From assembly GCF_900100365.1 (NCBI RefSeq), contig NZ_FNKU01000001.1, forward strand, positions 496,001 to 560,000: DNA of 64,000 nt. The letters are read 5' to 3'. The notes under the pieces are model-generated. The model saw only the letters and a list, made by a program, of their open reading frames with translations. It was not told where the DNA came from and did not search any database. This DNA comes from Pseudomonas cannabina. Lineage in GTDB: Bacteria; Pseudomonadota; Gammaproteobacteria; Pseudomonadales; Pseudomonadaceae. The translations under genes were made by a program, and so were the position numbers. Position 1 is the first letter of the stretch. Every line of letters starts with the position of its first letter. Shown here piece by piece: positions 1 through 64,000 of the stretch.

Positions 1-666
1 CTGGCGTGGCATCTTGGCGGCGTCTGGTGGCTGCCCGAGCAGGGTTACCAAGTGCTGATGGTCGATTACCGTGGCTATGGCGAATCGCAGGGAGAACCGA
101 GCCTTCCGGCAATTTATCAAGACGTTCAGGCCGCGTTCGACTGGCTGAAAACCACGCCGCAGGTCCAGGGCAAGCCACTCGTGGTTCTGGGGCAAAGCAT
201 CGGCGGAGCATTGGCAGTGCATTACCTGTCAGAGCACCCTCAGGAGCGCTCGCGGGTCAAAGCATTGGTACTGGACAGCGTGCCCGCCAGCTACCGAAGC
301 GTCGCGCAACACGCGTTAAGCAAATCCTGGCTGACCTGGCCGTTGAAAACCCCGCTGTCATGGCTGATCCCGGATGCCGACAGCGCCGTCAACGGCTTGC
401 CGCAGCTGGCCGGTACGCCGATGCTGATCTTCCACAGCATGGACGACACCCTGGTGCCGCTCGCCAACGGCATCGAACTGTACAAGGCCGCGCCACCGCC
501 ACGCGTCTTGCAACTGACCCGAGGCGAACACGTGCAGACCTTCGCTGACCCCCTGTGGCGTCAGGTCATGCTGCGCTATCTGGACGACCCGAGCCACTTC
601 AACGGATTGCGTCGTCTGGCAGAAGTGCCCAATTACCCAGCCCCTGAAAAACAGCCTGCGCAATGA
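1..666 (+). CDS. Alpha/beta hydrolase, 3' part (start lies before the window)
   Basis: The reading frame is open from base 1 and ends at TGA 664-666, so the N-terminus is missing. The visible part is the core of an alpha/beta hydrolase of the Bem46/YqkD type. The strand-loop motif DYRGYGES is near the start of the visible part. The nucleophile elbow GQSIGG holds the presumed catalytic Ser. A later MDDTLVP segment gives the Asp, and GEHVQTF gives the His. The substrate cannot be read from the sequence; relatives are membrane-anchored serine hydrolases of unknown substrate. Its stop overlaps the next start by 4 nt (ATGA), which suggests translational coupling with the small membrane protein that follows. 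Confidence 0.85.
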   Translation: MAWHLGGVWWLPEQGYQVLMVDYRGYGESQGEPSLPAIYQDVQAAFDWLKTTPQVQGKPLVVLGQSIGGALAVHYLSEHPQERSRVKALVLDSVPASYRSVAQHALSKSWLTWPLKTPLSWLIPDADSAVNGLPQLAGTPMLIFHSMDDTLVPLANGIELYKAAPPPRVLQLTRGEHVQTFADPLWRQVMLRYLDDPSHFNGLRRLAEVPNYPAPEKQPAQ

Positions 667-983
667 GTGATGTTCGTAATGTGAACGGCATGATCCTGAC
701 CGGCGTCGGCGCAATCATCGGCACAGTCGGCTGCCTGTGGTTTTACGGCTACCTGCACTTCGCCAAGCCAGAAGACGCACTGCTGCTGAGCGAGTTCACG
801 CTGCTCAAGACCGTTCCGGGCGAGGAGTACAAGATTGCCGCAACGCCCGCTGCCGAGGTCGCGCAATGCATCGATGGCGTACTGGTGCTGTTCGACACCT
901 CGCAAAAAGGACTGTCAGGTGTGCTGATCAACGATCACCGCCAGGCCGTGCGCTGTATCGGCCAGCAGACACCCCGGCAATAA
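663..983 (+). CDS. Small membrane protein of unknown function
   Basis: This gene encodes 106 residues. The start codon overlaps the hydrolase stop (ATGA), so the two genes probably form one operon. Residues about 9-30 form one hydrophobic segment (MILTGVGAIIGTVGCLWFYG), consistent with an N-terminal membrane anchor. The remainder is a small soluble domain with two Cys residues. I do not recognise a named family. A strong hairpin lies 28 nt after the stop and would end the transcript. The overlap with the upstream gene makes it convincing as a real gene. Confidence 0.75.
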   Translation: MSDVRNVNGMILTGVGAIIGTVGCLWFYGYLHFAKPEDALLLSEFTLLKTVPGEEYKIAATPAAEVAQCIDGVLVLFDTSQKGLSGVLINDHRQAVRCIGQQTPRQ

Positions 984-1011
984 GCCTTTTATAAAACCGT
1001 CACCCACAAAA

Positions 1012-1041
1012 AAGCCCCGCCTGTATGCGCAGGCGGGGCTT
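1012..1041. terminator. Intrinsic terminator between convergent genes
   Basis: A perfect 12-bp stem (AAGCCCCGCCTG at 1012-1023 pairing with 1030-1041) has a 6-nt loop. A run of A on the left gives a T tract when read on the minus strand, so it best serves the OmpA-domain gene. It can also stop the plus-strand operon. Confidence 0.85.
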
Positions 1042-1061
1042 CGGTGCAGCAGCTCGATCGC

Positions 1062-1844
1062 TTATTTCATCGAAGAGCGTGGTGCAACGGGCTGGTTGTC
1101 GTTGGAAATGGTCACTTCCACGCGACGGTTCATGGCGCGACCCGAATTACTGGTGTTGTCAGCAACAGGGTATTCCTTGCCGTAACCCATGGTCACAACG
1201 CGCGCCGGGTCTACACCCATGCGCACCAGTGCCATGCGAACCGAATTGGCGCGGCGCTCGGACAGCGACTGGTTGTAAGAAGCCGAACCGGTGCTGTCGG
1301 TGTAGCCTTCGACGATCACTTTACGGTCCGGATTTTCCTGCAGGAAAGCGGCCAGCTTGCCGATGTCGCCCTGAGCGGTAGGCTTCAGATCAGCTTTGTT
1401 GTAATCGAACAGCACGTCACCGAAGGTCACCAGCGTACCGCGTTCGGTCTGCTTGGCGTTCAGGCTGTTTTTCAGCGCAGCGATCTGAGCGTCGCGAGCT
1501 TCCAGACGGGCTTTTGCACGATCGGCAGAAGCGTTCTGCAAAGCGGCTTCGGAAGTGCGCAGCGCGATGGTCTGTTTGGCCAGTTCAACGCGCTGATTGG
1601 TCAGGTAAGCCAGTTGGTCGACTTTCTTGACGTCTTCATCATCGCGGAAGGCTTTTTCAGCCTTGTCCAGCCACTCGCTGGCGTCTTTGGTTTCAAGCGC
1701 CGCGACTTTGGTGGCTTCCGGGTTGGTCTGCAGCGCTGTGTAATTGCTGCGCGCTTGCTCCAGATTAGGGTTCGGCTTGGTTGCACAGGCTGCCAAGGCA
1801 ACGCTCATGGCCAGCAGAGCAGGGATCATCAATTGTTTACGCAT
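1062..1844 (-). CDS. OmpA-family lipoprotein with N-terminal DUF4398-like region
   Basis: The gene encodes 260 residues. A lipoprotein signal peptide is clear, with lipobox LAAC around residue 19. A helical, Ala/Glu-rich segment (about 25-135) resembles DUF4398. It is followed by a C-terminal OmpA domain (about 140-245) with the peptidoglycan-binding pattern EGYTDSTG, then NQSLSERRANSV and NRRVEV. The protein should sit in the outer membrane and bind diaminopimelate-containing peptidoglycan non-covalently. It is the second gene of a two-gene operon with the upstream DUF4398 lipoprotein, 58 nt apart. The paired architecture suggests that the two proteins act together in envelope integrity; that role is inferred. 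Confidence 0.88.
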   Translation of the reverse strand: MRKQLMIPALLAMSVALAACATKPNPNLEQARSNYTALQTNPEATKVAALETKDASEWLDKAEKAFRDDEDVKKVDQLAYLTNQRVELAKQTIALRTSEAALQNASADRAKARLEARDAQIAALKNSLNAKQTERGTLVTFGDVLFDYNKADLKPTAQGDIGKLAAFLQENPDRKVIVEGYTDSTGSASYNQSLSERRANSVRMALVRMGVDPARVVTMGYGKEYPVADNTSNSGRAMNRRVEVTISNDNQPVAPRSSMK

Positions 1845-1902
1845 AATATGGTCGTCCTTTAATCAGTTACGAATTCATGAAAACAGAAGGTTGGCGGGGC
1901 AA

Positions 1903-2301
1903 TCACTGCACCTGGCGCAGGCCTTCTTCACGGAGTTCGTTGACGCCCTGACGAGCATCCTGCACAGCCTTGGCAGCTTTGGCGGCCTGAGATTTACGCT
2001 CGGCTACGCGAGCATCCCACTCAGCCTGTTCAGCCAGTTTGCGGGCTTCGTCGTATTTGTGGTCTTGCATCGCCAGATCAGCTGCCTTGAGCTTGTCCTG
2101 AGCCGATTTCATTTCAACGGCTGCGAACTCGGTACCGCCAGCGCTGACGGCGCTGTTGACGGCCGATTGGGAAACCGCGTACTGCTCGGACGGCGGGTTG
2201 CCAGCGCAACCAGCCAGAATGAAGGTGCTACCGATTGCCAGTGCGGCCAGTTTCAAGCCGCGCAGGCCTGTGGATTTTTTGTTGGCAGTGAGGGTGTTCA
2301 T
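1903..2301 (-). CDS. DUF4398 lipoprotein
   Basis: The gene encodes 132 residues from the chosen ATG at 2301. That ATG has a GGAG ribosome-binding site about nine bases upstream and begins directly before a lipoprotein signal peptide with lipobox LAGC. The frame is open further upstream to 2382, but that extension has no signal peptide logic. After the Cys the protein is short, alpha-helical and rich in Ala, Glu and Lys, as in DUF4398 proteins, and predicted to be periplasmic. It is followed by the OmpA-domain lipoprotein, whose N-terminal part shows the same helical repeat style. Function is unknown; a shared structural role at the outer membrane is an inference. Confidence 0.85.
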   Translation of the reverse strand: MNTLTANKKSTGLRGLKLAALAIGSTFILAGCAGNPPSEQYAVSQSAVNSAVSAGGTEFAAVEMKSAQDKLKAADLAMQDHKYDEARKLAEQAEWDARVAERKSQAAKAAKAVQDARQGVNELREEGLRQVQ

Positions 2302-2693
2302 GGTGATCAACTCCATTGTCTGACTCCGAACGTGGTTATCCATGACAGTTTGTGTATCAAGTCCGGGCATGAGGTCATACAACTTCCTGCTGCCATTCGG
2401 GCTTTCCTGTAATGGTTAATGGCTCCGACCTGCGCAGTTTTTGAATAGTTCAGTTAAATATTTTTTGATTGGTAAGGAATTGTCAGCGCATTTGCGAGGC
2501 TGAAAGGATGCTTGTCGACATATGAAGAGGCATTCGTGCCAGGTTGCCGTACTCCAGTGAAGCAGCTTTATGCAGCAGGCAATTGTCGCCGCACCGGCTT
2601 TTGGTGCACTGTTGGCAATCAGGATTCGAATACCGTGGCCGCCTGCAAATGGGGCACGCCACTGAGCCCAAACAAAAACCGGGAGAGGGAACG
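2302..2693. other. Divergent intergenic region upstream of ppc and the lipoprotein operon
   Basis: This stretch of about 390 bases separates divergent transcription units, so it must hold both promoters. An AT-rich block lies at about 2440-2480. I found no convincing matched -35/-10 pair, no known riboswitch and no gene. Short frames here lack ribosome-binding sites. Confidence 0.5.
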
Positions 2694-5330
2694 ATGGCCG
2701 ATATCGATGCGCGTCTGCGCGAAGACGTTCACCTGCTGGGTGAACTGCTGGGCAACACCATCCGCGAGCAGCGCGGAGCTGATTTTCTCGACAAGATCGA
2801 ACGCATCCGCAAGGGCGCCAAGGCCGGCAGGCGTGGCTCTGCCGAGGGCGCCGAACAACTCAGTTCGAGCGTAGACAGCCTTGGCGATGACGAGCTGTTG
2901 CCTGTGGCGCGGGCCTTCAACCAGTTTCTCAACCTGGCCAATATTGCCGAGCAGTATCAGCTCATGCACCGTCGTGACGACAGCCAGCCGCTGCCGTTCG
3001 AGTCCCGCGTGCTGCCCGAGCTGCTCGATCGTCTCAAGGCCGAAGGGCACGCGCCTGATGCACTGGCGCGACAGCTGAGCGAGCTGCAGATCGAACTGGT
3101 GCTCACGGCCCACCCCACCGAGGTCGCGCGCCGTACGCTGATTCAGAAGTACGACGCTATCGCAGCGCAACTCGCGGCACTGGATCATCGTGACCTGAAC
3201 AGCGCCGAGCGCGAGCAGATCACGGCGCGTCTGCAACGCCTGATTGCCGAAGCCTGGCACACCGAAGAGATTCGACGCATCCGGCCCACGCCGGTCGACG
3301 AGGCCAAATGGGGCTTCGCGGTCATCGAGCATTCGCTCTGGCACGCTATCCCGAACTACCTGCGCAAGGCCGACCATGCGCTTCACGCCGCCACTGGCCT
3401 GCATCTGCCGCTGGAGGCTGCGCCAATCCGCTTCGCGTCCTGGATGGGCGGTGACCGCGACGGCAATCCGAACGTGACGGCCGCGGTCACCCGCGAAGTT
3501 CTGCTGCTGGCACGCTGGATGGCGGCTGACCTGTATCTGCGCGACGTTGACAACCTGGCCGCCGAGCTGTCGATGCAGCAGGCCAGCCCGGCACTGCGCG
3601 CCAGTGTCGGTGACAGCGCCGAACCCTATCGCACCGAGCTCAAACGCCTGCGCGAGCGCCTGCGTGCGACCCGTAACTGGGCCAATGCCTCGTTGACTGT
3701 CACGCAGCCAGCGCCCGACGAGGTGCTCAGCGACAACCAAGAGTTGCTCGACCCGTTGCTGTTGTGTTTCCAGTCATTGCACGACTGCGGCATGGGCGTG
3801 ATTGCCGACGGGCCGCTGCTGGATTGCCTGCGTCGCGCTGTCACCTTCGGCCTGTTTCTGGTGCGGCTGGATGTGCGTCAGGATTCCAGCCGGCACTGTG
3901 CGGCCATGACGGAAATCACGGATTACCTGGGGCTGGGTCGTTATGAAGAGTGGGACGAGCAAACCCGCATCGACTTCCTGTTACGTGAACTGAATAGCCG
4001 CCGGCCGTTGTTGCCTGCCTGTTTCAAACCGGCTGCCGACACCGCCGAAGTCCTGGCGACCTGTCGGGAAGTGGCGGCGGCTCCGGCGGCGTCGTTGGGT
4101 TCTTACGTCATCTCGATGGCCGGCTCGGCGTCGGATGTACTGGCTGTGCAGCTGCTGCTCAAGGAATCCGGGCTGCAACGGCCGATGCGCGTGGTTCCGC
4201 TGTTCGAGACCCTGGCCGACCTGGATAACGCCGGGCCGGTGATCGAGACGTTATTGGGTCTGCCGGGCTATCGCTCACGTCTGCATGGCCCGCAGGAAGT
4301 CATGATCGGATATTCCGACTCGGCCAAAGACGCTGGCACGACAGCGGCTGCCTGGGCGCAATACCGGGCGCAGGAAAAACTGGTGGAGATCTGTCACGAG
4401 CAGCACGTCGAGCTGCTGCTGTTCCACGGCCGCGGCGGTACAGTCGGGCGTGGCGGCGGTCCGGCGCATGCGGCGATTCTGTCGCAGCCACCCGGTTCGG
4501 TGGCGGGACGCTTCCGCACCACCGAACAGGGCGAAATGATCCGCTTCAAGTTCGGCCTGCCGGACATCGCCGAACAGAACCTCAACCTTTATCTGGCGGC
4601 GGTACTGGAAGCCACTTTGCTGCCGCCACCGCCACCACAACTTGCCTGGCGGACGATGATGGACCAACTGGCCAGCGACGGGGTCAGCGCCTACCGCGCT
4701 GTGGTGCGCGAGCATCCCGAGTTCGTCGAGTACTTCCGTCAGGCAACGCCCGAACAGGAGCTGGGCCGTCTGCCGCTGGGCAGTCGACCTGCCAAGCGTC
4801 GTGAAGGCGGCGTCGAGAGTCTGCGTGCCATTCCGTGGATCTTCGCCTGGACCCAGACGCGTCTGATGCTGCCCGCCTGGCTCGGCTGGGAAGCCGCGCT
4901 GGGCAAGGCGCTGGAGCGCGGTGAGGGTGAAGTGCTGGCGCAGATGCGCGAGCAGTGGCCGTTCTTCCGCACCCGCATCGACATGCTGGAAATGGTGCTC
5001 GCCAAGGCCGATACGGACATTGCCAGGCTCTACGACGAACGTCTGGTTCCCGCCGAGCTGCAACATTTAGGAGCACATTTACGCGACCTATTGTCGCAGG
5101 CGTGCACCGTGGTTCTGGGGCTCACCGGGCAGACGCAACTGCTGGCTCACAGCCCTGAAACGCTGGAGTTCATCAGTCTGCGCAACACCTACCTCGACCC
5201 GCTGCACCTGCTTCAGGCCGAACTGCTGTCCCGGTCGCGCAGCCGCGAAGCAAGTCTTGACAGCCCTCTGGAACTGGCGCTGCTGGTGTCTGTGGCGGGT
5301 ATCGCCGCCGGCCTGCGCAACACCGGCTGA
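2694..5330 (+). CDS. ppc: Phosphoenolpyruvate carboxylase
   Basis: The gene encodes 878 residues, the usual length in Pseudomonas. The enzyme carboxylates PEP with bicarbonate to oxaloacetate, refilling the TCA cycle. The catalytic His motif [12 protein letters not shown] has His near residue 140. Further family motifs are [14 protein letters not shown] with the catalytic Lys, [14 protein letters not shown], and the C-terminal LRNTG that is typical of the enzyme. The frame is open upstream, but the ATG at 2694 was chosen because a strong GGGAGAGGG ribosome-binding site precedes it and [11 protein letters not shown] matches the family N-terminus. It appears to be monocistronic; adk follows after 281 nt. 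Confidence 0.97.
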
Positions 5331-5554
5331 TCCGTCCTGCCAATGCCGTAGCCCGGTCTTTTCGATCTGGCTGCGGCAAGGTCGGGGTTTGCAGGTCAGC
5401 CTGCCGGAAACGTTGATACAGATCATGCAGCTCGACAATCAAGGCCTGCAAGCCGGTACGCCTGCGGTTACTGCGACTTTCGGCGGCTTGTGCGGCCTCG
5501 GTCGGCTGTGTATCTTGATCAGCCTTTCGGCCTGTTGGCCTGATGATTTTTTAG

Positions 5555-6259
<705 letters not shown>

Positions 6260-6279
6260 AGTACGCAGGCTGATCGATA

Positions 6280-6303
6280 AAATGGCCCGCTAGCGGGCCA
6301 TTT
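6280..6303. terminator. Intrinsic terminator after adk
   Basis: A perfect palindrome, AAATGGCCCGCT followed by its complement, lies 20 nt after the adk stop and ends in a short T run. It can fold as a 10-12 bp hairpin. It sits immediately upstream of tsaB, so tsaB needs readthrough or its own promoter. Confidence 0.8.
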
Positions 6304-6346
6304 GTCATTTATACTGCGCCACTTTTTCACCAAGACGGAAACATCG

Positions 6347-7021
6347 ATGAGCACCTTGCTGGCCTTGGACACCGCCACTGAAGCCTGCTCGGTCGCTTTG
6401 CTGCATGACGGCAAGGTGCTGAGCCACTACGAGGTGATTCCGCGCCTGCACGCCCAGCGCCTGTTGCCGATGATCAAGGACCTGCTGGCCGAGGCGGGCA
6501 TTGCGATGTCGGCGCTGGATGCCATCGCCTTCGGGCGTGGTCCGGGGGCTTTTACCGGCGTGCGCATTGCCATCGGGGTGGTTCAGGGGCTGTCGTTCGC
6601 ACTGGAGCGTCCGGTTCTGCCGGTGTCCAACCTCGCGGTGCTGGCCCAGCGTGCCTTTCGTGAGCATGGCGCAACGCAGGTTGCCGCGGCCATCGACGCA
6701 CGCATGGATGAGGTGTATTGGGGCTGCTATCGCGAGACGGCGGGCGAGATGCGCCTGATTGGCGACGAAGCGGTCATGGCGCCCGAGCGGGCGACGCTGC
6801 CGACCGACGCCAACGGTCACTGGTTCGGCTCGGGCACTGGCTGGGGTTACGCCGAACGCATTCCGGTGAGTCTGGCAGCGCATGATGCAAGCATGCTGCC
6901 CCATGCCCAGGACTTGCTGACCTTGGCCACATTCGCCTGGAATCGTGGTGAGTCCTTGTCGGCAGACGACGCTCAACCGGTGTACCTGCGCGACAAGGTG
7001 GCCACGCCGAAAGCACGCTGA
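6347..7021 (+). CDS. tsaB: tRNA threonylcarbamoyladenosine biosynthesis protein TsaB
   Basis: The gene encodes 224 residues from ATG 6347; the open frame extends to 6302 but TsaB proteins begin close to LLALDTATEACSVAL. TsaB belongs to the ASKHA/YgjD-like fold and is the scaffold partner of TsaD and TsaE in making t6A at position 37 of ANN-decoding tRNAs. The N-terminal LALDTATEACSVAL strand, the FGRGPGAFTGVRIAIG block near residues 60-80 and the Ala-rich C-terminal domain are diagnostic. It lacks the metal-binding His motif of TsaD, as expected. The adk-tsaB neighbourhood is usual in Pseudomonas. Confidence 0.95.
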   Translation: MSTLLALDTATEACSVALLHDGKVLSHYEVIPRLHAQRLLPMIKDLLAEAGIAMSALDAIAFGRGPGAFTGVRIAIGVVQGLSFALERPVLPVSNLAVLAQRAFREHGATQVAAAIDARMDEVYWGCYRETAGEMRLIGDEAVMAPERATLPTDANGHWFGSGTGWGYAERIPVSLAAHDASMLPHAQDLLTLATFAWNRGESLSADDAQPVYLRDKVATPKAR

Positions 7022-7268
7022 GCTTGCATTCGGCGCGATGCGGGAATGACGGTGCAGATGCTCTGGACAGACGGCCTGAGGGCTCATGAAATCCCGCGTC
7101 GAGCCGAAAGAGTATCAACGGGCCATCTACCGTTTATCGTCTGGATGCGTCGTAATCTCATATGGCGTAAACAATTTTCAATATATGTGGTCTAGTTATC
7201 GTTCGGCAATTTGCGAACTACAAGGCAGTAACGCTAAATTGCCACTATCGACGCCGAGTACATAATCG

Positions 7269-7580
7269 ATGCGCATAGACGGAACCTCATCACGCTCTTA
7301 CCCGATCAAGCGAAAGCCGCAGAAGACGCCTTCCACTGTTGAAGGTTCTTTCGAGGAAGTCGCCGCTGATGCCGAGCTGCCACCGCTTTCCGCGCAGGCA
7401 CGCCGCGAGCCGGGTGACGCACCTATTGGCAGTACGGCCAATCTACCTGCGCGTCCGCAAGACATTATCTTCCCGCGCTCCATGAGCTCTCGTGTTGCCC
7501 ACGCCTTGGCCAGTTACCTGACCACTGCCAGCTTTGTGGATTGGGACCTTGAAGTATCGGGGCTCGATCTTCACGTCTGA
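7269..7580 (+). CDS. Conserved hypothetical protein (103 aa)
   Basis: The protein has 103 residues, ATG start and no signal peptide or membrane segment. The N-terminal two thirds are polar and low complexity, rich in Pro, Ser, Arg and Glu, and likely disordered. The last 35 residues (from about IIFPRSMSSRVAHALASYL) look like a compact amphipathic helical region. The stop lies 2 nt before the next gene, a DUF72 protein, so the two are very likely cotranscribed. I do not recognise a named family. Reality as a gene rests on the close junction and on Pseudomonas-like codon use. Confidence 0.6.
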   Translation: MRIDGTSSRSYPIKRKPQKTPSTVEGSFEEVAADAELPPLSAQARREPGDAPIGSTANLPARPQDIIFPRSMSSRVAHALASYLTTASFVDWDLEVSGLDLHV

Positions 7581-7582
7581 TT

Positions 7583-8446
7583 GTGTCTGACCTGCCTTAC
7601 TACCTCGGCTGCCCATCATGGAGTGAAAACGCCTGGCGCGAGTTTCTGTACCCCGAAAATGCCCGTCCGAGTGATTTTCTGAGTCTCTACACTCAAGTAT
7701 TCAATGTCGTTGAAGGCAACACCACTTTTTACGCGCGTCCAGCCGCCACGACCGTGCAGCGCTGGGCCGAAATAATGCCTGACGATTTTCGCTTCACCGC
7801 CAAATTCCATAAAGACATCAGCCACAGCGGCGACCTTCGTGAGCAGATCGGCGCCGCCGAGGATTTCATTCGCTTGCTTGCCCCGTTGGGTCAGCGGATA
7901 TCGCCGTTCTGGCTGCAACTGCCCGCCAGTTTCACGCCGCAGCGTCTTGCCGAGCTGGTTGGCTTTGTCGATGAATTGAAGGTGCCGCTGGCAGTAGAAG
8001 TGCGCAACATGGCGTTCTTCATGAAAGGCGACGAGGAGCGCATGCTCAACCGTCTGTTGCTGGAACGCGGCATCGAGCGCATCTGTCTCGACTCGCGCGC
8101 CTTGTTCAGCTGCATCTCGAGCGATCCTGCCGTGCTGCATGCGCAATCCAAGAAACCCAAGGTGCCACCACGCCCGGCGGCACTGACTCTGTTCCCCCAG
8201 GTCCGCTTCATTGGCCGCCCCGAGCTGGAAGCCAACGATCCCTTTCTGGTCCAGTGGGTGGAGAAGGTCGCGCTGTGGATCGAAGAAGGGCGAACGCCTT
8301 ACGTATTCCTGCACACCCCGGACAACCTCAGGGCTCCGGAACTGGCCAGGCGTTTTCACGAACAACTGATGGTGCGCCTGCCCGGGCTGCCATCGCTGCC
8401 GGAACTGGATCGCGGGCCGCAGGTGGAACAGTTGGGCCTGCTCTGA
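7583..8446 (+). CDS. DUF72 (YecE-like) protein
   Basis: The gene encodes 287 residues and starts with GTG two bases after the previous stop; no clear ribosome-binding site is visible, so the exact start is uncertain. The opening YYLGCPSWSENAWREFLYP, followed by FNVVEGNTTFYARP, is characteristic of DUF72/YecE, a TIM-barrel family. Further family features are FRFTAKFHKDISHS and PLAVEVRNMAFF. No catalytic role is established for the family. Context (small unknown protein upstream, extensin-like protein downstream) does not reveal one. Confidence 0.87.
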   Translation: MSDLPYYLGCPSWSENAWREFLYPENARPSDFLSLYTQVFNVVEGNTTFYARPAATTVQRWAEIMPDDFRFTAKFHKDISHSGDLREQIGAAEDFIRLLAPLGQRISPFWLQLPASFTPQRLAELVGFVDELKVPLAVEVRNMAFFMKGDEERMLNRLLLERGIERICLDSRALFSCISSDPAVLHAQSKKPKVPPRPAALTLFPQVRFIGRPELEANDPFLVQWVEKVALWIEEGRTPYVFLHTPDNLRAPELARRFHEQLMVRLPGLPSLPELDRGPQVEQLGLL

Positions 8447-8494
8447 GGTCTTCAGGCAGGGGGCGATAGCGCCTGAATTTTTCAAAGGCTGAAT

Positions 8495-9184
8495 ATGCGG
8501 GCATTGCTGTTTTTTCTGATGGTCTGCACAGGTGTTGCGCTTGCCGTCTGGCGCGGCTGGATTGATGTGCCCGTGCAGTGGAATCCCTGGGCGCCGCTCG
8601 ATGTGCACGCCGAGCCGAACGTCCTGACGTCTTACAAATTGTCACGACTGCAGAACGATCCTGCTCTGTGCGATCAAGTGCTGGCGACCTCGGGTTTGCG
8701 TTTCAGTCGGCAGGCGGACAGCGCTCCCGACGCCCGCTGTCCGCTGATGAACACGTTGCGCGTGCAGGGTGGCGAGGTGGCGCTGAGCAGCAGTTTTCTG
8801 GCCAGTTGCCCGCTGGCAGTGGCTTATGCGCTGTTTGATGTCCATACCTTGCAGCCTGCTGCTCAGGCGGTCTTTGGCCAGCGCGTGGCACGTATCGATC
8901 ACCTCGGCAGCTTCGCCTGTCGCAACATCTACAACCGCGCCAACAGCCGGCTGAGTCAGCACGCTAGCGCCAATGCCCTGGACATAGCCGGTTTTCGCCT
9001 GGCTGACGGTCAGCGAATCAACCTGCTCAAGGACTGGAGTGACAGCGGCGACAAGGGGCGTTTTCTAAGGCTGATTCGCGACGGCGCCTGCAAGAACTTC
9101 AGCACCGTGCTGGGGCCGGACTACAACGCCGCGCATCGCGATCACTTTCATATGGACATGGGGCGGTGGGCGGTATGCAAGTGA
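8495..9184 (+). CDS. Extensin-like family protein, membrane anchored
   Basis: The protein has 229 residues. An N-terminal hydrophobic stretch (residues 3-20) is an uncleaved anchor or signal peptide. The rest matches the bacterial extensin-like C-terminal domain. LRFSRQADSAPDARCPL is followed by ACRNIYNR and SQHASANALDIAGF, and finally AAHRDHFHMDMG. The His and Asp residues in the last two motifs resemble the zinc site of D,D-peptidase/LAS-like folds. A periplasmic cell-wall role is therefore plausible, but this is an inference. Four or more Cys residues could form disulfides in the periplasm. It is 48 nt downstream of the DUF72 gene. Confidence 0.8.
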   Translation: MRALLFFLMVCTGVALAVWRGWIDVPVQWNPWAPLDVHAEPNVLTSYKLSRLQNDPALCDQVLATSGLRFSRQADSAPDARCPLMNTLRVQGGEVALSSSFLASCPLAVAYALFDVHTLQPAAQAVFGQRVARIDHLGSFACRNIYNRANSRLSQHASANALDIAGFRLADGQRINLLKDWSDSGDKGRFLRLIRDGACKNFSTVLGPDYNAAHRDHFHMDMGRWAVCK

Positions 9185-9190
9185 GCGGCA

Positions 9191-9247
9191 CGCTGCAAGC
9201 TCTCTCAGATCCGGGTGGCAGCTTGAAACTTGAAGCTTACCGCTTAC
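9191..9247. repeat. Short degenerate intergenic repeat (AGCTTGAA-type)
   Basis: Between two convergent genes lie overlapping copies of CTGCAAGC, CAGCTTGAAA and TTGAAGCTTA, which also occur in inverted orientation. Pseudomonas intergenic spacers often hold such AGCTTGCAGC/TTGAAGC repeats. Assignment to a named family cannot be made here. Confidence 0.35.
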
Positions 9248-9272
9248 GCCGCCATCCTGAGGTTTTGCAAAA

Positions 9273-9866
9273 TCAGTGGGCGAGCCCAGCCGTTTTCGTA
9301 GTCGAACTGGCGCTGTTGGGTGGCGATGGTTTGCGGGTGGGGGGCAGCGCAGGCTTGTCGGCCAGTTCCCATTCAAGTTCGGCAATCGGCAAATGCAGCG
9401 GGCGCGGCTGCGGACCGGGGGCTGGGGTGCCTTTGTCGTCGTAGGGGTTCAGAACAAGTGGGCGCACCCAGTTGCTTTCGAATTCCAGATGCCGCTGCTG
9501 TGCGATCATTTCAGCCAGGCTGAAAGGTTCGGCGGGGGGTGGCAGCAGGTCGAGATCAAATTCGGCGATCGGCAGGAACAACGGTTCTGGTGGCTTGACC
9601 TCGGTGTCAGTCACCGGGCAGGCGCGTTGCTCGACGATTTTGCTCAGCGTCCTGGCGCCTGCAACCGGCTCGCCGGTTTCAACATCAACTTCGGCGGCTG
9701 TCGGATGTACCGGAACGCTATCGCTGTCACTGACCTGTTCTGCCATCGCGCGGGCAAAAGCATCCGACCACAGCTGCGTTACACCACCCAGTGTGCGGGT
9801 GTTGCGAACGCTAAAGTCGCCTGAGTGCGACAAATAGCCAATGGCGGGTTGAACAATGTCTGACAT
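9273..9866 (-). CDS. Hypothetical acidic, proline-rich protein with internal repeat
   Basis: The protein has 197 residues from ATG 9866 (MSDIVQPAIGYL); a TTG start ten codons upstream is possible but less likely. There is no signal peptide. The C-terminal half contains two copies of a short motif, LPIAEFDLDLLPPP and LPIAELEWELADKP, separated by about 65 residues. The sequence ends in a basic, Ser/Thr-rich tail. The family is not recognised. It is transcribed divergently from rsmJ and convergent with the extensin-like gene. No catalytic motif is visible; the acidic repeated motif may be a protein-binding peptide. Confidence 0.6.
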   Translation of the reverse strand: MSDIVQPAIGYLSHSGDFSVRNTRTLGGVTQLWSDAFARAMAEQVSDSDSVPVHPTAAEVDVETGEPVAGARTLSKIVEQRACPVTDTEVKPPEPLFLPIAEFDLDLLPPPAEPFSLAEMIAQQRHLEFESNWVRPLVLNPYDDKGTPAPGPQPRPLHLPIAELEWELADKPALPPTRKPSPPNSASSTTKTAGLAH

Positions 9867-9962
9867 AGCGATCAGTACTGACGTTGGTTCTGGCAAAATG
9901 CCTGATACTTGGTTATCGGCAGAGATTGCCGATCATTAACAATTTTTGAGTGTGTAAGCGCA

Positions 9963-10772
9963 ATGAGTGAGCAGCAAACAGGCAGCCGTATCCGGGTCGA
10001 GGCAATGGCCGTCGACGGACAGGAGCGGGCGAAGGAATGGGCGCAGCGTCTTGGCTTGCCACTGCACAACCAAGAGGCCGATTTTGCGTTGCAGCTCACC
10101 GACGTTGGCTTGCAATTGCAGCAGTTGGACGACGATGCGCCAGGTGCCGTGCGCGTGGACTTTGTCGAAGGGGCGGTTGCGCACCGACGTTTGTTCGGTG
10201 GAGGCACCGGGCAAATGATCGCCAAGGCAGTCGGCATTCAGCCCGGCATACGCCCCAGTGTCCTGGATGCGACGGCGGGCTTGGGCAAGGATGCGTTCGT
10301 GCTGGCGAGTCTGGGCTGTGACATGAGCCTGATCGAGCGCCAACCGATTATCGCGGCGCTGCTGGAAGATGGTCTGGCGCGTGGTCGTGCTGATCGTGAC
10401 GTCGGTTCGATCGTTGCCCGGATGCGCCTGCTGACCGGCAATTCCATTGACCTCATAAACACGTGGGCAGACGAGCCGCCGCAGGTCATTTACCTCGACC
10501 CGATGTTCCCGCACCGGGAAAAGACCGCACTGGTCAAAAAAGAAATGCGCCTGTTCCGGCCGCTGGTCGGCGACGACATGGACGCCCCTGCCTTGCTGCA
10601 AGCCGCCCTGGCGCTGGCAACCCACCGCGTAGTCGTCAAACGCCCCCGCAAAGCCCCCTGCATCGAAGGGCCCAAGCCTGGCTACGCGCTGGATGGCAAA
10701 TCCAGCCGCTACGACATCTACCCGAAAAAAGCCCTGAAACCCAAAGTGGTCGAGAAAGAAGTGGGTGAGTAG
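9963..10772 (+). CDS. rsmJ: 16S rRNA (guanine1516-N2)-methyltransferase RsmJ
   Basis: The gene encodes 269 residues from ATG 9963; the frame is open to 9909 but the family begins near this Met. RsmJ (YhiQ) methylates N2 of G1516 in 16S rRNA using SAM. Visible features are [18 protein letters not shown], the SAM-binding strand [18 protein letters not shown] and the catalytic [17 protein letters not shown], an N2-guanine methyltransferase motif of the DPPY type. The C-terminal YDIYPKKAL follows. It is apparently monocistronic. Confidence 0.94.
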
Positions 10773-11137
10773 AGCATTTGCCCAGCTGCTTCTCCGTGCG
10801 TGTGTTGAGAACGCCTGAACCCCGGTTATTGCTTACGCTCCAGCGCTGTGGGAACGGACCGCGCGTGTGGGAGCGGACCGGGCGACGCTTCGCTTGTCCG
10901 CGATATACCAGTTTCTGTAGGAGCGGACTTGTCCGCGAACTGCCGGGAACCGGCAGCAAAACCGGTGCATACGGTCTATCAGACACGGCCGAGGTGGCCT
11001 GTTTCAGGGCCGCTTCGCAGCCCATCGCAGCCGTCGTAACCTTCTGAATCTCTCACGCCCTCCGGACAGAACCGGTTTTCAGGCACTTCAAGACCTGTAT
11101 ATGACGCTGTGTGCTCCAGCGCGGGAACGTATTTGCG
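10773..11137. other. Gene-free spacer containing REP-like repeats
   Basis: These 365 bases lie between convergent rsmJ and the DUF4197 gene. They contain REP-type palindromes at 10865-10941 (listed separately) and no supported gene. Frames that cross it run through the repeats and lack ribosome-binding sites. The remainder shows no other recognisable signal. Confidence 0.6.
10865..10941. repeat. Pair of REP-type palindromic repeats
   Basis: Two adjacent units are visible. In the first, GCGGAC at 10873-10878 pairs with GTCCGC at 10896-10901, enclosing the sub-palindrome GCGACGCTTCGC. In the second, GCGGAC TT GTCCGC at 10923-10936 is preceded by TGTAGGA. The GTGGGAGCGGAC/TGTAGGAGCGGAC headers match the repetitive extragenic palindromes common in Pseudomonas. 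A related unit occurs at about 55520-55558. Confidence 0.75.
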
Positions 11138-11827
11138 TCACAGCGCCCCAAACACCTTCTTCGCCAGCCCGGTGGCCGCTGCCTGCGGGTTAGAGCGGAT
11201 GCTCTCTTCCTGCTTAGCAATCATCTCGAACAGACCGTTAAGCGCCTGCTCGGTCACATAGCTTTCGAGATTGGCACTCTTGCTGTCCAGCGCACCAAGC
11301 GCTGCAGCCTTACCGGCGAAGGCATTGTATTTCTGTGCCAGACCCACCTGGTCAGTAGACTTCTTGACAATAGGCAGGAATTTGGCGCGGATCTGTTCAC
11401 GGCTGGTGCTGCTCAGGTACTGGGTCGCCGAGTCCTTGCCACCGCTGAGAATGGCCTTGGCATCGGTCACCGTCATCTTTTTCACCGCATCCACCAGTAA
11501 CGCCTGAGCCTGAGGTACTGCTGCCTCAGCTGCCTGATTCATACTGGTTTCCAGTTGATCGACCTGGCTGCCCATGCCCAGCATTTTCATCTTCTTCGCG
11601 ACCTGGCCCAGCTTGCCCGGCAGCTCGATACGCACCTGTTCATTCTTGCTGAAACCGCCGGGCACCCCCAGTTGTTTGACCGCAACCTGCGCGCCTTGGG
11701 TCAGGGCATCCTTGAGCCCGCCCGTGGCGTCCGATTGTGAAAGGTCGCTCAGCGACAAGGCGAACACGTTGGCCGACATCAGCAGACCTGCACACACACC
11801 GGCAACGGTAAACGAAAAACGAGGCAT
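11138..11827 (-). CDS. DUF4197 protein, exported
   Basis: The gene encodes 229 residues from ATG 11827, which has AAGGA seven bases upstream; longer in-frame starts lack signal-peptide logic. A cleavable signal peptide is evident (MPRFSFTVAGVCAGLLMSANVFA). The mature part begins LSLSDLSQSDATGGLKDALTQG and is alpha-helical throughout, as in DUF4197 (an all-helical periplasmic family without known function). The gene follows the pilotin-like gene on the same strand after a terminator-like hairpin, so it probably has its own promoter. Confidence 0.85.
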   Translation of the reverse strand: MPRFSFTVAGVCAGLLMSANVFALSLSDLSQSDATGGLKDALTQGAQVAVKQLGVPGGFSKNEQVRIELPGKLGQVAKKMKMLGMGSQVDQLETSMNQAAEAAVPQAQALLVDAVKKMTVTDAKAILSGGKDSATQYLSSTSREQIRAKFLPIVKKSTDQVGLAQKYNAFAGKAAALGALDSKSANLESYVTEQALNGLFEMIAKQEESIRSNPQAAATGLAKKVFGAL

Positions 11828-11978
11828 AAGGCGTCCTTGTAGAAATGAGTTCTGACCTGCGCTTGGGTCAACAGCAGCGCAGTACGCGATCAAGCGTATC
11901 AGGAAGTCATGGCGGGCACGTAAAACCTGAGGATGAGTGTTGATGATTTCTGAAGAGGAGGCGTACGGGTGAAACGAC

Positions 11979-12003
11979 AGCGGCGCGTTGAGAACGCGCC
12001 GCT
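11979..12003. terminator. Intrinsic terminator after the pilotin-like gene
   Basis: A perfect 11-bp stem (AGCGGCGCGTT with its complement) has a 3-nt loop and lies 28 nt beyond the stop at 12031 on the minus strand. The downstream T content is modest on that strand, so a bidirectional or Rho-assisted role is possible. Confidence 0.65.
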
Positions 12004-12030
12004 GAAGAGAGCTTTTTATTTCGAGGTCAA

Positions 12031-12381
12031 TCAACCGTTTACTTGAATAACCTTGATCATCAGACCGGTCTGATCTTCGCCGGTCAGTGTCACTTCATGC
12101 ACGGTGTCGCTGATCCAGATCAGACGATTTTCATGTTCAATCTGTGCCGACAAGCCGTAAGTGTGGCCTGGCACCGGGTATCGATCGGTTGCATAGCGCA
12201 GTTCAAACGGAATCGGCACCTGGTGGTTGATTGGCTTCTCGCAGACGTCAATCACTTCCGAAAAATCGTCAGCACCGCTGATGTCGCTCAGTTCGACAGT
12301 CAGCTTGCAGTTGCCTGGCAGAGCGATGCGTGGCAGGTAATAAACTTCACCCTGAAGGCGTACTAGGGTTTTATTGGTCAT
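12031..12381 (-). CDS. YbaY/YscW-like (type III pilotin domain) protein
   Basis: The protein has 116 residues from ATG 12381, preceded by AAGGAAA. The sequence has the pattern of the YbaY/YscW pilotin-like beta-sandwich family. VRLQGEVYYLPRIALPGNCKLTVELSDIS is followed by PIPFELRYA and RYPVPGHTYGLSAQIE, and it ends in an EVTLTGED strand. Unlike YbaY and YscW lipoproteins it has no signal peptide or lipobox, so it is predicted to be cytoplasmic. It is not linked to a secretion locus here. It lies between plsB and the DUF4197 gene. Confidence 0.75.
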   Translation of the reverse strand: MTNKTLVRLQGEVYYLPRIALPGNCKLTVELSDISGADDFSEVIDVCEKPINHQVPIPFELRYATDRYPVPGHTYGLSAQIEHENRLIWISDTVHEVTLTGEDQTGLMIKVIQVNG

Positions 12382-12492
12382 TTCAATTTCCTTATTGAGT
12401 AGGCGCCAGTCGTTGGTGCAAACCACACGTTAGCAGACGCCAGCACGTAGAAAACACCTGTCTAAAAGTCCTTATCAATTTGCGGAAAAATC

Positions 12493-14994
12493 TTACGTCG
12501 CCCCAGTCTCGTTTCTTACATTTTGCTCTTCTTCGTTGCTGTGCAGGGTAACCTGGCGGATCGACAGGCGGATTTCAGCCGGCAAGACGCGCTTGGCTGC
12601 ACCTTCCGCCAGTTCGCCCAGCAACGGGTGATAACTCAGCTTGCCTGCGGCGTCCTTGCGCAGTACACCGAGGTCCAGCAGGGTCTGGATAAAGTGCCGG
12701 AACAGGCTCTTGTCGAAAAACTCCGGCGCGTTCAGGCCATGCAGGATCGACAGGCGCTGGGCCATGACCGTGCACAGGTCTTCCAGCTCTTCGGGGCTCA
12801 AGGTGTTCTGGCCATTGTTGAGCAACAAGGCAATTGCCATGTAGAAACGCTGCAATGTCTGCGCGATGGCGCGCGACAACAGGGTCAGCAACACGAACTC
12901 TCGGGAGCTGGGTTCCGGGCGCACGTAGGCGTCATTCTTGAAGCGCAACAGACCTTGTTCGACGAACGCGGCGAGCCATTGATCGATCACCTCATCCAGC
13001 TTGTTCAGCGGCCAGCGAATGAACAGTTCCGATTGCAGGTAAGGATAAAGCGCGTGGGTGTAGCGCAGAATCTGCTCGCGGGTCATGCGCGACGAACTCT
13101 GGAAAAAGCTCGCCAGCAACGAGGGCAGGGCGAAGATGTGCAGGACGTTGTTGCGGTAGTAGGTCATCAGGACCGCGTTCTGCTCGTTCAGGTACAGAAT
13201 CTTGCCCAGCGCGTCTTTCTGCTCGGCCAGCAGGTCCATGCCTTTGACATGCTCGATCAGCGAACGGCCGTCGCCGTCCGGCAAGGTGGTGTGCGGCGAA
13301 TACGGCACGCTGCGCAACAGCGTCAGGTACAGGTCGAGGACACGCTCCATGGCCTGATCGTCCAGCGCGAGTTTTTGCGTCGACAGCAGTGCCACCGCCA
13401 CCAGGTTCATCGGGTTGACCGCTGCCGCTTCGTTGAGTTGCTGGGCCACACGCTCGCCCAGTCGATGCGTGGTTGCACTCAGCCATTCAGGGCGATACTG
13501 CGGCGCGAGCTCCTGGGCGCGCCAGTCCGGCTGCTCGCTGTCGAGGAATTCAGCGAGCTTGATCGGCTCGCCGAAGTTCACCGAAACCTCACCAAAGCGC
13601 TGTTTCAATGCGCCGATGACTTTGAAAATATCGAAGATCGATTCTTTTTTCTTGGTCGCACCGCGCAGCTCGCCCAGATAGGTACGACCTTCCAGCACTC
13701 GCTCGTAGCCGATATACACCGGGACAAAGACAATCGGCATCCGCGAGTTGCGCAAAAAGCTGCGCAGTGTAATGGCCAGCATGCCGGTCTTGGGTTGCAG
13801 CATGCGCCCGGTACGCGAGCGACCGCCCTCGACGAAGTATTCGACGGGGAACCCTTTGGTGAACAAGGTGTGCAGGTATTCGTTGAACACTGCGGTATAC
13901 AGCGGATTGCCCTTGAAGGTACGGCGCATGAAAAACGCGCCGCCACGCCGCAGCAGACTGCCGACCACTGGCATATTGAGGTTGATGCCGGCGGCAATGT
14001 GCGGCGGGGTCAGGCCGTTGCGAAACAGCAGATAAGACAGCAACAGGTAATCGATGTGGCTGCGATGACACGGCACATAGATCACCTCATGCCCCGGCGC
14101 GACTTCCTGCACACCTTCGATGTGGTTGACTTTGATGCCGTCGTAGATCTTGTTCCAGAACCAGCTGAGCACCACTTCCAGAAAGCGGATGGCGGAATAG
14201 GTGTAGTCGGACGCGATTTCGTTGCCGTAACTCAGTGCGCGTTCGCGCGCCTTGTCCTGCGAAATCTTTTCCCGTTGGGCTTCGTCGATGATCGCCTGCT
14301 TGACAAGCGGCTCGTCCAGCAAGCCCTTGACCAAGGTGCGCCGGTGCGACACGTCCGGGCCGATCACAGCACTTTTCAGGTTGCGGAAATGCACCCGGAG
14401 CAGACGCTGGCTCATGCGCAGGGTCAGGGCGTAGCCTTTGTTCTGGTCAACCAGTTCACGCATATGAATCGGCGCGGAAAACTGCACGCGGGTCTTGCGG
14501 CCCAGAATCAGGATGCTGACCAGACGCCGCAAGCGCCCGGTGACTGCCCAGCTGTCGGCGAATAACAGCTTCCAGGCGCTGGACTCGCGATCAGGCGACT
14601 GACCCCAGAACACACTGACCGGAATGATCTGCGCATCTTCGGCAGGGTTCTGGCTGACCGCTGCCACCAGGGGCTCAAGCGTCGGTGGCGCACCGCGCTT
14701 GTCATGGCGGCCCAGCCAGTCAGGCGAGGGCGTCAGGTAGAAATACGCCATCGGTTCGATCAGATCGCCAACTGCAACCGACAACACGGGACGCGGCAGG
14801 CCGGCCTTGCGGCATTCGGTGTCAACGACCGCGAGATCGCTGACCGACGGCGACTGCAACGCATAAAACACCGGCCGACTGCGGTCGAGGTTGAGCGTGA
14901 AAGATGACTGATTGATGGTTTCCGAGCGAACCCAGAGGTACAGCAATCGGCGCAGGGTGCCGAACACAAGACGACGGAACGGAGAGCGGGTCAT
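12493..14994 (-). CDS. plsB: Glycerol-3-phosphate 1-O-acyltransferase PlsB
   Basis: The gene encodes 833 residues, usual for PlsB. It transfers an acyl group from acyl-ACP or acyl-CoA to the sn-1 position of glycerol-3-phosphate at the inner membrane, the first step of phospholipid synthesis. The acyltransferase block I HRSHID (His310 and Asp315 form the HX4D catalytic pair) is clear. Block III is [10 protein letters not shown] (388-397), and block IV is [13 protein letters not shown]. The large N-terminal helical part and the C-terminal helical domain are typical. It appears to be transcribed alone, starting near the 14995-15160 spacer. Confidence 0.97.
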
Positions 14995-15160
14995 ACGGCT
15001 TCTGCTGAGTAGGAGTCGGGCGGCTGCCCGAGATGGGCGTCAGTGTGACGCATCCCGAGAAGATCGGCAAAAAGGCTGGTGTGTCTTCCGGCAAGTCGGG
15101 AGGTTGACCTGTAAAGCACAGTCACGACGGCACACGGTTGTACCGTCGGGGAAAGAAGTC

Positions 15161-15538
15161 TCAGGCGGTGCGCCAGGTGATCTCTTCTTCACCGTCGGCA
15201 CTGACGCGTATCCAGCGATCGGCGGTTTCGTCGCTTTCTTCTTCAATCCACGTGCCTGGGGCGCAGCGCACTTCGACGTTCAGCGCGGCGAATGCGGCGC
15301 GCGCGCAGGCGATGTCGTCTTCCCACGGCGTCTGATCGCTGTCCAGGTGCAGGCTGTTCCATTTGCCCACGGCTTTGGGCAGCCAGGTTACGCGCACGCC
15401 ACCGGCTTGGCATTTCCAGGTCTGGCCGCGTTGTGTCCAGTCAGTGCATGGGCCAATGGCGGCTTCCAGCCATGCAGCAATGGCCTTGTGATCGACGTCT
15501 GCGTCTTTCAGGTAAATCTCGATATCGGGTTGGCGCAT
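15161..15538 (-). CDS. Conserved hypothetical protein (125 aa)
   Basis: The protein has 125 residues. The ATG is preceded by AGAGGC at a good distance. It is a soluble acidic protein with several Trp residues and no signal peptide. The pattern, with short beta strands (TWKCQAGGVRVTWLPKAVGKW, then WEDDIACARAAFAALNVEVRCAP and a final EEEITW), suggests a small alpha/beta domain. It follows rlmA closely (19 nt), probably in the same transcript from dapE. I do not recognise a function. Confidence 0.7.
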   Translation of the reverse strand: MRQPDIEIYLKDADVDHKAIAAWLEAAIGPCTDWTQRGQTWKCQAGGVRVTWLPKAVGKWNSLHLDSDQTPWEDDIACARAAFAALNVEVRCAPGTWIEEESDETADRWIRVSADGEEEITWRTA

Positions 15539-15557
15539 GGGTGCCTCTGTTGAATGC

Positions 15558-16367
15558 TTATTGCAGCACGAAATAATCGTAGCGCATGGAAACGGTGACC
15601 TTGAAAGGTCCGGATTGCTCGATGACTGCCGCGCGGCGTTCGGCGCTGGCTCGCCAGCCGTGTGGCGTCATGGCCAGCAAATCGGCGCGGGACTGGCCGT
15701 CGATCAGCGTCAAGGTATAGCGCAGTGTTTCACTGTGTTGCAATTGCATGCCTTCCGGCACCAGCGCCAGGTGCTTATCGTCAGCGTAATCACGCACTTC
15801 ATCGTACAGCCGTTGACGCAGCTCCATCAGGTGCTCGCTGGTCGGGCCGACGCGCATCAGCCCGCCGCCAGGCGTCAGCAGGCGTTTGGCTTCTTGCCAG
15901 TCCAGCGGGCTGAACACGCTGGCCAGAAACTGACAACTCGCTTCCGCCAGCGGCACCCGGGCCATGCTGGCGACCATCCAGGTCAGCGCCGGATCACGAC
16001 GGCAAGCCCGCTTGACGGCTTCGCGGGAGATGTCCAGCGCGTAACCGTCGGCGCGCGGCAGGGCTTCGGCAATCTGCGCGGTGTAATAACCTTCGCCGCA
16101 GCCAATGTCCAGCCAGTGCGCCGGGTTGCGCTCGGCAGCCAGCTCGGCCAGTCGGCGGGCGACCGGTGCGTAGTGTCCGGCGTTGAGAAAGTTGCGCCGT
16201 GCTTCGACCATGGCCTGATTGTCACCAGGGTCGCGGCTGTTCTTGTGCTGCACCGGCAGCAGGTTCAGATAACCCTGTCGAGCACGGTCGAAACGGTGGT
16301 TGGCCGGGCAGACCACACCGTTATCAGCCGCACTGAGCAGCGCAGAGCAGATCGGGCAGGTCAGCAT
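15558..16367 (-). CDS. rlmA: 23S rRNA (guanine745-N1)-methyltransferase-type protein RlmA
   Basis: The protein has 269 residues. An N-terminal zinc finger, CPIC followed by CPANH (residues 4-24), is diagnostic for RlmA. A Rossmann SAM domain follows with LDIGCGEGYYTAQIAEALP and DISREAVKRACRR. RlmA methylates N1 of G745 in helix 35 of 23S rRNA; a related RlmA(II) acts on G748, mainly in Gram-positive bacteria. The start ATG overlaps the dapE stop by one base (TGATG), so the two are coupled. Naming as RlmA(I) is by family and organism type. Confidence 0.88.
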   Translation of the reverse strand: MLTCPICSALLSAADNGVVCPANHRFDRARQGYLNLLPVQHKNSRDPGDNQAMVEARRNFLNAGHYAPVARRLAELAAERNPAHWLDIGCGEGYYTAQIAEALPRADGYALDISREAVKRACRRDPALTWMVASMARVPLAEASCQFLASVFSPLDWQEAKRLLTPGGGLMRVGPTSEHLMELRQRLYDEVRDYADDKHLALVPEGMQLQHSETLRYTLTLIDGQSRADLLAMTPHGWRASAERRAAVIEQSGPFKVTVSMRYDYFVLQ

Positions 16368-17518
16368 CAGGCGAGCAACTTGACCAGAGTCCGGTAGTAA
16401 ATCTCGGTCAGTACATCGAGATCGCTGGCCAGAATACGTTCGTTGACTTGATGGATCGTCGCGTTGACCGGTCCCAGTTCGACCACCTGGGTGCCCAGTG
16501 TGGCAATGAACCGGCCATCGGAGGTTCCGCCACTGGTCGAGGCCTTGGTGTCGCGGCCGGTGACGCTCTTGATGCTGGACGACACCGCGTCCAGCAGCGC
16601 GCCCGGCTCGGTCAGAAACGGCAGGCCGGACAAGGCCCAGTCCACATGCCAGTCCAGCTCATGTTTGTCGAGAATGGTCGCCACGCGCTGTTGCAGGGCC
16701 TCGACAGTCGACTCGGTCGAAAAGCGGAAATTGAACACCGCGACCAGATCGCCGGGGATCACATTGGTCGCGCCGGTGCCGGAATTGAGGTTGGATATCT
16801 GGAAGCTGGTCGGCGGGAAGAAATCGTTGCCGTTGTCCCAGTGCTCGGCAGCCAGTTCGGCCAGCGCCGGAGCAGCGAGGTGAATCGGGTTCTTCGCCAG
16901 ATGCGGATAAGCCACATGGCCCTGCTTGCCACGCACGGTGAGTTTGGCACCGAGTGAGCCGCGACGACCGTTTTTGACCACATCGCCCACCAGCGTGGTA
17001 CTCGACGGCTCGCCGACGATGCACCAGTCGAGTCGCTCTTTGCGCGCTGCCAGGCGCTCGACGACAGCCTTGGTGCCATGGTGCGCCGGGCCTTCTTCGT
17101 CACTGGTGATCAGAAACGCCACCGAGCCCTTGTGATCGGGATGATCGGCGACAAAACGCTCGGCCGCGACCAGCATCGCCGCCAGACTGCCTTTCATGTC
17201 CGCTGCGCCACGTCCGCAGAGCATGCCCTGGTCGTCGATCAAGGCGTCGAACGGATCGTTCTGCCATTGCTCCAGCGGACCGGTCGGCACCACGTCGGTA
17301 TGCCCGGCGAAACACAGCACCGGGCCGTCCTGTGTGCCGTGGGTGGCCCAGAAGTTATCGACGTCTTCGATACGCATCGGCTCGAGCGTGAAGCCGGCAT
17401 CGCCCAGGCGCTGCATCATCACGGTCTGGCAATCGGCATCAACCGGGGTCACCGAAGGCCGACGGATCAGGTCGCAGGCCAGTTGGAGCGTGGGCGAGAG
17501 GTCGGCGGGGGCAATCAT
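16367..17518 (-). CDS. dapE: Succinyl-diaminopimelate desuccinylase DapE
   Basis: The gene encodes 383 residues. It hydrolyses N-succinyl-LL-diaminopimelate to LL-DAP, in the same lysine/peptidoglycan branch as dapD and dapC further along this window. M20 metallopeptidase motifs are present: [12 protein letters not shown] (zinc His and Asp), [10 protein letters not shown] (bridging Asp), [12 protein letters not shown] (catalytic Glu pair) and GEPSS. The dimerisation domain contains [10 protein letters not shown], and the C-terminal GGTSDGRF and ELGP motifs follow. It is the first gene of a short minus-strand operon with rlmA. The broken glucan-synthase gene and a terminator lie upstream. Confidence 0.97.
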
Positions 17519-17571
17519 GTACTGAACTCCATAGCAAGGCTGTGGGCGCGAAAAGGCTGTTATCTTATAGC

Positions 17572-17598
17572 AAAACGACGACCCGGGGCCGTCGTTTT
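17572..17598. terminator. Bidirectional terminator between the glucan-synthase pseudogene and dapE
   Basis: A perfect 9-bp stem AAAACGACG/CGTCGTTTT encloses a 9-nt loop. A/T runs on both sides make it effective in both directions. On the minus strand it lies 20 nt after the end of the downstream glucan-synthase pseudogene and separates it from dapE. Confidence 0.85.
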
Positions 17599-17617
17599 CG
17601 CACGCGATCCGGAGATC

Positions 17618-20234
17618 TCAGGTGGCCGGCTGCGCAGTGCGGTTTTCGCGGGCAGACAGGACCGCCATGACCACCGCCGCCAGATAGGGCAGCGATTGTG
17701 CGAACAGCATGGCAATCCAGAATCCTATGTCTGCATCGATGACCTTGCGATCAATGCACAACAACACAATCGTGGTCCATCCTGTTGCAACCATGCACAG
17801 TTCCTCACGCGCCTCATGTATTGCCTGCCCGTGATGGCTTGCGCAGGTAAGTTTTGGGGTACGAAAAAACGGCATTCCCGAGGTCACGAGCCCCGACAAC
17901 ACGGCTTTGCCTATCGTCGGATACAGCGCCATGCCGGCCAGTATGGCTGCCAGTGCTTCGTTGATGTGGGTGCTGATCCGTTGTCTGTAAAGTGCCGCTA
18001 CTTTGAGGGCGCGCACAACGTACATCAGGATCAATGACGTGGAAAATATCCATGGCACCGGTTCGACAGTGTCGGGCGTCAGGAGCATCGTCATGGACCA
18101 GGCGAGCGCCGCCAGTGCCAACAGATAATTCAGGCCTTCTGCTGCCCACGGCATCCACCCAACGACGAAATGGTAGCGTTGCATCGCGGTCACGGATGCG
18201 CAGTTTCCTGCAATCAGGCTTCCGGCATGCCGCTTGATGATCTGGATGGCGCCATATGCCCAGCGATAGCGCTGTTTCTTGAAATCAATGAATGTGTCGG
18301 GCGTTAGGCCTTTGCCATAGCTGGTAGCGGCGTAGCCGGTGGAAAATCCGTTTTCCAGCATGCGCAGACCAAGTTCGGCGTCTTCGCAAATGCACCATTG
18401 CGCCCACCCCAGCCGGTCCAGTGCCGAGCGGCGAATAAGGGTCATGGTGCCGTGCTGGATGATCGCATCGTGATCATTACGAATGACCATACCAATATTG
18501 AAAAAGCCTCGATACTCGGCGTGGCAGCAGCGTTTGAACAGACTTTCATGGCTGTCGCGATAATCCTGCGGTGACTGAATAACGGCAATCTTCGGGTCCA
18601 GGAAGTGCGGCATCATATGTTTCAGCCAGAGTCGCTGAACGCAATAGTCAGCATCGACGACGGCCACCACCTCGGCATCTTCAGCTGTATGTTTCAGCAG
18701 GTAATTGAGTGCGCCCGCCTTGAACCCGGGAAGCGAATCGACATGAAAAAACCGGAAGCGGGCGCCGAGTTGCTGGCAATAGCGTTCAATGGGCTTCCAG
18801 ATGGCCGGGTCTTGTGTGTTGTTGTCAATGACCAGCACTTCGAAATCCGGGTAATCCAGTTTTTGCAACGAATCGAGCGTCAGTTTCACCAGGTCAGGGG
18901 GTTCGTTGTAGCACGGCACATGCAGGGAAACCTTTGGCGTGGGGCCCACATGGCGGTGTTCAGGGGAGAACGATCGTGGGTCGTCCGGCCCCCAACAGGC
19001 TTCCAGAAACTCATGAGTTTCCATGCCGATGTAAGTCAGCAGGCTGGCAGCCCAGATAACAGCGACAGGCAGTGCCAGCCATACGGACAGTGATTGCGCG
19101 TAGCTCATGCCGAGCCAGACCAATGCGCAATAAATCAGAATCACTATTGAAGCACCTGTAAACCACGAGTCCGGCCTCAGGCGAGTCATGAGCCTGAGTA
19201 TTTCCGAGAGCATGTTGAGCGGCATTCTCACGGGGCCACGAACATGCAGTTTCAGTCTGCGCTTTGCATCGAACAGACCCCAGTTAGGGCCTGGCAGACC
19301 TTCTTCGGTCTTCCAGTGCTGGTCGAAAGCCTCTATCACGAAATAGTCATGGCCGTGCTGATCCAGCAACGGGATCTGATTGCGCAGGTATATCGAGTGT
19401 TCTGCCGCAGATGTCGTTATCCGTCTCTTGGCGCTGGCTTTGCTGGGCCAGCCAATCTCGGACAGTATGAGGGGCTTGTCAGGGAATCGAGTCCTCAGCT
19501 CATTGGCCCGTGCCAGCACCATCGGGCTCGCGTCTATCGCACCGGCGCCTTCCCAGAATGGCAATATATGAGCCGCTATAAAATCAGCATGTTCGGCAAG
19601 TTCCGGCGTCTCGTACCATTGCATCCATATTTCGGAAGGAGGCGCTGATTTATTCGATTTTTCGTCCCTGCAACGCTCTGGAGGCCTTGATTTATCTGGG
19701 GGCAACAGCTGGGTTTTAGAATAAATCAGCGTCTCCGGAAGTCGAGACAGGTACGTTGACGGCGCGTCGTGCGGTTTGCATATAGTGGACAAGCAGATCG
19801 ACAGGGATATCGTCACGAAGCAGAACTTCATTGCTGATGATCAGTCGTCGCACGCTTGAAAACCGATTGGTCAACTCGACCCCCTTCAGCAATTCCCGCG
19901 CATTATGTTTTTCGTCCTCTGTGATCCATACGCCGAGGGTGACCGTCATATCCAACTCTGCGGCGAGTTCGGGGATATGCATCAGTGTCCCTTCGACCGA
20001 GTACGTTCTTATATTCCGTGTGACGCTTCGAAGCAGCAGCAGGTCGTCCCTGATCTGGTCGCGAGTCGGAAAAATCTGTTTGTAGGGGCTTTGTCCCGGG
20101 CGAAACGGGGCATAGGCTAAACCAGAGATCATTTCAGGCCAGTCGGGCGGATGGTTGAGTCTGGTTTTGAACAGGTTTGTTGACCACGTGCCTGCCTTGT
20201 TTGAATTTTTACCCATGTTTGAAATGTGCTCCAT
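17618..20234 (-). pseudogene. GH17-GT2 beta-glucan synthase (NdvB-like), split by a 99-bp MITE
   Basis: Two frames represent one gene. The N-terminal frame (start about 20234) holds the first 166 native residues. The C-terminal frame continues from SEIWMQWY to residue 837. Removing the element at 19638-19736 and one GGAA copy joins them exactly. The N-terminal GH17 domain keeps both catalytic Glu signatures (LIISNEVLLRD and LILSEIGWPS). Two or more TM helices follow, then a GT2 domain with VPCYNEPP, VDADYC, CEDAELGLRM and QRYRWAYG, and C-terminal TM helices. Related proteins in pseudomonads synthesise beta-1,3-glucans implicated in biofilm tolerance. The 103-bp insertion shifts frame and brings a stop. 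ATG 20234 or the Met six codons later could start it. Confidence 0.88.
19634..19740. mobile_element. 99-bp MITE with 4-bp target duplication GGAA
   Basis: The element is 19638-19736, flanked by GGAA at 19634-19637 and 19737-19740. Its ends form an 18-bp inverted repeat, GGAG[G/A]CGCTGATTTATTC, mismatched only at position 5. There is no coding capacity. Its first ten terminal bases match the ends of the 1209-bp IS5-family elements at 21468-23889. A MITE of about 100 nt called MITEPsy1 has been described in P. syringae; identity with it is likely but not checked here. Insertion adds 103 bp, disrupting the GH17 domain of the surrounding gene. Excision of one repeat copy plus the element restores the frame. 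Confidence 0.9.
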
Positions 20235-21463
20235 GCGGTGTATCTGTAGCGCGACTCCCTGTCGCGTCTATTAACCTTGGCGGCTTTGAGGTGCCAGGCG
20301 TTTTAGAGCAAACGATGACCTGAGACCGCCGTTTATCGTGTCTTCTGGATATTCAAATAGTGGACGGGGCAGGGCGGTTTGCGCGAGCAGACAGGATCGC
20401 CATGGTCATGGCGGCTACGTAAGGCAATGACTGGGCGAACATTATCGCCACCCAGAATCCAAGGTCTGGACCGATAGCGTCTTTTCGGATGCACAGCGAT
20501 ACCATCATGGCCCACCAGGCCACGGCCATGTACAGATCTTCCCGGACGTCCAGCAGAGCCTTGCCGAGCCCGCTGCCAGAGGTCTGCTTGGGCGTGCGAA
20601 AGAACGGTAATCCTGAGGTGAATGCCGATGAAAGCACGGCCTTGCCTACGACCGAGTACAGCGCCATGCTCGCAATTATGGCTGCGAAGGCGTCTTTGAC
20701 GTCAGTGCTGGCCAATCGTTGATAAAGGCTGATCGCTTTGCAAACGCCCAGAACAAACATCAACAGTAATGAGGATGAAAATATCCACGGCACAGGTTCG
20801 AGAGTGTCGGGTTTAATGATCATTGCCATTGACCAGAGAAGCACAGCGATAGCCAGAAAGTAATTTATTCCCCCTGCAATCCAGGGCATCCAGCCGGCAA
20901 TGAAGTGATAGCGCTGTATTGGCGTCAAGGCCTCGCACGTACCTGCTATCAAGCTTCCAGTATGATGTTTGAGTATCTGGATGACTCCGTAAGCCCAGCG
21001 ATACCGTTGTTTCTTGAAGTCCATGAATGTATCCGGGATCAGTCCCTTGCCATAGCTGATGGCGACATAGCCGGTGGAAAAGCCGTTCTCCAGTATTCGC
21101 AGCTCGAGCTCGGCATCCTCGCAGATGCTCCATTCTGCCCAGCGCAGTTGCTGCAACACCGAATTGCGAATCAGGGTCATGGTGCCGTGCTGAATGATTG
21201 CGTCGTGGTCGTTGCGGATGACCATGCCAATATTGAAAAAAACGCGATACTCGGCCTGGCAGAAACGTTTGAACAGACTTTCGTCGCCATCACGGTAGTC
21301 TTGCGGTACTTGAATAACCGCTATATCCGGGGACGCAAAATAGGGGACCATGTGCTTGAGCCAATGCCGGTGCACGCAATAATCGGCATCGATCGCCGCT
21401 ACGATCTCGGCATCCTCGGCGGTGTATTTCAGCAGGTAGTTCAATGCGCCCGACTTGAACCCG

Positions 21464-22680
21464 CTAAGGAGACGCTGAACAATTAACCCGTTCGCACCGT
21501 CCCCATTTCCAAGCCGGTTTTTTTCAACCTGCCGGCCTTATTTTACGTTTCTCGAGCAGATTTCTGCCCTCATTTTGCTGAAAGGCGGGCCAGTCCCGCC
21601 TTTCAGACGGATTTATCCTGCCGTCTGTTGTAAATACCGCTTGGCCAGCATCAGATTGGCCAACCCAAACAAACTGAACAACTGCGCTGTATTCTTTTCC
21701 AGCCCACGGTAGCGAACCTTGCGATGATTGAAGCGCACCTTGATTACCTGGAAGGGGTGCTCGACCTTGGCACGCAGTTGCGCCTTGGCATATTCAATTT
21801 TGCGCTTGACCCGATACAGCACGCTGCCTTCGCCGTGCTGCTTGTAACTGCTTGGCCGTTCTGCAATCGACCAGATAACGTCCCGTTCAGCATGCTCCGG
21901 TCGCTTGGCCGCACCGGTGTATCCAGCGTCACCCGAAACATAGGTTTCGTCACCGTGAAGCAACTGGCCAACCTGGGTGACATCCGCCACGTTAGCGGCC
22001 GTCCCTACTACGCTGTGCACCAGCCCCGACGTGGCGTCTACACCAATGTGGGCCTTCATCCCAAAGTGCCATTGATTGCCTTTCCTGGCCTGATGCATCT
22101 CAGGATCACGCTTGCCTTCTCGGTTCTTGACCGAGGGCGGCGCGGCGATCAGAGTAGCGTCGACGATAGTGCCTTCCTTGAGCAGCAGCCCCCGGCTGGC
22201 CAGATGCTGGTTAATCGTTTCAAACAGCAGCCGGGTTAGCTGATGGACTTCCAGCAAGCGGCGAAAACGCAGCAAGGTGGTGGCATCCGGTGCAGACTCG
22301 CGACCCAGGTCGATACCCATAAAACCGCGGATGGCCTGGCTGTCGTAGACGGCATCTTCGCAACCTTCATCGGAGAAACCGAAACACTGCTGCACGACGT
22401 ACATGCGCAACATGCGCGACACCCCTATCGCAGGGCGTCCGCGCTTGCCTGCGGTGTTGCTATAAAACGGCGCCACTTGCGCCTCCAGCAGGGCCCAGGG
22501 CACCAACTGTTCAAGGTCAGCCAGGAAGCGATCTCGGCGAGTCTGCTTTTTCTTGCCGGTATATTCGAGTTCGGAGAAGGTCTTCTGCACGCGCGTAACG
22601 CTCACGGAGAGGGAGGCTGTTGAAGGAACTTAGTGTGCCAAGGGTGGGGACAGTTGGCTATTTTTGCAGCGCCTCCCTAA
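21464..22680 (-). mobile_element. IS5-family insertion sequence, tandem copy 1 (1209 bp)
   Basis: The element spans 21468-22676 with CTAA at 21464-21467 and 22677-22680. Ends are GGAGACGCTGAACAATTA (left) and GGAGGCGCTGCAAAAATA (right end, complement), an imperfect terminal repeat. The 4-bp CTAA target fits the YTAR preference known for the IS5 subgroup. It encodes one transposase. It differs from copy 2 at one base that I noticed, 22522 (C) against 23735 (T). Confidence 0.93.
21613..22605 (-). CDS. IS5-family transposase, copy 1
   Basis: The protein has 330 residues and a GTG start. An N-terminal IS5-type region (SRMLRMYVVQQCFGFSDEGCEDAVYDS) is followed by a DDE catalytic domain. The first Asp is in GTIVDATLI, the second in GDAGYTG and the Glu in VEHPFQVIK. 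RYRGLEKNTAQLFSLFGLANL is typical of the family C-terminus. The frame is intact, so the element is probably active or recently so. It catalyses cut-and-paste transposition of elements with matching ends. Confidence 0.95.
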   Translation of the reverse strand: MSVTRVQKTFSELEYTGKKKQTRRDRFLADLEQLVPWALLEAQVAPFYSNTAGKRGRPAIGVSRMLRMYVVQQCFGFSDEGCEDAVYDSQAIRGFMGIDLGRESAPDATTLLRFRRLLEVHQLTRLLFETINQHLASRGLLLKEGTIVDATLIAAPPSVKNREGKRDPEMHQARKGNQWHFGMKAHIGVDATSGLVHSVVGTAANVADVTQVGQLLHGDETYVSGDAGYTGAAKRPEHAERDVIWSIAERPSSYKQHGEGSVLYRVKRKIEYAKAQLRAKVEHPFQVIKVRFNHRKVRYRGLEKNTAQLFSLFGLANLMLAKRYLQQTAG

Positions 22681-23893
22681 GGAGACGCTGAACAATTAAC
22701 CCGTTCGCACCGTCCCCATTTCCAAGCCGGTTTTTTTCAACCTGCCGGCCTTATTTTACGTTTCTCGAGCAGATTTCTGCCCTCATTTTGCTGAAAGGCG
22801 GGCCAGTCCCGCCTTTCAGACGGATTTATCCTGCCGTCTGTTGTAAATACCGCTTGGCCAGCATCAGATTGGCCAACCCAAACAAACTGAACAACTGCGC
22901 TGTATTCTTTTCCAGCCCACGGTAGCGAACCTTGCGATGATTGAAGCGCACCTTGATTACCTGGAAGGGGTGCTCGACCTTGGCACGCAGTTGCGCCTTG
23001 GCATATTCAATTTTGCGCTTGACCCGATACAGCACGCTGCCTTCGCCGTGCTGCTTGTAACTGCTTGGCCGTTCTGCAATCGACCAGATAACGTCCCGTT
23101 CAGCATGCTCCGGTCGCTTGGCCGCACCGGTGTATCCAGCGTCACCCGAAACATAGGTTTCGTCACCGTGAAGCAACTGGCCAACCTGGGTGACATCCGC
23201 CACGTTAGCGGCCGTCCCTACTACGCTGTGCACCAGCCCCGACGTGGCGTCTACACCAATGTGGGCCTTCATCCCAAAGTGCCATTGATTGCCTTTCCTG
23301 GCCTGATGCATCTCAGGATCACGCTTGCCTTCTCGGTTCTTGACCGAGGGCGGCGCGGCGATCAGAGTAGCGTCGACGATAGTGCCTTCCTTGAGCAGCA
23401 GCCCCCGGCTGGCCAGATGCTGGTTAATCGTTTCAAACAGCAGCCGGGTTAGCTGATGGACTTCCAGCAAGCGGCGAAAACGCAGCAAGGTGGTGGCATC
23501 CGGTGCAGACTCGCGACCCAGGTCGATACCCATAAAACCGCGGATGGCCTGGCTGTCGTAGACGGCATCTTCGCAACCTTCATCGGAGAAACCGAAACAC
23601 TGCTGCACGACGTACATGCGCAACATGCGCGACACCCCTATCGCAGGGCGTCCGCGCTTGCCTGCGGTGTTGCTATAAAACGGCGCCACTTGCGCCTCCA
23701 GCAGGGCCCAGGGCACCAACTGTTCAAGGTCAGCTAGGAAGCGATCTCGGCGAGTCTGCTTTTTCTTGCCGGTATATTCGAGTTCGGAGAAGGTCTTCTG
23801 CACGCGCGTAACGCTCACGGAGAGGGAGGCTGTTGAAGGAACTTAGTGTGCCAAGGGTGGGGACAGTTGGCTATTTTTGCAGCGCCTCCCTAA
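22677..23893 (-). mobile_element. IS5-family insertion sequence, tandem copy 2 (1209 bp)
   Basis: The element spans 22681-23889 and shares the CTAA at 22677-22680 with copy 1; a third CTAA is at 23890-23893. Ends and length equal those of copy 1, and the orientation is the same. The tandem arrangement places two complete elements head to tail with only one 4-bp target copy between them. Confidence 0.93.
22826..23818 (-). CDS. IS5-family transposase, copy 2
   Basis: The 330-residue protein is identical to that of copy 1. The one base difference noticed (T at 23735) lies in a Leu codon, CTG versus CTA, and is synonymous. The DDE residues and the intact frame are as in copy 1. Near identity indicates that the second copy arose recently, by transposition next to the first or by unequal recombination between sister copies. 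Confidence 0.95.
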   Translation of the reverse strand: MSVTRVQKTFSELEYTGKKKQTRRDRFLADLEQLVPWALLEAQVAPFYSNTAGKRGRPAIGVSRMLRMYVVQQCFGFSDEGCEDAVYDSQAIRGFMGIDLGRESAPDATTLLRFRRLLEVHQLTRLLFETINQHLASRGLLLKEGTIVDATLIAAPPSVKNREGKRDPEMHQARKGNQWHFGMKAHIGVDATSGLVHSVVGTAANVADVTQVGQLLHGDETYVSGDAGYTGAAKRPEHAERDVIWSIAERPSSYKQHGEGSVLYRVKRKIEYAKAQLRAKVEHPFQVIKVRFNHRKVRYRGLEKNTAQLFSLFGLANLMLAKRYLQQTAG

Positions 23894-25473
23894 GTGGATT
23901 GACATGAAAGAACCGGAAGCGAGGCCCCAGTTGCCTGCAATACTGCTCGATGGGCTTCCAGACTTCCGGGTCTTGAGTGTTGTTGTCGATGATCAGAACC
24001 TCAAAGCTCGGATAGTCCAGCCGTTGCAATGCGTCGAGCGTCAGCTTCACCATGTCGGGAGGTTCGTTGTAGCACGGCACGTGTATGGACACTTTGGGTA
24101 ACGGGCCCGCGTAAGCTCGTAACGGAGGAAAAGATCGCGGTTCCTCCGGTCCCCAGCATGATTCGAGGAACTCGTAACCCTGTATCCCTGTGCCGATCAG
24201 TAAGCTGGTCGCCCATGCCAATACGATGGGCAAAGCCACCCACATCGATAAAGACTGTGCGTAACTTATGCCAACCCCTAACAGTAATGCGTACAACGCA
24301 GCAAAAACCAATACGGTTGTTCGCCAGTTGTCGGGCTGCCAATCGGCGATCAATCTCGGAACTTCTGATCGCCAGCTGGCGCGTATTTTTACTGGGCCTT
24401 GCAGTGGTGACTTTATCTTTCGCTGGGCATCGAACAGGCCCCAGTGAGGCCCCGGCAACCCCTCCTCAGTTTTCCATTGTTGATCAAATGCCTCCCTGAC
24501 AAAGTAGTCTAAGCCACTCTGATTCAACAGCGCGAGCTGGCTTCGCAGGTAGATTGACTGTTCGGCGTTATAGGCGATGGTGCGTCTTCTGAAGTTGCCT
24601 TTGTCTGGCCAGCCAATCTCGGAAAGTATCAGCGGTTTTTCGGGAAACATCAGCCTCAATTCGTTCGCCCGTGCGAGAACCGCAGAGCCTGCCTGGGTGA
24701 CCGGAACGAACTCCCTGAATGGCAAGACATGCGCCGCGATGAACTCTACGTGATCAGCCAGTTTCGGCGTATCGTGCCACTGTTGCCATCCCTCTGAGGT
24801 TGAAACCGGAACGTTGACACTTCGTCGTGCGGTTTGTATGTAATCAATCAGTTGGCTGACGGTGACGTCATTGCGCAGTAATGCTTCATTTCCGATGATC
24901 AGACGCCGGACGCTGGGGTACTGATTGGCAAGCTTCACGCCCTCGATCAGTTCCCGATCATTACGTTTTCCGTCCCAGCCTATCCATATGCCGAGGGTGA
25001 CACTCATACCGAGTTCTTCGGCTATTTCGGGAATACAGGCCAGCGTCTGCTCGACCGAGTAGGTTCTTACATGTCGAGTCAACGGGCGGATCAGCAGCAA
25101 GTCTTCTTTGATTTGCTCACGGGTCGGATAAATATGGTTGTAGGGACTTTGTCCGGGACGAAAGGGGTTATAGGCAAGGCCCGAGATGCTGTCAGGCCAG
25201 TCAGGGGCCTTGTTCACGACGGATTTGAATAGGTTGACCGGCCAGATTAGAGCGTCTGGTTTTTTTTTATTCATGTTTGAAATGTGCTCCATGCGGCATA
25301 TCGATATCGCGGCTTCCTGTCGCGTCTATTAATCCTAGCGGCTTTGAGGTGCCGGGCGCTGCCGGTACTTAGACTCTTTTCTGCGTTGTCGCTGCTAAAC
25401 AAAGGTTTTTTGCACCGTTAGCGCTGATCGCGACTGAGGAGCAAGGCGGGTGTCCTAACCTGCGACAACCCCA

Positions 25474-25479
25474 TATAAT
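25474..25479 (+). promoter_or_regulatory. Probable -10 box of tcdA
   Basis: A perfect TATAAT lies 26 nt upstream of the tcdA start. The expected -35 position (about 25451-25456, TGTCCT) is weak, so strength or activator need is unclear. Confidence 0.55.
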
Positions 25480-25505
25480 GCGCGCCGGTTTTCGGGGTAT
25501 TGATC

Positions 25506-26336
25506 ATGAGCACAGACGATCCACGTTTCGCAGGCATCGCCCGTTTGTATGGCGTCGAGGGGCTGGCGCGCCTGCGTGCGGCTCATGTGGCGATCGTCGG
25601 TATTGGCGGTGTGGGTTCCTGGGCGGCAGAAGCCATGGCGCGCAGTGGCGTGGGCGAGATTTCGCTGTTTGACATGGACGACGTCTGTGTCAGCAACAGC
25701 AATCGCCAGCTACACGCGCTGGACAGCACCGTCGGGCGGCCCAAGGTTGAGGTGATGGCCGAGCGCATCCGGGCTATCAACCCCGACTGTGTAGTGCACG
25801 CGGTGGCGGATTTCGTGACCCGCGACACCATGGCCGAGTGCATCACCGCGGACATGGACTTCGTGATCGACTGCATCGACAGCGTTAACGCCAAGGCCGC
25901 GCTGATCTCCTGGTGCAAGCGCCGCAAGATCCAGATGGTCACCACCGGCGGTGCAGGCGGGCAGGTAGATCCGACTCTGATTCAGATCGCCGACCTGAAC
26001 CGTACCTTTAATGACCCCTTGGCGTCCAAGGTGCGTTCGACTCTGCGTCGCGACTACGGTTTTTCACGCACACCGAATCGCCACTACAGCGTGCCCTGTG
26101 TCTTTTCCACCGAGCAACTGCGCTATCCGAAGCCGGATGGCAGCATCTGTCTGGAAAAGAAGTTCGTCGGTGACGGCGTCAAGCTGGACTGTGCCGGTGG
26201 GTTCGGCGCGGTGATGATGGTGACTGCCACGTTCGGCATGGTCGCCGCCACGCGCGCCGTGGACAAGTTGGTCGCCGGCACGCGGCGGCCGTCCGAGCGG
26301 GTCAAGCCTCTGGCGGCGGCAGCCGATCAGGCCTGA
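25506..26336 (+). CDS. tcdA: tRNA threonylcarbamoyladenosine dehydratase TcdA
   Basis: The protein has 276 residues from ATG 25506. It is an E1/ThiF-like enzyme (CsdL/YgdL) that uses ATP to cyclise t6A37 of tRNA to ct6A. The nucleotide-binding GIGGVGSWAAEAMARSGVG and the DMDDVCVSNSNRQLHA pattern are diagnostic; a C-terminal hydrophobic segment follows FGAVMMVTATFG. It functions with CsdA-CsdE; the SufE-like and desulfurase genes lie directly downstream on the opposite strand, overlapping by ten bases at the 3' ends. tsaB, which makes its substrate, is at 6.3 kb. Confidence 0.95.
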   Translation: MSTDDPRFAGIARLYGVEGLARLRAAHVAIVGIGGVGSWAAEAMARSGVGEISLFDMDDVCVSNSNRQLHALDSTVGRPKVEVMAERIRAINPDCVVHAVADFVTRDTMAECITADMDFVIDCIDSVNAKAALISWCKRRKIQMVTTGGAGGQVDPTLIQIADLNRTFNDPLASKVRSTLRRDYGFSRTPNRHYSVPCVFSTEQLRYPKPDGSICLEKKFVGDGVKLDCAGGFGAVMMVTATFGMVAATRAVDKLVAGTRRPSERVKPLAAAADQA

Positions 26337-26734
26337 GTCAGTTCACGCATTCTCTGCAGTACGGCATTCAGGCCGTTGCTGCGCGACGGTGAAAGCTGGC
26401 GGCTCAGCCCCAGTTGAGTGAACCAGTCAGGCAAATCCACGCGTTGCAGTTCGTCGGCGGACAGCCCGTTGACCCGCGCGAGCAACAGCGCAACCAGCCC
26501 GCGAATCAACCGCGCGTCGCTGCTGGCACGGAATTGCCAGCCTGCAGCGCTGATTTCGCCGGTCAGCCAGACGTTGCTTTCGCAGCCATGGACCAGATGG
26601 TCATCCGATTTATCGTGATCGTCCATCGGTGGCAGACGATCACCCCACTGCATGAGCAGGCGTGCGCGCTGTTCCCAGCTCTGCGGTTGCCCGAAGGTCT
26701 CCAAGGCAATGAGCGCCTGCGCGGGAACCGTCAT
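26327..26734 (-). CDS. SufE-family sulfur acceptor (CsdE-like)
   Basis: The protein has 135 residues. It accepts persulfide sulfur from a cysteine desulfurase. The conserved active-site Cys is in VHGCESNVWL near residue 51. The family patterns SWEQRARLLMQWGDRLPP and SSDARLIRGLVALLLARVNG are present. It overlaps the desulfurase gene upstream by 4 nt, and its end overlaps the tcdA end by ten bases. The combination resembles the E. coli csdA-csdE-csdL group, so it is more CsdE-like than SufE of the suf operon. Confidence 0.9.
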   Translation of the reverse strand: MTVPAQALIALETFGQPQSWEQRARLLMQWGDRLPPMDDHDKSDDHLVHGCESNVWLTGEISAAGWQFRASSDARLIRGLVALLLARVNGLSADELQRVDLPDWFTQLGLSRQLSPSRSNGLNAVLQRMRELTQA

Positions 26735-27936
26735 CGAAGCAGCTCCAGCGCCTGATCCAGTGCGCTGAAAAAAGCCAGCAGGTCATCCGAGTCGTTGTAC
26801 AGCGCCAGCGATACCCGCACCGCGCCGGGCAAGCCGAGCGTCTTGAACAGCGGCATCGCGCAATGATGACCGGCCCGCACGGCGATGCCTTGTTCAGTCA
26901 GCAGATGCGCCAGATCGGCATTGTGAACCCCGTCAACCACGAAGCTGACCAGCGCCAGATCCGGGTCGCCGAGCACTCGAATGCCATCACGCTGTTGCAG
27001 GCCTTCCAGCAGGCGGCGATGCAGGTTCGCTTCGTGCTCCGCGACGGCGTGGTGATCGAGGCCACTCAGGTAATCGAGCGTGGCGCCCAGGCCTATCACG
27101 CTGGCGATGGGCGGTGTGCCGGCCTCGAAGCCCAGTGGCGCAGGTCGAAACGTCGCTTGCCGGTAGTCGGCCGTCAGCACCATCTCGCCGCCATACTGCC
27201 AGTGCGTCAGGCTCGGCAGCGCTTCATGGCGGCCGTATAGCACGCCCAGTCCTTCAGGTCCGTAAAGCTTGTGACTGGAAAATACATAGAAGTCGCAGCC
27301 AAGGGCCTGCACATCGTGGCGACCATGCACCACGCCTTGTGAGCCATCCACGACGGTCAGTGCACCATGCATCCTGGCCAGTGCAAGCAGGCGGGTCAGC
27401 GGTTGCCAAGTGCCGAGCACGTTGGACAGCTGGCTGACTGCCAGCAGACGTGTACGCGGTCCGATCAGGCTGGCGGCCGCATCGGTGTCAATCACGCCAT
27501 TGATGTCGATCGGCAGAATCACCAGCTTCAGGTTGCGGCGTTGCGCCAGTTGCTGCCATGGCAGCAGGTTGGCGTGATGTTCCAGCGCGCTGATGACGAT
27601 CTCGTCGCCCGCAACGAACGCATGCTCCAGCCCGTAGGCAAGCAGGTTGAGGGCCGAGGTCGCGCCGTGGGTGAAAATGAGTTGCCCGCTGTCACCGGCG
27701 TTTAGCCAGTGCGCCGCCTTGAGGCGACTGTCTTCGAACGCCTGTGTGGCGTGAGCGCCGGGCAGGTGCTGCGCACGATGCACATTGGCGGCACCGTTAG
27801 CGTAATAGTGGCTCAGGGCATCGATCAATGCCTGCGGTTTTTGCGTGGTGGCGGCGTTGTCCAGATAAGTCTGGCCTTGCCGTTGCAGGGCGGCGATGGC
27901 TGGAAAGTCAGCACGCCAGAGAGAGGTGAGGGGCAT
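26731..27936 (-). CDS. csdA: Cysteine desulfurase, SufS/CsdA type
   Basis: The protein has 401 residues from ATG 27936; the frame extends to 27990 but group II desulfurases begin near MPLTSLWRADFPAI. It is a PLP-dependent class V enzyme releasing sulfur from L-cysteine to the SufE-like partner. DNAATTQKP at the N-terminus, the PLP Lys in FSSHKLYGPEGLGVLYG and the catalytic Cys in RAGHHCAMPL are visible. Start choice is uncertain because no strong ribosome-binding site is present. Genes downstream are the sulfur acceptor and, convergent, tcdA. Confidence 0.92.
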   Translation of the reverse strand: MPLTSLWRADFPAIAALQRQGQTYLDNAATTQKPQALIDALSHYYANGAANVHRAQHLPGAHATQAFEDSRLKAAHWLNAGDSGQLIFTHGATSALNLLAYGLEHAFVAGDEIVISALEHHANLLPWQQLAQRRNLKLVILPIDINGVIDTDAAASLIGPRTRLLAVSQLSNVLGTWQPLTRLLALARMHGALTVVDGSQGVVHGRHDVQALGCDFYVFSSHKLYGPEGLGVLYGRHEALPSLTHWQYGGEMVLTADYRQATFRPAPLGFEAGTPPIASVIGLGATLDYLSGLDHHAVAEHEANLHRRLLEGLQQRDGIRVLGDPDLALVSFVVDGVHNADLAHLLTEQGIAVRAGHHCAMPLFKTLGLPGAVRVSLALYNDSDDLLAFFSALDQALELLR

Positions 27937-27996
27937 TGTTCGTCCGGCTCGTGGAAGCGGATTCAAAGCCGCAAGACTTTGAATCCGCACACAGCA

Positions 27997-29031
27997 TCAG
28001 TTGTGAGCGTGCAGTGCTTCGTTCAGCTCGACGGCCGACTTGTGGGTCTTGCATTCCACAGCGCCGGTCTGCGAGTTGCGACGGAACAGCAGATCGTTCT
28101 GGCCTGCCAGCTCGCGGGCCTTGACGATCTTCACCAGCTCGTTTTTTTCATCGAGCAGCGCAACCTTGGTGCCGGCGGTGACATAAAGACCCGATTCGAC
28201 GGTATTACGATCGCCCAGCGGAATGCCGATCCCGGCGTTGGCACCGATCAGGCAGCCTTCGCCGACCTTGATGACGATGTTGCCGCCACCGGACAGTGTG
28301 CCCATGGTCGAGCAACCGCCACCCAGGTCAGAGCCCTTGCCGACGAATACGCCTGCCGAAACACGACCTTCGATCATGCCCGGGCCTTCAGTGCCGCCGT
28401 TGAAGTTGACAAAGCCTTCGTGCATCACGGTGGTGCCCTCGCCGATATAGGCGCCCAGACGCACGCGGGCGCTGTCGGCAATACGCACACCGCTCGGCAC
28501 GACGTAGTCAGTCATTTTCGGGAATTTATCGACCGAGAACACTTCCAGCAGTTCGCCTTTGAGGCGCGCTTCGAGTTGGCGTTCGGCCAGCTCACCCAGG
28601 TCGACTGCGCCCTGACTGGTCCAGGCGACGTTTGGCAGTAGCGGGAAAATGCCGGCCAGGTTCAGGCCGTGCGGCTTGACCAGCCGATGCGACAGCAAAT
28701 GCAGCTTGAGGTAGGCCTCGGGCGTCGACGTCAGAGTGCTGTCTTCAGACAGCAGGGTGGCAACCAGCGGTTTCTGGCTTTCCGCCAGACGTGTCAGCAG
28801 GGCGGCTTGAGTGCTGTCGACCGGCTTGACGACCTCGGCCAGCTTGTACGCCATGTCTACAGTGAAGGTGAGGGCCTTGTTGCCATCGGTGTAGCCCAGC
28901 ACCGGTGCGATCGCGGCGACCAGTGCAGGCGATGGATTGATCAGTGGCTGGGCGTAAAACACTTCCAGCCACGCGCCTTGACGATTTTGGGTGCCGACGC
29001 CGAAGGCCAGGCTGAACAGGGTAGTGGACAT
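27997..29031 (-). CDS. dapD: 2,3,4,5-tetrahydropyridine-2,6-dicarboxylate N-succinyltransferase DapD
   Basis: The protein has 344 residues from ATG 29031, which has GAGG seven bases upstream. It succinylates tetrahydrodipicolinate in lysine/DAP synthesis. The length of about 344 and the N-terminal ALAFGVGTQ-type opening (SLAFGVGTQNRQGAWLEVFY) mark the longer DapD class of Pseudomonas rather than the 274-residue class. Left-handed beta-helix hexapeptides run through VRLGAYIGEGTTVMHEGFVNFN, GGGCSTMGTLSGGG and GEGCLIGANAGIGIPLGD. The DAP partners dapC and dapE are in this window. Confidence 0.95.
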   Translation of the reverse strand: MSTTLFSLAFGVGTQNRQGAWLEVFYAQPLINPSPALVAAIAPVLGYTDGNKALTFTVDMAYKLAEVVKPVDSTQAALLTRLAESQKPLVATLLSEDSTLTSTPEAYLKLHLLSHRLVKPHGLNLAGIFPLLPNVAWTSQGAVDLGELAERQLEARLKGELLEVFSVDKFPKMTDYVVPSGVRIADSARVRLGAYIGEGTTVMHEGFVNFNGGTEGPGMIEGRVSAGVFVGKGSDLGGGCSTMGTLSGGGNIVIKVGEGCLIGANAGIGIPLGDRNTVESGLYVTAGTKVALLDEKNELVKIVKARELAGQNDLLFRRNSQTGAVECKTHKSAVELNEALHAHN

Positions 29032-29078
29032 GCAAATACCTCTTAACTTTATCAAGGGGCTTTCAGTAGCGCTCTGGC

Positions 29079-29426
29079 TTACTGTAAAGCCGCTGCATAC
29101 AGGTCTGGTTTGAACCCGATCAGGGTTTTATCGCCCAGTTCAAGCACCGGACGCTTGATCATGGACGGCTGCGCAACCATCAGTTCGATGGCCTTTGCCT
29201 GATCGAGATCGGCTTTCTGTCCGTCATCGAGCTTGCGAAAGGTGGTGCCTGCGCGGTTCAGCACCACTTGCCAACCGTGCTCGTCGCACCACTGAGTCAG
29301 ATGCTCACGGTCGATACCCAGTGTTTTGTAATCATGAAACTCGTAGCTCACGGAATGTTCGTCGAGCCAGGTACGAGCCTTTTTCATGGTGTCGCACGCT
29401 TTGATGCCAAATAGAGTGTAAGTCAT
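29079..29426 (-). CDS. ArsC/Spx-family reductase-like protein (YffB-like)
   Basis: The protein has 115 residues with a thioredoxin fold of the ArsC type (MTYTLFGIKACDTMKKARTWLDEH). It has a single Cys in the KACDTMKK loop; the partner Cys residues of true arsenate reductases are absent, and the usual C-terminal RP motif is KRPVLE. This matches YffB, a proposed GSH-dependent reductase of unknown substrate. It is upstream of dapD on the same strand (47 nt), and this linkage is common in Pseudomonas, so cotranscription is likely. Confidence 0.88.
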   Translation of the reverse strand: MTYTLFGIKACDTMKKARTWLDEHSVSYEFHDYKTLGIDREHLTQWCDEHGWQVVLNRAGTTFRKLDDGQKADLDQAKAIELMVAQPSMIKRPVLELGDKTLIGFKPDLYAAALQ

Positions 29427-29659
29427 TGTTTTAAGCGGGGTGGCTGATCTTGCTCGTGATTCCCCGCGATTTCTCCTCGCAATTCAGCCGCGCATTATGC
29501 CACGTCATTCCATGCAGCGCCGTGCCTGAGTGGATCTGGCGTCTGGCGGTAAATAGATAACTCCTATAACTATCATAAAAAAAGTTTCACCCCCGCCATC
29601 TTGAGTGAGGCGTCTTGTCGGACAATGATGGCGCTCGATTTTCAAAACTGGGTCGCGTT

Positions 29660-29890
29660 ATGTCTGAACAAGATAAGAAGCGTCAGGAAGCGCTTGTCCG
29701 GCAACGCTATTACAGGGAACGTCAACGTGCCGAAGGCTTCAAGCAAAGCACAATCTGGATTCACGCCGAAGCGGAGGCGGACGGCAGGTCGGCTGCTCGC
29801 GAAGGCAAGCCGCTGCTGCCCATGCAGTCCCACGACCCGGTAAGCTGGGCCGTGGGGTGGGTAGCGGAAAAAATGCGCACGCGTCAGTAG
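29660..29890 (+). CDS. Small conserved hypothetical protein (76 aa)
   Basis: The protein has 76 residues from ATG 29660; the frame is open to 29615 but the second Met follows a purine-rich region better. The N-terminal half is strongly basic and helical (KKRQEALVRQRYYRERQRAEGFKQ), the centre is acidic, and the C-terminus has SWAVGWVAEKM. No membrane segment or signal is visible. A nucleic-acid or partner-binding helix is possible but unproven. It is a single gene, convergent with the metalloprotease and ending 19 nt before a strong hairpin. Confidence 0.55.
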   Translation: MSEQDKKRQEALVRQRYYRERQRAEGFKQSTIWIHAEAEADGRSAAREGKPLLPMQSHDPVSWAVGWVAEKMRTRQ

Positions 29891-29909
29891 TCAGCTTTCC
29901 ACGCGTGCT

Positions 29910-29943
29910 CGCGCCACGCTTTATGGCTAAAGTGCGTGGCGCG
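29910..29943. terminator. Terminator-type hairpin between convergent genes
   Basis: A perfect 10-bp GC-rich stem, CGCGCCACGC at 29910-29919 with its complement at 29934-29943, is extended inwards by CTTTA/TAAAG. It lies between the ends of the 76-aa gene and the metalloprotease gene, and so can stop both. Confidence 0.7.
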
Positions 29944-29977
29944 TGAACCGGGCATCAGACGCTCCAGGCCTATCGCT

Positions 29978-30823
29978 TCAGCGTTGTTCAAATTTCGAGT
30001 TGGCGCGATTCGGGTAGATGGCGCCCATCACCTTGATGTCATTGGGGCTGAGTGTCTTGCCGACATTGATGATTTCAAAATCGCCCAGGGTCAGGCCATT
30101 GGGGATGTCGAAGTGCATGACCGAGTCCCGGTCATAAGCTGAATAATGGTAATCCGCAGCTTCGTACCGGTCGAGAAAGTTCCGGTTGACTTCCTCGTCG
30201 GTCAGTCCGGTTTGTGCAAGCAGGGAGCGCAAAAGCGGCTCGTTCCAGGGGATGTTGGCCTGCGGATGCTGATGCTCGTGAACGGCGCCCAGCGCATGCC
30301 CGAACTCATGCAAGACGATGCGCGTCAATTCTGCCGACGGTTTCAGATCAGTCGTGTAAATCTCATTGATATTGAATTCCATGGTGGGCTCATCCTGCCT
30401 GGCCAGCAGCGCATCGGTGCCTATTGCACTCCAGTTCAGGTGTTCATTGAAGCCAATGCGGATATCGCTGATACCTTGGGTCACGAACTCGAATTTCAGA
30501 TTTATGTGCGCCAGCCACTTTTTTGCCGCTTCGATGACGGGGTCTTTAAGGGCGGCCGGAGGGTCCTTCGGAAAGAGAATTTTCAGCGTGCGCCCGCGTG
30601 CCCAGTATTTGGTGAACGCCACCAGCATCCGTGGCTTGCGCGTCGACTCGTCTGTTTCGTAGCCGGTTTCCGATTCGTAGGTGGGGGTGATGGCTGCGTT
30701 GGCGGCGTTTTCACGAATGGCAGCGTCATAGGACGTCTGCTGATCTGTGACAGTTCGCATGCAGCAGGATGACGGCAGTTTTACATTCTGAACGGATGGA
30801 GCAGGCATTCGATTGACCTTCAT
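29978..30823 (-). CDS. Metzincin zinc metalloprotease, astacin/M12-like
   Basis: The protein has 281 residues; the ATG at 30823 is preceded by AGGAAG. The zinc motif HEFGHALGAVHEH (HExxHxxGxxH, followed by the astacin-type Glu region) is at about residues 181-193. The Met-turn SVMHFDI is about 43 residues later. A leader of about 65 residues precedes the catalytic domain, which starts near KPRMLVAFTKYWARGRTL, and could be a propeptide; it contains a CC pair. There is no classical signal peptide, so export, if any, would need another route. It sits alone between dapC and arsC-like/dapD genes, interrupting a housekeeping cluster. Substrate unknown. Confidence 0.88.
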   Translation of the reverse strand: MKVNRMPAPSVQNVKLPSSCCMRTVTDQQTSYDAAIRENAANAAITPTYESETGYETDESTRKPRMLVAFTKYWARGRTLKILFPKDPPAALKDPVIEAAKKWLAHINLKFEFVTQGISDIRIGFNEHLNWSAIGTDALLARQDEPTMEFNINEIYTTDLKPSAELTRIVLHEFGHALGAVHEHQHPQANIPWNEPLLRSLLAQTGLTDEEVNRNFLDRYEAADYHYSAYDRDSVMHFDIPNGLTLGDFEIINVGKTLSPNDIKVMGAIYPNRANSKFEQR

Positions 30824-30914
30824 AGCAATTCGCTTCCTGTCAGGAAGCCGTAAAAATGAAGGTTCAAGGTAGGTTCAAACGAGGTGTTGCAGGTGGTAAC
30901 TATTTGTTTTATTA

Positions 30915-30941
30915 CCCTGCCGCACATTGCATGCGACAGGG
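30915..30941. terminator. Hairpin after dapC
   Basis: A 10-bp stem with one mismatch, CCCTGCCGCA with TGCGACAGGG, lies 16 nt after the dapC stop on the minus strand. It lacks a good T tract on that strand, so its role as terminator is only probable. Confidence 0.4.
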
Positions 30942-30956
30942 CTGTTTCCGACGCCT

Positions 30957-32150
30957 CTACTTGTTCAGGAAGGCGCGGATACGTTCAGCAGCTTCGATGC
31001 ACTCGGCCAGCGGCGCTACCAGTGCCAGTCGCACCCGCCCGGCCCCCGGGTTGACGCCGTCGACTTCCCGCGACAGGTACGAGCCGGGAACGGCGGTGAC
31101 GTGCTGGTCAACGAACAGATCGCGACAAAAAACGGCGTCGTCGGTGCCCACATTTGGCCACAGATAGAACCCGCCGTCCGGACGCTGTACGTCCAGCACC
31201 GGGGCCAGAATCTCGAGCACCGCGTCGAATTTCTCGCGGTACAGGTCCCGGTTGGCACGCACATGGGCTTCGTCGTTCCAGGCGGCGATGCTGGCCAGTT
31301 GGGTTTGAACCGGCATGGCGCAACCATGGTAGGTGCGATACAGCAAGAACGCCTTGAGGATCTCGGCATCGCCGGCAACGAAACCGGAGCGCAGGCCCGG
31401 CAGGTTGGAGCGCTTGGACAGGCTGTGAAAAACCACGAAGCGCTTGAAGTCCTTGCGGCCCAGTTCCACGCAGGCACTGAGCAGGCCCGGCGGTGGCGTT
31501 TGTTCGTCGAAGTACAGCTCGCTGTAGCACTCGTCCGCGGCAATGACGAAGTCATACTGATCGGCCAGTGCGATCAGCTTTTTCAGCGTTTCGACCGGGA
31601 TCAGCGCGCCGGTCGGATTGCCCGGCGAACACAGAAACAGAATCTGGCAGCGTTTCCAGATGTCCGGGGTGACCGCATCGAAATCAGGGTTGAAGCCGTT
31701 CTCGCTCAGGCACGGCAGATAGTGCGGTCGGGCGCCCGCCAGATACGCCGCACCTTCGTAGATCTGATAAAACGGGTTCGGGCTGATCACCAGGCCGTCG
31801 TCACTGCGATTGACCACGGTCTGGGTAAATGCAAACAGCGCCTCGCGGGTGCCGTTGACCGGCAGTACGTTGCGCGCCGGGTCAATCCAGCCTTCAGGCA
31901 CGCCAAAGCGACGGCTGCACCAGCCGGCAATCGCCTCGCGTAGCGCGGGGATACCGAGCGTGGTCGGGTACACCGCCATCTGGTCGAGGTTGTCTGCGAG
32001 CGCCTTGGCAACGAAATCGGGTGAGCGGTGCTTCGGCTCGCCAATGGACAGCGCCACCGGGCGTTTATCCGGATTAGGCGTCACGCCGCCCAGCAAAGCG
32101 CGAAGCTTTTCGAACGGGTAGGGCTGAAGCAGTTGCATGGCGTTATTCAT
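30957..32150 (-). CDS. dapC: Succinyldiaminopimelate transaminase DapC
   Basis: The protein has 397 residues. It is a class I/II PLP aminotransferase converting N-succinyl-2-amino-6-ketopimelate to N-succinyl-LL-DAP using glutamate. The family start PYPFEKLRALLGG, the motif PGNPTGALI, the DECYSELYFDE block and the PLP Lys in HSLSKRSNLPGLRSGF are clear. ATG 32150 is used; a Met four codons on is possible. It lies 51 nt downstream of glnD, on the same strand, and shares the lysine pathway with dapD and dapE in this window. Confidence 0.93.
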   Translation of the reverse strand: MNNAMQLLQPYPFEKLRALLGGVTPNPDKRPVALSIGEPKHRSPDFVAKALADNLDQMAVYPTTLGIPALREAIAGWCSRRFGVPEGWIDPARNVLPVNGTREALFAFTQTVVNRSDDGLVISPNPFYQIYEGAAYLAGARPHYLPCLSENGFNPDFDAVTPDIWKRCQILFLCSPGNPTGALIPVETLKKLIALADQYDFVIAADECYSELYFDEQTPPPGLLSACVELGRKDFKRFVVFHSLSKRSNLPGLRSGFVAGDAEILKAFLLYRTYHGCAMPVQTQLASIAAWNDEAHVRANRDLYREKFDAVLEILAPVLDVQRPDGGFYLWPNVGTDDAVFCRDLFVDQHVTAVPGSYLSREVDGVNPGAGRVRLALVAPLAECIEAAERIRAFLNK

Positions 32151-32201
32151 GGAGCGTGTTCCTCGATGAGCTATGTAGAGCCGATTCGTGTGGTCGAGTG
32201 T

Positions 32202-34898
32202 TCAAATGCTGATCCGCAAATCGCCGCCGGTGTCCGGGTTGACGCTCAGTTGCTTGACGATGGCTTCCTGCAACTGGCTGCACAACTGCGGATCGGACAG
32301 CGGCTGATTGTTGGCGTCGGTGATGAAGAAAACGTCCTCGACGCGCTCGCCCAGCGTTGCAATCTTGGCGTTCTGCAAAGACAGGTCGAACTCCAGAAAG
32401 ATCTTGCCGACCCGCGCCAGCAGGCCGGGTCGATCCGGGGCCAGCAGTTCCAGGACGGTCACCGGGCGCTGGGCATCATTGTGAATGGTGACCTGCGGCG
32501 CAAACGCGAAGTGCTTGAGCTGGCGGGGGACGCGGCGCTTGATGATCGTCGGGTAGTCATCCGGGTTGTGCAGCGCTTCGGTCAGGCCGTCGCGGATGTC
32601 CTGAATGCGTTCCGGATTGTTGCCGATCGAGCCGCCTTCGTGATCGAGCACTATGTAGGTGTCGAGCGTGAACTGGCTGCTCGAGGTAATGATGCGCGCA
32701 TCGTGAATGTTCAGGTTCAACTGGTCCATCGCGGCGACGGTCACCGCGAAGAAGTCGTGCTGATCCGGCGCATAAATGAAGATTTGGGTACCGCCTTCGA
32801 ATTCGCGATATGTGGTTTCTTTGATCAGCACCAGCGGGCCGCCGTCGGAGGGCTGTTGCAGGATAGCGTCGCTGTGCCAGGCCACGTCACCGGCGGTATG
32901 GCGCAGAAAGTAGTCGTCGCCCAAGGCTGACCACAGCTGCTCGACATCATCGGGATCGGTCCCGTTGCGCACCAGAATATCCAGCGCGGCGATCTGCGTG
33001 CGGCGGATCTGCTCTTCGCGGTCGACCGGGTTTTCCAGGCCGCGACGCAGGGCGCGCTTGGTTTCGGTATACAGCTGGCGCAACAGGCTGGCGCGCCATG
33101 AATTCCACAGGGTCGGATTGGTCGCGTTGATATCGGCGACGGTCAGCACGTACAGATAATCCAGATGCACCTCGTCACCGACAAACTGGGCGAAATCATG
33201 AATCACCTGCGGGTCGGACAGGTCCTTGCGCTGGGCGGTGGTCGACATGACCAGGTGATTGCTCACCAGCCAGACGATCAGCCGGGTGTCCCAGTCAGGC
33301 AGTTGATGACGCTTGCCGAACGCCTGCGCATCCACTGCACCAAGTTCCGAGTGATCGCCACCCCGGCCTTTGCCGATATCGTGATACAGCCCGGCCAGGT
33401 AGATAAGCTCGGCCTTGGGCAGGCGGGCCATGATCTTGCTGGCCAGTGGAAATTTTTCCGACACCTCGGTGTATTGCAGCTTGCGCAGATGCTTGATCAG
33501 ATTCAGCGTGTGCGCGTCGACGGTATAGATGTGGAACAGGTCGTGCTGCATCTGCCCCACGATGTGGCCGAACTCCGGCAGATACAGGCCAAGAATGCCG
33601 TAGCGGTTCATGCGTCGCAGGTTGCGGTGAATGCCCGTTTCGCACTTGAACAGCTCGATGAACAGGCTGGTGTTGCGGATATCGTTGCGGAAGTCGTCGT
33701 TGATCAGGTGCCGGTGCTCGCGCAACAGGCGAATGGTGTCGGCACGTACCCCCTTGATTTCCGGGTGCTGAGCCATCAGCACGAAAATTTCGAGCATCGC
33801 GAACGGGGTGCGTTTGAACACGTTCGCATGAGTGGCTTCTATATAGCCGTCATGCAACTGGAAGCGCGAATTGATCGGCTGCGGCGTACCGCTGTCTTCG
33901 GAAAGAATCACTTCCTCGAAGTGCTGGATGATCAGATCGCTCAGCTCGGCGATGCTCATGACCACGCGATAGTACTTCTGCATGAAGCGCTCGATGGCCA
34001 GCTTGGCATCATTGTCTTCGTAGCCCAGCAGGCTGGCGATACTGCGCTGGTAGTCGAACAGCAGCCGGTCTTCGGAGCGTCCGGCCAGCATGTGCAGCGC
34101 ATAGCGCACTTTCCAGAGAAACTCCTGGGAGGAGGCCAGCAACGCGTTTTCGCTGCCCAGCAGAAAGCCTTCGCCTGCCAATGCATGCAGGTTCAGCGTG
34201 CCGTACTGGCGTCGGGCTACCCAGAGAATGGTCTGGATATCGCGCAGCCCGCCGGGGGAGCCTTTGACGTTGGGCTCCAGGTTGTATTCGGTGTCGTTGT
34301 ACTTGTGATGGCGCTTTTTCTGTTCTGCGTGCTTGGCAAGGAAGAAATCCTTGCTCGGCCACATCTGCCGCGTACTGGTGACGTCCAGCATCCGTTGGCG
34401 CTGGTGTTCAGGTCCGGCGATGGTGCGGCTTTCCATCAGGTTGGTGATGACCGTCAGGTCAGCCCGTCCTTCCTGCGCGCACTCGGCAACCGAGCGTACG
34501 CTTTGCCCGACCTCAAGGCCGATGTCCCACAGCAGCGTCAGAAAACCCTCGATAGGTTCGCGAAAAATTTCGTGATCGTCGCTGTCCAGCAGGATCAACA
34601 AGTCGATGTCCGAATGGGGGTGCAATTCGCCGCGGCCGTAGCCACCCACCGCCAGCAGCGCGATGTCGGCGTCTTCGCTCCAGTTGAACTGGTCCCAGGC
34701 CTTTTGCAGGATGTTATCCACGAACCATGCTCGATCCTCGATCAGCCGCCGAATATCGCGGCCCGACCTGAAGCGCTCGTCCAGCACGTCTCGGGCTCTG
34801 CGAATGGCTTTCTTGAAAGCCGCGATGGGGCTGGCTTTCAAGGCCAGTTCGGCCTGGAGCTGACCGCGATCGAACAGGTCTGGGTCTACTTGCGGCAT
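32202..34898 (-). CDS. glnD: Bifunctional uridylyltransferase/uridylyl-removing enzyme GlnD
   Basis: The protein has 898 residues from ATG 34898 ([12 protein letters not shown]); longer in-frame starts at 34937 are rejected because the family begins here. It is the nitrogen sensor that uridylylates or deuridylylates PII in response to glutamine. An N-terminal nucleotidyltransferase domain has [20 protein letters not shown] central HD domain has [16 protein letters not shown] with metal ligands. Two C-terminal ACT domains (from about residue 690 and 805) bind glutamine. It starts 65 nt after map ends, and the map-glnD-dapC order is standard in Pseudomonas. Confidence 0.96.
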
Positions 34899-34962
34899 GG
34901 AACAGCATTCCTCATGTCGGGCATTGCGTGTATTCAATCGGATTCAGCCATGCAGACTCGAG

Positions 34963-35745
34963 TCAGGGAGCCTTTTGTGCAATGGTATCGTCGCTGCGTA
35001 AAGTGAAGATTTCGTAACCCTCGGCGGTCACCAGTAGTGTGTGTTCCCACTGTGCCGAAAGCTTGCGGTCCTTGGTGATCGCCGTCCAGCCATCGCCGAG
35101 GATCTTGGTTTCCGGGCGACCCTGATTGATCATCGGTTCAATCGTGAAGGTCATGCCTTCCTGTAACTGGATGCCGGTGCCCGCTTCGCCGAAGTGCATG
35201 ATCTGTGGCTCTTCATGAAACACCTTGCCGATCCCGTGGCCGCAGAAATCACGTACCACCGAAAAACCATTCTTTTCTGCATGTTTCTGGATGACTGCAC
35301 CGATATCGCCCAGGTGAGTGCCCGGTTTGACGATCTCGATGGCTTTGTACAGGCATTCCTGAGTCACCTTCGACAGGCGTTCTGCCCACACCGGAACGGT
35401 GCCGACATGGAACATTCTGCTGGTGTCGCCGTGGTAGCCGTCCTTTATGACCGTGACGTCAATGTTCAGCGAGTCGCCGTCCTTGAGCTTCTTGTCGCTC
35501 GGGATGCCGTGGCAGACCACCTGATTGATCGATGTGCAGATCGACTTGGGGAAACCCCGGTAATTCAGCGGGGCAGGGATCGCTTTCTGTTCGTTGACTA
35601 TATAGTCGTGGCAGATGCGGTCCAGCTCTTCGGTGGTCACGCCCGGCTTGACATAAGGGGCGATCATTTCCAGAACCTCGGCGGCCAGACGGCCGGCGAT
35701 GCGCATCTTTTCGATGTCTTCCGGAGTTTTGAGGGTGATGGTCAT
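34963..35745 (-). CDS. map: Methionine aminopeptidase type I
   Basis: The protein has 260 residues. It removes the initiator Met from nascent proteins and is cytoplasmic. Metal ligands of the pita-bread fold are visible: Asp in NIDVTVIKDGYHGDTSRM (two Asp), His in GHGIGKVFHEEP, Glu in FTIEPMIN, and the last Glu in SAQWEHTLLVT. The catalytic His is in YRGFPKSICTSINQVVCHGIP. It is transcribed divergently from rpsB and heads a transcript with glnD. Confidence 0.97.
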   Translation of the reverse strand: MTITLKTPEDIEKMRIAGRLAAEVLEMIAPYVKPGVTTEELDRICHDYIVNEQKAIPAPLNYRGFPKSICTSINQVVCHGIPSDKKLKDGDSLNIDVTVIKDGYHGDTSRMFHVGTVPVWAERLSKVTQECLYKAIEIVKPGTHLGDIGAVIQKHAEKNGFSVVRDFCGHGIGKVFHEEPQIMHFGEAGTGIQLQEGMTFTIEPMINQGRPETKILGDGWTAITKDRKLSAQWEHTLLVTAEGYEIFTLRSDDTIAQKAP

Positions 35746-35901
35746 ACAGAATCTCTCGACGTGGCGGGCACGCGGCTGGTGCGCAAAGGCGCGATTCTAC
35801 CAGACCGCCTGCGTCGGGGGATCATCGCTTCCTTCTATAGCCGTTCGATGGCGCCTTTCAGCAGGGGCTAAATGCAAAGTAAAACAAGAACTTGATGGGA
35901 G

Positions 35902-35932
35902 TTCCGTTATCTTCCCTTTTGTGATATAAAAT
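35902..35932 (+). promoter_or_regulatory. Probable rpsB promoter
   Basis: TATAAAAT at 35925-35932 is a good extended -10 region. The corresponding -35 (35902-35907, TTCCGT) is poor. The position, about 140 nt upstream of rpsB, fits a long structured leader. Confidence 0.5.
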
Positions 35933-35944
35933 GCGCCGCTTTCC

Positions 35945-36069
35945 AAGGTCCGCCTTCGAAGCACAAACCCACACACGTGTCGACACGATGACCTGGGTGC
36001 CTTGGCTAGATGCCATTGGTTGGTCATTGGGATACGTGGAGGCCTAACCCGACTTATCAAGGAACTATC
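35945..36069 (+). ncRNA. rpsB 5' leader resembling the t44/S2 autoregulatory element
   Basis: The spacer before rpsB contains GGGATACGTGGAGGCCTAACCC, interrupted here only for reporting, about 40 bases before the start. It closely resembles the conserved core of the gammaproteobacterial t44/rpsB leader known to fold as a pseudoknot and to mediate feedback by ribosomal protein S2. The complementary segments GGGAT..TAACCC and the GGTC/GACC segments support folding. The boundaries are approximate; the assignment is by similarity to memory of the E. coli leader. Confidence 0.6.
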
Positions 36070-36813
36070 ATGTCCCAAGTCAATATGCGCGATATGCTGA
36101 AGGCTGGTTGCCACTTCGGCCACCAGACCCGTTACTGGAACCCGAAAATGGGCAAGTACATTTTCGGCGCGCGTAACAAGATTCACATCATCAACCTTGA
36201 AAAAACCCTGCCTATGTTCAACGAAGCGCTGACTTTCGTTGAGCGCCTGGCATCGGGCAAAAACAAGATTCTGTTCGTTGGCACCAAGCGTTCCGCTGGC
36301 AAGATCGTTGCTGAAGAAGCAGCACGTTGCGGTTCGCCGTACGTAGACCATCGCTGGTTGGGCGGCATGCTGACCAACTTCAAGACCATCCGTCAGTCGA
36401 TCAAACGTCTGCGCGAGCTGGAAGTACAGGCTGAAGACGGTACTTTCGCCAAGCTGACCAAGAAAGAAGCCCTGATGCGCACCCGTGATCTGGAAAAACT
36501 GGATCGCAGCCTGGGTGGTATCAAGGACATGGGCGGTCTGCCAGACGCACTGTTCGTTATCGACGTTGACCACGAGCGCATCGCGATCACCGAAGCCAAC
36601 AAGCTGGGCATCCCTGTTATCGGCGTCGTCGATACCAACAGCAGCCCGGAAGGCGTTGACTACATCATCCCGGGCAACGATGACGCAATCCGCGCTATCC
36701 AGCTGTACATGGGTTCGATGGCTGACGCTGTTATCCGTGGTCGTAACAATGTTGCTGGCGGCACCGACGTATTCGTCGAAGAAGCTCCAGCTGCAGCAGC
36801 TGTAGAAGGCTGA
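36070..36813 (+). CDS. rpsB: 30S ribosomal protein S2
   Basis: The protein has 247 residues from ATG 36070, preceded by AAGGAAC. S2 binds 16S rRNA late in 30S assembly. Family motifs include [48 protein letters not shown] and [12 protein letters not shown]. The extension upstream to 36010 is open but lies in the structured leader. It leads the rpsB-tsf-pyrH-frr group; a hairpin after the stop may reduce readthrough to tsf. Confidence 0.97.
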
Positions 36814-36844
36814 GTAAAAACGCCTGGCGTTTACTCAGTACGCG

Positions 36845-36868
36845 AAAAGGGGGCTTAGCCCCCTTTTT
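36845..36868. terminator. Intrinsic terminator/attenuator between rpsB and tsf
   Basis: The stem AAAAGGGGGC/GCCCCCTTTT has a TTA loop and ends with TTTTT. It lies 31 nt after rpsB. In other bacteria rpsB and tsf are partly cotranscribed, so it probably works as an attenuator. Confidence 0.8.
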
Positions 36869-37003
36869 GCCACCTCGGAAATGATTTGTCGGCGTGCAAG
36901 CACGGCCTTGTTGTCATGTGTTGCTGCCACCCTGATTTTTCAAGAATTGCACGCCCGGCCAGCCGGGTGGAATGGTTGAAGACCTATCCAAGAGGATTTT
37001 GAA

Positions 37004-37867
37004 ATGGCAGAGATTACTGCAGCGTTGGTCAAAGAACTGCGCGAGCGTACCGGCGAAGGCATGATGGATTGCAAAAAGGCCTTGACCAAGGCTGGCGGCG
37101 ACATCGAAAAGGCAATCGACGACATGCGTGCTTCCGGCGCCATCAAGGCTGCCAAGAAAGCAGGCAACGTTGCTGCTGAAGGCGCTATCGCCATCAAGGA
37201 CGACGGCAAAGCTGCTGTCATCATCGAAGTCAACTCGCAGACCGACTTCCTAGCCCTGCAGGACGATTTCAAGAATTTCGTCGCTGCCAGCGTCGAAAAA
37301 GCCTTCGCCGACAAAATGACCGACGTCGCTCCACTGATCGAAGCTCAGGAAACTGCGCGTCTGGTGCTGGTCGGCAAAGTTGGCGAAAACGTCAACATTC
37401 GTCGTCTGAAGCGCATCGAAGGTGACGTAGTAGGTTCTTACCTGCACGGCAACAAGATCGGTGTGGTCGTTACCCTCAAAGGCGGCGACGTCGATCTGGC
37501 TAAAGACATCGCCATGCACGTAGCGGCGAGCAACCCTGAGTTCCTGTTACCTTCGGAAGTGTCTGCCGAAGCGATCGAGCGCGAGAAGAATGTCTTCCTG
37601 CAATTGAACGAAGACAAGATCAAAGGCAAGCCTGCTGAAATCGTCGAGAAGATGGTCGGCGGCCGTATCACCAAGTTCCTGGCAGAAGCCAGCCTGGTTG
37701 AGCAGGCGTTCGTCAAGAACCCTGAAGTCAAGGTCGGCGAGCTGGCCAAGAAGGCCGGTGCTGAAATCGTTTCTTTCACCTACTTCAAAGTAGGCGAAGG
37801 CATCGAGAAGCCGGTCGACAACTTCGCTGACGAAGTTGCTGCCCAGCTGGCTGCCGCCAAGCAGTAA
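37004..37867 (+). CDS. tsf: Elongation factor Ts
   Basis: The protein has 287 residues. It is the nucleotide-exchange factor for EF-Tu. The N-terminal module MAEITAALVKELRERTGEGMMDCKKAL and the core EVNSQTDFLA motif are diagnostic. An AAGAGG ribosome-binding site is 10 nt before ATG. A well-formed hairpin follows the gene. The spacing of 190 nt from rpsB includes an attenuator-type hairpin. Confidence 0.97.
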   Translation: MAEITAALVKELRERTGEGMMDCKKALTKAGGDIEKAIDDMRASGAIKAAKKAGNVAAEGAIAIKDDGKAAVIIEVNSQTDFLALQDDFKNFVAASVEKAFADKMTDVAPLIEAQETARLVLVGKVGENVNIRRLKRIEGDVVGSYLHGNKIGVVVTLKGGDVDLAKDIAMHVAASNPEFLLPSEVSAEAIEREKNVFLQLNEDKIKGKPAEIVEKMVGGRITKFLAEASLVEQAFVKNPEVKVGELAKKAGAEIVSFTYFKVGEGIEKPVDNFADEVAAQLAAAKQ

Positions 37868-37890
37868 GACAGTTTTTCAAACTGTCGCCT

Positions 37891-37926
37891 CAAAGAGGCT
37901 GCCCGCTCACGCGTGCGGCCTCTTTG
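37891..37926. terminator. Terminator-like hairpin after tsf
   Basis: A perfect 9-bp stem, CAAAGAGGC with GCCTCTTTG, has an 18-nt loop that itself pairs partly. It is 24 nt after the tsf stop. T content downstream is moderate. It separates tsf from pyrH. Confidence 0.65.
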
Positions 37927-38073
37927 TCGAAAGAGCAAAGGAATTTTCCTTGGAGATTATGCCTGCAAGGCTGCATTCTCCCGACGCTTGCACAGCGTCA
38001 AGCTAAAGTAAGCGCAGGCTTGAAATAGCCCGCACAGATTTTTTTCAGAAAAACGCCGCAGGAGAGATTCGCA

Positions 38074-38817
38074 ATGGCTCAGCAGGGCAGTGGTTATCAG
38101 GCTCGCTATAAACGCATTCTACTCAAGCTTAGCGGCGAGGCCCTCATGGGCTCCGAAGAGTTCGGCATCGACCCCAAGGTCCTGGACCGCATGGCACTTG
38201 AAGTCGGCCAACTGGTCGGTATCGGTGTTCAGGTCGGCCTGGTCATCGGCGGCGGCAACCTGTTTCGTGGTGCAGCCCTGAGCGCAGCCGGCATGGATCG
38301 GGTAACAGGCGACCACATGGGCATGCTGGCCACTGTGATGAATGCTCTGGCCATGCGCGATGCGCTCGAGCGCGCTAATATCACGGCGATCGTCATGTCC
38401 GCCATTTCGATGGTGGGTGTCACCGATCACTACGATCGTCGCAAGGCCATGCGCCACCTCAGCGCCAAGGAAGTGGTGATCTTCGCGGCAGGTACGGGTA
38501 ATCCGTTCTTCACAACCGATTCGGCAGCGTGCCTGCGCGCTATCGAGATCGACGCCGACGTGGTGCTCAAAGCGACCAAGGTCGACGGTGTGTATACCGC
38601 AGATCCGTTCAAGGACCCGAATGCCGAGAAGTTCGATCATCTGACTTACGATGAAGTGCTGGATCGCAAGCTGGGTGTGATGGATCTGACCGCAATCTGC
38701 CTGTGTCGCGATCACAAGATGCCATTGCGCGTCTTCAACATGAATAAGCCGGGTGCCCTTCTGAATATCGTCCATGGTGGCGCCGAAGGAACCCTGATCG
38801 AGGAAGCCCAACAATGA
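38074..38817 (+). CDS. pyrH: Uridylate kinase
   Basis: The protein has 247 residues. It phosphorylates UMP to UDP; bacterial PyrH is hexameric and of the amino acid kinase fold. Motifs are [25 protein letters not shown] and the [13 protein letters not shown] segment following VDGVYTADP. It overlaps frr by 4 nt (ATGA), typical of translational coupling. Confidence 0.97.
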
Positions 38818-39371
38818 TCAATGAAATCAAGAAAGATGCTCAGGTTCGCATGCAGAAGAGCCTGGAGTCGTTGGCCCATGCGTTCACCCGGATCCGTACC
38901 GGCAAGGCTCACCCAAGCATTCTGGGTGGCGTCATGGTTCCTTACTACGGTGCCGATACCCCGCTGAGCCAGGTTGCCAACGTGACCGTCAAGGATTCGC
39001 GCACCCTTCAGGTCGTGGCGTTCGAGCGCAACATGCTGGCTGCGGTCGACAAGGCCATCCAGAGCTCCGGCCTGGGCTTCAACCCGACCAACCTGGGCGA
39101 ATTGCTGCTGATTTCGATGCCGGCGCTGACTGAAGAAACCCGCAAGGGCTTCACCAAGCAGGCACGTGATGCAGCCGAGGATGCCCGTGTTGCCGTGCGC
39201 AACATCCGTCGTGACGCGCTGAGCCAGTTGAAAGACCTGGTCAAGGACAAGGAAATCAGCGAAGACGAAGAGCGTCGTGCGGCTGACGACGTGCAGAAGC
39301 TGACCGACAAGTTCGTGGCGGAAATCGAAGCTGCGGTGAAGCAGAAAGAAGCTGATCTGATGGCTGTATAA
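38814..39371 (+). CDS. frr: Ribosome recycling factor
   Basis: The protein has 185 residues, the standard length. It splits post-termination ribosomes with EF-G. The family patterns are clear: [19 protein letters not shown] at the hinge, [31 protein letters not shown] and a C-terminal helix. The start overlaps the pyrH stop by 4 nt. Confidence 0.97.
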
Positions 39372-39387
39372 GGTTTCGGACGCTTTC

Positions 39388-40143
39388 ATGGAAAAAATAA
39401 AACCGGCCGCGCCCTCATCGGTGCCGCGTCACGTCGCGATTATCATGGATGGTAATAATCGCTGGGCGAAAAAGCGTCTGTTGCCAGGCGTTGCAGGCCA
39501 TAAGGCGGGCGTCGATGCTGTGCGCGCCGTTATCGAGGTCTGTGCCGAAGCCAAGGTTGAAGTGTTGACGTTGTTTGCGTTCTCCAGTGAAAACTGGCAA
39601 CGCCCGGCCGAAGAGGTCGGTGCGCTGATGGAGCTGTTTTTTACGGCCTTGCGGCGTGAAACGAAGCGCCTGAACGAGAATGACATCAGCCTGCGCATCA
39701 TTGGTGATCGTTCGCGCTTTCATCCCGAGCTTCAGGCAGCCATGCGTGAGGCAGAAGTGCGGACGTCAGGTAACAGTCGTTTTGTGCTGCAGATTGCCGC
39801 CAATTACGGCGGTCAGTGGGACATCGCGCAGGCTGCCCAGCGGTTGGCGCGCGAGGTTCAGGCCGGTCATTTGCAGCCGGACGAGATTACGCCCGATCTG
39901 CTGCAGTCCTGTCTTGCCACGGGCGATCTGCCGCTGCCGGACCTGTGCATTCGCACCGGCGGCGAGCACCGCATCAGCAATTTCCTGCTTTGGCAGCTGG
40001 CCTACGCCGAGCTGTACTTCTCCGACCTGTTCTGGCCGGACTTCAAACACTATGCCATGCGCGTTGCGCTGGCAGATTTCGCTTCTCGCCAACGTCGCTT
40101 CGGTAAAACCAGCGAACAGGTAGAAGCTGGAGCCCGGGCTTAA
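39388..40143 (+). CDS. uppS: Undecaprenyl diphosphate synthase (ditrans,polycis-type)
   Basis: The protein has 251 residues. It extends farnesyl diphosphate with IPP to C55 undecaprenyl diphosphate, the carrier for peptidoglycan. The catalytic MDGNNRWAKKR (Asp near residue 20), FAFSSENW and the C-terminal RTGGEHRISNFLLWQLAYAELYF are all conserved. It lies 16 nt after frr and its stop overlaps cdsA by one base (TAATG). UppS supports the isoprenoid/envelope theme of the following genes. Confidence 0.97.
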   Translation: MEKIKPAAPSSVPRHVAIIMDGNNRWAKKRLLPGVAGHKAGVDAVRAVIEVCAEAKVEVLTLFAFSSENWQRPAEEVGALMELFFTALRRETKRLNENDISLRIIGDRSRFHPELQAAMREAEVRTSGNSRFVLQIAANYGGQWDIAQAAQRLAREVQAGHLQPDEITPDLLQSCLATGDLPLPDLCIRTGGEHRISNFLLWQLAYAELYFSDLFWPDFKHYAMRVALADFASRQRRFGKTSEQVEAGARA

Positions 40144-40958
40144 TGCTGAAACAACGGATCATCACGGCACTCATTCTGTTGCCGATTGCCCTCTGCGGCT
40201 TTTTTCTGCTGACCGGCATGTACTTCGCCCTGTTTATCGGGGTTGTCGTCGTTCTGGGCGCCTGGGAATGGGCGCGGCTGGCTGGCTTTGCTGCCCAGTC
40301 GATGCGCGTTGGCTATGCCGCAGTGGTCGCTGTCCTGCTTTTTCTGATGTACCTGCTGCCGGGGCTTGAGCCATGGGTGCTGGTCGCTGCGGTCATCTGG
40401 TGGGGCGTGGCGACGTTTCTGGTGCTTACTTATCCCGATTCCAGCGGCCACTGGGCGAGCGCCGCATGCAAGCTGGTGATCGGTCTGCTGATTTTGCTGC
40501 CGGCCTGGCAGGGGCTGGTGCTGATCAAGCAATGGCCGCTGGGCAACTGGTTGATTCTGGCGGTCATGGTGCTGGTCTGGGCGGCCGACATCGGCGCCTA
40601 TTTTTCCGGAAAGGCATTCGGCAAGCGCAAGCTGGCACCCAAAGTGAGCCCCGGCAAAAGCTGGGAGGGCGTATACGGTGGTCTGGCGGTGAGTCTCGCT
40701 ATCACGGCTGCGGTGGGTATTTCCCGCGACTGGTCTGTCATCCAGTTCATCGCCGCTCTGCTGGGCGCTGCCGTAATTGTCTTCATCTCGGTGATCGGTG
40801 ACCTGACCGAAAGCATGTTCAAGCGCCAGTCAGGGGTCAAGGACAGCAGCAACCTGCTGCCTGGCCACGGCGGGGTGCTGGATCGCATCGACAGCCTGAC
40901 GGCGGCTATCCCGGTATTTGCCGTGCTGCTCTGGGCCGCTGACTGGGGTGTCATGTGA
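40143..40958 (+). CDS. cdsA: Phosphatidate cytidylyltransferase
   Basis: The protein has 271 residues with about eight TM helices. It forms CDP-diacylglycerol from phosphatidate and CTP. The C-terminal CDS signature with [26 protein letters not shown] is intact. The start overlaps the uppS stop, and the stop overlaps the dxr start by 4 nt (GTGA). Confidence 0.96.
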
Positions 40959-42148
40959 GTGCTCCGCAACAGCTCACCATTCTAGGGGCGACCGGTTCCA
41001 TCGGCCTGAGTACTCTGGATGTGGTCGCTCGCCATCCCGCGCTTTATCAGGTGTTCGCGCTGACGGGCTTCAGTCGTCTGAAAGAGCTGCTGGCCTTATG
41101 CATCAGACATACACCGCAATACGCCGTGGTGCCGGATCAGGCGGTCGCGCGTAAATTGCAGGACGATCTTGCCGCTGCCGGGCTCGATACCCGAGTGCTG
41201 GTGGGGGAGCAGGGGCTGTGCGAAGTGGCCGCGCACTCGCAGGTCGATGCGGTGATGGCTGCCATCGTCGGTGCGGCGGGCTTGCGTCCGACTCTGGCGG
41301 CGGTAGAAGCAGGCAAGAAGGTCTTGCTGGCCAATAAAGAGGCGCTGGTCATGTCCGGTGCCCTGTTCATGCAGGCGGTGCAACGAAGTGGGGCCGTGCT
41401 GCTGCCCATCGACAGCGAACACAATGCGATCTTTCAATGCCTGCCTGTCGACTTTTCGCGGGGGCTGGGCGCTGTCGGTGTGCGGCGTGTCATGCTGACT
41501 GCTTCGGGCGGCCCGTTTCGTGAAACGGCCCTTGATCAGTTGCAGAATGTGACCCCTGAGCAGGCCTGTGCGCACCCGGTCTGGTCGATGGGGCGCAAGA
41601 TTTCAGTAGATTCGGCCACGATGATGAACAAGGGGCTCGAGCTGATCGAAGCCTGCTGGCTGTTTGATGCGCGCCCTGATCAGATCGAGGTTGTGATTCA
41701 CCCCCAGAGCGTGATCCACTCGCTGGTCGATTATGTCGATGGCTCGGTTCTGGCCCAGTTGGGCAATCCCGACATGCGCACGCCAATCGCCCATACACTG
41801 GCCTGGCCTGCACGTGTAGACTCCGGCGTAGCGCCGCTGGATCTGTTTCGCATCGGGCAGCTGGATTTTCAGGCGCCGGACGAAGGCCGATTCCCGTGTC
41901 TGCGGCTGGCGCGGCAGGCGGCAGAAGCCGGTGGCAGCGCGCCCGCCATGCTCAATGCCTCCAATGAAGTGGCCGTCGCGGCATTCCTTGATCGGCGTAT
42001 TCGCTACCCGGAAATCGCCGGTATGATCGAGGATGTCCTGAATCAGGAGCCCGTGATCGCTGTCGAGGTGCTCGATACGGTTTTCGCGGTGGATGCGAAA
42101 GCGCGTTTGCTGGCAGGCCAATGGCTTGAAAGAAACGGCCGGCAGTGA
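40955..42148 (+). CDS. dxr: 1-deoxy-D-xylulose 5-phosphate reductoisomerase
   Basis: The protein has 397 residues. It converts DXP to MEP with NADPH, the first committed step of the non-mevalonate isoprenoid pathway; ispD of the same pathway is at 61.65 kb. The NADPH loop [11 protein letters not shown] starts at about residue 10. The KEALVMSG and [13 protein letters not shown] (metal-binding) motifs and the substrate loop GGPFRET are conserved. The start is GTG at 40955 within GTGA, coupled to cdsA. Confidence 0.96.
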
Positions 42149-42254
42149 TCGCCGCCGTATGAATGAAAGGGTTGTTGTGGTACGTCAACAGCAGCCCGCG
42201 CAGGCGTGCGCTGATTAACACACTGACCGACCAGTCGGTACCTGGAGAAGATTG

Positions 42255-43607
42255 ATGAGCGCTCTGTACATGATTCTCGGCACCCTGATTGCGCTGGGTG
42301 TGTTGGTGACCTTCCACGAGTTCGGCCACTTCTGGGTGGCGCGGCGCTGTGGCGTCAAGGTGCTGCGTTTTTCGGTGGGCTTCGGCACGCCGCTGGTGCG
42401 CTGGCACGACCGTCAGGGCACCGAGTACATGATTGCCGCGATTCCGCTGGGCGGTTATGTGAAGATGCTCGACGAGCGTGAGGGCAATGTCCCGCCCGAA
42501 CTGGCCGATCAGGCCTTCAACCGCAAGACGGTCGGGCAGCGCATAGCGATTGTGATCGCCGGTCCGACGGCCAACTTCCTGCTGGCCATCGCGTTCTTCT
42601 GGGTGCTGGCGATGATGGGCAGCGAACAGGTTCGCCCCGTGATCGGCAACGTCGAGCCTGGCAGTATCGCTCAGCAGGCCGGCTTGACGTCCGGCCATGA
42701 AATCGTTGCAGTCGATGGCGAGCCTACTTCCGGCTGGGCTGCGGTCAACCTGCAACTGGTTCGCCGGCTGGGTGAAAGCGGCACCATCGCGCTCAAGCTC
42801 AGGGATCAGGGCTCGACGGTCGATACATCCCGCGAGCTGGTGCTGAACGACTGGCTCAGAGGTGCCGAGGAGCCTGATCCGATCAAGTCGCTGGGGATTC
42901 GCCCGTGGCGTCCGGCCCTGCCGCCGGTACTGGCAGAAATTGATCCAAAAGGTCCGGCGCAGAGTGCCGGGCTCAAGACCGGTGATCGTCTGGTGTCGAT
43001 GGACGGTCAGCCCCTCAATGAGTGGCAGCAGGTTGTCGACCGGGTGCGTGAGCGGCCGCAAGCCGTTGTGTCGATGCGCATCGAGCGTGATGGCGTGCAA
43101 ATGGACGTGCCGGTGACCCTCGCCGCCAAAGGTGAGGGCAAGGCTGCCGCAGGTTATCTGGGTGCCGGGGTAAAAGCTGTCGATTGGCCACCAGAAATGT
43201 TGCGTGAGGTCAGCTACGGTCCTTTCGCCGCGATGGCCGAAGGTGTAAAGCGCACCTGGAGCATGAGCGTGCTGACTCTGGACTCGCTCAAGAAAATGTT
43301 GTTCGGCGAGCTCTCGGTAAAAAACTTGAGTGGACCGATAACCATTGCTAAAGTGGCGGGCGCTTCGGCCCAGTCGGGTTTTGGAGATTTTCTGAACTTC
43401 CTCGCTTATCTGAGTATAAGCCTCGGAGTTCTGAATCTGCTGCCCATTCCTGTCCTGGACGGGGGGCACTTGCTGTTTTACCTGATCGAGTGGGCGCGTG
43501 GTCGTCCCCTGTCGGAAAAGGTACAGGGTTGGGGTGCACAGATCGGTATCAGTCTGGTGGTGGGCGTCATGTTGCTCGCACTGGTCAACGATCTGGGCCG
43601 ATTGTAA
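42255..43607 (+). CDS. rseP: Intramembrane site-2 protease RseP
   Basis: The protein has 450 residues from ATG 42255 (GGAG seven bases upstream; a TTG three bases earlier is rejected). It cleaves the transmembrane anti-sigma factor (MucA/RseA) in the envelope stress pathway. The zinc motif HEFGH is in the first TM helix (about residues 21-25). Two tandem PDZ domains follow (about 115-200 and 205-290). The LDG motif LPIPVLDGGHLL gives the third ligand. It precedes bamA, whose product it helps monitor. Confidence 0.95.
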   Translation: MSALYMILGTLIALGVLVTFHEFGHFWVARRCGVKVLRFSVGFGTPLVRWHDRQGTEYMIAAIPLGGYVKMLDEREGNVPPELADQAFNRKTVGQRIAIVIAGPTANFLLAIAFFWVLAMMGSEQVRPVIGNVEPGSIAQQAGLTSGHEIVAVDGEPTSGWAAVNLQLVRRLGESGTIALKLRDQGSTVDTSRELVLNDWLRGAEEPDPIKSLGIRPWRPALPPVLAEIDPKGPAQSAGLKTGDRLVSMDGQPLNEWQQVVDRVRERPQAVVSMRIERDGVQMDVPVTLAAKGEGKAAAGYLGAGVKAVDWPPEMLREVSYGPFAAMAEGVKRTWSMSVLTLDSLKKMLFGELSVKNLSGPITIAKVAGASAQSGFGDFLNFLAYLSISLGVLNLLPIPVLDGGHLLFYLIEWARGRPLSEKVQGWGAQIGISLVVGVMLLALVNDLGRL

Positions 43608-43627
43608 AGCGTTGCCGAGTTGCGAAT

Positions 43628-43646
43628 CTGCCGCATTTTGCGGCAG
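43628..43646. terminator. Short hairpin between rseP and bamA
   Basis: CTGCCGC/GCGGCAG with an ATTTT loop and a following TTTGTTTATT is a modest terminator or attenuator. It lies 21 nt after rseP. Confidence 0.55.
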
Positions 43647-43681
43647 TTTGTTTATTGCCAGTTGGAATAAGAAAGGACTTC

Positions 43682-46069
43682 ATGAAACGTCTGCTGCTAA
43701 CTGCGGTTCTTTCCGCACTGATGATCGCTGAAGTTCACGCCGAGTCCTTCACCATCTCCGATATCCGTGTCAACGGCCTGCAGCGGGTTTCCGCGGGCAG
43801 CGTCTTTGGTGCGCTGCCGCTGAACGTAGGCGAGCAGGCGGATGACGGTCGTCTGGTCGATGCTATCCGTTCGTTGTTCAAAACCGGTTTCTTTCAAGAC
43901 ATCCAGCTGGGTCGTGATGGCAATGTGCTCGTCATCAACGTCGTTGAGCGCCCGTCGGTTGCCAGTATCGAAATCGAGGGCAACAAGGCCATTTCGACTG
44001 AAGACCTGATGAAAGGCCTGAAACAGTCCGGTCTTGCCGAAGGTGAAATTTTTCAGCGTGCGACCCTTGAAGGTGTGCGTAACGAGCTGCAACGCCAATA
44101 CGTTGCCCAGGGCCGTTATTCCGCCACGGTTGACGCCGAGGTCGTACCTCAGCCGCGCAACCGCGTAGGCCTGAAAATCGATATCAATGAAGGCACCGTT
44201 GCCTCCATTCAGCACATCAACGTGGTCGGCAACACCGTCTTCTCCGACGAAGACCTGACCGACCTGTTCGAACTCAAGACCAGCAACTGGCTCTCGTTCT
44301 TCAAGAACGATGACAAGTATGCGCGCGAGAAGCTGTCTGGCGACCTCGAGCGTCTGCGTTCGTACTACCTCGATCGCGGCTATATCAACATGGATATCGC
44401 CTCGACTCAGGTGTCGATCACGCCTGACAAGAAGAACGTGTACATCACGGTCAACGTCAACGAAGGCGAGAAGTACAGCGTCAAGTCGGTCAAACTCAGC
44501 GGCGACCTGAAAGTACCTGAAGATCAGGTCAAATCCCTGCTGCTGGTTCAGCCGGGGCAGGTTTTCTCGCGCAAGGTCATGACCACGACTTCCGAGCTGA
44601 TCACCCGTCGTCTGGGCAACGAAGGCTACACGTTCGCCAACGTCAACGGCGTGCCGACGCCGAACAACGAAGACCACACGGTCGACATCACGTTTGTGGT
44701 CGATCCTGGCAAGCGCGCTTACGTCAACCGCATCAACTACCGGGGCAACACCAAGTCGGAAGACGAAGTGCTGCGTCGCGAAATGCGTCAGATGGAAGGT
44801 GGCTGGGCTTCTACCTACCTGATCGATCAATCGAAAACCCGTCTTGATCGCCTGGGCTTCTTCAAGGAAGTCAACGTCGAAACGCCGCCTGTTCCGGGCA
44901 CCGATGACCAGGTGGACGTGAACTACGCCGTTGAAGAGCAAGCGTCCGGCTCGATCACCGCCAGCGTCGGCTTTGCACAGAGTGCCGGCCTGATCCTGGG
45001 TGGTTCGATCAGCCAGAACAACTTCCTGGGTACGGGTAACAAGGTCAGCATCGGCTTGACTCGCAGTGAATACCAGAGCCGTTACAACTTCAGCTACGTC
45101 GATCCGTACTACACGCCGGACGGTGTCAGCCTGGGTTACAGCGCGTTCTACCGCACCACCAACTACGATGACCTCGACGTTGATGTGGCAAGCTACGCAG
45201 TAGATAGCCTGGGTGCCGGTATCAACCTCGGCTACCCGATCAGCGAGACCTCGCGCCTGACCTACGGTCTGACCGTGCAGCAGGATGAGATCAAGACCGG
45301 CCGTTACACCGTTGACGAGATTTTTGACTTCGTTGACAAGGAAGGCGACAAGTACCTGAACTTCAAGGGCTCGGTCGGCTGGTCTGAATCGACGCTGAAC
45401 AAAGGTGTGCTGGCGACCCGTGGTCACTCGCAAAGCCTGGTGTTCGAATCCACCTTGCCAGGCAGCGACCTGTCGTTCTTCAAGCTGGATTACCGAGCTC
45501 AGTACTTCCACCCGATCACCGACAGCTACACCCTGCGTCTGCACACCGAGCTGGGTTATGGCGACGGCTACGGTTCGACCTCGGGTCTGCCGTTCTACGA
45601 GAACTACTACGCTGGTGGCTTCAACTCGGTTCGTGGCTTCAAGGACAGCACGCTGGGGCCGCGTAGTACTCCGAGCCGGGGTGCTGCGGTGACAGGCAAT
45701 CAGGGTACGTCAGCCGATCCTGACCAGGATCCACTGCCGTTCGGCGGTAACGCTCTGGTTCAGGGCGGCGTAGAAGTCATGTTCCCGCTGCCGTTCGTCA
45801 AAGATCAGCGTTCGCTGCGTACTTCCGTTTTCTGGGATGTCGGTAACGTATTTGACACCAAGTGCGACTCGAGCAGAACGACAGGCAACGGCAAGAAAGT
45901 CGAGTGTAACGACATCGATCTGTCCGGCATGGCCAGCTCTGTTGGTATCGGCGTCACCTGGATCACTGCGCTCGGTCCTTTGAGCTTCGCCTTGGCGATG
46001 CCGATCAAGAAGCCGGACGACGAAGCAGAAACTCAGGTCTTCCAATTCTCCCTGGGTCAGACGTTCTAA
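43682..46069 (+). CDS. bamA: Outer membrane protein assembly factor BamA
   Basis: The protein has 795 residues from ATG 43682, where a signal peptide (MKRLLLTAVLSALMIAEVHA) starts; the long upstream frame overlaps rseP and is rejected. It is the central subunit of the BAM complex that inserts beta-barrel proteins into the outer membrane. Five POTRA domains occupy about residues 22-420, the first beginning FTISDIRVNGLQRV. A 16-stranded Omp85 barrel follows, with the lid motif VRGF (SVRGFKDST). The C-terminal residue is Phe after LGQT. It is flanked by rseP and skp. Confidence 0.97.
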   Translation: MKRLLLTAVLSALMIAEVHAESFTISDIRVNGLQRVSAGSVFGALPLNVGEQADDGRLVDAIRSLFKTGFFQDIQLGRDGNVLVINVVERPSVASIEIEGNKAISTEDLMKGLKQSGLAEGEIFQRATLEGVRNELQRQYVAQGRYSATVDAEVVPQPRNRVGLKIDINEGTVASIQHINVVGNTVFSDEDLTDLFELKTSNWLSFFKNDDKYAREKLSGDLERLRSYYLDRGYINMDIASTQVSITPDKKNVYITVNVNEGEKYSVKSVKLSGDLKVPEDQVKSLLLVQPGQVFSRKVMTTTSELITRRLGNEGYTFANVNGVPTPNNEDHTVDITFVVDPGKRAYVNRINYRGNTKSEDEVLRREMRQMEGGWASTYLIDQSKTRLDRLGFFKEVNVETPPVPGTDDQVDVNYAVEEQASGSITASVGFAQSAGLILGGSISQNNFLGTGNKVSIGLTRSEYQSRYNFSYVDPYYTPDGVSLGYSAFYRTTNYDDLDVDVASYAVDSLGAGINLGYPISETSRLTYGLTVQQDEIKTGRYTVDEIFDFVDKEGDKYLNFKGSVGWSESTLNKGVLATRGHSQSLVFESTLPGSDLSFFKLDYRAQYFHPITDSYTLRLHTELGYGDGYGSTSGLPFYENYYAGGFNSVRGFKDSTLGPRSTPSRGAAVTGNQGTSADPDQDPLPFGGNALVQGGVEVMFPLPFVKDQRSLRTSVFWDVGNVFDTKCDSSRTTGNGKKVECNDIDLSGMASSVGIGVTWITALGPLSFALAMPIKKPDDEAETQVFQFSLGQTF

Positions 46070-46114
46070 GCGTCTGATCTGTGATAACGCAACGAATTTT
46101 GTAGGAGTTGTATT

Positions 46115-46618
46115 GTGCGTAAGTTGACTCAATTGGTAATGCTGGCCACCGTCCTGGTCGCCAGCCCTGCATTTGCTGACATGAAAATCGCTGTCCTGAA
46201 CTATCAGATGGCTTTGCTGGAATCCGACGCTGCCAAGCGTTATGCAGTAGACGCCGAGAAAAAATTCGGCCCGCAACTGACCAAGCTGAAGAGCCTGGAA
46301 AGCAGCGCCAAGGGTATTCAGGACCGTCTGGTAAGCGGCGGCGACAAGATGGCTCAGCCTGAGCGCGAACGTCTGGAGCTTGAGTTCAAGCAAAAGGCGC
46401 GTGACTTCCAGTTCCAGTCCAAGGAACTGAACGAAGCCAAGGCTGTTGCAGACCGTGAAATGCTCAAGCAACTGAAGCCGAAGCTGGATCAGGCTGTTGA
46501 AGAAGTCATCAAAAAAGGTGGTTTCGATCTGGTCTTCGAGCGCGGTGCAGTGATTGACGTCAAGCCTCAGTATGACGTGACTCGCCAGGTCATCGAGCGC
46601 ATGAACCAGCTGAAGTAA
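46115..46618 (+). CDS. skp: OmpH/Skp-family periplasmic chaperone
   Basis: The protein has 167 residues. A GTG start at 46115 has TAGGAG ahead of it. The signal peptide ends at SPAFA. The mature part has the short beta-strand core [15 protein letters not shown] and two long alpha-helical arms rich in Lys and Glu, as in Skp/OmpH, which holds unfolded outer membrane proteins for BamA. The C-terminal [27 protein letters not shown] segment is conserved in the family. lpxD follows after 2 nt. Confidence 0.94.
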
Positions 46619-46620
46619 CC

Positions 46621-47676
46621 ATGAGCATAACCATCAAGCTCGGCCAGTTAGCCGAGTTCCTTGGCGCCACGTTGCGTGGCGACAAGGACAGGGAAATCAC
46701 CGGGCTGGCCGCTCTAGAAGAGGCCGGCCCTGGTCAGATCAGCTTCCTGGCAAAACCTCAATACCGCAAATACCTGGCTAGTGCGCAAGCGGCTGCCTTG
46801 CTGCTCAAGCCGGCAGATGCCGATGGCTACGCCGGGGATGCACTGCTGGTTCCAGATCCGTACCTGGCCTACGCGCGTATTTCGCATTTTTTCGATCCCA
46901 AGCCGAAAAGCCCGGCGGGCGTGCATCCCACTGCCGTCATTGCTGAGGACGCTCAGGTTGATCCGGCCGCCAGCATTGGTGCTTTTGCTGTGATCGAGAG
47001 CGGTGCACGCATTGCAGCAGGTGTCACCATCGGTGCGCATTGCTTCGTCGGCGCCCGTAGCGAAATCGGTGAGGGTGGCTGGCTGGCACCGCGTGTGACG
47101 CTCTACCACGACGTTCGCATCGGCAAGCGCGTGGTCATTCAGTCAGGCGCGGTGCTGGGGGGCGAAGGTTTCGGTTTTGCCAACGAGAAGGGTGTCTGGC
47201 AGAAGATCGCTCAAATAGGCGGCGTTACCCTGGGCGATGATGTCGAGATCGGTGTCAATACGGCGATTGACCGTGGTGCACTGGCCGACACGCGTATCGG
47301 CAACGGTGTGAAGCTGGACAACCAGATTCAGATCGCCCACAACGTGCAGATTGGTGATCACACGGCGATGGCGGCCTGTGTCGGTATTTCCGGAAGCACG
47401 AAAATCGGCAAGCATTGCATGCTCGCAGGCGGCGTCGGGTTGGTCGGGCATATCGAGATTTGTGATGGCGTCTTCATTACTGGCATGACCATGGTCACGC
47501 ACTCCATTACCGAGCCGGGTTCCTACTCCTCGGGTACGGCGATGCAGCCTGCGGCCGAATGGCGAAAGAGTGCGGCTCGCCTGCGCAAGATCGACGACAT
47601 GGCGCGACGTCTGCAAAAGCTCGAAAAGGTTGTCGAGACGGTGACCTCCCCGGGTGATCGCTCATCTGATGGCTGA
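46621..47676 (+). CDS. lpxD: UDP-3-O-acylglucosamine N-acyltransferase
   Basis: The protein has 351 residues. It adds the N-linked acyl chain in the third step of lipid A synthesis. An N-terminal uridine-binding domain ([13 protein letters not shown]) is followed by a left-handed beta-helix. Hexapeptides such as [22 protein letters not shown] occur, and the catalytic His lies in [17 protein letters not shown]. The C-terminal helix is present. It starts 2 nt after skp. A 109-nt spacer without further genes separates it from fabZ. Confidence 0.96.
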
Positions 47677-47785
47677 TACCTTTTTAATATCAAGCGTGCA
47701 CAGTCGATAAACTGCCTCCTTGATGTAGAGGGGTGCTGCGCAGTCGCGACGCACTCCTAATCTTTACTACAGGCTTCCCCTCGAA

Positions 47786-48226
47786 ATGATGGACATCAAA
47801 GAAATTCGCGAATACCTGCCTCATCGTTACCCGTTCCTGCTGGTGGATCGAGTGACCGAGCTGGATATCGAGAACAAGAACATTCGCGCGTACAAGAATG
47901 TCAGTGTCAACGAGCCTTTTTTCAACGGTCATTTCCCTGAGCATCCAATCATGCCAGGTGTTTTGATCATCGAAGCAATGGCGCAGGCGGCCGGTATCCT
48001 TGCGTTCAAGATGCTCGACACCAAGCCGTCAGACGGTACACTTTATTATTTCGTGGGCTCGGACAAACTGCGTTTCCGTCACCCGGTTCTGCCGGGCGAC
48101 CAGCTGATTCTTGAAGCCAGGTTCCTGAGCTGCAAGCGCCAGATCTGGAAGTTCGAATGCAAGGCCACGGTTGATGGCAAGGCCGTATGCTCCGCCGAAA
48201 TCATCTGTGCGGAACGTAAACTATGA
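47786..48226 (+). CDS. fabZ: 3-hydroxyacyl-[ACP] dehydratase FabZ
   Basis: The protein has 146 residues. It dehydrates 3-hydroxyacyl-ACP in fatty acid elongation, competing with LpxA for the same substrate. The hot-dog fold motif [11 protein letters not shown] and the active-site [25 protein letters not shown] (His and Glu) are plain. Two adjacent Met codons begin it; the first is used. It overlaps lpxA by 4 nt. Confidence 0.97.
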
Positions 48227-48999
48227 GTTTGATTGACTCTCGCGCAATCATCGATCCGACGGCCGTTCTGGCCGACAACGTTGAGGTCGGCCCGTGGTCG
48301 ATCATCGGAGCCGGTGTGGAAATTGGCGAGGGTACAGTCATCGGTCCGCACGTGGTCCTCAAGGGGCCAACGAAGATCGGCAAGCACAACCGCATCTACC
48401 AGTTTTCATCGGTGGGCGAAGACACGCCTGATCTCAAGTACAAGGGCGAAGAAACCCGTCTGGTGATCGGTGATCACAATGTCATTCGCGAAGGCGTGAC
48501 CATTCACCGCGGCACCGTTCAGGACCGCGCTGAAACCACGCTGGGTGATCACAACCTGATCATGGCTTATGCACACATCGGCCATGACAGTGTGATCGGC
48601 AATCATGTGATTCTGGTCAACAACACGGCGTTGGCCGGCCATGTGCACGTCGACGACTGGGCGATTCTGTCCGGTTTCACCCTTGTGCATCAGTTCTGTC
48701 ATATCGGTGCCCACAGCTTTTCCGGAATGGGCACGGCCATCGGCAAGGATGTTCCTGCGTTTGTCACGGTGTTCGGCAACCCGGCCGAGGCGCGCAGCAT
48801 GAACTTCGAGGGCATGCGTCGTCGAGGTTTCTCCGAAGACGCGATTCATGCGCTGCGCAGAGCCTACAAAACGGTTTATCGCCAGGGGCTGACCATTGAT
48901 CAGGCGCTGACCGAGCTGGCAGAACCTGCGGCACAGTTTCCTGAAGTCGCGGTGTTTCTCGAATCCATTCAGACATCGACTCGCGGCATCATTCGTTAA
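48223..48999 (+). CDS. lpxA: UDP-N-acetylglucosamine acyltransferase LpxA
   Basis: The protein has 258 residues. It transfers R-3-hydroxyacyl to UDP-GlcNAc, the first lipid A step. Left-handed beta-helix hexapeptides start at [26 protein letters not shown]. The catalytic His is in [20 protein letters not shown] near residue 122. The C-terminal helical domain is complete. It begins within the fabZ stop (ATGA) and ends 2 nt before lpxB. Confidence 0.97.
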
Positions 49000-49001
49000 T
49001 C

Positions 49002-50144
49002 ATGACCAGCCCATTACGCATTGCTCTGGTCGCTGGCGAAGCCTCCGGCGATATCCTTGGCTCCGGTCTGATGCGGGCCATCAAGGCGCGCAACCCCGAT
49101 GTTCAGTTCATTGGCGTGGGTGGGCCGCTGATGGAGGCGGAGGGCATGCAGTCGTACTTCCCGATGGAGCGTCTGTCGGTGATGGGGCTGGTGGAAGTGC
49201 TCGGTCGGCTGCGTGAGCTGTTGGCGCGGCGCAAACTGCTGGTGCAGACGCTGATCAACGAAAATCCTGATGCCTTCATCGGTATCGATGCGCCTGACTT
49301 CACGCTCAATATCGAACTGCAATTGCGTCGCGCCGGTATCAAGACCGTGCATTACGTCAGCCCGTCGGTCTGGGCCTGGCGTCAGAAGCGGGTCTTGAAG
49401 ATTCGCGAAGGCTGCGACCTGATGCTGACGCTGCTGCCGTTCGAGGCGCGTTTCTACGAAGAGAAGGGCGTGCCGGTGCGGTTTGTCGGCCATCCGCTGG
49501 CCGATACCATTCCTCTCGAATCCGATCGTGACGCGGCGCGCGCGCAACTGGGCTTCCCTGTGCAGGGGCCGGTTGTGGCGCTGATGCCGGGCAGCCGGGG
49601 CGGCGAAGTGGGTCGTCTGGGGACGCTGTTTTTCGATGCGGCCGAGCGGCTGCTGGCCGAGCGACCCACGCTGCGCTTCGTGCTGCCGTGTGCCAGCCCG
49701 CAACGGCGCGTCCAGGTCGAAGAACTGTTGCAAGGTCGAAATCTGCCCGTCACATTGCTCGACGGTCAGTCGCACGTGGCACTGGCCGCCTGTGATGCGG
49801 TTCTGATCGCGTCCGGTACCGCCACGCTGGAAGCTCTGCTCTACAAGCGGCCGATGGTCGTTGCCTACCGGATGGCACCGCTGACGTTCTGGATTCTCAA
49901 ACGGCTGGTCAAAAGCCCTTACGTGTCGCTGCCGAACCTGCTGGCCCAGCGCTTGCTGGTGCCGGAGCTGCTACAGGACGATGCCACTGCCGAAACGCTG
50001 GCCAGCACGCTGCTGCCACTGATCGACGACGGGCATGCGCAAACCGCAGGTTTTGACGAGATTCACCGGGACCTGCGCCGTGATGCATCGAATCAGGCAG
50101 CAGACGCCGTACTGGGCCTGCTCGGCCGGTCATCCTCACTGTGA
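49002..50144 (+). CDS. lpxB: Lipid-A-disaccharide synthase
   Basis: The protein has 380 residues. It condenses UDP-2,3-diacylglucosamine with lipid X to the lipid A disaccharide; it is a GT19 family peripheral membrane enzyme. [17 protein letters not shown] at the N-terminus and the [14 protein letters not shown] and [11 protein letters not shown] motifs are diagnostic. It follows lpxA at 2 nt and is linked to rnhB by an overlapping GTGA or a 15-nt gap, depending on the rnhB start. Confidence 0.97.
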
Positions 50145-50155
50145 GTTCGCTTACC

Positions 50156-50809
50156 ATGCAGACAGGCCTGGATTTCACCCTCGTCGAGGATCTGGTCGCG
50201 GGCGTCGACGAAGTCGGACGCGGTCCGCTTTGCGGTGCCGTGGTCACGGCGGCGGTCATTCTTGATCCTGCCAGACCTATTCTCGGGCTCAACGACTCGA
50301 AAAAACTGACCGAGGCCAAGCGCGAAAAGCTGTTTGTCGAGATACAGGAAAAAGCCCTGTGCTGGTTCATCGCCCGGGCCGAAGTCGAAGAAATCGATCA
50401 GCTGAACATTCTGCACGCCACGATGCTGGCCATGAAACGCGCAGTCGAAGGTCTTGTCATCACGCCAAAACTGGCGTTGATCGATGGCAACCGCTGTCCG
50501 CAATTGTCTGTGCCCTCTGCGCCGGTAGTGCAGGGCGATGCCAAAGTACCGGCCATCGCTGCCGCGTCGATTCTGGCAAAGGTCAGCCGCGACCGGGAAA
50601 TGGCGGCACTCGAGCTGGTCTATCCGGGTTATGGCATCGGCGGGCACAAGGGTTATCCTACGCCGGTGCACCTGGAAGCACTGGCCCGACTGGGCCCTAC
50701 GCCTATCCATCGGCGTTCTTTCGCGCCGGTGCGGGCCGCCCATGAAGCGCGCGCGGGGATGAATATCGGCGTAACACGTTCACCGTCGATCGGTTTGTTG
50801 CAGGACTGA
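50156..50809 (+). CDS. rnhB: Ribonuclease HII
   Basis: The protein has 217 residues from ATG 50156 ([13 protein letters not shown]), which matches the start of related Pseudomonas proteins. A GTG at 50141 overlapping the lpxB stop is an alternative. RNase HII cleaves RNA in RNA/DNA hybrids, including single ribonucleotides. The catalytic [10 protein letters not shown] with Asp/Glu, the NDSKKL segment and the C-terminal IGGHKGYPT motif are conserved. Confidence 0.95.
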
Positions 50810-50872
50810 CGTTTCTGCCTGAGGCCGCTACAATCCCGCCCTTCGTTTGTATTTACGCGTTATAGGATCACC

Positions 50873-53800
50873 ATGCCGGCTTCTTTCGTTCATCTACGCC
50901 TGCACACCGAATATTCGCTGGTTGACGGTCTGGTCCGGGTCAAACCGTTGATCAAGGCGTTGACCGGCATGAACATGCCCGCCGTGGCGGTGACCGATCA
51001 GAACAACATGTGTTCGCTGGTCAAGTTCTACAAGGCCGCGCAGGGCTCGGGTATCAAGCCGATCTGTGGTGTCGATCTGTGGCTGGCCGGCAGGGACGAC
51101 GACGCTGCGCTCAGTCGCATCAGCCTGTTGGCGATGAACGCTCAGGGCTACCGTAACCTGACCGAGCTTATCTCGCGCGGCTTTATCGAAGGTCAGCGCA
51201 ATGGTCAGATCGTCATCCAGCGCCAATGGGTTGCGCAGGCCAGCGAAGGCGTCATTGCGCTTTCGGCGGCCAAGGAAGGCGAGATCGGCATGGCACTGCT
51301 CGGCGGCAACCCCGGCGAGGCGGACGAACTGCTGCGCGAGTGGCTGCAAGTCTTTCCGGATCGCTTCTATATCGAAGTGCAGCGCACCAACCGCACCAAC
51401 GACGAAGAACATCTGCACGCCGCTGTCGCGCTGGCCCAGCGCCATGGCGCGCCGCTGGTGGCGACCAATGATGTGCGCTTCATCAAACAGACCGACTTCG
51501 AGGCCCACGAGACGCGCGTGTGCATCGGCGAAGGCCGGGCGCTGGACGACCCGCGTCGTTCGCATAACTACAGCGATCAGCAATACCTGAAAAGCCCGGA
51601 AGAAATGGCCGAGCTGTTCAGCGATCTGCCGGAAGCGCTGGAAAACACGGTCGAGATTGCCAAGCGCTGCAACATCGACGTCAAGCTGGGCACGCACTTT
51701 TTGCCCAACTTCCCGATTCCCGATGGCATGACCATCGATGAGTATTTTCGCAAGGTCTCGTTCGACGGCCTGGAAGAGCGTCTTTCGGTCTTGTTGCCAA
51801 AAGAAACGACCGAGGATTACGAGGCCAAGCGCCAGGTCTATGTCGACCGGCTGAATTTTGAGCTGGATATCATCATCCAGATGGGCTTCCCCGGTTACTT
51901 CCTGATCGTGATGGACTTTATCCAGTGGGCCAAGAGCAACGGCGTGCCGGTGGGGCCGGGGCGTGGTTCGGGTGCCGGTTCGCTGGTCGCCTACGTGCAG
52001 AAGATCACCGACCTCGATCCGCTGGAATACGACCTGCTGTTCGAACGTTTCCTGAACCCGGAGCGGGTTTCGATGCCCGACTTCGACGTCGACTTCTGTA
52101 TGGACGGCCGTGATCGGGTCATCGAGTACGTGGCCGAGAAATACGGGCGCAACGCGGTCAGCCAGATCATCACCTTTGGTTCCATGGCGGCCAAGGCGGT
52201 GGTGCGCGACGTGGCGCGGGTGCAGGGCAAGTCTTACGGGCTGGCGGACCGCCTGTCGAAAATGATCCCGTTCGAAGTCGGCATGACCCTTGAAAAAGCC
52301 TACGAGCAGGAAGAAATTCTCCGTGACTTCCTCAAGGTCGATGAAGAGGCCGCAGAAATCTGGGAGATGGCGCTCAAGCTGGAAGGCATTGTGCGTAACG
52401 TGGGCAAGCACGCCGGTGGCGTGGTTATTGCCCCGACCAAGCTGACTGACTTCTCGCCGATCTATTGTGACGAGGCGGGTGACGGTCTGGTGACCCAGTT
52501 CGACAAGGATGACGTCGAGGCGGCCGGGCTGGTGAAGTTCGACTTCCTCGGTCTGCGTACCCTGACGATCATCGACTGGGCGCTCAAGACTATCAACCGC
52601 GACCGCGCCAAGGTCAACGAAGCGCCGCTGGACATCGCGTTCATTCCGCTCGATGACATGCCGACCTATCAGCTGTTGCAGCGCGCCGAAACCACGGCGG
52701 TGTTCCAGCTTGAATCGCGCGGCATGAAAGAGCTGATCAAAAAGCTCAAGCCCGATTGCCTGGAAGACTTGATCGCACTGGTGGCACTGTTCCGCCCTGG
52801 CCCGCTGCAATCGGGCATGGTGGACGACTTCATCAACCGTAAGCACGGACGCGCCGAGCTGTCGTACCCGCACGTCGATTATCAGTACGAAGGCCTCAAG
52901 CCAGTGCTGGCGCCGACTTACGGCATCATTCTGTATCAGGAACAGGTGATGCAGATTGCCCAGGTCATGGCCGGTTACACCCTGGGTGGTGCGGACATGC
53001 TGCGCCGGGCAATGGGCAAGAAGAAGCCCGAGGAAATGGCCAAGCAGCGCGGTGGTTTTATCGACGGTTGCAAGACCAACAACATCGACCCGGACCTTGC
53101 CGGTAACATTTTCGACCTGGTGGAGAAGTTCGCCGGTTACGGCTTCAACAAGTCTCACTCGGCGGCCTATGGCCTGGTGTCTTACCAGACTGCCTGGCTG
53201 AAGACGCACTACCCGGCGCCGTTCATGGCGGCCGTGCTGTCGGCGGACATGCACAACACCGACAAGGTCGTGACCTTGATCGAGGAAGTGCGCACCATGA
53301 AGCTGCGCCTTGATGCGCCGGACGTGAACACCTCGGAGTTCAAGTTCACGGTCAGCGACGACGGCCGCATTCTTTATGGCCTTGGTGCGATCAAAGGCGT
53401 GGGCGAGGGGCCGGTCGAGGCGATTACCGATGCGCGTCAAAAGGGACCGTTCAAGGATCTGTTCGATTTCTGTGCCCGCGTCGACCTCAAACGGGTCAAC
53501 AAGCGCACGCTGGACGGCCTGATTCGCAGCGGTGCGCTGGATCGGCTCGGCCCGTATTTCGAGCTGGAACCCAAAGCTTATCAGGCCAATATCGATCGCA
53601 ACCGATCGGTATTGCTGGCGGCGCTGGAGGAGGCCATTCAGGCTGCCGAACAGACTGCGCACAATCGCGACAGTGGTCACTCGGACCTGTTTGGCGGCCT
53701 GTTCGTCGAAGCGGATGCCGACGTCTACGCGAACCATCGCAAGACCCGTGAGCTGAGCCTCAAGGATCGCCTGCGTGGCGAGAAGGAAACGCTGGGGCTG

Positions 53801-54394
53801 TACCTGACCGGTCACCCGATTGACGAATACGAAGGCGAAATTCGCCGTTTCGCCCGCCAACGGATCATTGATCTCAAGCCGGCCAGAGACACGCAGACAG
53901 TTGCCGGGCTGATCATTGCCCTGCGCGTGATGAAGAACAAGAAGGGCGACAAGATGGGGTTCATTACCCTGGACGACCGCTCGGCCCGCATTGAAGCCTC
54001 GCTGTTTGCCGAGGCGTTTCATTCGGCGCAGTCGTTGTTGCAGACCGATGCTATGGTTGTGGTCGAAGGTGAGGTGAGCAACGATGACTTCTCCGGCGGG
54101 CTGCGACTGCGCGCCAAACGCGTCATGAGTATCGAGGATGCGCGTACCAACCTCGCCGAAAGCCTGCGTGTGACGGTGCATGCCGGCGCACTCAAGGGGG
54201 ATCGGCTGCGCTGGCTCGGCGATCTGTGCAAGCGCCATCGCGGTGCCTGCCCGATCACGGTGGACTACACAGGGCAGGACGCCAGAGCATTGCTGCAATT
54301 GGGAGAAGCGTGGCGTATTGATCCGGCAGACAGCTTGATTCAAGCTCTGCGTGACCAGTTCGGGCGTGAGAACGTCTTTCTCCAGTATCGTTGA
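50873..54394 (+). CDS. dnaE: DNA polymerase III alpha subunit
   Basis: The protein has 1173 residues. It is the replicative polymerase subunit. An N-terminal PHP domain (VHLRLHTEYSLVDGLVRVKPLI) is followed by a C-family polymerase core. GPGRGSGAGSLVAY binds the nucleotide phosphate, and the catalytic Asp residues are in MPDFDVDFCMDGRDRVIEY. The tandem HhH region lies near LYGLGAIKGVGEGPVEAI. The OB-fold (VAGLIIALRVMKNKKGDKMGFITLDD) and a short C-terminal tail end it. It lies 63 nt downstream of rnhB in the lipid A cluster, as is usual in gammaproteobacteria. Confidence 0.97.
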   Translation: MPASFVHLRLHTEYSLVDGLVRVKPLIKALTGMNMPAVAVTDQNNMCSLVKFYKAAQGSGIKPICGVDLWLAGRDDDAALSRISLLAMNAQGYRNLTELISRGFIEGQRNGQIVIQRQWVAQASEGVIALSAAKEGEIGMALLGGNPGEADELLREWLQVFPDRFYIEVQRTNRTNDEEHLHAAVALAQRHGAPLVATNDVRFIKQTDFEAHETRVCIGEGRALDDPRRSHNYSDQQYLKSPEEMAELFSDLPEALENTVEIAKRCNIDVKLGTHFLPNFPIPDGMTIDEYFRKVSFDGLEERLSVLLPKETTEDYEAKRQVYVDRLNFELDIIIQMGFPGYFLIVMDFIQWAKSNGVPVGPGRGSGAGSLVAYVQKITDLDPLEYDLLFERFLNPERVSMPDFDVDFCMDGRDRVIEYVAEKYGRNAVSQIITFGSMAAKAVVRDVARVQGKSYGLADRLSKMIPFEVGMTLEKAYEQEEILRDFLKVDEEAAEIWEMALKLEGIVRNVGKHAGGVVIAPTKLTDFSPIYCDEAGDGLVTQFDKDDVEAAGLVKFDFLGLRTLTIIDWALKTINRDRAKVNEAPLDIAFIPLDDMPTYQLLQRAETTAVFQLESRGMKELIKKLKPDCLEDLIALVALFRPGPLQSGMVDDFINRKHGRAELSYPHVDYQYEGLKPVLAPTYGIILYQEQVMQIAQVMAGYTLGGADMLRRAMGKKKPEEMAKQRGGFIDGCKTNNIDPDLAGNIFDLVEKFAGYGFNKSHSAAYGLVSYQTAWLKTHYPAPFMAAVLSADMHNTDKVVTLIEEVRTMKLRLDAPDVNTSEFKFTVSDDGRILYGLGAIKGVGEGPVEAITDARQKGPFKDLFDFCARVDLKRVNKRTLDGLIRSGALDRLGPYFELEPKAYQANIDRNRSVLLAALEEAIQAAEQTAHNRDSGHSDLFGGLFVEADADVYANHRKTRELSLKDRLRGEKETLGLYLTGHPIDEYEGEIRRFARQRIIDLKPARDTQTVAGLIIALRVMKNKKGDKMGFITLDDRSARIEASLFAEAFHSAQSLLQTDAMVVVEGEVSNDDFSGGLRLRAKRVMSIEDARTNLAESLRVTVHAGALKGDRLRWLGDLCKRHRGACPITVDYTGQDARALLQLGEAWRIDPADSLIQALRDQFGRENVFLQYR

Positions 54395-54521
54395 ATGCCG
54401 CAGGCTCGACCTGCGCTCGACGCTGAATCCAATTTCGACCTGAACGCGCCTGTTCCGAGCAGGAAAGGCGCAGACGGATCAACCGGCCGGCCTCTTGGCC
54501 GTTTACCCAAGACGGATGCCT

Positions 54522-55469
54522 ATGAACCCGAATTTTCTTGATTTCGAACAGCCTATCGCTGACTTGCAGGCCAAAATCGAAGAGCTGCGCCTGGTGGGTA
54601 ACGACAACTCGCTGAACATCGGCGACGAAATCTCCCGGTTGCAGGACAAGAGCAGGACGCTTACCGAAAGCATCTTCGGTAACCTGACCAGCTGGCAGAT
54701 CGCGCGCATGGCGCGTCACCCGCGTCGTCCGTACACGCTCGATTACATCGAAAACATCTTTACCGAGTTCGACGAACTGCATGGCGATCGGCGCTTCTCC
54801 GATGACGCAGCGATCGTCGGCGGCATTGCCCGTCTGGACAACCAGCCGGTGATGGTGATCGGTCATCAGAAAGGCCGTGAGGTTCGCGAGAAGGTTCGCC
54901 GCAACTTCGGTATGCCGCGTCCGGAAGGCTACCGCAAGGCCTGCCGTCTGATGGAGATGGCCGAGCGTTTCAAAATGCCGATCCTGACCTTCATCGACAC
55001 GCCGGGCGCCTATCCGGGTATCGACGCTGAAGAGCGCAACCAGAGCGAAGCGATTGCCTGGAACCTGCGTGTCATGGCGCGTCTGAAAACCCCGATCATC
55101 GCTACCGTCATCGGTGAGGGCGGTTCCGGTGGTGCGCTGGCCATTGGCGTCTGCGACCAGTTGAACATGCTGCAATACTCGACCTACGCGGTCATCTCGC
55201 CGGAAGGCTGCGCTTCGATTCTGTGGAAGACCGCCGAGAAGGCGCCGGATGCTGCCGAAGCCATGGGCATCACTGCGGATCGGCTCAAGGGGCTGGGCAT
55301 CGTCGACAAGGTTATCGCCGAGCCATTGGGTGGCGCGCATCGTGACCCAGTGGCGGCAGCCGATCTGATCCGTGAGTCGTTGAGCAGCCAACTGGCCATG
55401 CTCAAGGAACTGGACAACGACGCGCTGCTGGCTCGCCGTTACGACCGCCTGATGAGCTACGGTCTGTAA
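54522..55469 (+). CDS. accA: Acetyl-CoA carboxylase carboxyltransferase subunit alpha
   Basis: The protein has 315 residues from ATG 54522 ([15 protein letters not shown]). Together with AccD it transfers carboxyl from biotin to acetyl-CoA in fatty acid synthesis. Features are MGFITLD-unrelated core motifs of the crotonase fold: [41 protein letters not shown] and [15 protein letters not shown]. It is preceded by 127 nt of spacer after dnaE. A hairpin and a REP-like unit follow. Confidence 0.97.
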
Positions 55470-55494
55470 GCTGCGTCGCCCCGATTGTTTCCAC

Positions 55495-55520
55495 GCCTTG
55501 CGGGCTTCTGCCCGAAGGGC
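55495..55520. terminator. Hairpin after accA
   Basis: GCCTTGCGGGC TTCT GCCCGAAGGGC forms an 11-bp stem with one mismatch and a TTCT loop, 26 nt after accA. It lacks a T tract, so it may act with the adjoining repeat or with Rho. Confidence 0.55.
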
Positions 55521-55558
55521 GTGGGAACGTACCGCGCGACGCTTCGCTTGTTCGCGAA
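55520..55558. repeat. REP-like unit between accA and tilS
   Basis: CGTGGGAACG, then GCGACGCTTCGCTTG and TTCGCGAATG reproduce the core of the repeats at 10865-10904 (GCGACGCTTCGCTTG then TCCGCGAT). It is a diverged unit of the same Pseudomonas REP-type family. Confidence 0.65.
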
Positions 55559-55620
55559 TGGGCTGGTTTGAGCACTTGAGCAGTCAGTGTGCGAATAAGC
55601 CAAGCCGGTGAAAAACACCA

Positions 55621-56958
55621 ATGACCACTTCCACACGCAACGGTCATGATCTTGCCGCCAGGCTTCTTCAAGCCTTGGCGCCTTGGCGTGCTGCGCCAGC
55701 CTGGCACATCGGTTTTTCCGGCGGCCTTGATTCCACTGTGCTGCTGCATCTTCTTGCTGACCTCTCCAGGCGCGAAACGCTGCCTGCGCTCAACGCTGTT
55801 CATGTTCATCACGGCCTGCAGGCTGCTGCCGATGCCTGGCCGGAGCATTGTCGGCAAGTGTGTCAGGCACTGGGCGTCGCATTCGAGCGGGTTCGCGTGC
55901 AGGTCGAGCCGGGCGCAAGCATCGAGCAAGCGGCCCGGCAGGCGCGCTATGCCGCGTTTACCGACCGGCTGGGTGAAGGCGATGTGCTGCTGACCGGCCA
56001 GCATCGCGATGATCAGGCCGAGACCCTGTTATTCCGCCTGCTGCGTGGCGCAGGGGTGCGTGGTCTGGCTGGCATGCCTGTTCAGCGTATTCTGGGGCGC
56101 GGGCATCTGGTGAGGCCGCTGCTGGCGGTGTCGCGAACCGAACTGGAGGACTACGCGCTTCAGCGGGGTCTGACTTGGGTCGAGGATCCCAGCAATGACG
56201 ATCAGCAGTTCTCGCGCAACTTTCTGCGCGGTCAGGTGCTGCCACTGCTCACGTCCAGATGGCCGCAGGCGTCCGCCAGCCTTGCACGCACCGCGGTTCA
56301 TCTTGGCGAAGCGCAACAATTGCTGGACGAGCTTGCGGCGCAGGACATCGCCGATGCCCAGGCCACAACGCCGTATGCCTGGCTCGGCTTGCCGGTGTTG
56401 AACCTCGAACCGCTTGCCGGCTTGTCGGTCGCGCGGCAGCGCAACGCTTTGCGTTACTGGCTGGCGCCGTTGACCCGCCTGCCGGATACCGATCATTGGG
56501 CCGGTTGGGATACGCTGCGCGATGCAGCTCCCGACGCGTTGCCGCTGTGGCGGCTTGCCGAGGGTACGCTGTATCGCGCGCAGAGCCTCCTTTGGTGGCT
56601 GCCTGCCGGTTGGGAGCGGGCGTGCTCAGGGCCGACGCTGTGGCACGACCCCCGGGCACCGTTGAGTCTTCCCGGTAACGGTCAACTGACGCTGGACGAC
56701 GGCGCGCCAGACGGACCGTTGCAGGTTCGCTATCGGCAGGGCGGGGAGGTGATGCGCATCGCCGGGCGTGGCCGTCGTGATCTCAAGCGGCTGCTCAACG
56801 AGCAGGCGGTACCGGCGTTTTTGCGCGGCAGATTGCCGCTGCTGTACCGTGGCGACGAGTTGCTGGCGGTTGCCAACCTGCCCGGACTGGTCGCTTCGCC
56901 CAATGAACGCTGGCGTTTGCGCTGGATTGCGCCGGCCAGCGACCAAAGTTTGAGCTGA
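55621..56958 (+). CDS. tilS: tRNA(Ile)-lysidine synthetase TilS
   Basis: The protein has 445 residues. It attaches lysine to C34 of tRNA-Ile2(CAU), altering codon and amino acid identity. The PP-loop motif GFSGGLDSTVLLHLLADLS is near residue 33. TGQHRDDQAETLLFRLLRGAGVRGLAGM and the zinc-free TilS substrate-binding domain follow. The C-terminal TilS-C region (FLRGRLPLLYRGDELLAVANL) is complete. It follows accA after a repeat-containing spacer. pyrG starts 263 nt further on. Confidence 0.95.
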   Translation: MTTSTRNGHDLAARLLQALAPWRAAPAWHIGFSGGLDSTVLLHLLADLSRRETLPALNAVHVHHGLQAAADAWPEHCRQVCQALGVAFERVRVQVEPGASIEQAARQARYAAFTDRLGEGDVLLTGQHRDDQAETLLFRLLRGAGVRGLAGMPVQRILGRGHLVRPLLAVSRTELEDYALQRGLTWVEDPSNDDQQFSRNFLRGQVLPLLTSRWPQASASLARTAVHLGEAQQLLDELAAQDIADAQATTPYAWLGLPVLNLEPLAGLSVARQRNALRYWLAPLTRLPDTDHWAGWDTLRDAAPDALPLWRLAEGTLYRAQSLLWWLPAGWERACSGPTLWHDPRAPLSLPGNGQLTLDDGAPDGPLQVRYRQGGEVMRIAGRGRRDLKRLLNEQAVPAFLRGRLPLLYRGDELLAVANLPGLVASPNERWRLRWIAPASDQSLS

Positions 56959-57200
56959 AAGGGCCTTTCCGGTAGACTACGCTCCCTTCTTGATACAACT
57001 TCTGTTGGTTCTTTTGAAACAACGCAAGTTGCCGGTTACCAACCAGTGTTTACTGGGTAATTCTTAAAATGTAGCGCACACCACACTGGCTTCGGCCGGT
57101 CGGTTTCAACGCAGCAGTTTCGGGAGTGCACCGTGAATTTTGTCGGTAACCGGAGGCCTCGGCCATCCTTCGCTTTCCCCGGCGGCTCTGACCGCTTTAA

Positions 57201-59713
<2,513 letters not shown>

Positions 59714-59739
59714 GCAGGGTTCTCCGGTAAAGTGCCATC

Positions 59740-59759
59740 CCCCGTCATTCGTGACGGGG
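59740..59759. terminator. TTCG-loop hairpin between kdsA and eno
   Basis: A perfect 8-bp stem CCCCGTCA/TGACGGGG has the stable loop TTCG. It is 27 nt after kdsA and followed by TTGTCGCATT rather than a long T run. It may attenuate transcription into eno. Confidence 0.55.
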
Positions 59760-59794
59760 TTGTCGCATTCAGGGCTGCCGGTTTTTGTGCCTGA

Positions 59795-61138
<1,344 letters not shown>

Positions 61139-61236
61139 GCCATAGATGGTAAAAGACGCAGAGCGTTGCGCAGAGTCGAGCCACACGGCCGGTCTGCGCC
61201 ACGTCAATGCTGACGCTCCGCGGTAGTCTGGAGTGA

Positions 61237-61262
61237 TTGAGCCTGGCTTATGTCAGGCTCAA
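61237..61262. terminator. Hairpin between eno and ftsB
   Basis: A perfect 9-bp stem TTGAGCCTG/CAGGCTCAA with an 8-nt loop lies 98 nt after eno. There is no T tract, so termination would be weak; ftsB may be transcribed through it. Confidence 0.45.
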
Positions 61263-61327
61263 TGCCCTCAGTGATGTGTGCTTTAGATTGGCTCTGCTGT
61301 CCTTTTTACTGGGTACCTGATATTTCA

Positions 61328-61606
61328 ATGCGCAGTCCTAACTGGTTATTCCTCATCCTGCTTCTGATGCTGGGTGGCTTGCAACACCGCCTGTGGGTCG
61401 GTAACGGCAGCCTCGCGCAAGTGGCCAGCCTGACTCAGCAGATCGCCGACCAGCATGCTGAGAATGAGGTATTGCTGGAGCGTAACCGTGTGCTGGACGC
61501 CGAGGTTCTGGAACTGAAAAAAGGTCTGGAAACCGTTGAAGAGCGCGCCCGGCATGAACTGGGCATGGTCAAGGACGGCGAAACCCTCTACCAGCTCGCG
61601 CAATAA
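61328..61606 (+). CDS. ftsB: Cell division protein FtsB
   Basis: The protein has 92 residues from ATG 61328; the long upstream frame begins in the hairpin spacer and is rejected. FtsB is a bitopic inner-membrane protein of the FtsQBL divisome complex. One N-terminal TM helix (NWLFLILLLMLGGLQHRLW) is followed by a periplasmic coiled coil (about 28-72) and a conserved RARHELGMVKDGETLY end. It is usually next to ispD, as here. Confidence 0.93.
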   Translation: MRSPNWLFLILLLMLGGLQHRLWVGNGSLAQVASLTQQIADQHAENEVLLERNRVLDAEVLELKKGLETVEERARHELGMVKDGETLYQLAQ

Positions 61607-61650
61607 AAACTCGCTCAATAAAACAATTCGCCCAATAACAAGTAGGTGCG

Positions 61651-62361
61651 ATGAAAGACTTTCTTCCTGCCTTCTGGGCAGTGATTCCTGCAGCGGGCAT
61701 CGGTGCTCGCATGGCAGCCGACCGTCCCAAGCAATATCTGCAACTGGGCGGCCTGACCATTCTCGAACACAGCCTGCTTTGCTTTCTCGATCACCCCCGG
61801 CTCAAGGGCCTGGTGATCAGTCTGGCGGTGGACGATCCGTACTGGGCGGACTTGCCCTGTGCGCATGATTCACGCATTCAGCGCGTGGTTGGCGGCAGCG
61901 AACGTTCCGGCTCGGTGCTCAACGCGCTGCTGCATCTGCACGCGCAAGGCGCCAGCGACAACGATTGGGTGCTGGTGCATGATGCGGCGCGTCCGAACCT
62001 GGCGCGCAGCGATCTGGACAACCTGCTCGGCGAGCTGGCTGACGACCCGGTTGGTGGCCTGCTGGCGGTACCGGCGCGCGATACGCTCAAGCGCGCAGAC
62101 AACAGCGGTCGCGTGCTGGAAACCGTGGACCGGAGCCTGATCTGGCAAGCGTTCACACCGCAGATGTTTCGTCTGGGCGCTTTGCATCGCGCGCTGGCGG
62201 ACAGTCTGGTTTCGAATGTGAGCATTACCGACGAGGCGTCGGCCATCGAGTGGGCAGGGCAGTCGCCCCGGCTGATCGAAGGGCGCTCGGATAACATCAA
62301 GGTCACGCGTCCGGAAGACCTGGAATGGCTGCGTCAGCGCCGTAGCGAGTTCGGCCGCTAA
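61651..62361 (+). CDS. ispD: 2-C-methyl-D-erythritol 4-phosphate cytidylyltransferase
   Basis: The protein has 236 residues. It forms CDP-ME from MEP and CTP in isoprenoid synthesis, using the product of dxr (at 41 kb). AVIPAAGIGARMAADRPKQYLQL at the N-terminus is the nucleotide-binding signature; WVLVHDAARPNLARSDL and ITDEASAIEW are further motifs. It follows ftsB after 44 nt. In many pseudomonads ispF follows elsewhere. Confidence 0.96.
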   Translation: MKDFLPAFWAVIPAAGIGARMAADRPKQYLQLGGLTILEHSLLCFLDHPRLKGLVISLAVDDPYWADLPCAHDSRIQRVVGGSERSGSVLNALLHLHAQGASDNDWVLVHDAARPNLARSDLDNLLGELADDPVGGLLAVPARDTLKRADNSGRVLETVDRSLIWQAFTPQMFRLGALHRALADSLVSNVSITDEASAIEWAGQSPRLIEGRSDNIKVTRPEDLEWLRQRRSEFGR

Positions 62362-62368
62362 ACGTTTG

Positions 62369-63265
62369 CTACTGACGATACTCATCGCGCATCGCCAGCG
62401 CTTCTTTCAGATAATCCACCAGCTTGCGCACTTTGGGCGACAGGTGCCTTTGTTGCGGGTACAGCGCCCAGACGGCGGTGTTGGGCGGCTGATGCGCCTC
62501 CAGCAGGGAAACCAGCGTGCCGTCCTTGAGATGTTTCTGCACGTAATAATCCGGTAACTGACACAGGCCCACGCCGTGCAGCGCGGCGTCCAGCACCGCT
62601 TGCCCGCTGTTGCAACGCCAGTTGCCTTGCACCCGCTGCGAAAACTCGCGACCGTTCTGCTGCAAGAGCCAGGTATCACTTCCGCCGATCAGGCAGTTGT
62701 GCCGACTCAGTTCCGAGAGGCTGTGCGGTCGGCCATAACGCTGAATGTAGGAGGGCGATGCGCACAGGTACATCTGGCGCGGTGCAAGGCGCGTCGCGAC
62801 CCGTCGGGAGTCTTGCAGCCGCCCCAGTCGAATGGCCAGATCCATGCCTTCGTGCACCAGATCGAGCGTGTCATTGCTCAGCTCGATGTCCACGCGCAGG
62901 TGCGGATACAGGCCCATGAAACGCGTGACCAGCGGCGTGATGAAGCGCTCGCCGTAGGCCACAGCGCAGGTCATGCGCAACAAGCCTTTCGGCTCACTGG
63001 CCAGATCCCCCACCGCACGCAGCGCTTCTTCGCGACCGTCCTGCAAACGCTGGCAGTGATGCAGAAAGGTCTGGCCAGCTTCGGTCAACGCGACCTTGCG
63101 CGTGCTGCGGTAGAGCAGGCGGGTTTGCAGGCGTTCTTCAAGGCGCGCTATCTGGCGGCTGACATGCGAAGACGACACGCCCAGGCGTTGCGCGGCGGCT
63201 GTGAACTGGCCGCACTCGGCAACGGCGACAAACTCATCCAGACCTTCCCAGCGATTGGTGTACAT
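62369..63265 (-). CDS. LysR-family transcriptional regulator
   Basis: The protein has 298 residues. An N-terminal winged helix-turn-helix (FVAVAECGQFTAAAQRLGVSSSHVSRQIARLEERL) is followed by a substrate-binding domain of the CrgA/DsdC-like branch (GLLRMTCAVAYGERFITPLVTRF). It is divergently transcribed from the formaldehyde dehydrogenase gene, with 104 nt between starts, the layout typical of a regulator controlling its neighbour. The inducer is unknown. It is convergent with ispD, with only 7 nt between the stop codons. Confidence 0.93.
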   Translation of the reverse strand: MYTNRWEGLDEFVAVAECGQFTAAAQRLGVSSSHVSRQIARLEERLQTRLLYRSTRKVALTEAGQTFLHHCQRLQDGREEALRAVGDLASEPKGLLRMTCAVAYGERFITPLVTRFMGLYPHLRVDIELSNDTLDLVHEGMDLAIRLGRLQDSRRVATRLAPRQMYLCASPSYIQRYGRPHSLSELSRHNCLIGGSDTWLLQQNGREFSQRVQGNWRCNSGQAVLDAALHGVGLCQLPDYYVQKHLKDGTLVSLLEAHQPPNTAVWALYPQQRHLSPKVRKLVDYLKEALAMRDEYRQ

Positions 63266-63288
63266 CGATTATCCCTGTACAGCATTAA

Positions 63289-64000
<712 letters not shown>

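What the first reader, a model, noticed from the sequence alone, without database searches (positions are those of the whole stretch)
17618..25292. Two adjacent paralogous glucan-synthase genes, both broken by different mobile elements
Both genes encode a GH17 hydrolase domain fused to a GT2 transferase and TM helices. One is split by a 99-bp MITE and the other by tandem IS5-family elements. Subtracting the elements and their target duplications yields open frames of exactly 837 codons in both cases. Loss of both copies in one strain suggests that beta-glucan production by this locus is dispensable or under negative selection. The conserved sequence upstream of both (GTCGCGTCTATTAA then GGCGGCTTTGAGGTGCC in one, AGCGGCTTTGAGGTGCC in the other) supports a tandem duplication.
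Basis: partly seen in the sequence, partly recalled or inferred. Interest (0 to 1): 0.75.

Follow-up and report, generated by a model that had tools for sequence, protein, structure and literature searches.

The report
Two broken alleles of glucan synthase
A plant-associated Pseudomonas carries two very different versions of a glucan-making gene side by side where seven related genomes carry one, and both are cut by related jumping DNA; the gene at this spot appears to be swapped between lineages more than the DNA around it.

Summary
Gene A (17618-20234, minus) is cut by a 99-bp MITE (19638-19736) and gene B (20353-25292, minus) by two tandem 1209-bp IS5-family elements (21468-23889). The pieces of each gene align to intact homologues of about 837 aa. 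They belong to the NdvB/"Orphan" GH17-GT2 cyclic beta-glucan synthase family, at its usual place beside dapE.

The interpretation needs changing. (1) A and B are not a recent tandem duplication: they fall in two separate clades of genes that sit alone at this site in other genomes. Seven of seven related genomes carry one open copy. (2) The site is hypervariable. Against sister genome G339, 110 of 128 half-kilobase pieces of the window are at least 90% identical, and the deep drop is at this locus, ending at the spacers on both sides. A second genome pair shows the same, and three relatives share a GH17 half but not a GT2 half. (3) Selection is not needed for the double break: this genome holds 238 MITE copies (within 3 mismatches) and 95 IS ends, and seven relatives have no such MITE match. 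The breaks look like collateral of a transposition burst. Intact relatives of A (99%) and B (93-95%) exist elsewhere.

The parts
17618..19637 (-). gene A, 3' piece: end of GH17, whole GT2 domain and C-terminal part
   Evidence: open frame; 672 aa, 99.1% to P0001 (P. cannabina pv. alisalensis), 79-81% to the P. avellanae, cerasi, tremae and KUIN-1 genes
19638..19736 (.). 99-bp MITE inside gene A, 4-bp repeat GGAA on both sides
   Evidence: 238 copies of the 89-bp core within 3 mismatches in the genome, no match in 7 of 7 relatives
19737..20234 (-). gene A, 5' piece: first half of GH17
   Evidence: 163 aa; 93.6% to P0001 over 157 aa, 74-79% to the same four A-type genes
20353..21467 (-). gene B, 3' piece: rest of GT2 and C-terminal part
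   Evidence: open; 94.6% to P0016 (P. syringae group genomosp. 3)
21468..22676 (.). IS5-family element, copy 1; transposase 21613-22605 (-)
22681..23889 (.). IS5-family element, copy 2, in tandem, 4 bp (CTAA) from copy 1; transposase 22826-23818 (-)
23890..25292 (-). gene B, 5' piece: GH17 and start of GT2
   Evidence: 466 aa; 92.7% to P0016; GH17 22.5 bits (below cut-off), GT2 34.9 bits
20235..20352 (.). 118-bp spacer between B and A; from 20303 on it aligns with the stretch downstream of single-copy genes, A's side with their upstream element
16367..17518 (-). dapE, conserved neighbour; identity to G339 94-100% per 100 nt up to the spacer
   Evidence: name by recall
25500..26336 (+). tcdA-like conserved neighbour; identity to G339 returns to 94-100% at its start
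   Evidence: name by recall

Best explanation
The site between dapE and tcdA holds the P. syringae-group NdvB/'Orphan' cyclic beta-glucan synthase (GT2 makes a beta-1,3-glucan, periplasmic GH17 cuts and closes it: proposed for the family, not tested here). Shown here: at this site the synthase differs between close genomes far more than its flanks do, species carry distinct allele types, and some proteins are mosaic between the GH17 and GT2 halves; the reading is exchange between lineages. Inferred: the window's strain gained a second allele type (A and B side by side) by recombination at this site. Shown: an IS5-family element (tandem, in B) and a 99-bp MITE with like ends and target (in A), both in high copy number in this genome, cut the two genes. 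Inferred: no full-length enzyme of this type is made in this strain, and the double loss is collateral of a recent burst with no strong selection needed.
For: One open gene in 7 of 7 relatives, two broken ones here. Window against sister G339: 110 of 128 pieces of 500 bp at least 90% identical; 10 of the 12 longer matches below 90%, both short matches and all 4 pieces without a match lie within 17501-25500. Edges at the spacers. Second pair: G107 against KUIN-1 has dapE 96.3%, tcdA 92.7%, synthase 68-73%; G107 against P. cerasi has dapE 94.0%, tcdA 93.9%, C-terminal part 73.1% (no N-part match at the limit used). P. cerasi against P. avellanae: synthase 91-94%, tcdA 86%, but the 216 nt of dapE held are 92%. 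Quick trees of both halves (SH-aLRT only) put A with avellanae/cerasi/tremae types (99, 97) and B with P0016, G107, P0011, P0014, P0015 (98, 100). Mosaics: the three pairs of P0011, P0014, P0015 are 90-100% identical in all 40-aa blocks of the first 320 aa; later, 27 of 36 blocks lie at 62-80% (range 40-100). Burst. 19 of 100 MITEs lie exactly 4 bp from an IS end, 0.016 expected.
Against: How the second copy arrived was not observed; an old duplication with loss of one copy in most lines plus some exchange fits much of it. In the GH17-side tree G339 groups next to the B clade (support 94), so its status as a third type rests on the GT2 side and on distance. Few genomes were read at this locus. 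Whether the strains of P0001 and P0016 have two copies could not be read. The MITE in A sits at GGAA, not at the YTAR of 27 of 28 MITE sites read. Several of the seven relatives without the MITE are drafts in which repeats can be lost. One (A) and two (B) changes at positions invariant in all 126 family rows may mean relaxed constraint before the insertions, though 20 of 126 family rows also have at least one such change. Biochemistry is inferred.
Confidence: 0.68

Rival explanations
1. Old tandem duplication in the group's ancestor; most lines later lost A or B; this strain kept both until the elements broke them.
For: A and B are complete gene units with similar upstream elements, and B's end keeps a downstream stretch like that of single-copy genes.
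Against: G339 differs from both; mosaics exist; P. cerasi and P. avellanae synthases (91-94%) are more alike than their tcdA (86%), though not than the 216 nt of dapE held (92%); 7 of 7 relatives have one copy.
Confidence: 0.24
2. One reading: tandem duplication, then both copies removed because glucan from this locus is useless or harmful.
For: Both copies are broken, by separate insertions; each gene has a change at otherwise invariant positions; 4 of 24 same-genus genomes lack a strong match.
Against: A and B are not sisters. The element load alone makes one doubly hit neighbour pair plausible (and my estimate). The pieces are otherwise open.
Confidence: 0.12
3. The genes are not fully lost: A's 3' frame (737 aa, with the MITE read in frame) keeps the whole GT2 part and could give a synthase without a complete GH17.
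For: The frame is open for 737 aa and A's GT2 Pfam matches lie in it.
Against: Its start lies out of frame inside gene A; no ribosome-binding site was tested; half of GH17 is missing.
Confidence: 0.07

Closest known systems
Pseudomonas NdvB / BcsA-like 'Orphan' cyclic beta-(1,3)-glucan synthases (Spiers et al. 2023, PMC10237404; abstract, section 10 and found passages seen)
   Same: GH17 plus GT2, immediately upstream of dapE; P. syringae members called the most divergent, with a GC drop in DC3000 read as recombination or transfer
   Different: two unlike copies in tandem, both broken; sharp-edged allele differences and GH17/GT2 mosaics; none of these in what I saw of the paper
MITEPsy1 of P. 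syringae pv. phaseolicola (Bardaji et al. 2011, PMC3189936; found passages seen)
   Same: 100 nt, 4-nt target repeat at CTAG or YTAA, attributed to an IS5-family element, breaks genes, found next to IS copies
   Different: different terminal repeats; 6 copies in strain 1448A, 238 here
IS5-family elements (NF033581)
   Same: transposase, inverted ends, 4-bp CTAA repeat; 11 of the 30 plasmid records listed carry it at 100%, such as pPMA4326A
   Different: nothing beyond copy number and tandem pairs

Membership tests
NdvB/Orphan GH17-GT2 synthase | gene directly upstream of dapE | tested here: met
NdvB/Orphan GH17-GT2 synthase | GT2 domain with DxD, ED and QxxRW motifs | tested here: met
   Pfam; motifs (recalled) seen by eye in the translations
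NdvB/Orphan GH17-GT2 synthase | N-terminal GH17 domain | tested here: met
   indirect: B's 5' piece is below the Pfam cut-off (22.5 of 28.2 bits) and A's 5' piece has no match; intact A-type P0003 matches 4wtp at E 6.4e-25; some listed homologues carry PF00332
NdvB/Orphan GH17-GT2 synthase | transmembrane helices | not tested
   -
NdvB/Orphan GH17-GT2 synthase | makes cyclic beta-glucan | not testable with these tools
   -
MITE | short, no gene, inverted ends, target repeat, many copies | tested here: met
   99 bp; 24 of 28 sites with an identical 4-bp repeat; 238 copies
MITE of this IS5 element | moved by this element's transposase | not testable with these tools
   shared 10-bp ends up to A/G at one place, 19 of 100 exactly 4 bp from an IS end: suggestive only
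IS5 family | IS5-type DDE transposase, inverted ends, 4-bp repeat | tested here: met
recent tandem duplication | the two copies are each other's closest relatives | tested here: not met

The most novel reading that the evidence does not exclude
The cyclic-glucan synthase site of the P. syringae group is a diversifying, cassette-exchanged surface-sugar locus (as O-antigen loci are, by recall): allele types and GH17/GT2 recombinants make different glucans that are sorted by host or phage recognition, and this strain first held two types at once and then fell silent.
Probability: 0.25. Interest if true: 0.75.

Novelty: new variant of a known kind. Interest (0 to 1): 0.5.

Why it matters
NdvB-type glucans are linked to biofilm-associated antibiotic resistance in P. 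aeruginosa, and cyclic glucans to plant infection (abstract of PMC10237404). A synthase that differs as a cassette between close genomes, with GH17 and GT2 halves recombined, suggests that the product or its recognition varies, which a direct glucan comparison can test. The strain is also a natural double knock-out by sequence and shows a large MITE expansion with its likely parent element in the same genome.

Tried and rejected
Recent tandem duplication: rejected by the trees. Upstream motif as proof of duplication: rejected, relatives have it. A third copy as backup: none. First test for MITEs inside genes (third-position GC rule) called 0 of 20 sites genic, gene A included, so it failed its own positive control and was dropped. 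Second test (at least 200 nt open on both sides of one strand): 47 of 50 points inside five known genes pass; 3 of 20 MITE sites pass, one of them gene A. No intergenic control was run, and the 20 sites were those first fetched, not a random draw. Double-hit estimate (mine, no call): about 25-130 hit genes in an assumed 5,500 gives k*k/5500 = 0.1-3 neighbour pairs; the share of IS copies inside genes was not measured. The second genus search drew largely the same genomes; it brought up G348, which was used, and G193, which was not followed. The strain's name stays open: gene A's large piece is 99% to a P. cannabina pv. alisalensis protein, and two plasmid searches (2 of 8 fetched contig stretches) gave partial, group-wide matches.

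Full report
Observation. The window has two minus-strand genes between dapE (16367-17518) and a tcdA-like gene (25500-26336). Gene A (17618-20234) is cut by a 99-bp element at 19638-19736 with inverted ends and a GGAA repeat. Gene B (20353-25292) is cut by two tandem 1209-bp IS5-family elements with CTAA before, between and after, which differ by one base. I did not build the uninterrupted frames; the pieces were handled apart and align to residues 1-163/166-837 (A) and 1-466/469-837 (B) of the 837-aa P. avellanae type without other stops.

Family. GT2 is firm; GH17 is below the Pfam cut-off in B's piece, unmatched in A's cut piece, and firm by sequence for an intact A-type relative (4wtp, E 6.4e-25). 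Position beside dapE and architecture match the NdvB/'Orphan' cyclic beta-glucan synthases (PMC10237404; abstract, section 10 and found passages seen). That paper already calls P. syringae members the most divergent and reads a GC drop in DC3000 as recombination or transfer.

Copies. The own genome has only these two. Seven of seven related genomes (P. cerasi, P. avellanae, P. tremae, KUIN-1, and unnamed G107, G339 and the more distant G348) have one match at E <= 1e-40, with an open frame of 848-887 aa. In the wider genus 20 of 24 sampled genomes have a strong protein match, two a weak one and two none, so the gene is common but not universal. A protein 99% identical to A's large piece is recorded from P. 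cannabina pv. alisalensis, and one 93-95% identical to B from genomosp. 3.

Not a recent duplication. Quick trees (SH-aLRT, no bootstrap) of the GH17 side and of the GT2 side, 35 rows each (27 chosen of the 120 listed proteins, six locus proteins and the two window genes), put A in a 12-row clade with avellanae, cerasi, tremae and coronafaciens types (support 99 and 97) and B in a 6-row clade with P0016, G107, P0011, P0014 and P0015 (98 and 100). G339's gene lies outside both; on the GH17 side it stands next to the B clade (94). A and B share 67-72% of DNA. The upstream motif also occurs in P. avellanae and P. tremae.

A hypervariable site. Of 128 window pieces of 500 bp, 110 match G339 at 90% or more. 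Twelve longer matches are below 90%: two lie elsewhere (86% at 6001, 89% at 8501) and ten within the locus, as do the two short matches and the four pieces without a match (the IS region). Per 100 nt, identity is 94-100% in dapE and tcdA and falls at both spacers. G107 against KUIN-1 repeats this (dapE 96.3%, tcdA 92.7%, synthase 68-73%). P. cerasi against P. avellanae shows synthase 91-94% with tcdA 86%, but the 216 nt of P. avellanae dapE held are 92%. P0011, P0014 and P0015 share the first 320 residues (90-100% per block); afterwards 27 of 36 blocks lie at 62-80%. I read this as exchange between lineages, also inside the gene.

The elements. The MITE core (89 bp) occurs 238 times within 3 mismatches; the 100 places listed have none, but the list seems sorted by mismatch, so the other 138 may differ. 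Seven of seven relatives have no match within 3 mismatches; several of those are drafts. It is known from 38 P. syringae-group plasmid records, 37 of them at 95% or more. The IS has 95 left ends within 3 mismatches and is 100% identical in 11 of the 30 plasmid records listed. Both end in GGAGRCGCTG. 27 of 28 MITE sites read are flanked by YTAR on both sides, the gene A site being the exception, and 24 of 28 have an exact 4-bp repeat. 19 of 100 MITEs lie exactly 4 bp from an IS end, against 0.016 expected; two tandem IS pairs lie in that stretch and two more among the 45 IS copies. The likely reading is that the same or a related transposase moves both and that each element's target repeat attracts the next; this also explains the tandem IS in gene B. 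MITEPsy1 (PMC3189936, found passages seen) behaves alike but has other ends and six copies.

Meaning of the double break. 3 of 20 MITE sites look genic (no intergenic control, not a random draw). If that share holds, some 25-36 genes are hit by MITEs, plus those hit by IS; one doubly hit neighbour pair is then no surprise. The gene pieces are otherwise open, so the hits look recent. One (A) and two (B) changes at family-invariant positions exist; 20 of 126 family rows have one or more too. Two MdoG-family genes are open elsewhere.

Literature. Searches (open-licence library only) listed no title or abstract start on allele replacement at this locus or on this MITE expansion; I saw listings and the passages named (also passages of the MITE review PMC10969869), not whole texts.

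Noticed in passing
whole genome G000: 238 copies (within 3 mismatches) of a 99-bp MITE and 95 left ends of an IS5-family element; no MITE match in 7 of 7 relatives.
   Followed up: partly
G000:C1, the 100 MITE places listed: 19 of 100 MITEs sit exactly 4 bp from an IS end (0.016 expected); IS-IS tandem pairs with 4-bp spacing occur at four places.
   Followed up: partly
19634-19740: The MITE in gene A sits at GGAA although 27 of 28 MITE sites read are at YTAR.
   Followed up: no
P0011, P0014, P0015: Synthases with 90-100% identical first 320 residues and strongly different later parts.
   Followed up: partly
L031 and L032: P. cerasi and P. avellanae synthases are more alike (91-94%) than the neighbouring tcdA (86%), about as alike as the 216 nt of dapE held (92%).
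   Followed up: partly
6001-6500 and 8501-9000: Two further window pieces with lower identity to G339 (86%, 89%) than the rest of the flanks.
   Followed up: no
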